IMG/VR virus record: IMGVR_UViG_3300025323_000025 | Span: 1 to 26,324 of that record | Length of the DNA: 26,324 nucleotides | Source: a virus | Direction: 5' to 3' (one strand) | Part shown: piece after piece, positions 1 to 26,324 of the stretch | Position numbering within the stretch: position 1 is the first letter of the stretch | Layout of the letters: each line of letters starts with the position of its first letter | Position numbers and translations under genes: made by a program | Notes under the pieces: model-generated | What the model was told of the DNA's origin: nothing | Database searches by the model: none | What the model saw: only the letters and a program-made list of their open reading frames with translations

Positions 1-176
1 AAGAACCGTTGGTTTCATCTGATATTGTGGGGAACAAGCACGCCTCGATTGCTGATCTGACGTTTACCAGAGTAGTCGGGGGTGATTTGGTGAAGGTTTT
101 AGCTTGGTATGACAACGAAATAGGGTACACATACACCCTCGTAAATCATGTCATTGCTGCAGGCAGATTAGTCTAG
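1..176 (+). CDS. gap: Glyceraldehyde-3-phosphate dehydrogenase, C-terminal end (partial)
   Basis: The reading frame begins at base 3 and gives 57 residues before TAG. It reads EPLVSSDIVGN at the start, with SWYDNE-type WYDNEIGYTYTLVNHV near the end. This is the conserved C-terminal catalytic-domain segment of type I GAPDH: the WYDNE(W/I)GYS motif followed by the last helix. The enzyme oxidises glyceraldehyde-3-phosphate to 1,3-bisphosphoglycerate in glycolysis. The rest of the gene lies outside the window. It is a chromosomal housekeeping gene and so marks the left host flank of the phage region. A hairpin terminator follows 35 bases after the stop. Confidence 0.95.
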   Translation, partial: EPLVSSDIVGNKHASIADLTFTRVVGGDLVKVLAWYDNEIGYTYTLVNHVIAAGRLV

Positions 177-211
177 CGACTAAGATTCACAACTTAATAA
201 TTTGATTTAAA

Positions 212-235
212 GACCTGGTAACACCGGGTCTTTTC
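212..235 (+). terminator. Rho-independent terminator of gap
   Basis: GACCTGG (212-218) pairs with CCGGGTC (224-230), seven pairs including one G-U, with a five-base loop. TTTTCT follows directly. It sits 35 bases after the gap stop and separates the host operon from the phage genes. Confidence 0.8.
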
Positions 236-307
236 TATATCCGGGAATCGTCTACAAAGGTCGAAAATTATTAACCAAAGAATCATTGTCCTGAAAAGGA
301 TCAGCCG

Positions 308-334
308 ATGTACAACGGCAGATGCTACCAATGA
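308..334 (+). CDS. Putative 8-codon leader ORF upstream of the SymE-like gene
   Basis: ATG at 308 follows the best ribosome binding site of the area (AAAAGGA, 294-300, spacer of 7). It opens a frame of eight codons, MYNGRCYQ, ending in TGA at 332-334. That stop overlaps the ATG at 331 of the next gene as ATGA. The arrangement fits translational coupling or a regulatory leader peptide. It is the first phage ORF after the gap terminator. No family can be assigned to so short a peptide, and chance occurrence cannot be excluded. Confidence 0.35.
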   Translation: MYNGRCYQ

Positions 335-681
335 AAAACAAAAATAAAAGTACTCGAGCAGTTACCTATAGAAGATATGGCATCCCCGCCCTCATCCTCG
401 AAGGAAAATGGCTCACAGCAAAATATCGATTGAACATAGGCGATGTCATCGATATCGATTATCAACCCAAAGAAATTCGACTACGGAAGAACCCATCTCT
501 CAGTAGGGAGCGACAAGCCATACTCAAAGAGAAGGCAGAAATACGCAGACGAAGAATCCAAGGATACGCATATGAAAGCACAAGCACAAATGAGAGCACT
601 GGCGAGAGAAGCCTTGAAGCTAGTAAAGAGCAAGGCGCCAGCGATAGTGGACGAGCAGATTCTGGCTCATATATCCGATGA
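331..681 (+). CDS. SymE/AbrB-like small protein
   Basis: The product has 116 residues from ATG 331, or 119 from ATG 322. The first 55 residues hold a pattern like the SymE/SpoVT-AbrB swapped-hairpin fold: 'IPALILEGKWLTAKYRLNIG' followed by DVIDIDY and a basic stretch. Related phage proteins share the 'P.L.L.GKWL..G...GD.V.V' pattern. The rest is basic, then polar (many Ser, Thr, Glu, Gly). The start at 331 is chosen because it overlaps the stop of the short leader ORF; neither 322 nor 331 has its own good ribosome binding site. The last 110 bases overlap the next gene in another frame, and there the composition looks like a shadow, so the true C-terminus is uncertain. A regulator or toxin-like RNA/DNA-binding role is possible but unproven. 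Confidence 0.6.
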   Translation: MKNKNKSTRAVTYRRYGIPALILEGKWLTAKYRLNIGDVIDIDYQPKEIRLRKNPSLSRERQAILKEKAEIRRRRIQGYAYESTSTNESTGERSLEASKEQGASDSGRADSGSYIR

Positions 682-865
682 GGTATCGGAATTCACTGGC
701 GACATCATGGGAAAGCTCACTAATCTTGATGCGGAAAATGAGAAAGCTATAACTATGGCGCATGGCATCATCCGCGACGGATTGTGGAATGAAACGATGA
801 ACCAGATCAGAAAGACCATGCTCGCTGAAGCAGATATAAGAATTACTAAATTATTCAAAAAATAA
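572..865 (+). CDS. Small helical phage protein, unknown function
   Basis: The product has 97 residues, starting MKAQAQMRALAREALKL. ATG 572 is chosen because AAGGA (560-564) lies 7 bases upstream. The frame stays open further up to 443, but that part lies within the preceding gene. The protein is predicted mostly alpha-helical, with alternating Lys/Glu/Ala/Leu and no Cys. It has no membrane segment and no motif I recognise. It overlaps the SymE-like gene by 110 bases in the +1 frame and precedes the ATPase gene. It may be a DNA-metabolism accessory protein, but this is only position-based. Confidence 0.6.
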   Translation: MKAQAQMRALAREALKLVKSKAPAIVDEQILAHISDEVSEFTGDIMGKLTNLDAENEKAITMAHGIIRDGLWNETMNQIRKTMLAEADIRITKLFKK

Positions 866-867
866 AA

Positions 868-914
868 TCTCCCCGCGAGGAGAGATAGGATTCGTAAGAT
901 AAATCCATTCTCTC
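868..914 (+). promoter_or_regulatory. Two mutually exclusive hairpins upstream of the ATPase gene
   Basis: TCTCC (868-872) can pair with GGAGA (879-883). Alternatively GAGAGA (880-885) pairs with TCTCTC (909-914), extended after two mismatches by GGATT (888-892) with AATCC (902-906). The two folds share bases 880-883 and cannot coexist. The ATG at 944 has no good ribosome binding site nearby. A leader-type control of the ATPase gene is an inference. Confidence 0.35.
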
Positions 915-943
915 AAATACCTCTCGGGAAGTCAATAATCAAA

Positions 944-2089
944 ATGAACACACAAAATTTAACAACAGGTAAGCCAAGGGTGCAAGATAACTTCTTCGCA
1001 TTGATTGGCAACACCAAGCCCTACTTCAAGGCAGCCTTCGAAGGCTTCGCAGGAACGGGTAAGACCTACACAGCAGCGAAAGTTGCCATAGGTCTACATA
1101 AGAGAGTCGGATCAAAGAAGCCAGTCATCATCTTCGACACCGAGAAAGCGGCTAAGTTCCTCAAATCCATGTTCGCAGCAGAAGGAATCGAGGTATTGGT
1201 CCGTGAATCAAAATCCCTTGCCGACCTCAAGGAAACGATGACCCGCATGAGAGAAGGCGCCAGCGACGTTCTCATCATCGACTCTATCAGTCATGTCTGG
1301 GAAGACTTCCTCAAGTCATACGCAGAGAAGGTCAGACGCACTAGATTGGAATTCCAAGACTGGGGTGTGATCAAGCCGACATGGAAAACAGAATTCTCCG
1401 ATGTATTCGTCCGCGATCCCTACCACATCATCATGACAGGTCGTGCCGGCTATGAGTACGAAAATGAGATCAACAAGGAGACTGGCAAAAGAGAGATCTA
1501 CAAATCGGGAATAAAGATGAAGGTCGAGGGAGAGACAGCCTACGAGCCTGATCTTCTTGTCCTTATGGAACGCATGCAGGAGATGGAAGGAGGTTCGATC
1601 AAGAAGGTAACAAGACAGGGCATTGTCATCAAAGACCGCTCAACAGTAATCGATGGCAAGGTATTCGAAAATCCTGACTTCAAGGACTTCGCACCGGCAA
1701 TTGACGTGATGCTAGAAGCTCCCGAAAAGCTCGAAACTACCGCGGAACGTGATGCAGGAACGCTCTTCCGAACAGAGGAAGAAAAGTACGAGTGGAAGCA
1801 GATGAAGAAGCGATGGCTCGAGGAGATCGAGAACTATCTTGTCTCCGTTTGGCCAGGACAATCTGCCGACCAGAAGAAGCTCAAAATCGACGCAGTCAAA
1901 TACGCATTCGATACCATGAGTTGGACGGTAGTCGAATCATTGCGACCTGAAGCATTGGAAGCTGGATTCAAGAGAGTCCAGGACTTCGTGCAGAAGCATA
2001 TTCAGATACAAGCTGCGGAGGTGAAACAAGCGGAACCAAAGGTCGAAAAGCCAGCCAAGAAAACAGAGGCCAAGGCAAAAACAAAATAG
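944..2089 (+). CDS. RecA/Sak4-like phage ATPase
   Basis: The product has 381 residues. Walker A is GFAGTGKT (34-41) and Walker B is DVLIIDS (108-114), within a RecA-like core. After it come 'HIIMTGRAGYEYE' (a sensor-like strand) and a K/E-rich C-terminus. This layout matches phage nucleotide-binding proteins of the Sak4/AAA_24 type, which act as single-strand annealing or recombination ATPases. The last 25 residues are Lys/Ala/Glu-rich and probably disordered. The neighbouring replication-O-like and RusA genes support a recombination or replication role. The start has no Shine-Dalgarno sequence; the upstream leader is AT-rich and can fold. The exact subfamily (Sak4 versus another AAA_24 protein) is not settled. 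Confidence 0.75.
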   Translation: MNTQNLTTGKPRVQDNFFALIGNTKPYFKAAFEGFAGTGKTYTAAKVAIGLHKRVGSKKPVIIFDTEKAAKFLKSMFAAEGIEVLVRESKSLADLKETMTRMREGASDVLIIDSISHVWEDFLKSYAEKVRRTRLEFQDWGVIKPTWKTEFSDVFVRDPYHIIMTGRAGYEYENEINKETGKREIYKSGIKMKVEGETAYEPDLLVLMERMQEMEGGSIKKVTRQGIVIKDRSTVIDGKVFENPDFKDFAPAIDVMLEAPEKLETTAERDAGTLFRTEEEKYEWKQMKKRWLEEIENYLVSVWPGQSADQKKLKIDAVKYAFDTMSWTVVESLRPEALEAGFKRVQDFVQKHIQIQAAEVKQAEPKVEKPAKKTEAKAKTK

Positions 2090-2092
2090 AGA

Positions 2093-2192
2093 GAAAGCGC
2101 TGACTTTGGCCGCTGACTCAGTCCTCGCCGCAGCGGCACGAGGATTGAGATCAGAAGGCCAAGGGAAGATAACGCCTACCGGCGCTTTCTTT
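2093..2192 (+). ncRNA. Rod-like structured RNA element before the replication gene
   Basis: Nested stems fill almost the entire gene-free gap. P1: GAAAGCGC (2093-2100) with GCGCTTTC (2182-2189), perfect. P2: CTTTGGCC (2104-2111) with GGCCAAGG (2157-2164), one G-U. P3: CTGA (2113-2116) with TCAG (2151-2154), then CTCAGTCCTCG (2117-2127) with CGAGGATTGAG (2139-2149), one G-U. P4: CCG with CGG at the tip. A pyrimidine run (TTTCTTC) follows P1, and the next ATG lies 13 bases after it. It could be a terminator or attenuator, a cis-regulatory leader or a small RNA. No known family is recognised. Confidence 0.6.
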
Positions 2193-2202
2193 CTTCATCA
2201 AA

Positions 2203-2769
2203 ATGGAAGAACACAAAAAATACAATTTAATACCGAATAGCACTCAGTTACCAAATATTCTTCTCGACAAAATTATTCCTCTTATTCCTGAAGCTGAAGC
2301 ACGCTGCTTAATTTACATATGCCGTCGCACCTTTGGTTTTCAAAAGGAATCGGATCGCATTAGTTTTTCGCAATTTATGGAAGGGATCAAGGATCGGAGA
2401 GGTGTGGTTCTTGATTATGGCACTGGATTGTCCCGCCAGTCAGTCTCACAAGGGCTCAAAAATCTGGTCCGTGCAGGGGCAGTCATTTCAATCAAAAACA
2501 GCAAAGGGAATTTCTATAAAATTAATCTTGAAATGGCTGTGGATAAAGTAGTCAATCTAGTAGACCAGTCTAGAAAATTGACCAAAAGTGGTCTAAAAAA
2601 TAGACCAAAATCGGTCTACCTAGTAGACACACAAAACCAAGGAAACAAAGAGAAACCAAGTATTAGGGGTTCGACAGATCCACCTGTGGATAACCGCCCT
2701 GAGTTTTTGAGACTCAGGGCAGATCTCACCGATAAACTTTTATTAAAAAATACTAATCAAAAATCATGA
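2203..2769 (+). CDS. Phage replication protein O-like winged-helix protein
   Basis: The product has 188 residues. The first 110 match the N-terminal winged helix of phage replication protein O: 'NSTQLPNILLDKIIPLIPEAE' style start, CLIYICRRTFGFQKESDRIS, then 'GLSRQSVSQGLKNLVRAGAV' as the recognition helix and wing. This domain binds the phage origin and recruits host replication proteins. The C-terminal 70 residues are polar and low in structure. No DnaB helicase or loader gene follows, so the protein may act on host enzymes directly. ATG 2203 lies 13 bases after the folded element 2093-2189 and lacks a Shine-Dalgarno sequence. The gene ends in an ATGA overlap with the RusA gene. The reading frame shows TAGACC/GGTCTA repeats near 2560-2630, which could act as iterons. 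Confidence 0.8.
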   Translation: MEEHKKYNLIPNSTQLPNILLDKIIPLIPEAEARCLIYICRRTFGFQKESDRISFSQFMEGIKDRRGVVLDYGTGLSRQSVSQGLKNLVRAGAVISIKNSKGNFYKINLEMAVDKVVNLVDQSRKLTKSGLKNRPKSVYLVDTQNQGNKEKPSIRGSTDPPVDNRPEFLRLRADLTDKLLLKNTNQKS

Positions 2770-3179
2770 AGCAATTCTCATTCACCATAGAAGGTAACCA
2801 GGATGATCGACTTGGAAATGCTATACCAAAGATCAGAAAAACATACCGACAGCAATGGACACCCGAAGCCCAGAGATATACAGCATGGAAGGGATACGTA
2901 CAAGAAGCATTTCTTCGGTCACTCGTAGATATAGATTTTAAAGTTCACATAAGATTTCAGCGTCTTGTAAAGAAACCAATAAAGCTTGCTGAGGGTGAAA
3001 AAGCTGTTATGGATATCCGCATTTTCTGGAAAGACGAAACGCACGGCGATCCTGAAAATATATTCGGCTCAATTGCAGATGCACTTTTCTACAACGACAA
3101 ATACCTTGATGGTTCATTCAAAAGTGAACTCGCAAAAGATGGTAAGGGTCGAGTGGAGATAATTATCAACTTAAATTAA
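2766..3179 (+). CDS. rusA: RusA-type Holliday junction resolvase
   Basis: The product has 137 residues, close to the usual 120-140. The central motif HGDPENIFGSIADAL (93-107) followed by FYNDKYLDG (108-116) corresponds to the RusA pattern 'D.DN..K...DAL......DD.QV'. D95, E97, D105 and D111 are the likely Mg-binding acids. RusA dimers cut four-way DNA junctions and are used by phages to resolve recombination or replication intermediates before packaging. The start overlaps the stop of the replication gene (ATGA at 2766). Weakly conserved residues outside the motif are normal for this family. Confidence 0.85.
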   Translation: MKQFSFTIEGNQDDRLGNAIPKIRKTYRQQWTPEAQRYTAWKGYVQEAFLRSLVDIDFKVHIRFQRLVKKPIKLAEGEKAVMDIRIFWKDETHGDPENIFGSIADALFYNDKYLDGSFKSELAKDGKGRVEIIINLN

Positions 3180-3563
3180 ATGACAATGACATCAGAACAA
3201 ACAAAAGTAATCAAAGATAAATATATTCAGGAACTCAATGAACAGATTTGGCGCAAGAAAATGAACATCGCCTTTGACCTCAGTAAAATCCTAGATATCG
3301 AAAAACTCCGTGACGACAGATTCAAGGAACTTGATGGTCTCAACGCCGATCTAAAACTCATTGATCCTTCTGACACTACAAAGCAGAGTCGAGTAAAGAG
3401 AAAGGATTTAGAAAAGAAAATAGCTCTAGCCGAAGACTTCACCTTGAAGTGTGATGAGACGATCGTTGTTATTAGAGACAATACAAATAAGGAAAATGAG
3501 AAGGTCGATCAATTACTCGCAAGAATTAAATTTGCCGAAGATTATGGAATCGACAAAAATTAA
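3180..3563 (+). CDS. Coiled-coil phage protein, unknown function
   Basis: The product has 127 residues and begins directly after the RusA stop (TAA then ATG). A second ATG two codons later is possible. It is highly charged, rich in Lys, Asp and Glu with regular Leu/Ile spacing, and is predicted as almost entirely alpha-helical with coiled-coil segments (about 5-35, 45-60 and 65-120). There are no membrane segments; one Cys is at about 89. It overlaps the next gene by 20 bases, so it is translated as part of the replication/methylation operon. I recognise no family; an adaptor or structural role is a guess. Confidence 0.7.
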   Translation: MTMTSEQTKVIKDKYIQELNEQIWRKKMNIAFDLSKILDIEKLRDDRFKELDGLNADLKLIDPSDTTKQSRVKRKDLEKKIALAEDFTLKCDETIVVIRDNTNKENEKVDQLLARIKFAEDYGIDKN

Positions 3564-4827
3564 AATCACTGAATTAAGACGTGCTGAGTATAACCCACGT
3601 ATCATGCCTGAAAATGAAATGTCAGCACTCAAGACAAGTATCAAGACCTTCGGCTTCGTCGAATCGGTCGTTGTGAATACTCACACCTGCGACCAGTGCG
3701 GTGACCGAAAATGGGTACTAGTAGGGGGTCATCAAAGAACTACCGCCGTAGAGGGGCTTGTAGCCCAAGGTGAAGCCATAAAAGGCATTGAAACCAAGGA
3801 CGGAGTAACTCTCATTCCAGCTAATCTAGTGGATTTACATCTTCCTGAAGAAAAGCTCCTCAATCTTGCCCTAAATAAAATCAAAGGAAAATGGGATGAG
3901 AAAAAACTCTTCGAAATTATTGTTGAGCTTAAGGAATCGCCATCCATTCCTGCTTCAGGTTTCAGGGATGATGAAATCAGTCGAATACTCGATCAGACTC
4001 TTGAGGATGAGGAAGAAGACGAGGGCGAAGGTGACGGGTCCGACAAGGAGCCTCGTTCAAAACTCGGCGAAATATATGAACTCGGGTCCCACAGATTAAT
4101 TTGTGGCGACTCAACAGATCCAGAAACCTATAAGAGACTTCTTGGTGATGAAAGGGCTGATATGGTTTTCACTGATCCTCCCTACAATGTGAATTACAAA
4201 AGCCGAGGAAATAAACTCAAAGAGGAAGGCAATGAATCTATCAAGAATGACAACATGGACGATAATCAATTCAGAGCATTCATTGACTCCGCCTTCTACG
4301 CAACATTCATTCACGTCAAAGAAGGTGCTTCGTTCTACATCTGTTCTGGTTGGAGCTCGTATCCGCAATTTCTTGAGAGTATGAATAAGAACGGCTTCCA
4401 GCATTCGGGTGTGATTATCTGGGTGAAGAACGTGCCGAGCATGGGATGGAATGATTACCGCTACAAACATGAGTGGATTGCTCGTGCGAAGAAACCAGAT
4501 CCTAAGACTGCACAGGGAATTATCTATGGTTGGAAAAATGGTACTCACAAATTCTATGGTGACAATGAGTTTGATGTATGGGAGATGCCGAGGAAAGCAG
4601 TTGCACACTACCTCCATCCGACCGAGAAACCTGATTGGCTTGCGATGAGAGCACTTCGCAATTCCACAAAGCGAAACGATATTGTTCTCGATCCCTTCGG
4701 AGGGTCCGGCAGCACCATGGCTGCGGCGGAAAAGGTCGGCCGACGGGCATACATGATCGAGCTTGATCCCAAGTTCTGCGATGTTATACGTAATCGATGG
4801 GAGAGAATTAATAAAATAAAACAATGA
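3544..4827 (+). CDS. ParB-like nuclease domain fused to N4/N6 DNA methyltransferase
   Basis: The product has 427 residues from ATG 3544; upstream in-frame Mets lie inside the previous gene. Residues 1-150 form a ParB/Srx-type domain: 'LRRAEYNPRIM', a CDQC CxxC insertion (49-52) and GGHQR (61-65). An acidic linker (154-168) follows. Residues 175-427 form a beta-class amino-methyltransferase with DPPY (211-214), HPTEKP (358-363) and FGGSGST (385-391, SAM-binding). The enzyme would methylate adenine-N6 or cytosine-N4 in DNA using SAM, probably to protect phage DNA from host restriction or to mark packaging sites. ParB-methylase fusions are common in phages. The stop overlaps the C5 methylase start (ATGA). 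The target site cannot be read from the sequence. Confidence 0.9.
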   Translation: MESTKIKITELRRAEYNPRIMPENEMSALKTSIKTFGFVESVVVNTHTCDQCGDRKWVLVGGHQRTTAVEGLVAQGEAIKGIETKDGVTLIPANLVDLHLPEEKLLNLALNKIKGKWDEKKLFEIIVELKESPSIPASGFRDDEISRILDQTLEDEEEDEGEGDGSDKEPRSKLGEIYELGSHRLICGDSTDPETYKRLLGDERADMVFTDPPYNVNYKSRGNKLKEEGNESIKNDNMDDNQFRAFIDSAFYATFIHVKEGASFYICSGWSSYPQFLESMNKNGFQHSGVIIWVKNVPSMGWNDYRYKHEWIARAKKPDPKTAQGIIYGWKNGTHKFYGDNEFDVWEMPRKAVAHYLHPTEKPDWLAMRALRNSTKRNDIVLDPFGGSGSTMAAAEKVGRRAYMIELDPKFCDVIRNRWERINKIKQ

Positions 4828-5951
4828 GATACTTCAGCCTCTTCTCGGGGATCGGAGGCTTCGAACTCGGCATACACAACGCATATGTGGAAACAGCTAA
4901 CAGAAAGAAGAACAGAGGAGGCAAAGCGACTCCGAAGACTCGGGGTGGTAAAGGATACAAGAAGTCTGAAAAAGCTGGTCCCGAGAGAGGACAATCTTGC
5001 AAACACCATCACTGCGACGGCTTACGACAAGAATCGATTGCTTGCGTGGGTTACTCCGAGATCGACAAGCACGCAATCGGAATTTATGAAAAATATTTCA
5101 AGCACACAAATTATGGAGACATCAGAAAAATCAAATCAAGAAATCTGCCAGATTTCGACTTACTCATTGGAGGTTTTCCTTGCCAATCTTTCTCTATTGC
5201 CGGCAAGAGAAAGGGCTTTGAAGACACTCGAGGGACACTGTTCTTTGAGATTACTCGCATTGTCGCTGCCAAAAGACCACGGCTTCTACTCCTTGAGAAT
5301 GTTAAGGGGCTTCTCTCTCACGAGAAGGGGCGTACCTTTGGTATTATCCTCCGCACACTGGATGGTCTTGGGTATGACCTCCAATGGCAGGTGCTTAACA
5401 GCAAGAATTTTGGAGTACCGCAGAACAGAGAGCGAGTCTTCATTGTCGGACATCTTAGAGGAACGCCCAGACCGGAAGTATTTCCTCTCGCCCAAAACGC
5501 AAGCGAGGATATTGTCCTACCAACCATCACGACACGTGTTACCGCAGACTCGAACGGAACTTATGTTAGTAAAAGATCGTCACATAAAGACCTGAAATAT
5601 ATCGGAGCTGTCATGAGCGAGAAGAACAAGAAATGGCTCGATGATGGAAAACAGCTCAGCAGAAACTTTCCACAAGGGAGTCGAATATATGATGCTAAAG
5701 GCATAGCTACTACCCTCGCAAGCCAAGCGGGAGGGCTTGGAGCGAAGACTGGACTATATGCAGTCAAAGGCTTACGGAAGATCCGTCGCCTTACCCCTAT
5801 GGAATGTGAACGTTTGCAGGGCTTTCCTGACGAATGGACGGAAGGTGTAAGCGACACTCAAAGGTATAAGTGCCTAGGGAATGCGGTGACCGTAAACGTG
5901 GTTCAGGCGATCATAAAAAAGCTAGTATTTGCAAGGGTTAAATCAAAATAG
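4824..5951 (+). CDS. dcm: DNA (cytosine-5-)-methyltransferase with anomalous insert
   Basis: The product has 375 residues. Motif I is FSLFSGIGGFELG (4-16), motif II VGYSEIDKHA (75-84), motif IV GGFPCQSFS with catalytic C120, motif VI ENV (158-160) and motif VIII 'NFGVPQNRERVFIVG'. The C-terminal 'LTPMECERLQGFP' and 'LGNAVTVNVV' are motifs IX/X. It transfers a methyl group from SAM to C5 of cytosine. Between motifs I and II there is a 51-residue Lys/Gly/Arg-rich stretch (22-72). In the +1 frame the same DNA reads as a more protein-like segment, suggesting two compensating frameshifts (see findings). The gene overlaps the preceding methylase by ATGA. Core catalytic motifs are intact, so activity is plausible. 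Confidence 0.92.
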   Translation: MRYFSLFSGIGGFELGIHNAYVETANRKKNRGGKATPKTRGGKGYKKSEKAGPERGQSCKHHHCDGLRQESIACVGYSEIDKHAIGIYEKYFKHTNYGDIRKIKSRNLPDFDLLIGGFPCQSFSIAGKRKGFEDTRGTLFFEITRIVAAKRPRLLLLENVKGLLSHEKGRTFGIILRTLDGLGYDLQWQVLNSKNFGVPQNRERVFIVGHLRGTPRPEVFPLAQNASEDIVLPTITTRVTADSNGTYVSKRSSHKDLKYIGAVMSEKNKKWLDDGKQLSRNFPQGSRIYDAKGIATTLASQAGGLGAKTGLYAVKGLRKIRRLTPMECERLQGFPDEWTEGVSDTQRYKCLGNAVTVNVVQAIIKKLVFARVKSK

Positions 5952-5967
5952 ATACGAATAGATACGA
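5948..5967 (+). repeat. Tandem 10-bp repeat before the small terminase gene
   Basis: ATAGATACGA occurs twice without a gap (5948-5957, 5958-5967). It spans the methylase stop codon and ends directly before ATG 5968. No Shine-Dalgarno sequence is present. It may be a duplication that displaced the start, or a binding site; nothing else can be said. Confidence 0.7.
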
Positions 5968-6561
5968 ATGAAAATATTGCAGCCACAAGAAGAAAAGATG
6001 AAGCTCGCAATACGTGATGCTATTGCGGTTGACCCCTTGATATCCATATCAAGGCTTCAGGATGTTTTGTTCAAAAAAGGCTTTAAAACCGTAGGTAATC
6101 AGAACCTTGCATGGCACTACATTGCAAAGGTTGTTAGAAAAATAAATAGGGAAGCAATCGAGAGAGTTGACCGACAACAGATCACGGAACGATTGGCACA
6201 AAGTAAAGAGAGGTATAGGCTCGTCTTTGACAGGCTTATGCGCATCGCTTTCTACACCGACGATTTAAAACAGGAAGGCATGCTACCTCCGAGTTACAAG
6301 GACCAGATATCAGCACTCAACTCTATCGTCAGGTTGGACATTGCGATTCTGAACGCCGAAATGGATGCGGGTATCTTCGAACGTCATCTTGGAACGCTCG
6401 AAGTTGATAAGAGAAATAAGCCGATACCGAAAGAAGTAAGGGACCGCATTAAGCAAGCGATGATCAATTGGGGAATGATTCCAGAAGAAATAATCAAACA
6501 AAATGCAGACGATGCAAAACCTACCACAGCACTCGTGGTTCGAAACCAACAGTCTCTATGA
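5968..6561 (+). CDS. Putative small terminase subunit
   Basis: The product has 197 residues. It lies directly upstream of the large terminase, the usual place of TerS. The N-terminal 60 residues look like a helix-turn-helix fold (ISISRLQDVLFKKGFKT, then NQNLAWHYIAKVVRKINRE). A long helical middle (65-135) follows and then a charged C-terminus, the general plan of TerS proteins: DNA-binding head, oligomerising helices and TerL-binding tail. TerS selects the phage DNA for packaging. The family assignment rests on context and domain plan, not on a strong motif. A later start at ATG 5998 is possible. Confidence 0.6.
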   Translation: MKILQPQEEKMKLAIRDAIAVDPLISISRLQDVLFKKGFKTVGNQNLAWHYIAKVVRKINREAIERVDRQQITERLAQSKERYRLVFDRLMRIAFYTDDLKQEGMLPPSYKDQISALNSIVRLDIAILNAEMDAGIFERHLGTLEVDKRNKPIPKEVRDRIKQAMINWGMIPEEIIKQNADDAKPTTALVVRNQQSL

Positions 6562-6583
6562 TGACTACGAGACAAGGAGATCT

Positions 6584-7948
6584 ATGGCGAAAACACTTAG
6601 AGGCTTTTGTCTTGTGTACTTGCCACATTATCTGACTATCGCACCTGCTGATTTCCATGATGAGCTTCTTACAACGCTCGGAGATCATCGTCAGAAAATG
6701 ATCGAGGTGTTGGGATTTCGAGGAAGTGCAAAGTCAACTTTCGGGTCTCTTGCTCTGCCACTATGGGCGGCACTTGAGCATCCAAAGCTCTACCCATTCA
6801 TCATTCCAATTGCTGATACTGGACTTCAGTCGGCTATAAATATTGCAAACATTAAAGAAGAACTCGAAAACAATCTTCTTATTATGCAGGACTACGGAAG
6901 GATCACTGGGAAATTCGGTGAAGATTTTAGCCTTGAGAGTGAAGAAGAATGGCAAGCAAAGAATATGCTCCTCTCCAACGGAGTACGCATACTCGCGCGT
7001 TCAAGAGGTCAGAAAGTGAGAGGTCTGCGACATCGCCAAGATAGACCGAGTCTTGTTATCATCGATGACCCTGAAGATCTGGAATGGGTCCGAACTAAGG
7101 AGAACAGGGATAAGACTGAAAGGTGGCTTCGAGGAGAAGTAATCCCTGCAATCGATGAAGCCAAGGGGCGCTTGGTCGTCATCGGAAACCAACTTCATAC
7201 CGATGCACTTATGGCTCGACTTGCAAAATACAAGGCGTTCAAGCACCTTGAATATTCACTCGTAAAAAATGGAAAGACTACATGGGAAGCAAAATATCCG
7301 ACTAAACAAAATCTTGATGATCAGCGTGACAAGGTCGGAGCTACTGCTTGGCAAAGAGAGTATCTTCTCAAGATCGTTCCTGAAGAAGGTGCGGACATCA
7401 AAGAGGAATGGATTAGATACTATGATGTCGAACCTCCTGAACTACAGACTGGATTATCTGGGACAGGAGTTGATCTTGCAATCAGCAAGAAAGAAACTGC
7501 GGACTGTACATCGATGGTATCAGGTACTTCATTTGTGAAAGATGGGATACCGAAAATATATATCAAACCAAACCCAGTCAACGCGCGCCTCTCATTCCAC
7601 GAAACGATAGAAACAACAAAAGCTATGGCTGTAGCAAATCCATTTTCACTTTTCTTTGTAGAAAACGTGGCGTATCAGAAAGCGGCCATAGAAGAAATGG
7701 AACGTGCTCTCTTGCCGGTAATTGCAATGGCGGCCGGAGGTGATAAGAGAGCGAGACTTCGTGCGGTTGCAGTCTACATTCAAAACGGAACTGTGGTATT
7801 CCCTCGCAATGGTTGCGAAGACCTTATTATTCAACTGCTCGGATTTGGAATCGAAGAACACGATGACCTCGTCGATGCACTCGTGTATCTCATTCTTGGC
7901 TTAGTGCAGCAGGGAATGCAGAATCCGGAAGTAATTGGACTTATATGA
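6584..7948 (+). CDS. terL: Terminase large subunit
   Basis: The product has 454 residues from ATG 6584, which is preceded by AAGGAG (6574-6579), one of the few clear Shine-Dalgarno sites here. The frame also has an ATG at 6503 that would add 27 residues and overlap TerS by 59 bases. Numbered from 6503, the ATPase has Walker A GFRGSAKST (71-79) and Walker B VIIDDPED (185-192). The nuclease domain has GVDLAIS (D324), FVENVA (E387) and HDDLVDALV (D454, D455, D458), the RNase H-like acid set. TerL pumps phage DNA into the prohead and cuts it. Length and domain order are normal, so packaging should be functional. Confidence 0.92.
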   Translation: MAKTLRGFCLVYLPHYLTIAPADFHDELLTTLGDHRQKMIEVLGFRGSAKSTFGSLALPLWAALEHPKLYPFIIPIADTGLQSAINIANIKEELENNLLIMQDYGRITGKFGEDFSLESEEEWQAKNMLLSNGVRILARSRGQKVRGLRHRQDRPSLVIIDDPEDLEWVRTKENRDKTERWLRGEVIPAIDEAKGRLVVIGNQLHTDALMARLAKYKAFKHLEYSLVKNGKTTWEAKYPTKQNLDDQRDKVGATAWQREYLLKIVPEEGADIKEEWIRYYDVEPPELQTGLSGTGVDLAISKKETADCTSMVSGTSFVKDGIPKIYIKPNPVNARLSFHETIETTKAMAVANPFSLFFVENVAYQKAAIEEMERALLPVIAMAAGGDKRARLRAVAVYIQNGTVVFPRNGCEDLIIQLLGFGIEEHDDLVDALVYLILGLVQQGMQNPEVIGLI

Positions 7949-8127
7949 TACCCACAAGGATATTAAAAGAGATAACAAAAGAGTGGCAAGATATCATGGA
8001 ACTTGCTGACAAGATTCCACACGGTCAGATCGTGCTTAGGGTTAACGAAAAGAAGGTTACTCTCATTGAATATACAGTCCAAAAAAAGCCTACTGATCCG
8101 AATGACTTCGAGGTGAGGGGGTTATAG
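7945..8127 (+). CDS. Small conserved-type phage protein, unknown function
   Basis: The product has 60 residues, MIPTRILKEITKEWQDIMELADKI at the start written here only in part: an amphipathic helix (4-24), then IVLRVNEKKVTLIEYTV, which looks like a beta-hairpin. Its start overlaps the TerL stop (ATGA), so it is translationally coupled to packaging. Small proteins of this size between TerL and portal are common in siphoviruses and mostly uncharacterised. The gene ends before a folded intergenic region that leads to the portal gene. Confidence 0.65.
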   Translation: MIPTRILKEITKEWQDIMELADKIPHGQIVLRVNEKKVTLIEYTVQKKPTDPNDFEVRGL

Positions 8128-8133
8128 CTTATC

Positions 8134-8151
8134 CACACCCCCTCTGGTGTG
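8134..8151 (+). other. Short hairpin after the terminase operon
   Basis: CACACC (8134-8139) pairs perfectly with GGTGTG (8146-8151), with loop CCCTCT. No T-run follows, so it is not a standard terminator. It lies 7 bases after the stop of the small gene and may protect the 3' end of the packaging transcript. Confidence 0.4.
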
Positions 8152-8225
8152 CATATCTGTGGTCCGTTAATATATGAGAGTACCTTTCACAATTTTTTAG
8201 TTTGTATAGTCTGACTGGATACCCC

Positions 8226-8288
8226 AGAGGGCTTGTGATGTAAGTCTTTTTCTCACGAAGAAGGTTTGCGTCGCAAGCCCTCTTTTTT
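8226..8288 (+). terminator. Large hairpin with T-run directly before the portal gene
   Basis: AGAGGGCTTGTGA (8226-8238) pairs with TCGCAAGCCCTCT (8271-8283), 13 pairs with one G-U. The 32-base loop is followed by a T-run (8283-8288). The portal ATG is only 6 bases after the run. It has the form of an intrinsic terminator or attenuator between the packaging and head genes. The large loop is unusual and could hold a regulatory site. A possible -10 box (TATAGT, 8205-8210) lies just upstream, without a good -35 partner. Confidence 0.6.
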
Positions 8289-8293
8289 ATTGC

Positions 8294-10489
8294 ATGAATA
8301 TTTTCGATAAAACATTAAACCTCATAGGTCTCACTCGCAAAGGATTAAATATCCCGCTTGCTTCGGGCCTTTCAAACGATGACCCATTCACTCTTTGGAG
8401 TCGTTCGAGAAAAGTCTCGATTGATAAAGCCATGGGCACATACAATGCATGGACGTATGCTGCCATCCGTGCGATTGCGGAAGAACTCGCAAAAATATCC
8501 TTTCGTTTGTTTCAGGTTAACAAGGACGGTGTACATGAGGAAATATTTGATCATGAGCTCCTCGATCTCTTGGATGGGGTCAATCCTTTTCAAACAGGAT
8601 ATGAGCTTCGATACCTCACAGGTTCACATCTTGAGCTTGCAGGAAATTCGTATTGGCTTCTTGATGGCGTCGAAAAAGATACCGATAAGCCGAAGGCAAT
8701 ATTTCTTTTGAATCCTCGATATACAAATCCGGTCCCTGCACCACTTCCAGAATTCATAAAAGGATACAGCTATTCCATTGATGGTAAAGCAGTCACATAT
8801 AAGCCCGCACAAATTCTTCACCTCAAATATCCTGATCCAAACGATCCATATCAAGGTATTGGTACGGTCCAGGCAATACTAGACTGGATTGACTCAGATA
8901 GTTTTGCAACTGAAGTAAATCTCAACTACTTCAAAAATGGCGCACGTCTTGGTGGACTCCTAAGCTCCGAGAATGCAATCACTGATGCACAGATGAAGGT
9001 ACTCAGAGCTTCTTTTGAAAATCTATACAAAGGTGCAGGCAATGCATATCGAGTAGCAGTGCTTCCGAAGGGCGTGAAATATGACGAAGCCTCAAGTAAT
9101 CCAAAAGACATGGACTTTGCAAACCTCCAGCAAGTTATGCGGGACAAAATACTTGCGGGATTCAGAGTGCCAAAAACAATTCTCGGTGGATCAGAGTCCG
9201 AAACAAACCGTGCTACAGCTGAAACCTCAAACTATGTCTTTGCCGCTCGAACTATTAAGCCAAAGATGGAAATGATCGTTCAGCAGCTCAATGAATTTTT
9301 AGTACCTCGATATGGCGATAACCTGTATCTCGACTTTGTAGATCCGGTCCCCGAAGACAGACTCCAAAAGACTGAAGAAATGAAAGCCGCTCTTGCTGGG
9401 CAACCAGTTATGAGTGTAAACGAAGCTCGAGAGGAATACTTCGGGCTTGAGGGGATTGATAATGGGGAAAATGTGATGACGGACTTCTCAAAGGTTGCTC
9501 TCGGCAAACCTAAACCAAAGTCAGTGAATCGGTCCGGAAGAAAAACAAGTACAGCTGACAAGAAGCCTTCAACTCGAGGTGCAAAAAATACCAAAGCTCG
9601 AAAGGTAATGTCAGAGGAAATTGCAAAGCGTGTTGCAGACTCAATCGATGCTAGCAAGAAAAAATTTGATGAGATAAAGACGAAGGCTCAGTTTGATTTG
9701 ATGAGTCTTTCTCATTCAGAGTATGAAGTTCTGTATAAAGGCTTCGTCCTTCGTGTTACCCGATATGAAAACTTGATGATCGAGGGAATCAAGAAATTTA
9801 ATAATGATCAGAAGGCGATCGTCCTCGCAAACCTCAATCGGTTTTTCGACAAGAAAGGCTGGAAGATTGCGGCTGAGGATATTTTTAATCGTGAAGCGTG
9901 GGTAGGCGCAATGATCGATCTCTCAAATCCAATATTAACAGACCTCTACACAACTGAAGGAACCGAAGCTATGCAACTCCTTGGCTCAAGTGGCTTCCGT
10001 CTCACAGACGAAGTACGTCTGGCGCTCGAGCGTGCAATGAAACTTCTTGCAGAGAGTTACAACGATACGACACTCAATCTTTTGAAGGATGGAATTGAGG
10101 AAGGTTTGGCTGAAGGTGCTTCACTCCCGGAACTTACAAGCAAAATCTCAAATATTTATGCATTTAGTGACGAAGTTCGTGCCGCTCAAGTTGCTCGAAC
10201 AGAAACTTTCAGGATTGCCAATGACTCAACCAAAGAAGCATGGAAACAAACGGGAGTCGTAAAGACGATCAAGTGGTATACCGCAGCCGATGAGATGGTC
10301 TGCCCTTGGTGCGAGAACATGAACGGAAAGGTAATCGGCATTGATGACAATTTCTACGACAAAGGCGATACGCATACCGGCTCTGACGGAATGAGCCTCG
10401 ATATTTCATACAGCGATGTGGGATCGCCACCACTCCATGTGAGCTGCAGATGCTACACGAGGCCGGAGGAGATAAGCATTGAGGGGTAA
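8294..10489 (+). CDS. Portal protein fused to MuF/SPP1 gp7-type head morphogenesis domain
   Basis: The product has 731 residues, nearly twice a usual HK97 portal. Residues 1 to about 400 are the portal: 'TYNAWTYAAIRAIAEELAKI', GSHLELAGNSYWLL, ILHLKYPDPNDPYQGIG, and a conserved GGSESETNRATAE stretch. A basic, low-complexity linker (about 408-445) follows, then helices. The C-terminus (about 630-725) matches the phage Mu F-like domain: AAQVARTETFRIAN, CPWC and HVSCRC, with HxxCxC probably binding metal. The portal is the dodecameric DNA gate of the capsid; MuF proteins sit at the portal and help head assembly or are ejected with DNA. The fusion gives a fixed 1:1 ratio. No Shine-Dalgarno sequence precedes the start. 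Confidence 0.9.
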   Translation: MNIFDKTLNLIGLTRKGLNIPLASGLSNDDPFTLWSRSRKVSIDKAMGTYNAWTYAAIRAIAEELAKISFRLFQVNKDGVHEEIFDHELLDLLDGVNPFQTGYELRYLTGSHLELAGNSYWLLDGVEKDTDKPKAIFLLNPRYTNPVPAPLPEFIKGYSYSIDGKAVTYKPAQILHLKYPDPNDPYQGIGTVQAILDWIDSDSFATEVNLNYFKNGARLGGLLSSENAITDAQMKVLRASFENLYKGAGNAYRVAVLPKGVKYDEASSNPKDMDFANLQQVMRDKILAGFRVPKTILGGSESETNRATAETSNYVFAARTIKPKMEMIVQQLNEFLVPRYGDNLYLDFVDPVPEDRLQKTEEMKAALAGQPVMSVNEAREEYFGLEGIDNGENVMTDFSKVALGKPKPKSVNRSGRKTSTADKKPSTRGAKNTKARKVMSEEIAKRVADSIDASKKKFDEIKTKAQFDLMSLSHSEYEVLYKGFVLRVTRYENLMIEGIKKFNNDQKAIVLANLNRFFDKKGWKIAAEDIFNREAWVGAMIDLSNPILTDLYTTEGTEAMQLLGSSGFRLTDEVRLALERAMKLLAESYNDTTLNLLKDGIEEGLAEGASLPELTSKISNIYAFSDEVRAAQVARTETFRIANDSTKEAWKQTGVVKTIKWYTAADEMVCPWCENMNGKVIGIDDNFYDKGDTHTGSDGMSLDISYSDVGSPPLHVSCRCYTRPEEISIEG

Positions 10490-10511
10490 TTAATAAAAAA
10501 TAAATAAAATT

Positions 10512-11633
10512 ATGAAAAAAGAAGCAACATTTCAAAAAATAAATAACGAAATCCTTGAGAAGGTCTCATTGGCATTTGCCACAAAGGAATTTAAAGATGC
10601 GATTGAGAAAACCAAGGCTGCAACCGACTCGGGAACCTTCGAAGTCATCATCTCAACGGCCGATGAAGACCGCCAGGGAGAAGTCATCGATCAGAGTGGC
10701 TGGGACTTTACCAATTACAAGAACAATCCCGTCGTTCTCTGGGGGCATAACTACTATGAGCTTCCAATCGGAGTAACTGATGAGATTTTTACCAATGACA
10801 AAGGTCAAACGATTGCAAAAGGAAGGTTTGCACCTGAAGAAGCCAATCCTTTCGCTCAGCAGGTGCGCCGACTCTACGATGCAAAGATCGTGAAGACTAC
10901 CTCTGTAGGATTCATTGCTCGAGAAATGGAAGGGAATGTGATTACAAAAGCGGAATTGCTTGAGTTCTCATTCGTTCCTGTCCCTGCAAATCCGATGGCT
11001 CTCTCTTTGGCAAAGGAATTTAATCTCAATACAACTGAGCTCATGACAAAAGGACTCTTCATAAAAGCTGAACCGCAGGAAGGTGATCCGTGCACAACGG
11101 ATGACGGCAAGGAAGGCACGATGCGACCTTCCGGTTCTGGCGCATTGGTGTGCACGATAAAGGAAGAAGCGAAAGCTGAAGTTCCGGCTGAAGTTAAAGC
11201 GGAAGCACCTGAACTTGTGCAGAAAATTGGAGCTGAACTTTCCGCAATTCAGTCAGAAACGGATGCAAGCATCATCGCTCATTCCAAAGAGATTATAAGT
11301 TTGATCACGTCGGAATCCGGAGACGAGAGCGATGAAGCGAAGGGAGATATGATAGCACGAGTGCGACAAATGATGAGTCGTACAAAAATCAAAATAGCCA
11401 TCAATGGCATGAAAGCCACAATCGCCGCCTTAGAGGAACTCCTCGAGGGTGCCGAAGGGAAGGAACATCTCGATGGAGATGCCCTGAAGAAAAGGTCGAA
11501 TGCCGCAGGGTCGGAAGTCATCGAGGCTTTAAAGAGCTTCAATGCAAACAGACAGGTCTTGCGGATGATCAACAACATCACGAGCGAAGCGTTGAGAAAA
11601 ATCAACGATAATCCCGCTCGTGACACAAAATAG
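10512..11633 (+). CDS. HK97-family prohead protease with C-terminal extension
   Basis: The product has 373 residues. Residues 40-165 are the U35 serine protease: VLWGHNYYELPIG with His79, KTTSVGF with Ser131, and AELLEFSFVPVPANP with Glu148/151. It removes the scaffold part of the capsid protein during head maturation. After residue 170 the protein is acidic and helical (Ala/Glu/Lys-rich, about 200-370), which may act as the scaffold, since no separate scaffold gene exists and the capsid protein's own N-terminal delta-domain is short. It is preceded by an A/T-only leader without Shine-Dalgarno. The stop is two bases before the capsid start, so the two are coupled. Confidence 0.88.
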   Translation: MKKEATFQKINNEILEKVSLAFATKEFKDAIEKTKAATDSGTFEVIISTADEDRQGEVIDQSGWDFTNYKNNPVVLWGHNYYELPIGVTDEIFTNDKGQTIAKGRFAPEEANPFAQQVRRLYDAKIVKTTSVGFIAREMEGNVITKAELLEFSFVPVPANPMALSLAKEFNLNTTELMTKGLFIKAEPQEGDPCTTDDGKEGTMRPSGSGALVCTIKEEAKAEVPAEVKAEAPELVQKIGAELSAIQSETDASIIAHSKEIISLITSESGDESDEAKGDMIARVRQMMSRTKIKIAINGMKATIAALEELLEGAEGKEHLDGDALKKRSNAAGSEVIEALKSFNANRQVLRMINNITSEALRKINDNPARDTK

Positions 11634-11634
11634 T

Positions 11635-12816
11635 ATGGATCAAAAACAATTGGAATTGATCAAGAGCCAGCTTCAGACCGCCGTTGAGGAGGTCATGGAG
11701 AAGCGTCTCGGCGAAGCTGTATCGCCTCTCGTTGCCAAGGAAACTCGTGCAATTGTAGAGAAGATGCAGATGGAGCGTGCAATTTTCGGCAAGGATATGA
11801 CTGGTCTCTCAGGAGAGCAGAAGTCTCAGTTTGTCGACGTTGTCCGTGCCGCGGCAGGTCTCAAGGTCAAGGCAAATGAAGCATTGATCTCTGAACAGGA
11901 TAACCGTGGAGGTTACCTTGTTTCCAAGGAAGTCGAATCTGCAATTCTTCGAATCGCAGCTTCCGTCGGTCTTGTGATGAGCCAAGCTCAGAAGTGGCCT
12001 ATGGGCACTGATGAGAAGGCAATCCCAAGTTATACCGGTGCATTCCTTGAAGGAGAATTCCTCGGCGTTGATGCAGCTGGCTCTGTTACCGGAATCACAT
12101 TCGGTGCAGCCAACCTCATCGCCAAGAAATGGCAGCTCGCCTTCGTGGTCGGAAACGACCTCTTGGTGGATGCCGACGTTCAGCTTGCGGATTGGTTGCT
12201 TGCTCTTGGTGGCGAAGCACTCGCTAACATGACTGACAAGCAAGGTCTCGTGGGTACAGGGGCTCCCTTTGTCGGAGTTCTTAACCATCCTGACGTTACC
12301 GTATTCACGCTTGCATCCGGCAAAGACACCTTTGCTGAGTTCGATGCAGTCATTGATACGGCTGACACAATCGCACAGGTTGAGGAATCGGTGCTTGACG
12401 GTGCTGCGTGGTACATGAACCGCACAGTTTGGGCAAAGATTCGCACACAAAAGGATTCAGCAGGAGCATTCATCTTGCCTCAGGCAGGAGCTGTTTCTGC
12501 GGGAGTTCTTGCGAACAACCCAACTGGCGGAGGCATTAAGCCTATGGGAGAGCTCGGGGGCTTCCCAGTCTTTACCTCAAAGCACTTGCCTGCAAACAGC
12601 GCATCGGCAGTTTCTACCAACTTCATCATTTTTGGTAACTTGAAAGCTTTGGCTTTCGGTGAAAAAGGTGAAATGACCGTGTCACAACACGAGTCAGGTA
12701 CGTTCGGTGGAAAGGAAATTGCACTCGCTGACCAGAGAGCACTCGTTTACAAGAAGCGCGTGGCTCTTGTAGTTGCACTACCTGCTGCATTCGTAGTCGT
12801 GAAAACAGCAGCTTAG
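11635..12816 (+). CDS. Major capsid protein, HK97 fold
   Basis: The product has 393 residues from ATG 11635, one base after the protease stop. A GTG at 11620 in frame would add five residues but lies inside the protease gene. Residues 1-85 are helical and charged, a probable delta/scaffold domain cut off by the upstream protease. Then 'SEQDNRGGYLVSKEVESAIL' marks the usual N-arm start of mature HK97-type capsid proteins, followed by the P- and A-domain sequence (GDE-like 'EGEFLGVDAAGSVTG', GTGAPFVGVLNHP). It builds the icosahedral shell. Codons are more GC-rich and regular than in neighbouring genes, as expected for the most strongly expressed virion gene. Confidence 0.9.
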   Translation: MDQKQLELIKSQLQTAVEEVMEKRLGEAVSPLVAKETRAIVEKMQMERAIFGKDMTGLSGEQKSQFVDVVRAAAGLKVKANEALISEQDNRGGYLVSKEVESAILRIAASVGLVMSQAQKWPMGTDEKAIPSYTGAFLEGEFLGVDAAGSVTGITFGAANLIAKKWQLAFVVGNDLLVDADVQLADWLLALGGEALANMTDKQGLVGTGAPFVGVLNHPDVTVFTLASGKDTFAEFDAVIDTADTIAQVEESVLDGAAWYMNRTVWAKIRTQKDSAGAFILPQAGAVSAGVLANNPTGGGIKPMGELGGFPVFTSKHLPANSASAVSTNFIIFGNLKALAFGEKGEMTVSQHESGTFGGKEIALADQRALVYKKRVALVVALPAAFVVVKTAA

Positions 12817-12880
12817 TCATGTTCGCACTAATCCTTAGGGCGACAGATAGAGCTGTTTTATCAATTAAGCAATAACAAGT

Positions 12881-13171
12881 ATGAGCGATACAAAAAAGTA
12901 CACTGTGCTCCGTCCTATCGGCTTCAACGGTGATCGTCTTGAAAAAGGCGCAATCGTTGAACTGACGGACGAGGAGGCGCAGAATATTGGTTCCGATGTG
13001 GAGCTCGCCCACGCTCAAACCGAGCAAATTGAACATCCAAGAGAGGAAGGGGCGAGTGAGGCGAAATCCGCACCATCTACGGATGGAGACGGTGAAGGTT
13101 CCTTTGAAAATGATTCGAAAGAGTCAGAAACTCCTGCTAGTGGAGAAGACGGGAGTAAGGAGGTGAAATAA
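12881..13171 (+). CDS. Small head-region protein with acidic tail
   Basis: The product has 96 residues. Residues 6-45 (YTVLRPIGFNGDRLEKGAIV, then ELTDEEAQNIGSD) look like a small beta-barrel-type module seen in phage proteins encoded next to capsid genes. The rest (50-96) is acidic and Ser/Gly/Glu-rich, probably disordered. It follows the capsid gene by 64 bases with no hairpin or motif I can support in that gap. A capsid accessory or head-tail joining role is suggested only by position. Confidence 0.65.
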   Translation: MSDTKKYTVLRPIGFNGDRLEKGAIVELTDEEAQNIGSDVELAHAQTEQIEHPREEGASEAKSAPSTDGDGEGSFENDSKESETPASGEDGSKEVK

Positions 13172-13180
13172 CCAATCTTT

Positions 13181-13219
13181 AAGAGAAATTCTCTTTTGCT
13201 CACTAGTCGATTTGAGCAA
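13181..13219 (+). other. Two adjacent small hairpins between head genes
   Basis: AAGAG (13181-13185) pairs with CTCTT (13191-13195), followed by TTTGC. Then TTGCTC (13196-13201) pairs with GAGCAA (13214-13219). The first could act as a weak terminator reducing read-through past the capsid genes. No known motif is recognised. Confidence 0.35.
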
Positions 13220-13244
13220 TTCGATAAGACTAAAAACAAAAATT

Positions 13245-13634
13245 ATGTCTTCAGTATATGACAGCGTAATTTCAAAAGCCACGCTTAGACCGCAAGTGGC
13301 GACATCCTCAGTGAACGGAATTGGAGTTGATACCTCAGGGTTCAATTCTGCTGAAGCTGCTCTTGAGGTTGGTGCTGTGTCAGGAGCGTTTCCGACACTT
13401 GATGTAAAAATTCAAGATTCGGCAAACAATAGTTCCTTTGCGGATGTGTCGGGTCTTACCTTTGTGCAAGTAACGGCGGCAAATATTTCCCAAGGCCTCA
13501 GAATCGAGGGACTAAATACCGCAACACGAAGGCGTTACCTTCGAGCAGTAGCGACACTCGCCGGCACGAACCCAAACTTTACTTTCAAGGTAGACATTAT
13601 CTTGGGTAAAGCTTTCAAAGAGCCTGTGCAGTAG
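13245..13634 (+). CDS. Putative capsid accessory/decoration protein
   Basis: The product has 129 residues from ATG 13245; the frame is open to 13212 but ATG 13245 has the A-rich start context typical of this operon. It is beta-rich, with the pattern LEVGAVSGAFPTLDVKIQDS then 'FADVSGLTFVQVTAAN' and 'RRRYLRAVATLAGTNPNFTF'. Similar small beta-sandwich proteins are encoded just after capsid genes in many siphoviruses and are annotated as virion-associated, some as head decoration. No catalytic motif is seen. The function is inferred from position and fold-like pattern only. Confidence 0.6.
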   Translation: MSSVYDSVISKATLRPQVATSSVNGIGVDTSGFNSAEAALEVGAVSGAFPTLDVKIQDSANNSSFADVSGLTFVQVTAANISQGLRIEGLNTATRRRYLRAVATLAGTNPNFTFKVDIILGKAFKEPVQ

Positions 13635-13651
13635 GCATTGAATCTCGGCCA

Positions 13652-13693
13652 CTCTTCCTTGAATTCAAGGGAGAGGAGCGGGGATTTAATCCC
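13652..13693 (+). other. Palindrome pair between head genes
   Basis: Bases 13652-13675 form a 24-base imperfect palindrome centred on GAATTC (CCTTGAATTCAAGG core, one G-U outside). GGGATT (13681-13686) pairs with AATCCC (13688-13693) right after. Neither is followed by a T-run. They may be mRNA-stabilising hairpins or a protein-binding site. Confidence 0.45.
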
Positions 13694-13712
13694 GAACAAA
13701 ATAACAAATAGC

Positions 13713-14336
13713 ATGGCAGAAGCATTACTTTCATATGCACTTACAACCGTAGCTCGAGTAAAGACTCGGCTCACTATAACCGTGTCCACTCATGACACGA
13801 TACTTTTGTATTTGATAAACAGCGTCACTGATTTTATCGAAGGTGAATGCAATCGTCGTTTCAAGGAAACTACCTACACCAATGAAGTCTACTCAATTCA
13901 GGGGAGTGGAAATAACTTCCTCAATCTTAAACAGTCTCCGGTCTCTTCCGTTACTTCGCTTCAATATAGAGCGGGGTTAAAGAGCAATCCGAACTGGACA
14001 GAGTTTGCAGCTGACGATTGGGAACTCCTCGAGGATGGAGTCTCTGGAATTATTGAGCTTCATGGATCATTTACCCAGGGCGCAAATACTCTGCGTGCAA
14101 GTTACGTAGCCGGATACAAAATTAATTTCACAAATTACGGCGACATGTCCACTCACACCTTGCCTGCCGATCTTACCGATCTTGCGGAAAGGCTTGCCAT
14201 AAAGCTCTTCAAAAGACGGGAAGCGGAAGGGAAGGCGAGAGAGGACTTTAATGGTGGGTCGATCACCTGGAAAGATCTTCTCAATCCAGAAGATACGGAG
14301 ACAATTAATAAATATAGGAGGGTTAATTTCTTTTAA
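13713..14336 (+). CDS. Head-tail connector protein (gp6-like)
   Basis: The product has 207 residues from ATG 13713; the frame runs up to 13638, but that part covers the palindromes. 'LTTVARVKTRLTI' and the helix DTILLYLINSVTDFIEGECNRRF match the N-terminal pattern of HK97 gp6-like DNA-packaging/connector proteins. YTNEVYSIQGSGNNFLNLKQ, then 'PVSSVTSLQYRAG', follows as in that family. These proteins form a ring under the portal and join head to tail. The C-terminus carries a helix, LAERLAIKLFKRREAEG, and a short tail. The gene ends four bases before the next start. Confidence 0.8.
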   Translation: MAEALLSYALTTVARVKTRLTITVSTHDTILLYLINSVTDFIEGECNRRFKETTYTNEVYSIQGSGNNFLNLKQSPVSSVTSLQYRAGLKSNPNWTEFAADDWELLEDGVSGIIELHGSFTQGANTLRASYVAGYKINFTNYGDMSTHTLPADLTDLAERLAIKLFKRREAEGKAREDFNGGSITWKDLLNPEDTETINKYRRVNFF

Positions 14337-14340
14337 TCAT

Positions 14341-14727
14341 ATGGCTGGAGATTTCAGAATAGAAATACGAGGACTCAAGGAGTTGAACTTCGCTTTTAGG
14401 AATTACCCGAAGATTTCTGAACCTATATTCCAGAAAGCAATCATGGCAACTGGCGCCATCTTTGCAAAAAATACTTTGAAAGATAATCCGGTCCCTTGGA
14501 GGACGGGAAATCTCTTGCAATCGTTCAGGTACAAGACGGCAAGACTTCAGGCAGCATGGTATCCAACAGCTCACTACGCAATTTATGTTCACGACGGTAC
14601 GAAATATATAAAAGCCAATCCATTCATGCTCAAAATCATTAAAAAAGCGGAGCCTGAAGTAAACAAGATATTTAGAGAAGCCCAGGACATGGTGAACAGG
14701 CAGATAGCTAACCAAACACGACTATGA
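14341..14727 (+). CDS. HK97 gp10-like neck/tail completion protein
   Basis: The product has 128 residues from ATG 14341, with the upstream frame (from 14251) overlapping the connector gene. The pattern 'FRIEIRGLKELNFAFRNYP', a long helix, then NPVPWRTGNLLQSFRY and YPTAHYAIYVHDGTKYI fits the HK97 gp10 family. Residues 'TGNLLQS' and 'YA.YVH.GT' are its typical core. The protein helps join tails to heads. It overlaps the next gene by ATGA (14724). Confidence 0.8.
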   Translation: MAGDFRIEIRGLKELNFAFRNYPKISEPIFQKAIMATGAIFAKNTLKDNPVPWRTGNLLQSFRYKTARLQAAWYPTAHYAIYVHDGTKYIKANPFMLKIIKKAEPEVNKIFREAQDMVNRQIANQTRL

Positions 14728-15167
14728 CAGCAATCGTAACCACAATTAAAAATGCAGTGAAGGCAAAGCTCGACTCCCTGGTACCGGCAACTCTCGGTCA
14801 AGTCATTGTTGATGACTTCAAGCAGGATGGATTTGCATATAAAGATATCGGCGCATTTCCTGCGGCTGTTCTTGCCTCGCCTTCGCTTGAGGGTGTAGCA
14901 GAAACGAATCGGGACAATCTCCGAACTCACAATTTTACGATTGGAATTATTCAAAAGGGAGAGAATGTCGCCTCAGCTAACGACATTGAGGAACTCATGG
15001 AAACCATTATCAATGCCTTTGATGAGGATCCCACACTTGGTGGTGCGGCAAATGGCGGTGTTGAGCCGTCTTCCTCGACTCCGGAGAGTATTACTTCAGG
15101 TGACGGGACTTTTATAGTTTTTACGGTGTCGGTAAAAGCCAAAGCCATTAAAAATTTATCATTCTAA
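14724..15167 (+). CDS. Putative tail terminator protein
   Basis: The product has 147 residues. It lies between the gp10-like and tail tube genes, where the tail terminator (lambda gpU-like) is normally encoded. The pattern is alpha/beta: an N-terminal helix (IVTTIKNAVKAKLDSLV), strands with FPAAVLASPS, THNFTIGIIQKG, then 'IEELMETIINAFDEDPTL' and a strand at the end (FIVFTVSVKAKAI). This agrees with the size and layout of terminator proteins, but sequence conservation in that family is low. It is coupled to the upstream gene by an ATGA overlap. Confidence 0.6.
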   Translation: MTAIVTTIKNAVKAKLDSLVPATLGQVIVDDFKQDGFAYKDIGAFPAAVLASPSLEGVAETNRDNLRTHNFTIGIIQKGENVASANDIEELMETIINAFDEDPTLGGAANGGVEPSSSTPESITSGDGTFIVFTVSVKAKAIKNLSF

Positions 15168-15171
15168 ATTT

Positions 15172-15357
15172 ATGCAAACAAATAACAAAAACAAAATGAT
15201 AGGGAAGGAGGACGTAAAAAATAAGCAGGAATACTTCTTCTCCGGAGGTCAGGAATATCTCCCACAAACTATCCGAGCTGATAGTCAGGAAGAAGCAGAG
15301 AAGGTATGGAAGGAGTCGAGGAAAAAAGTTGGTGAGCCATTAAAAGAAAATAATTAA
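15172..15357 (+). CDS. Small tail-region protein, unknown function
   Basis: The product has 61 residues. The core 'KQEYFFSGGQEYLPQTIRAD' followed by SQEEAEKVWKESRKK is a strand-turn-helix pattern also seen in short proteins beside tail tube genes. It is Lys/Glu-rich, with no membrane segment and no Cys. The start context is AATTTATG without Shine-Dalgarno; an internal ATG at 15196 is possible. No function can be given. Confidence 0.65.
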   Translation: MQTNNKNKMIGKEDVKNKQEYFFSGGQEYLPQTIRADSQEEAEKVWKESRKKVGEPLKENN

Positions 15358-15358
15358 T

Positions 15359-15370
15359 TAAAAATATATG
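15359..15370 (+). promoter_or_regulatory. Start-context 12-mer, copy 1 (tail tube gene)
   Basis: TAAAAATATATG ends with the ATG of the tail tube gene. The identical 12-mer occurs at three other late gene starts. It replaces a Shine-Dalgarno sequence. Confidence 0.55.
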
Positions 15371-16357
15371 TCAAAAGGAATAGGAAGATTAATACAGTTC
15401 GGGATTGCAAAGGAAACGGTACGTGGAACGCCAGAGTCGGCGGCTACCTATTGGATTCCGTTTTCAGAGTTAGATATCAATGAAAAGTTTTCGCTTGTAA
15501 ATGACGATCAATCCCGTGGAGTAATTGAGGACGCCGTCGGTCAGAGCAAGGTAAAGGAATGGGCTGAAGGATCGGTCAAAGCGCCGATTGCTGATAAGCA
15601 CTTTCCTCTCATTCTCTACTCGATTCTCGGCTCACTTTCTACAGGAGATAATGCTGACTCCGATGCAACCATCAAAGATCACACCATTACAGTTGCTCAA
15701 AGCTCACAACATCAGGCACTCTCGCTTTTCATCGATGACCCACTTGGAGCGCAGGACTACAAGCATGGAAACGGAGCGGTAACTTCACTTGAGATCTCAT
15801 ATGAGCTCAATAAGTTCCTTGATTACACTCTTGGACTCAAAGCAAAGAAAGGAGCGACAGCGACTTTGACTCCTGCATCTACGACTGAGAACAGATTCTT
15901 GCCTCAGCACCTCACATTCAAACTCGCTTCATCATATTCGGGTCTCGGTGCCGCTTCAGCCATGAGTATCAAGTCGCTCACTCTAAAGATTGACCAGAAT
16001 ATTGAAGACGATGACGTTCTTGGAAGCGCTACTCCTTCAGATTTCCTCAACAAGCAGTTTTCAATTGAGGGGACCTTTGAAGCTCTCTGGCAAAACGAAT
16101 CTGACTACAAAACTGCAGCTCTTGCCACGACTGCCAAGGCTATGAGACTCGATCTTAAGAACACCGATGTCACAATCGGCAGTGCTGCGAATCCCCAGAT
16201 CCGCATTGATCTTGCAAAAGTGATCTTCAAAGAGATTACTCGGCCCGTGAAGGTTAATGACCTGGTCCGTCAGACACTTTTATTCAAGGCTCACTACAGC
16301 ATCAGTGACACTTTGATGATTTCGGTATTAGCAACGAACGCAGTGGCATCATATTAA
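15368..16357 (+). CDS. Major tail tube protein
   Basis: The product has 329 residues. The start 'GRLIQFGIAKETVRGTPESA' followed by ATYWIPF is the usual opening of siphovirus tail tube proteins (a virion N-arm with a 'GIA.E...GT...A..W.P' pattern). The remainder is beta-rich, with two similar halves suggested by the repeated 'FEALWQNESDYK' and earlier domain pattern. It polymerises into the tube through which DNA passes. Position before the chaperone pair and tape measure supports this. It is somewhat longer than the lambda gpV core, which suggests an added domain. Confidence 0.8.
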   Translation: MSKGIGRLIQFGIAKETVRGTPESAATYWIPFSELDINEKFSLVNDDQSRGVIEDAVGQSKVKEWAEGSVKAPIADKHFPLILYSILGSLSTGDNADSDATIKDHTITVAQSSQHQALSLFIDDPLGAQDYKHGNGAVTSLEISYELNKFLDYTLGLKAKKGATATLTPASTTENRFLPQHLTFKLASSYSGLGAASAMSIKSLTLKIDQNIEDDDVLGSATPSDFLNKQFSIEGTFEALWQNESDYKTAALATTAKAMRLDLKNTDVTIGSAANPQIRIDLAKVIFKEITRPVKVNDLVRQTLLFKAHYSISDTLMISVLATNAVASY

Positions 16358-16374
16358 TCAAAATAATTAACCAT

Positions 16375-16716
16375 ATGGAAAGAGAAACAATAAAACTCAC
16401 AACGCCTCTCGGTAAAGAACTTGTTATCAAGTCTTTTATGAACGCCAAGGAAAGGAATGCCATTAAAAGCGCCTTCCTCGAGGGCATTAAGATTGATCCG
16501 AATGATATCGGGAGTGAAGATCACATGATGAAGGATGTCGATGCTTCAATCATGCTCAAGGCGGAAAAAAGAACCTTTGAACAGCTGATTGTCTCGTATG
16601 CCGGTAGTTCGGAGAATATCTCTGACAGGCTCGAGCAAGCTACACCTGCGGAATACGACTTCGTAGTTGCGGAATTAAATAAAGTCACAAAGGGAAATTT
16701 TCAGTCGGCGAAGTAG
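16375..16716 (+). CDS. Tail assembly chaperone, short form (gpG-like)
   Basis: The product has 113 residues ending at TAG 16714-16716. It lies between the tail tube and tape measure genes, where lambda G is found. N-terminal strands (IKLTTPLGKELVIKSFMNAK) lead into helices. The C-terminal 'AEYDFVVAELNKVT' is typical of chaperones that bind the tape measure. A fraction of ribosomes should shift to -1 at 16695-16701 and make a longer protein (see the next entry). The short form is usually in excess in siphoviruses. Confidence 0.8.
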   Translation: MERETIKLTTPLGKELVIKSFMNAKERNAIKSAFLEGIKIDPNDIGSEDHMMKDVDASIMLKAEKRTFEQLIVSYAGSSENISDRLEQATPAEYDFVVAELNKVTKGNFQSAK

Positions 16717-16904
16717 GGTATGCATGGGAGAGGTACTTCGCAGGGGTGAAAGCCTCTCTCACTGATGAAATGGTAGCAGCGATGATTTGTAGGGAAATGA
16801 AGTGGACGTTAGAGGAATACGAGAGCCAACCCACGACCTTCATAGACACGGTAATCGAAATGCTTAAAGCGGAAAGTGCGGAAATAAAGAAAAAGAATAA
16901 ATAA
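16375..16904 (+). CDS. Tail assembly chaperone, frameshifted long form (gpGT-like)
   Basis: After 109 codons in the zero frame, a -1 shift at A AAT TTT (16695-16701) continues through a second open frame to TAA 16902-16904, giving 176 residues. The added 67 residues start SVGEVGYAWERYFAGVKA and carry helices with MICREMKWTLEEYESQP and a Lys-rich end. That part has no suitable start codon of its own near the shift. The 'M.A.MICREMKW...E' pattern is like the T domain that binds the tail tube. The tape measure gene starts two bases after its stop. This corresponds to lambda gpG-gpGT. Confidence 0.85.
16695..16758 (+). promoter_or_regulatory. Programmed -1 frameshift signal: slippery heptamer plus pseudoknot
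   Basis: The heptamer A AAT TTT (16695-16701) fits X XXY YYZ in the zero frame. After a six-base spacer, stem 1 pairs GCGAAGTA (16708-16715) with TACTTCGC (16734-16741). Its loop contains GAGAGG (16728-16733), which pairs with CCTCTC (16753-16758). The two stems abut at 16733/16734, as in an H-type pseudoknot. Confidence 0.85.
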
Positions 16905-16906
16905 TT

Positions 16907-18262
16907 ATGGCAGAGTCAATAAGTAAACTACAAATATTGGTTCAACTTCGGGATGAGGCAAGTACTGCAATCCGGAGTATGAGTAATAGCCTCTCCGACC
17001 TCGGTGGGCAATTTGGTTTTGCAGGTGACAAGGTCGGTGCCTTGGCAGGTGTGCTTCAAACCATTGGTGCAGGGGCAATATTAAAAAGTGCTATCACTGC
17101 CTTTGCTGAAGCTGAAGTACAGATGACTCGTTTTGATGCAATTCTTAAAACTCTTCCTCCTAACCTCCAAGCTCTACGAGGCCAGATACTTGCGGTTGCT
17201 GATGATGCATTGAATAAATTCGGATTTGATAATGAAGAAGCGGCTGTCTCGATTGCTAAACTTCTTCAGGCAACTAATGACGGTCCCTTTGCGTTCCAGG
17301 CATTTTCTGCAGCCATGGATCTTGCTAGATATAAAGGCATAGGACTCGAGGAGTCGACACAAGCATTGATCCTGGCTTTTCAAGGTAATGCTCGACTCCT
17401 GAAACAATTCGGCATCGAAGTCGATGATCATGCTTCCAAGGAAACAATACTTGCAGCAATTATGCGAACTGTAGATGGTCAAGCTGCAGCATATTCGGAA
17501 ACCTTGAAGGGTCAGCTTGATATCACAAGGCAACTTGGTGGTGAAGGTGCTGAAGCATTGGGAAGTCTCTTTGCACCGGCCATAGAAATGGTTACCAAAG
17601 GAATCCAAAATTGGATTCTAGCACAAGGAGGCATCAATGCGTTTCTGGAGAATAACAGAAATCTACTCATTGCCGTGGGAAGTCTTCTTGTTGCCCTTTT
17701 TGCAGCGGGATTAATTGTTGCTACTGCAGCAGGACTCGCACTTCTAGGTCCCTTGGGTCTTATCATTGCCGCAATCGCAGCTATAGGTGCAGTCATCATC
17801 TTTTTCTACACTCTATGGAAAACGCAGTGGGAAAACATTAAGGAAATATTTTTCGCCGTGTGGAACGGCATCAAGGATTTCTTTACTGCGATATGGAATG
17901 GAATTGTTGACCTCTTTAATGCGGGAATAGAGAGGATAAAGAGTGCAATTGCCTCGATTCAAAGTGCCTACAACTCCGTAGTCTCGGCGGTGTCAGCTCC
18001 TATTAAGGGAGCGGTGAGTGCCGTAAAGAGCGTTGTATCAAAGTTTGCCGACGGTGGCATCGTTACTGGCCCCACTCTCGGGCTTGTAGGTGAAGCCGGT
18101 CCCGAAGCCATCATCCCCTTAAGCAAGCTTGGTCAAGTTGGAGGTTTGACTATCAATCTCAATGGGGACTTTTATACCACTACAGAAGTAGCTGAAGAAT
18201 TCGGCAATGAACTTGCTCGCATTATTAAAAACCAGATCAACCTGGGAGGTATAAGAGCATAA
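16907..18262 (+). CDS. Tape measure protein
   Basis: The product has 451 residues, short for the family. If about 1.5 angstrom per residue holds, the tail would be roughly 65-70 nm. The first 60 residues are a helical oligomer start (LQILVQLRDEASTAIRSMS). Residues about 60-235 resemble the phage tail tape measure core with 'GIGLEESTQALILAFQGNAR'. Residues about 245-300 are strongly hydrophobic (LLIAVGSLLVALFAAGLIVA and following), probably the part inserted into the host membrane. Near the C-terminus 'FADGGIVTGPTLGLVGEAGP' with EAIIPL is the classic tape measure motif. It sets tail length and helps inject DNA. Confidence 0.92.
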   Translation: MAESISKLQILVQLRDEASTAIRSMSNSLSDLGGQFGFAGDKVGALAGVLQTIGAGAILKSAITAFAEAEVQMTRFDAILKTLPPNLQALRGQILAVADDALNKFGFDNEEAAVSIAKLLQATNDGPFAFQAFSAAMDLARYKGIGLEESTQALILAFQGNARLLKQFGIEVDDHASKETILAAIMRTVDGQAAAYSETLKGQLDITRQLGGEGAEALGSLFAPAIEMVTKGIQNWILAQGGINAFLENNRNLLIAVGSLLVALFAAGLIVATAAGLALLGPLGLIIAAIAAIGAVIIFFYTLWKTQWENIKEIFFAVWNGIKDFFTAIWNGIVDLFNAGIERIKSAIASIQSAYNSVVSAVSAPIKGAVSAVKSVVSKFADGGIVTGPTLGLVGEAGPEAIIPLSKLGQVGGLTINLNGDFYTTTEVAEEFGNELARIIKNQINLGGIRA

Positions 18263-18271
18263 AAATATATG
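18260..18271 (+). promoter_or_regulatory. Start-context 12-mer, copy 2 (tail hub gene)
   Basis: TAAAAATATATG joins the stop (TAA, 18260-18262) of the tape measure gene to the ATG of the next gene. It is identical to the copies at 15359, 19682 and 23095. Confidence 0.55.
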
Positions 18272-19681
18272 TCACTCGTACTTAAAATAAATACAGTTGA
18301 TCGGACGAGCTACGTTAAGTGGGACACACTGGTGATTACTGAGGTGCTTTCAAAAGAAGTTGATCGCCTTGAGTTTCAGATCATCAAAACCCCTGCAAAG
18401 ACTATTCCGAGCGTGAATGATGATGTCACCTTAGAAGAAGGCGGAGTAAAAATCTTTGGTGGAGTAATTACCGAGCGAAATGAAATCGTAAAGGGTGGTC
18501 TCCTCATTGCTTACGAGATCAGGTGCAAGGATTACTCTCAATATTTGGATAGAAAGGTGGTGGTGAGAAGCTATGCATCTGTTAGTGCACGTTCCATCGT
18601 CCTCGATCTCATCTCCACATATACTTCAGGTTTTACCTCGACCAATGTCGCCGCTTCAACTCCTACAGTTGGCTCAATTAAATTTAATTATGAACAGGTG
18701 ACACGATGCCTTACACAACTTGCCGATCAGGTCGGCTGGGATTGGTATGTTGATCCCGACAAGGATATTCACTTTTTTGATAGTGAAAATTTAAGTGCGC
18801 CATTTGAGCTTACCGATACCAATGACACATATAAGTGGGATTCGTTGGAAATAAATAAGACGATTACTCAAATAAAAAACTCAGTGTACGTGCGCGGGGG
18901 TGAATATAAAAAAACTATTGCTGAAGGAAGTGCACAAGATATCTTCATTGCCGATGGTACGCAAAAAGTTTTTCCTCTTTCATATAAATATGACAACATC
19001 ACAGTTAAAGATAACTCAACGGTAAACACTGTCGGTACTGACCAGCAGTCAGATCCACTATCTGTCGACGTTCTCTACAACTTCAACGAGAAATTTATCA
19101 AGTATACAACTGCTCCTACAAGTGGGCATACCATAAAGATTTTTGGTGATGCATATATTCCAATCATTGCTCAAGTTCGTGATCAGATTTCAATTGCAAC
19201 TTATGGCGAATACCAAGCTGCCGTGATTGATAAGAGTATCACTTCAATCAATGAAGCTCAGACGCGCGCACAGACTGAACTTAAGAAATATTCAGAGAGC
19301 GTCTACGAGGCTTCATTTAAAACAGTGCAGATTGGACTCAAGGTAGGTCAGCAAATTCATGTATCAAGCGCACTACGAAGTGTCGACAAGACATTCAAGA
19401 TAAACAAAATCACGGGAAAGGTGAGAGATGGAGTCTCGATGGAGTACACGGTCTATCTCATTGCTTCTGGTCAGGTTTCTTTTACCGACATTATGCTGGA
19501 TCTTTTGAGTAAAGATAAAAAGAATATCTCGATAGCCATAAACGAAGTCTTACAACGCCTCGAAGTGTTCGCTGAATCCATGACCTCAAGTGATGCGATT
19601 TCGGTAACCACGACAACTGGTCCATACAAGTGGGGTCCCGATGCCAATGCTCTCAAGTGGAACCTCGGCACATGGGGTTAA
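18269..19681 (+). CDS. Putative distal tail/baseplate hub protein
   Basis: The product has 470 residues. It follows the tape measure, where distal tail or hub proteins are encoded. Residues 1-95 form an N-terminal beta domain (SLVLKINTVDRTSYVKWDTL, and later FGGVITERNEI). Then 'YEIRCKDYSQYLDRKVVV' and RSIVLDLISTYTSGF resemble the hub fold found in siphovirus tail proteins of the gp27/gp37 (Pepy6) type. 'QLADQVGWDWYVDPDKDIHF' is the hub-family core. The C-terminus has a coiled-coil-like helix (KNISIAINEVLQRLEVFAES) and a Gly/Trp-rich tip ending in WNLGTWG. It probably anchors the three downstream adhesin-like proteins. Confidence 0.7.
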   Translation: MSLVLKINTVDRTSYVKWDTLVITEVLSKEVDRLEFQIIKTPAKTIPSVNDDVTLEEGGVKIFGGVITERNEIVKGGLLIAYEIRCKDYSQYLDRKVVVRSYASVSARSIVLDLISTYTSGFTSTNVAASTPTVGSIKFNYEQVTRCLTQLADQVGWDWYVDPDKDIHFFDSENLSAPFELTDTNDTYKWDSLEINKTITQIKNSVYVRGGEYKKTIAEGSAQDIFIADGTQKVFPLSYKYDNITVKDNSTVNTVGTDQQSDPLSVDVLYNFNEKFIKYTTAPTSGHTIKIFGDAYIPIIAQVRDQISIATYGEYQAAVIDKSITSINEAQTRAQTELKKYSESVYEASFKTVQIGLKVGQQIHVSSALRSVDKTFKINKITGKVRDGVSMEYTVYLIASGQVSFTDIMLDLLSKDKKNISIAINEVLQRLEVFAESMTSSDAISVTTTTGPYKWGPDANALKWNLGTWG

Positions 19682-19693
19682 TAAAAATATATG
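19682..19693 (+). promoter_or_regulatory. Start-context 12-mer, copy 3
   Basis: TAAAAATATATG follows the hub stop codon by zero bases and ends in the ATG of the gene at 19691. Confidence 0.55.
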
Positions 19694-20176
19694 AATACAT
19701 TTAATGAAAACATAAAGCCGCAAGGCAAAATACGAATCATCACTACCAAAGCAGGAACCAAAGAAGTCCTTCGGATAAGTGACTGGTCTTCCAATTTGGT
19801 TATGCTCGGTGTCAACACAGGTCGAACTCTTATCCTCGAGCGACTTGCAGGCATCAATACATACACTTTGAACCTTACTCATGCCGACATGGGGACTGGT
19901 ACAAACTCACCGGCGACGAGTGACATAGCACTTCAGACTCCGGTAGCTCGTGCAGCTGTAGCGATCGGATCGGTGTCAGGTGCGGTTGCAACTCTTCAAT
20001 TCTTTTTCTCTGATGCTGTACTTACAAATGGAACGTATAACGAATTTGCGTCATTCGTTGATGGCAGTGCCTCGGTAAGCACGGGAAAAATATTCAATCG
20101 TGCTTTGTTCGGTGTCGCATATACCAAAGGCACAGGAGAGGATACGACAATTGAGCTTCAAATAACTTTAAATTAA
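19691..20176 (+). CDS. Tail-tip-region protein, unknown function
   Basis: The product has 161 residues. The start is polar (FNENIKPQGKIRIITTKAGT), then 'VLRISDWSSNLVMLGVNTGR' and a beta-rich body with GSVSGAVATLQFFFSDAVL. Proteins with the 'G....W..N.V...G' opening are common as small fibre-associated or tail-tip proteins and form trimers in some phages. It lies between the hub and the Gly-rich adhesin, which supports a structural role. There are no Cys residues, no signal and no membrane segment. Confidence 0.65.
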   Translation: MNTFNENIKPQGKIRIITTKAGTKEVLRISDWSSNLVMLGVNTGRTLILERLAGINTYTLNLTHADMGTGTNSPATSDIALQTPVARAAVAIGSVSGAVATLQFFFSDAVLTNGTYNEFASFVDGSASVSTGKIFNRALFGVAYTKGTGEDTTIELQITLN

Positions 20177-20179
20177 TTT

Positions 20180-21301
20180 ATGTCAATTACCGCCGGACAA
20201 ACAGCACTCGCATCAGATTTCATTGCCTCAACAGCAGGTTCTGGTGATGCGGGAAAAGTGCCTAAATTAAACTCGAACGGTACGCTCGATGGTTCTTTTA
20301 TCAATGACTCATTCGGTGGTACTGGTGACGGATCGGATGGCAACGTAACCATTTCTTCCCCGACAACTCTCACTCGAGATATGTTTTATAACGATCTTAC
20401 CGTTAACGACACTCTCACTACTGGAGGATTTATGATTCGAGTCAAAGGAACTCTCTCCGGAAACGGCGCAATTAAATATCCTGATGGAAACAATGGTAGC
20501 AATGGTGGGAATGGATCAAGTGGTGGCGGTGCTGTAGCTGGGGGTGGTGGAGGAGGCGGAGGTGCGGCACTTTCAACCGGAAGATTTACAAATACTGCTG
20601 GACAAAATGGAGCAGGTGGAGGTAATGGTGCTCCAAATTCAGGAGGTGATGGTAGTACCGGAACCTCCTCGACGAAATCAGTGGGAGTAAACGGAGTAGC
20701 GGGTGGAGCGGGTGGCCATGGGTCTTCATACAGCAACGGAAATGCTGCTGCAGGAGGTAACGGATCAAGCGGTGGAACTGCATCGAAGGTAATTACACCA
20801 GGTCGAATACTTTCTCTTCTCGTTCTTGGGGTCGATCATCTTCTGAATGGTTCAACCTCCTCATATGACGGGTCCGCAGGATCAGGATCGGGTGGTGGAG
20901 GCGGAGGAGGTAACTCATCGGGTGGAAATAACGGAGGAGGTGGAGGCGGTGGTGGTGCAGGAGCTTCTGGTGGTCTCGTATTTATTGTCGCAAAGATATG
21001 GGCGGGAACCTTCACGATCAGAGCCGTCGGTGGAAACGGTGGCAATGGAGGAACGGGTGGTACAGGATCGGCAGGTGGGCAGGGATCTGCCGGAGGCGGA
21101 GGTGGCGGAGGCGGTGGTGGTTCAGGCGGAGCCTCAATCGTTGTCTACAGCACAAAGACGTGGAGTGGAAGCTATGTTCTCACCGGTGGGTCGGCCGGAA
21201 GTGCGGGTAGTAGTGGTGGATCAGGTTCAGCAAACGGTAGTGCGGGAACTTCAGGGTCGACGGGCACAAGCTACGAAGTTCAATCGAATGTTTTATATTA
21301 A
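20180..21301 (+). CDS. Glycine-rich tail adhesin-like protein
   Basis: The product has 373 residues. Residues 1-40 (ITAGQTALASDFIASTAGSG and DAGKVPKLNSNG) form a module shared with the next two genes and probably attach the protein to the tail. A short beta segment (55-100) follows. Residues about 104-360 are dominated by Gly, with Ser/Asn/Ala and repeated GG(N/S)G(G/S) units, interrupted by hydrophobic strands near 210-225 and 260-275. Such sequence suggests polyglycine-II packing, as in receptor-binding adhesins of some T-even phages. A host-surface-binding role is likely but not proven. The strong GGN codon bias creates long false frames on both strands. Confidence 0.75.
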   Translation: MSITAGQTALASDFIASTAGSGDAGKVPKLNSNGTLDGSFINDSFGGTGDGSDGNVTISSPTTLTRDMFYNDLTVNDTLTTGGFMIRVKGTLSGNGAIKYPDGNNGSNGGNGSSGGGAVAGGGGGGGGAALSTGRFTNTAGQNGAGGGNGAPNSGGDGSTGTSSTKSVGVNGVAGGAGGHGSSYSNGNAAAGGNGSSGGTASKVITPGRILSLLVLGVDHLLNGSTSSYDGSAGSGSGGGGGGGNSSGGNNGGGGGGGGAGASGGLVFIVAKIWAGTFTIRAVGGNGGNGGTGGTGSAGGQGSAGGGGGGGGGGSGGASIVVYSTKTWSGSYVLTGGSAGSAGSSGGSGSANGSAGTSGSTGTSYEVQSNVLY

Positions 21302-21307
21302 AAAATT

Positions 21308-22129
21308 ATGTCGATCACACAAGGACAAACAGCATTAGCATCGGACTTCGTGGCATCATCTGCCGGAAGTGGAGATGCAGGAAAAGTACCGAAGCTCGAT
21401 GCAAACGGTTTGCTTGATAATAGTTTTCTAGGACTTACAGGAATTATCGTCCCGACCATGAGGCGATTAATTCCTCCAGGTTGGCTTTTATGTGATGGAC
21501 AGGCAGTTTCAAGAGCGACATACGCAATGCTTTTTGATGTGCTCTGTCCATTTGCAGTATTCACGGTAACGATTGCATCACCTGCGGTCTTTACTACAAC
21601 AGCTCATGGTCTGGTTGCGGGAGACAAGATACGAATTACGACAACAGGTTCATTACCTACAGGTCTTGCAACTGGCACAGACTATTATGTTATTTCAGCG
21701 GGTCTAAGTGCAAACGATTTCAGAGTTTCTACAAGTCGAGGAGGTAGTGCAGTCAATACATCTGGATCACAATCAGGTGTTCACACTTGGAGAGTCTTTA
21801 ACTCTGGTGTGGGTGATGGGTCGACGACATTTAACCTTCCGAATTTGAAAGGGAAGTCGGTGTTCGGTTACGACGTGACGGATGCAAACTTCGATACGAT
21901 CGATACCCCGAATACTTATGTAGGAGAAAAGACTCATCAACTTACGGAAGTAGAATTGGCGGCACACATTCATACATTTGGAAATGGTTCAGAGGGTGGT
22001 TCCTCAAAACCAACAAATTCTCGTGGTGGAGGAGATACTGCTCCGATGTCTACGTATTCTACTGGTGGGGATGCAGCCCACAACAATATGCCTCCCTACA
22101 AGATAGTTAATTTTATGATTCGAATTTAA
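21308..22129 (+). CDS. Tail collar domain protein with inserted beta domain (copy 1)
   Basis: The product has 273 residues. Residues 1-40 repeat the ITQGQTALASDF attachment module. A phage tail collar domain starts at about 45 (MRRLIPPGWLLCDGQAVSRA), with the 'P.GWL.CDG' motif. It is interrupted at about 82-162 by a beta domain (TAHGLVAGDKIRITTTGSLP and FRVSTSRGG) and resumes at 'GVGDGSTTFNLPNLKG' (167-182). It ends with H.H (IHTF) and NMPPYKIVNFMI, the usual collar end, where His residues hold metal in trimers. Tail collar proteins form the fibre base or tip. It is paralogous to the next gene. Confidence 0.88.
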   Translation: MSITQGQTALASDFVASSAGSGDAGKVPKLDANGLLDNSFLGLTGIIVPTMRRLIPPGWLLCDGQAVSRATYAMLFDVLCPFAVFTVTIASPAVFTTTAHGLVAGDKIRITTTGSLPTGLATGTDYYVISAGLSANDFRVSTSRGGSAVNTSGSQSGVHTWRVFNSGVGDGSTTFNLPNLKGKSVFGYDVTDANFDTIDTPNTYVGEKTHQLTEVELAAHIHTFGNGSEGGSSKPTNSRGGGDTAPMSTYSTGGDAAHNNMPPYKIVNFMIRI

Positions 22130-22136
22130 ATATTTT

Positions 22137-22901
22137 ATGTCAATTCAATCTGGACAAACTGCGTTGGCCTCAGACATGAACAGAATCATGCCTCTTGCTG
22201 TGATCGTCCCTTTTGTGGGGAAAGTAATTCCCTCTGATTTTCTGGTCTGTGATGGGTCCCTCATTTCCCGCACAACCTACGCCGCTTTATTTGCAATACT
22301 TTGCCCTAGTTCAGTTGTCACGATTACTATCGCATCACCAGCTGTAATTTCTTGGACAGCTCACGGATTGGTAGCCGGTGACAAAGTCCACTTCACAACA
22401 ACTGGTGCGTTGCCAACAGGTCTCGCAGTAAATACTGATTATTTTGTAATCGCTACTGGTCTTGCCACTGACTCCTTCAGAGTCTCAACCTCTCGTGGTG
22501 GTGGAGCTGTAAATACTTCGGGAACTCAAAGTGGTGTTCATACTGCTTACAATAGTAACTTCGGAAAAGGTGACGGATCAACGACATTCGCTCTCCCTGA
22601 TTTTCGAGGATTCACTCCCTATGGTTACAAATCTTCAGATGCCAACTTTGATGCGCTCAATGTTCCAAATACATACGCAGGTGAAACGGCTCATGTTCTT
22701 CTTTCGGGTGAACTTCCATCACATTCTCACAGTATCGCCATGTCCTCCTCTGGATCGGGTTCGACAACGAATGCGATGAGGTCGTCCGGAGGGCAGGACG
22801 CTACGCAAACAAGCGGATCGTCGGGAAGTAATACGGCGCATAATAACTTACCGCCATACATAGTCGTGAACTTTATCATCAAAGCCGTAGTCTATGCATA
22901 A
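22137..22901 (+). CDS. Tail collar domain protein with inserted beta domain (copy 2)
   Basis: The product has 254 residues. A shorter form of the shared start (MSIQSGQTALASDM) leads straight into the collar domain (PFVGKVIPSDFLVCDGSLIS). The same beta domain is inserted at about 62-137 (TAHGLVAGDKVHFTTTGALP, then RVSTSRGGGAVNTSG). The collar resumes at 'GKGDGSTTFALPDFRG' and ends with HSHS, a Ser/Gly-rich loop and NNLPPYIVVNFII. It clearly arose by duplication with the previous gene. Differences concentrate in the N-terminal spacer and the His/Ser-rich tip loop, which may change specificity. Confidence 0.88.
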   Translation: MSIQSGQTALASDMNRIMPLAVIVPFVGKVIPSDFLVCDGSLISRTTYAALFAILCPSSVVTITIASPAVISWTAHGLVAGDKVHFTTTGALPTGLAVNTDYFVIATGLATDSFRVSTSRGGGAVNTSGTQSGVHTAYNSNFGKGDGSTTFALPDFRGFTPYGYKSSDANFDALNVPNTYAGETAHVLLSGELPSHSHSIAMSSSGSGSTTNAMRSSGGQDATQTSGSSGSNTAHNNLPPYIVVNFIIKAVVYA

Positions 22902-23097
22902 CAAGATAATGGAAAAAAGAATAGAAAAAATTGAGTCAGACATCAAAGAAATCAAGGACAACCACTTGAGCCATATTCAAGAGGATATGGCAGTCGTAAA
23001 AACTAACCAGCAATGGCTCATGAAGTTTTTCTGGATTGTTGCTACGGCTTCGGTTGCCGGATTAATCACCGGAATTATTAACTTAATGATTAAATAA
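22894..23097 (+). CDS. XhlA-like holin-associated membrane protein
   Basis: The product has 67 residues from ATG 22894, or 62 from ATG 22909. The first start overlaps the previous stop; neither has a clear Shine-Dalgarno site. Residues 6-42 form a charged coiled coil (KRIEKIESDIKEIKDNHLSH) and residues 43-64 a membrane helix (FFWIVATASVAGLITGIINL). This plan is that of XhlA/hemolysin-type proteins encoded next to endolysins, which help release the endolysin. The amidase gene follows seven bases later. Confidence 0.75.
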   Translation: MHNKIMEKRIEKIESDIKEIKDNHLSHIQEDMAVVKTNQQWLMKFFWIVATASVAGLITGIINLMIK

Positions 23098-23106
23098 AAA
23101 TATATG
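23095..23106 (+). promoter_or_regulatory. Start-context 12-mer, copy 4 (endolysin gene)
   Basis: TAAAAATATATG includes the stop (TAA, 23095-23097) of the XhlA-like gene and ends with the ATG of the amidase gene. Confidence 0.55.
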
Positions 23107-23715
23107 AATATACCATTTCAACAGACATTAAATTACACCCCGCCAGGAACTCAAAGGAAGACGGCAATCGTTCTCCATCTGACACTTGGTGCATATAGAG
23201 GAGCAGTTGAGTGGCTCTGTAACGCAAACAGACCAAACAGAACGTCAGCTCACTTCGTTATCGGTCGAGAACAAGGTGAGATCGTTCAGCTTGTGAAGGT
23301 AAGTGACATTGCATGGCATGCGGGAATAATCAATAACCCGAATGATCGTGCAAAAAGGATCATGCTCAAGAATCTTGACGGTTCATGGGTGAACCCGAAT
23401 CAGTATACGATCGGTATCGAGCTTGCCGCAGGATATGACGTGGATCAGGACGGCATGGTCGAGCCAAACGAAAATAATATTACCGAGTGGCAGTACCAAG
23501 CTCTTACTGATCTTGTGAAATCATTCGCAGGAAATCCTGATATCTCATTCGTTCTCGATGAAAAAAATATCGTCATCCACGGAGATATTGCCGACTACAA
23601 AGAAAAACCTGAAATCGTCCGCACCAATCTTCTTGCTCGATTGTTCGTGCCCCAGACATCAGCAGGGAAGGATGCGATCAAAGCGCAGATCGTGAGCCTT
23701 CTCAATCAATTATGA
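23104..23715 (+). CDS. N-acetylmuramoyl-L-alanine amidase (endolysin)
   Basis: The product has 203 residues and is almost entirely one Amidase_2 domain. Visible family features are IVLHLT (H25), SAHFVI (H50), IAWHAG (H72), IGIELA (104-109) and IVIHGDI (H159). The enzyme cuts the amide bond between MurNAc and L-Ala in peptidoglycan. Zinc would be bound by H25 and H159 plus a third Cys/Asp that usually sits 8-9 residues after the last His; here that place holds K168 (HGDIADYKEKP), so binding may differ. Residues 112-123 fit the EF-hand loop consensus (D112, D114, D116, G117, V119, E123). No signal peptide or cell-wall-binding domain is present. The stop overlaps the next small ORF. Confidence 0.88.
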   Translation: MNIPFQQTLNYTPPGTQRKTAIVLHLTLGAYRGAVEWLCNANRPNRTSAHFVIGREQGEIVQLVKVSDIAWHAGIINNPNDRAKRIMLKNLDGSWVNPNQYTIGIELAAGYDVDQDGMVEPNENNITEWQYQALTDLVKSFAGNPDISFVLDEKNIVIHGDIADYKEKPEIVRTNLLARLFVPQTSAGKDAIKAQIVSLLNQL

Positions 23716-23792
23716 AATACCGATATCACATATTGATTGCAATAGCAGTAGCCTTGCTCGTTTGCCTTGGGTACATCGAGCAGGCGCATTAA
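23712..23792 (+). CDS. 26-residue membrane peptide in the lysis cassette
   Basis: ATG 23712 overlaps the amidase stop (ATGA). The peptide is MKYRYHI, a hydrophobic helix LIAIAVALLVCLGYI, then EQAH. Two or three basic residues before a single membrane span suggest inner-membrane insertion. The Cys inside LLVC is not a good lipobox. It could be a minimal holin or antiholin; this is only inferred from position and form. Confidence 0.55.
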   Translation: MKYRYHILIAIAVALLVCLGYIEQAH

Positions 23793-23812
23793 TAAATTAA
23801 TTACAGAAAATT

Positions 23813-23992
23813 ATGAAAAGTATATATTCATCAGCATCAAAAATTGTCTTCATCCTCATGGCCGTAGCAACGATTGTAGGCATGTTTTACAACAAGGTAG
23901 ATCCAAAGGATTTCATGATATTGGCATCCATGGCGTTCTCCTTCTATTTTGCGAATAAAGGCGATAATAGCCAGCCTTTTGGAGGGAAATAG
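23813..23992 (+). CDS. Small two-span membrane protein, holin-like
   Basis: The product has 59 residues. A basic start (MKSIYSSASK) is followed by a membrane helix (IVFILMAVATIVGMFY, 11-26), a short polar loop (NKVDPKDF) and a second hydrophobic segment (MILASMAFSFYFA, 35-47). The end is polar (NKGDNSQPFGGK). Two spans, small size and the place just after the endolysin fit a class II holin, but sequence similarity alone does not prove it. It is the last plus-strand phage gene of the window. Confidence 0.65.
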   Translation: MKSIYSSASKIVFILMAVATIVGMFYNKVDPKDFMILASMAFSFYFANKGDNSQPFGGK

Positions 23993-24010
23993 CTGTGTAC
24001 AATAGGGGTA

Positions 24011-24038
24011 TTGACAGTAAAAAAAAGCTTGCTATAGT
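24011..24038 (+). promoter_or_regulatory. Sigma-70-type promoter pointing rightward
   Basis: TTGACA (24011-24016) and TATAGT (24033-24038) are separated by 16 bases. The expected start is near 24045, followed at once by the hairpin 24054-24080. No plus-strand gene follows for about 450 bases; the transcript would run antisense to the NYN gene or end as a very short RNA. It is the clearest promoter in the window. Confidence 0.65.
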
Positions 24039-24053
24039 AATACTACTAGCCTT

Positions 24054-24080
24054 GAAAGGCATCCTAAATGGGTGCCTTTC
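24054..24080 (+). terminator. Strong hairpin between convergent genes
   Basis: GAAAGGCATCC (24054-24064) pairs with GGGTGCCTTTC (24070-24080), 11 pairs with one G-U and a five-base loop. No uninterrupted T-run follows (GCCTTTATAT), so termination may be partial. It lies between the plus-strand phage genes and the minus-strand NYN gene and could serve both directions. Confidence 0.5.
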
Positions 24081-24095
24081 GCCTTTATATGGTCT

Positions 24096-24428
24096 TTATT
24101 TCTTCTCTTCAAATTTCAATATCTCTCGTAGGTATTCGAAATCAAGTAATTTATCTCCTGCAAATTGCTTAATCTCTCGGGCAGTCCGTGGAGATCTTGA
24201 AAGAACCATGATTTCCTTTTTGTTTTCTTTCAAATGCTTAAGTACTGGTAAAAAGTCTCCATCGCCAGATAGAAAAATTGCACGGTCATAGGCATTTTTG
24301 TCACGCATCATATAAAAAGCCATATCGACATCACAGTTCGCTTTTTGTTCTGTATCGATGCTCCAACCGAGGGATTTCTTTCCTCCATAGAATAGATTTG
24401 AGGCATCAATGTAGGCATTTGTACGCAT
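24096..24428 (-). CDS. NYN-domain (LabA/DUF88-like) protein, internally shortened
   Basis: The product has 110 residues. The N-terminus TNAYIDASNLFYGGKKSLGW carries the first catalytic Asp region of NYN/PIN nucleases. 'KANCDVDMAFYMM' and FLSGDGDFLPVLKHLKE hold the other acidic residues, followed by VLSRSPRTAREIKQFAGDKL. In related LabA-like proteins, 50 or more residues (strand, helices and a 'YYTG' segment) lie between the first and second part; here SIDTEQ joins KANCDVD directly. The family has RNase-type folds with Mg-binding Asp residues. All acids are kept, yet the missing core may abolish function. It is convergent with the phage operon and probably chromosomal. Confidence 0.75.
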   Translation of the reverse strand: MRTNAYIDASNLFYGGKKSLGWSIDTEQKANCDVDMAFYMMRDKNAYDRAIFLSGDGDFLPVLKHLKENKKEIMVLSRSPRTAREIKQFAGDKLLDFEYLREILKFEEKK

Positions 24429-24503
24429 AGCGGCATTTTAACACAAATGGCTACACTTTGCTTTATAAATAGTATTTTTTGTGCTAAATTAGGGTTTATA
24501 AAC

Positions 24504-24932
24504 ATGCCATCAATTATTCAGAGAGTAATAAAATTTCCAGCAGTTTTTCTTACGATCACAGCACTTGTCTTCGGTTTTATGTGTGTTGGAATGTTCCACG
24601 AAACCTCGACAGTGATGGAAGGAATGGCCATGACTTCAGAAGTGTCAATAAAAAGCGAGCAGACATGCTGTGGTGGCACTATGTCCGAGCACGTTCAGTC
24701 TTGGACAAGTACTTTTCTCACGACATCTCAGAATTTAAGAAATGATCTTGCGTTATTGGCACTTGGTCTTCTACTCGTTTTAGTTTTTGCCAGATCGCGG
24801 TCTTCCTTTGCATCCACAGATCAGTTATTGATATCAAGCAAATTATATTTACGGCAACGGCCTAATCTTTTTATATTTAATCCCCTGAGACTAGCTTTTG
24901 CCAGAGGAATTCTCCATCCAAAGCTTTACTAA
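24504..24932 (+). CDS. Small membrane protein with Met/Cys-rich loop
   Basis: The product has 142 residues from ATG 24504; the frame extends to 24447 but the shorter start gives a sensible membrane anchor. Membrane helices are at about 11-30 (FPAVFLTITALVFGFMCVGM) and 82-96. The loop between them (31-80) has HETSTVMEGMAMTSE, then TCCGG (54-58) and SEHVQSW. Met, His and paired Cys suggest metal or thiol chemistry outside the membrane. The C-terminus ends in FARGILHPKLY. I do not recognise a named family. DsbA-like and CxxC membrane genes follow, so an extracytoplasmic redox or metal role is plausible. No confident promoter is seen upstream, although the gap is AT-rich. Confidence 0.6.
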   Translation: MPSIIQRVIKFPAVFLTITALVFGFMCVGMFHETSTVMEGMAMTSEVSIKSEQTCCGGTMSEHVQSWTSTFLTTSQNLRNDLALLALGLLLVLVFARSRSSFASTDQLLISSKLYLRQRPNLFIFNPLRLAFARGILHPKLY

Positions 24933-24943
24933 ATTTTAATTGC

Positions 24944-24984
24944 CAACGTTTTTTTAGTCTGCAAATACAGACTTCAAGGCGTTG
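24944..24984 (+). other. Hairpin in the leader of the DsbA-like gene
   Basis: AGTCTG (24956-24961) pairs perfectly with CAGACT (24968-24973). Outside it CAACG (24944-24948) can pair with CGTTG (24980-24984), with a T-run on the inner left side. The gap 24933-25038 is otherwise AT-rich and holds no clear promoter. Confidence 0.35.
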
Positions 24985-25038
24985 ATTTTGCATATAAAAT
25001 TATTCATTTAAATTAATTAACAAACTATTCAATATATT

Positions 25039-25797
25039 ATGCACGAATCAGAAACAAAGGTACCGGAGCCTCACGTACCAGTCCAAACAAATAGCCTATC
25101 AATCCCTGTAGCGATCATTGTGGCAGGCGTTCTCATTGCCGGAGCGCTATTCTTCGGATTAAAAAGTAATGATGGTTCTAAAGTTGCTAATGCTCCACAA
25201 CCACAAGCTGTTGCGCAACCTACTGGAGATCTTGAGCAAATGAAGCCAGTATCAAAGAATGATCACATTCGAGGTAATCCGGATGCTCCAGTAAAAATTG
25301 TTGAATACTCTGATACAGAATGTCCGTTTTGCAAGAGATTCCATTTGACTATGAAGGAGGTGATGGATACCTATGGTAAAGATGGAAAGGTGGCATGGGT
25401 ATACAGGCACTTTCCGCTTGATCAGCTTCACTCAAAAGCTCGTAAAGAAGCAGTTGCTTTGGAGTGTGCAAATGAGCAGGGAGGCAATGACAAATTCTGG
25501 TCATATGCTGATCGCCTCTACGAGATAACTCCAGCAAACAATGGCCTTGATCTGGCTGAGCTACCAAAGATTGCAGAGTATGTGGGGTTGGATGTATCAA
25601 AATTCAATACCTGTCTAGCAAGTACCAAATATGATGCGCATATCGAGGAAGAAGTGCAGAACGCAGCTGCTACCGGAGGCAACGGCACTCCATGGAGTAT
25701 TGTTGTGGGTCCAAAAGGTAAAAAATATCCACTATCTGGCGCACAACCACTTGCAGCGATTAAACAACTCATTGATCTTGCCTCTCAAGGAAAATAA
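25039..25797 (+). CDS. Membrane-anchored DsbA-like thiol oxidoreductase
   Basis: The product has 252 residues. A single uncleaved-looking membrane anchor lies at 20-41 (SIPVAIIVAGVLIAGALFFG), then a flexible linker (42-75) and a thioredoxin-fold domain with the active site CPFC (95-98) in VKIVEYSDTECPFCKRFH. A helical insertion (100-210) and the cis-Pro loop TPW (217-219) follow, as in DsbA_2/thioredoxin_4 proteins. It would make or shuffle disulfide bonds on the outer face of the membrane. Two more Cys residues (C143, C192) may form a structural disulfide. The next gene, three bases away, encodes a membrane protein with CxxC, which may be its redox partner. Confidence 0.9.
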   Translation: MHESETKVPEPHVPVQTNSLSIPVAIIVAGVLIAGALFFGLKSNDGSKVANAPQPQAVAQPTGDLEQMKPVSKNDHIRGNPDAPVKIVEYSDTECPFCKRFHLTMKEVMDTYGKDGKVAWVYRHFPLDQLHSKARKEAVALECANEQGGNDKFWSYADRLYEITPANNGLDLAELPKIAEYVGLDVSKFNTCLASTKYDAHIEEEVQNAAATGGNGTPWSIVVGPKGKKYPLSGAQPLAAIKQLIDLASQGK

Positions 25798-25799
25798 CA

Positions 25800-26324
25800 A
25801 TGGTCTTTCAAGCTTTGCAAAAAGTGTTCCAGAAACCTGTCTATGTGGTTATTGCGCTTATCATAAGTGCGTTGGTATTTGTGCTTGCCGTGTGGCTTCC
25901 AAATATTCGACTGGTTGCGGGCATAGTCAGCTCACCGGACATACCTTTTTCAAGCAAGTTTGAATTACCGCTCAGTTTCTTAGGTTCGATTGCGACAAAC
26001 TTCACTCTGCTCTCAGCTTCCTACACGATCGCTATAGCTATCTTATTCGGGATCTATATCGCTATGACTATCTACTTCTTGAAACGAAGGATTAAAGAAG
26101 TTGGACAAAGTGGAATTGCCACAGGGTTCTTAGGCATAGGAAGCAGTGTCTTGGGAGTAGGATGTGCTGCTTGTGGATCATTTCTGCTAGCCAGTATCTT
26201 GTCGCTTGTTGGTGCCTCAGGCGCTTTAGCCTTCTTACCGCTTGGGGGAAGTGAGTTTGGCATCATTGGGGTGATCTTACTTGTGGTATCTATCTATATT
26301 ATGTCAAAGCAGATAACAAATCCT
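25800..26324 (+). CDS. Polytopic membrane protein with intramembrane CxxC (partial)
   Basis: ATG 25800 opens a frame of 175 codons that runs off the end of the window. Membrane helices are at about 14-36, 62-93, 105-139 and 152-169. The third holds GVGCAACGSFLL with C122 and C125 as CxxC, close to Gly-rich turns. The loop after it contains FLPLGGSEFG. Similar intramembrane CxxC segments occur in small redox or metal carriers. It starts three bases after the DsbA-like gene, so the two are one operon. It may reoxidise or reduce the DsbA-like protein; the family is not identified. Confidence 0.75.
   Translation, partial: MVFQALQKVFQKPVYVVIALIISALVFVLAVWLPNIRLVAGIVSSPDIPFSSKFELPLSFLGSIATNFTLLSASYTIAIAILFGIYIAMTIYFLKRRIKEVGQSGIATGFLGIGSSVLGVGCAACGSFLLASILSLVGASGALAFLPLGGSEFGIIGVILLVVSIYIMSKQITNP

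Follow-up and report, generated by a model that had tools for sequence, protein, structure and literature searches.

A nested +1 reading frame in a phage C5-cytosine methylase gene, probably encoding a second subunit with a recognition cassette

The window, which is the whole 26,324-base virus record analysed here, carried replication, terminase and portal genes and therefore represents a phage. Two relatives of the window (L117 and L118) were located in Nomurabacteria and Paceibacterota MAGs, and for this reason a Patescibacteria host is hinted at. A C5-cytosine DNA methylase gene, designated alpha, was found in frame 0, and a second open reading frame, designated beta, was nested in it in the +1 frame; the positions of both and of their parts are listed in Table 1. 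The ORF directly upstream of alpha (3451–4827) encoded a fusion of a ParB-like protein and a DNA methyltransferase (phrog_498, E 1e-118), and its TGA overlapped the ATG of alpha (ATGA), which suggests translational coupling of the two. The ORF at 25039–25797 encoded a CPFC-motif protein resembling a secreted, DsbA-like thiol oxidoreductase, judged on sequence only and with no PHROG match; this is an unusual gene for the end of a phage contig.

Table 1. Positions in the window of the alpha gene, the overlapping beta ORF and their parts.
Feature	Position	Strand	Basis
Alpha, C5-cytosine DNA methylase, frame 0, 375 aa	4824..5951	+	PF00145, E 3.2e-88
Alpha motif I (FSGIGGF)	4842..4862	+	read directly
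Alpha catalytic motif IV (GGFPCQS)	5169..5189	+	translation
Alpha motif VIII (QNRERVF)	5421..5441	+	translation; invariant or nearly so in alignment A4
Alpha motif IX (RRLTPMECERLQGFP), frame 0	5784..5828	+	translation
Beta, overlapping +1 ORF nested in alpha, 236 codons (236 aa)	4885..5595	+	+1 stop avoidance; phrog_16143
TRD-type cassette, beta N-terminus in +1; in frame 0 the variable, poorly conserved motif I–II loop of alpha	4885..5043	+	phmmer 1e-10; +1-wobble substitutions; pLDDT 73–82
Putative beta linker in +1 and alpha motifs II–VIII in frame 0, dual-coded	5044..5439	+	stop-free +1; synonymous constraint mostly 1.1–1.6; pLDDT 32–40
Beta C-terminal segment SLSDILEERPDRKYFLSPK, canonical pre-TRD element; the same DNA in frame 0 reads VFIVGHLRGTPRPEVFPLA	5440..5496	+	pattern counts; constraint peak

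Alpha held motifs I–X and TRD cassettes in frame 0. The PF00145 match, motifs I, IV, VIII, IX and X in order and an M.HhaI-like fold identified it as a C5-cytosine methylase, the motifs being invariant or almost invariant in alignment A4. The best structural match of the AF2 model of alpha (62 sequences) was M.HhaI 1svu (Z 26.8, rmsd 3.5, 251 aligned); the catalytic part of the model was confident, and residues 225–315 of the TRD had pLDDT <50. Alignment A4 comprised 62 of the 65 sequences listed, with L059, L079 and L081 left out. Because motif IX and the TRD cassettes sit in frame 0, alpha might suffice alone.

An earlier note on this DNA had drawn attention to 4887–5041, between motifs I and II, as Lys/Gly/Arg-rich in frame 0 and reading MWKQLTERRTEEAKRLRRLG...KKLVPREDNLANTITATAYDKNRLLA in the +1 frame; the translations agreed with this, and both frames were open. 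The +1 signal at this place is real, but its proposed end at 5041 was wrong, as the +1 ORF is open to 5595. Beyond what that note had described, the +1 frame continued open for about 180 further codons after the loop and ended in a second methylase segment.

The product of the window beta matched phrog_16143 (E 1.3e-26), and all of the +1 products scanned matched this family (53/53). Pfam and NCBIfam searches with the 53 +1 products gave scattered weak matches only: the DNA cytosine methylase model was weakly matched by four of them (best 0.0018), and the other matches concerned single members. phrog_1008 was matched by 12 of the 53 (best 3e-6), and conservation of the overlapped alpha may have forced these matches. 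Proposed free-standing copies of beta were rejected, since the Lachnospiraceae match of phrog_1008 was another nested +1 ORF and the 'hypothetical protein' matches in Blautia and Agathobacter phages were, by their coordinates, the +1 frame of a second CDS. Two Heliusvirales phages (L112 and L113) had two adjacent methylase genes, the second being annotated as a hypothetical protein and itself matched by a +1 ORF.

Alignment A1 comprised 53 of the 56 beta products (L007, L034 and L044 left out), and alignment A3 comprised 52 (L002 left out as well). A PDB sequence search with A1 returned a single non-significant match (E 0.43). In the AF2 model of beta (52 sequences; pTM 0.21) only the ends were confident, with pLDDT 73–82 for residues 1–40 and 73–86 for residues of about 191–210; residues 52–184 had pLDDT 32–40. 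Variable alignments alone may account for the low confidence both in the alpha TRD and in the middle of beta.

Comparison of 54 distinct loops with a TRD library (93 in-frame regions) by phmmer (E<0.01) gave matches for 37/54 loops read in +1, 2/54 read in frame 0 and 0/54 read in +2. This is far beyond chance and confirmed the earlier suggestion that it is the +1 translation which makes sense and resembles the family; for 17 of the 54 +1 loops no match to the TRD library was obtained at this threshold. The +1 loop of the window matched the in-frame TRD of L091 (1e-10) and thus shows the homology to in-frame segments between motifs VIII and IX that defines a TRD cassette. The usual in-frame site of the insert named in the earlier note is within the TRD, immediately ahead of motif IX, and not between motifs I and II. 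In Alicyclobacillus phage MMB025 (L003) a loop-type peptide lay in frame just upstream of motif IX (50% over 75% of the query), and the same position was occupied by such a peptide in most of the loci L090–L107.

Cassette types differed among the loops of the relatives, and some of them recurred in other relatives as in-frame parts of the TRD; the loops of L084, L031 and L020, for example, matched the in-frame TRD of L012. Loop identity and core identity disagreed (L008–L009: core 88%, loop 69%; window–L008: core 71%, loop 81%). Because the histories of loop and core differ in this way, exchange of cassettes is suggested.

Three further observations concerned the loop. The +1 loops of L062 (3062–3805) and L016 (447–1181) appeared to contain two tandem TRD-like cassettes. 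L044 had a +1 stop at codon 48 and was the only one of the 56 loop-bearing genes with a stop inside the cassette; the remainder of its +1 frame was open. In L052 (IMGVR_UViG_3300031973_001073, match 3001–4076) it was frame 0 that contained the cassette text GGSGPLVSTKHSYTIETGQ, with the reading frame ending at 248 aa and no motif II or IX recognised; the loop here has an indel, natural or introduced by sequencing.

Selection on the +1 frame was examined in a family set of 76 genes, obtained from 83 (80 viral loci, the window, L002 and L004) by dropping five without N-terminus and two, L052 and L069, without a recognised motif II. In L063 the search pattern misplaced motif II, and its loop was understated at 30 residues instead of 53. 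A loop of at least 25 residues was present in 56 of the 76 genes, and all 56 were free of +1 stops in the 130 codons after motif II; this was also true of 13 of the 20 loop-less genes. The loop-less family genes retained the +1 ORF with a later start, and 36 of the 37 listed had no +1 stop between motifs IV and VIII, the remaining gene (L146) having one.

Stops were also counted by region in 52 loop-bearing genes, four of the 56 being left out because motif VIII or IX was not recognised, and expected numbers were taken from synonymous shuffles that keep codon usage. In these related sequences, which are not independent trials, 0 +1 stops were observed between motifs II and VIII versus 256 expected, and 6 versus 75 in the 30 codons after motif VIII; further downstream the counts were 266 observed versus 195 expected and 262 versus 183. 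The +2 stops in loop-bearing genes were as expected. Among 219 flanking genes, +1 stops showed no avoidance (4126 observed, 4078 expected), and none of these genes was free of +1 stops across its first 150 codons. A wider set of 123 unique methylase ORFs contained 74 loop-bearing genes with 0 +1 stops versus 190 expected, and 12 methylases with neither the loop nor a +1 KYFLS had 78 versus 83.

Substitutions were counted at frame-0 codon positions 1/2/3, position 1 being the wobble position of the +1 frame. Between the window and L008 the loop substitutions numbered 21/8/3 (identity 93% in +1, 60% in frame 0), and between L008 and L009 they numbered 33/12/6. The closest pairs, with cores about 94–96% identical, gave 9/4/2 (L005–L006), 12/2/2 (L020–L021) and 4/1/0 (L011–L118). 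Synonymous constraint, measured over 76 related sequences and 2,824 pairs as the ratio of observed to expected codon identity at positions with identical residues, was 1.1–1.8 at codons 71–210, reached its peak of 2.64 at codons 211–220 and was 2.28 at codons 221–230. At codons 281–360 it was 0.96–1.05, although motifs IX and X, just as conserved, lie there. Constraint on frame-0 synonymous sites was thus confined to the extent of the +1 ORF, and the peak coincided with the +1 SDILEE..KYFLS element.

In ordinary C5 methylases the SDILEE..KYFLS element is canonical and lies in frame, downstream of motif VIII. The +1 frame contained the pattern DILE..KY.LS in 72 of the 76 relatives; frame 0 contained it in no relative (0/76). 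Among 19 comparison ORFs the element was in frame 0 in nine, in neither frame in nine and in +1 in one, L125, which is a family member missorted by the filter. Taken as evidence from sequence comparison, these patterns show that both frames are protein-coding and under selection, and that the dual reading of the methylase gene is a conserved arrangement and not a sequencing error.

Analysis of possible beta starts in the 56 loop-bearing genes, which are related sequences, showed that 29 had only an ATG at codon 20.3, 20 had only a start at 14.3 (ATG or TTG), 6 had both and one had neither (L024, with GTG at 18.3); the exclusivity of the two starts is partly due to clade structure. At Tyr21, where the spelling TAT creates the +1 ATG, the ratio TAT:TAC was 33:2 versus 585:287 elsewhere, an excess that is smaller against Tyr codons before G beyond codon 260 (59:21). 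Codon 21 was CAT in three genes, and the +1 ATG was kept in L010 and L011 and not in L032.

The sequence GGAGG at 4854–4858, within alpha motif I, resembles a Shine-Dalgarno site; it lies 26 nt upstream of the beta ATG and therefore cannot serve the window beta. The starts at 14.3 were mostly preceded by this GGAGG, while the starts at 20.3 had no good Shine-Dalgarno site, and the mean Shine-Dalgarno duplex energy was -10.3 for 14.3-only starts, -2.8 for 20.3 starts (as in the window) and -1.2 for alpha starts. As a general Shine-Dalgarno site for beta, the GGAGG in motif I was rejected, being about equally common in loop-bearing (32/56) and loop-less (9/20) genes; it was commoner in 14.3-only genes (16/20) than in 20.3-only genes (13/29; p 0.019). 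The window beta may be initiated separately, at the ATG at 4885.

Comparison with known systems showed that orf13 and orf14 of Streptococcus phage MM1 1998 are annotated as the alpha and beta subunits of a C5 methyltransferase, the 'beta subunit' label being the annotation of the depositors. Like the window beta, MM1 orf14 is nested in the +1 frame of a C5 methylase gene and belongs to phrog_16143; the two shared 44% identity over 117 aa (BLASTP E 2e-24), and both end in SDILEE.VD.(K/R)YFLS. Unlike the window beta, the MM1 beta has 141 aa, starts past the loop position and carries no N-terminal TRD cassette. As an ORF inside a methylase gene with homology to MM1 orf14, the window +1 ORF falls in the MM1-type nested beta family (phrog_16143). 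P0094 also carries an annotation of the nested ORF.

The small subunit of M.EcoHK31I (YGGCCR) is nested in the +1 frame. M.AquI and M.EcoHK31I are each reported to be built of two polypeptides, and motif IX of M.EcoHK31I is carried by the small one (PMC3404938). The window pair resembles M.EcoHK31I in that two polypeptides would form one C5 methylase; the small subunit of M.EcoHK31I supplies motif IX, whereas in the window motif IX lies in alpha and the putative beta consists of the pre-TRD segment and a TRD cassette. Since motif IX is read in frame 0 of alpha and is absent from the +1 ORF, the window pair would be an MM1-type alpha/beta pair that works like M.EcoHK31I without belonging to its type. 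A locus resembling the M.EcoHK31I plan in nested +1 form was L281 (Lachnospiraceae oral taxon 107), with an alpha of 305 aa (1287–2204) and a nested +1 ORF of 181 aa (1474–2019; phrog_1008, E 1.1e-17); this ORF ends in the motif-IX-like RFNPEWVEWLMGFP plus a few residues, and frame 0 shows no motif IX.

M.AquI is, as proposed for the window pair, a C5 methylase with its variable region divided between two chains; it is not known to have a long dual-coded overlap, unlike the window pair. Its split is reported as motifs I–VIII with part of the variable region in one chain and the rest with motifs IX–X in the other (PMC3404938). The methylases SPR, H2 and M.phiBssHII share tandem or separated TRD cassettes with the window gene. 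Their TRDs are not known to lie outside the methylase reading frame, unlike the +1 cassette of the window. The Bacillus phage methylases SPR and H2 are described as multispecific with tandem TRD cassettes, and M.phiBssHII as having TRDs at separated places (PMC8936443). Nested methylase subunits are therefore already known, as annotations. Among the titles and displayed abstracts of the literature searched, no description of a nested TRD cassette was found, and to that extent the fusion of a cassette to beta through the motif I–II loop, the occurrence of cassette types across frames and the signs of dual coding throughout the family are apparently undescribed.

We favour, with a probability of roughly two in three, a dual-coded C5 methylase in which alpha is read in frame 0 and a +1 beta, starting at 4885, carries the cassette and the pre-TRD segment. 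Frame 0 would give alpha with catalytic motifs I–VIII, TRD cassettes and motifs IX and X. The +1 ORF from the ATG at 4885 would give beta, made up of the TRD-type cassette, a flexible stretch and SDILEE..KYFLS, which alpha lacks in its own frame. For alpha the cassette DNA would be a mere spacer loop. Beta would most likely bind alpha and complete or extend the DNA-recognition domain, in the manner of the small subunit of M.EcoHK31I, with the cassette as an exchangeable recognition module. The pair would thus be a two-polypeptide methylase like M.EcoHK31I with such a cassette added to beta. We infer that beta is expressed, assembles with alpha and affects sequence specificity. The further proposal that two halves of one recognition domain are held in overlapping frames, and that swappable cassettes move between the alpha TRD and the beta loop, is tentative, and we put it at somewhat less than an even chance.

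An unlikely alternative is that TRD cassettes are stored silently in the loop, out of frame, and copied from there by recombination into the alpha TRD, and that beta is dispensable. The same cassette types in +1 loops and in the frame-0 TRDs of other phages (L084 and L031 versus L012) and the disagreement between loop and core in L008 and L009 would be expected of such a store, but it requires neither an open +1 frame through motif VIII nor conservation of SDILEE..KYFLS in +1. Slightly lower we would place a pair of programmed ribosomal frameshifts, the first to +1 near 4885 and the second back near 5041, by which the cassette would enter the alpha chain. Selection on the cassette in +1 at its present place and a +1 ATG without a Shine-Dalgarno site are consistent with frameshifting; however, about 130 further stop-free +1 codons and the +1 conservation of the segment after motif VIII would be left unexplained, start codons in +1 have been preserved, relatives without the loop retain the remainder of the +1 ORF, and in phage MM1 the annotation is a separate CDS. 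Because of the open +1 frame and the start codons, a programmed frameshift gene appears less likely, and no pair of frameshifts is needed, since the +1 reading is the start of the overlapping ORF at 4885–5595. Frameshifting and a silent store might apply singly or jointly.

That the +1 frame is open as a side effect of codon usage, with the cassette a relic left by an old insertion, is very improbable: codon usage alone does yield fewer +1 than +2 stops, but the shuffles that keep it still expected 256 stops where none was seen, no such depletion occurred in flanking genes or ordinary C5 methylases, and a relic would not retain the +1-wobble substitution pattern in the closest pairs. Two compensating indels or assembly errors are scarcely credible, for although two one-base shifts would locally bring the cassette into the alpha frame, the 56 loop-bearing relatives, on many independent contigs, all carry the loop in one phase and keep frame 0 open through it, and close homologues keeping the annotated-frame insert, which the earlier note had itself named as counter-evidence, were found (L005, 89%; L006, 84%). 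Of that note's overall reading, recoding was rightly named as a possibility, and the indel and assembly options did not hold.

The products of overlapping genes are as a rule unrelated; in this gene the two frames appear to specify parts of one enzyme, and the constraint on each frame can be measured and is located in different places. The alpha/beta arrangement occurs widely, in sequences of phages, plasmids and MAGs, and mostly goes unannotated. If the more tentative proposal of a recognition domain split between frames, with mobile cassettes, is true, phages could change or widen methylation specificity by swapping a short piece of DNA that alpha tolerates as a spacer, and beta would be a combinatorial, dual-coded specificity subunit. 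The arrangement may also give phages a means of diversifying their protection against restriction. One 60-kb contig (IMGVR_UViG_3300025323_000513) carried two different alpha/beta genes, L007 and L008, which were 93% and 63% like the window gene.

Follow-up and report, generated by a model that had tools for sequence, protein, structure and literature searches.

A predicted lambda G/GT-type -1 frameshift in the tail assembly chaperone genes of a Patescibacteria phage family, with a conserved stem-loop and a probable pseudoknot in one clade

The tail assembly chaperone genes of the virus analysed here are very probably expressed through a programmed -1 ribosomal frameshift of the lambda G/GT type, which would be stimulated by a stem-loop (stem 1) conserved across a family of Patescibacteria phages and, in the clade of this virus, probably by a pseudoknot. 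The window (the whole stretch of DNA that was analysed, 26,324 nucleotides) was compared with relatives taken from 78 viral loci found by tail-tube searches and from 7 genomes in a sample of 384 from the same class, and 69 distinct cassettes were extracted in which the T domain is in the -1 frame relative to the G frame.

The G and T frames

The gene pair and its two neighbours were delimited as follows.

15368 to 16357, plus strand: tail tube protein gene, upstream neighbour of G (Pfam Phage_tube_2, E 1.2e-19)
16375 to 16716, plus strand: G frame, putative 113-amino-acid tail assembly chaperone, the 0-frame product (open reading frame, location between the tube and tape measure genes, AlphaFold model)
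16701 to 16904, plus strand: T frame (-1), 67 codons and the stop TAA at 16902-16904, C-terminal half of the predicted G-T fusion (substitution bias, conserved domain, PHROG 9001)
16907 to 18262, plus strand: tape measure protein gene, downstream neighbour of G/T (PHROG 1272, tail length tape measure protein, E 1.5e-20)

The position of the gene pair was tested by its neighbours, and G/T was found between the Phage_tube_2 gene upstream and the tape measure PHROG match downstream. The G frame ends at the TAG at 16714-16716 and gives a product of 12.7 kDa, while a -1 shift would give a G-T fusion of 176 amino acids and 19.9 kDa. An earlier note on this DNA had claimed that the -1 frame remains open for 67 codons, ends two bases before the tape measure start and yields a fusion of 176 residues, and all of this could be read directly, with the tape measure ATG at 16907 two bases past the T stop.

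Downstream of the G stop, substitutions at the first, second and third codon positions of the -1 frame numbered 3, 1 and 17 in comparison with the relative L007, and 11, 8 and 27 in comparison with L005. Furthermore, the T frame is open in the relatives, its domain aligns well among the members, and 13 of 32 T relatives matched PHROG 9001, tail assembly chaperone (best E 2e-5). As judged from these comparisons, T is coded in the -1 frame and is under selection at the protein level. Only the T relatives gave such matches; searches of Pfam and PHROGs with the window's own G and T found no direct family match. A sequence search of the PDB and a fold search with G also found no match, and no annotated phage was matched in protein searches that used the tube, the tape measure and a relative of T as queries. 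The AlphaFold model of G, built from 29 sequences, had a pLDDT of 79, and its best matches in a viral library, with modest scores, were phage proteins that are uncharacterised or, in several cases, named as tail assembly chaperones; the model of T had a pLDDT of 87 and is all helical.

Alternatively, T might be a separate gene with a start of its own, either the GTG at 16746 or the ATG at 16770, and be expressed without any frameshift. The T-frame GTG does have a purine-rich stretch upstream. However, it is not kept in the relatives (it is CTC in L002 and TTA in L004), it comes after the conserved GEV..W.RYF motif of T, and a separate T would leave the heptamers and stem 1 unexplained, so that we regard this alternative as very improbable. 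As no start within T is conserved, standard gene calling will overlook the T half of the predicted fusion or cut it short.

The slippery heptamer

16695 to 16701, plus strand: slippery heptamer A AAT TTT, in the 0 frame
16702 to 16707, plus strand: six-nucleotide spacer CAGTCG, read from the sequence

The 0-frame codons at the junction are AAG GGA AAT TTT CAG TCG GCG AAG TAG, and A AAT TTT is therefore in the correct phase, so that direct reading of the codons bears out the heptamer and six-base spacer claimed in the earlier note. Two further in-frame heptamer-like strings overlap it, A AAG GGA at 16689 and G GGA AAT at 16692; these are not kept in all of the close relatives, and L004 has neither. 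When the codons of G were shuffled, an in-frame XXXYYYZ string (Y = A/T) occurred within the last 10 codons in 3% of the trials, and the density of in-frame XXXYYYZ strings in 12 other genes of the window was 0.23% per codon. The occurrence of A AAT TTT in the window alone is only mildly unlikely by chance. Among the relatives, a full in-frame XXXYYYZ heptamer was found in 57 of the 69 gene pairs, mostly at the same place, and the signal is therefore not due to chance. Heptamers were scored by their position relative to the T domain, the 0-frame stop being elsewhere in L029, L036, L038, L049, L059 and others; the position is uncertain in L039, L041, L094 and L095 because their T match is partial.

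The full heptamers in these 57 gene pairs were AAATTTT (21), AAACCCT (10), TTTTTTA (7), AAATTTA (4), AAAAAAA (4), GGGTTTT (3) and others; the kinds represented include AAATTTN, GGGTTTW, CCCTTTC, TTTTTTA, AAAAAAA and AAACCCT. Ten of the remaining 12 gene pairs have a partial heptamer, in which the Y YYZ slip tetramer is present but the half before it is imperfect (G GAT TTT in 7, G TCT TTW in 2 and C AAT TTT in 1). The encoded amino acids vary with the heptamer, and it is therefore the slipperiness that is kept. The earlier note had held that relatives that keep the tail genes but lack the heptamer and pseudoknot, or have the second frame disrupted, would speak against the signal; in the relatives the type of heptamer is kept and the second frame is intact.

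Three groups of relatives have unusual junctions. The G GAT TTT subgroup (L047, L048, L051, L053, L055, L056 and L073) is non-canonical in that perfect re-pairing is available only in the second half, and stem arms resembling GGCGAAGA and TCTTCGCC are found downstream in several of its members. Ten relatives (L049, L059, L061, L068, L077, L079, L081, L082, L083 and L085) have A AAC CCT at the junction, with Y = C, which is outside the usual Y = A/U consensus. In the A AAT TTT TAG subgroup (L040, L042, L043, L045, L072, L078 and L086), the G stop directly abuts the heptamer, and a strong stem begins 2-5 nt past the heptamer, so that the stop lies between the slip site and the stem.

The fusion could also be produced by slippage during transcription instead of by ribosomes, and nine-A runs are indeed present at the site in a few relatives (L006, L062 and L069). 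In the window and most relatives, however, no run at the site is longer than 4, and slippage by ribosomes accords with the XXXYYYZ phase and with a covarying stem that follows after a short spacer. We consider transcriptional slippage the least probable of the explanations discussed here.

The conserved stem-loop

16708 to 16715, plus strand: stem 1, 5' arm GCGAAGTA (returned by RNAalifold unprompted; covariation)
16734 to 16741, plus strand: stem 1, 3' arm TACTTCGC (RNAalifold; covariation; synonymous-codon null)

Stem 1 was claimed as a helix of 8 bp, and it consists of 8 perfect pairs enclosing an 18-nt loop and starting 6 nt past the heptamer, within the distance of about 5-9 nt looked for in a pseudoknot-stimulated -1 shift. 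The 5' arm ends within the G stop codon, of which it includes the first two bases, and thus the same bases serve as the end of G, as part of T and as part of the stem. When 21 relatives, aligned without gaps, were submitted to RNAalifold with no structure given, exactly 16708-16715/16734-16741 was returned, and 97% of the cells were paired, compared with 35-57% in slid controls. The compensatory changes that the earlier note proposed to look for were found for stem 1, with 13 double-changed cells and three pairs altered on both sides, and the covariation score was reached by none of 500 shuffles; for stem 2 (described below), there was no covariation among the window's few close relatives. The double changes in stem 1 were from G-C to C-G, from C-G to A-U or G-C, and from G-C to A-U.

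Because both arms of stem 1 are coding, synonymous recoding of the T codons was used as the null. In 49 non-redundant cassettes, stem 1 had a mean of -15.4 kcal/mol of stacking versus -11.9 for the null (Wilcoxon p 2e-8, Fisher p ~2e-9; kinship is ignored, which inflates the significance of both). It might be argued that stem 1 is a by-product of the conserved amino acids GEV and RYFA and is not an RNA element, given that both arms are coding and that stem 1 of the window alone is not stronger than its synonymous recodings (p 0.65), that is, it is not unusual for its protein. Against this, stem 1 exceeds the synonymous recodings across the 49 relatives, and the pair 19-42 changes from G-C to A-U in 7 sequences with a 3' change, TAC to TAT, that is silent. 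The outer pairs also change, from G-C to C-G and from C-G to A-U or G-C, and we give the by-product explanation very little credence.

Many relatives (L011, L012, L021, L030, L046, L096 and others) lengthen stem 1 inward to 10-13 bp, and these lengthened stems fold at about -15 to -28 kcal/mol. The comparative evidence indicates that the stimulator conserved across the family is this stem-loop.

A candidate pseudoknot in the window clade

16725 to 16733, plus strand: stem 2, 5' arm, lengthened from 16728-16733
16753 to 16761, plus strand: stem 2, 3' arm, lengthened from 16753-16758

The earlier note had described a second stem of 6 bp abutting stem 1. Its six perfect pairs, GAGAGG at 16728-16733 with CCTCTC at 16753-16758, are exactly as described and abut stem 1, but the helix reaches further, growing outward to 9 bp (16725-16733/16753-16761) with one G.U at 16727/16759. 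With stem 1 held fixed, the best abutting stem 2 was compared with those of synonymous recodings, and stem 2 exceeded them in the window (p 0.010), in L002 (p 0.003) and in L004 (p 0.007). In L005, a shifted stem 2 helix was found (p 0.033), and the stem 2 arms of L007 are the same as those of the window. The energies of the stems were computed separately, one stem at a time; the 9-bp stem 2 of the window alone gave -12.0 kcal/mol and stem 1 as a hairpin alone gave -10.1 kcal/mol, and nested folding of the window favours the stem-2 hairpin over stem 1.

An Arg CGC codon contributes to the extension of stem 1 in several relatives. The AGG found at this codon in the window clade is unable to prolong stem 1 and instead belongs to stem 2. 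These sequences suggest that, in the window clade, stem 2 probably turns a short stem 1 into an H-type pseudoknot, and the most economical reading, drawn from few close sequences, would be that a longer hairpin gave way to the pseudoknot here.

The idea that the whole family shares a pseudoknot was also tested and was rejected, since stem 2 was not above chance in 43 cassettes of the wider family (combined p 0.20) and only 58% of its cells were paired versus 97% for stem 1. Of the complete cassette with a pseudoknot that the earlier note described, the heptamer, the T frame and stem 1 are thus upheld by the relatives, whereas stem 2 is upheld only in the closest ones.

It is a serious possibility, though one that we rather doubt, that frameshifting is real but that the stem 1 hairpin alone is the stimulator, stem 2 being a coincidence of the codons of the clade. 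The same counts from the wider family, where stem 2 is missing or no better than chance, speak for this explanation, as do the single long hairpin in many relatives and the fact that simple stem loops suffice elsewhere, for example in E. coli dnaX (PMC5009743). On the other hand, the excess of stem 2 over synonymous recodings in the window and its two relatives (p 0.003-0.010) speaks against coincidence, and stem 1 is unusually short there, while stem 2 adds 9 bp that abut it exactly.

Returning to the exchange of a hairpin for a pseudoknot, we tentatively propose, with slightly less than even confidence, that the stimulator changed form within this one family of Patescibacteria phages. A hairpin of 10-13 bp, in which an Arg CGC codon that pairs back over the stop codon often forms the closing pairs, would have become shorter in the window clade (Arg AGG) and given way to an H-type pseudoknot. 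Meanwhile the slip site would have shifted between many heptamers, among them A AAC CCU, the non-canonical G GAU UUU and the stop-abutting A AAU UUU UAG. If this is true, the family offers a natural series in which hairpins and pseudoknots, together with different slip codons, were exchanged at one conserved frameshift.

Proposed mechanism and relation to known systems

In the mechanism that we propose, translation of G would in most cases run through to the TAG at 16714 and yield the 113-residue chaperone. In a minority of cases, the RNA structure that begins 6 nt past A AAU UUU would hold the ribosome while its AAU and UUU codons are decoded; the ribosome would then slip backward by one base, pair anew with AAA UUU and go on translating in the T frame, resulting in the 176-residue G-T fusion. 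Stem 1 would act as the stimulator throughout the family, and stem 2 probably strengthens the short stem 1 of the window clade (8 bp with an 18-nt loop). If the roles are as in lambda, G may bind the tape measure protein and T may recruit tail tube subunits.

The tail chaperone gene pair and its frameshift mechanism have long been known, and in lambda a low-frequency -1 shift links G, which binds the tape measure, and T, which binds the tail tube protein (PMC5009743). Lambda G/GT and its conserved counterparts in long-tailed phages were described by Levin 1993 and by Xu, Hendrix and Duda 2004, as these are cited in PMC5009743 and PMC3711429, and one phage collection contains 2,397 annotated tail chaperone cases (PMC10885494). 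The comparison with lambda G/GT made in the earlier note was right: the window shares with it the location between tube and tape measure, the -1 direction, the overlapping G and T frames, the C-terminal T extension and an XXXYYYZ slip site. It differs from lambda in that its sequence is unrelated at the level of the searches made, its slip site is A AAU UUU, its family has a conserved, covarying downstream stem-loop, likely part of a pseudoknot in the clade, and its host would be a Patescibacterium. For an HK97-like tail chaperone cluster a -1 shift was likewise predicted, and two reporter-tested members shifted at 6-7% (PMC3711429); for the predicted shift in the window, this measured value is a reasonable expectation by analogy. 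The signals of E. coli dnaX and of bacterial IS elements likewise have a slippery heptamer followed at a short distance by a stem-loop or pseudoknot (PMC5009743), but they are in different genes, and the A-site codon in the window is Phe UUU and not Lys AAG.

In the paper collection searched for frameshifting in Patescibacteria phages, no paper on the subject was found, as judged by titles and the beginnings of abstracts. What the present analysis contributes is a well-supported set of cassettes in these phages, a stimulator for which covariation argues, and a probable exchange of a hairpin for a pseudoknot. The tail-chaperone frameshift is thereby extended to phages of Patescibacteria with strong comparative evidence, and the family is a ready test bed, with about 50 natural cassettes in which different heptamers and either a hairpin or a possible pseudoknot stand in the same place.

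The virus and its host

The genes annotated on the 26.3-kb virus record follow one another much as in a siphovirus: terminase, portal, protease, capsid, connector, tail tube, G/T, tape measure, tail tip and collar genes, and amidase. Its nearest genome match was Candidatus Taylorbacteria CAIOGI010000009.1, with 97% identity in the tail tube. The C-terminal end of a GAPDH (Gp_dh_C) is encoded at the left end of the window (3-287), and in CAIOGI010000009.1 the matching left end of a prophage adjoins a matching GAPDH-end sequence, with ~360 extra bases between. Because a Taylorbacteria genome has the matching prophage left end by the GAPDH-end sequence, the virus is taken to be a prophage, and its host is very likely a Taylorbacteria-like Patescibacterium, an ultra-small bacterium. 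No exact repeat of at least 12 nt was found between the first 400 bases and the last 2.8 kb of the window.

Several other genes of the window were also observed. Two adjacent DNA methyltransferase genes are located at 3451-5951, the first for an N6/N4 methylase whose N-terminal part has a weak ParB-like match and the second for a C5-cytosine methylase. A very glycine-rich protein (20180-21301) is followed by two tail collar-domain proteins (21308-22129 and 22137-22901), and at the right end a small NYN-domain protein is encoded at 24096-24428 on the minus strand, opposed to the direction of the phage genes.
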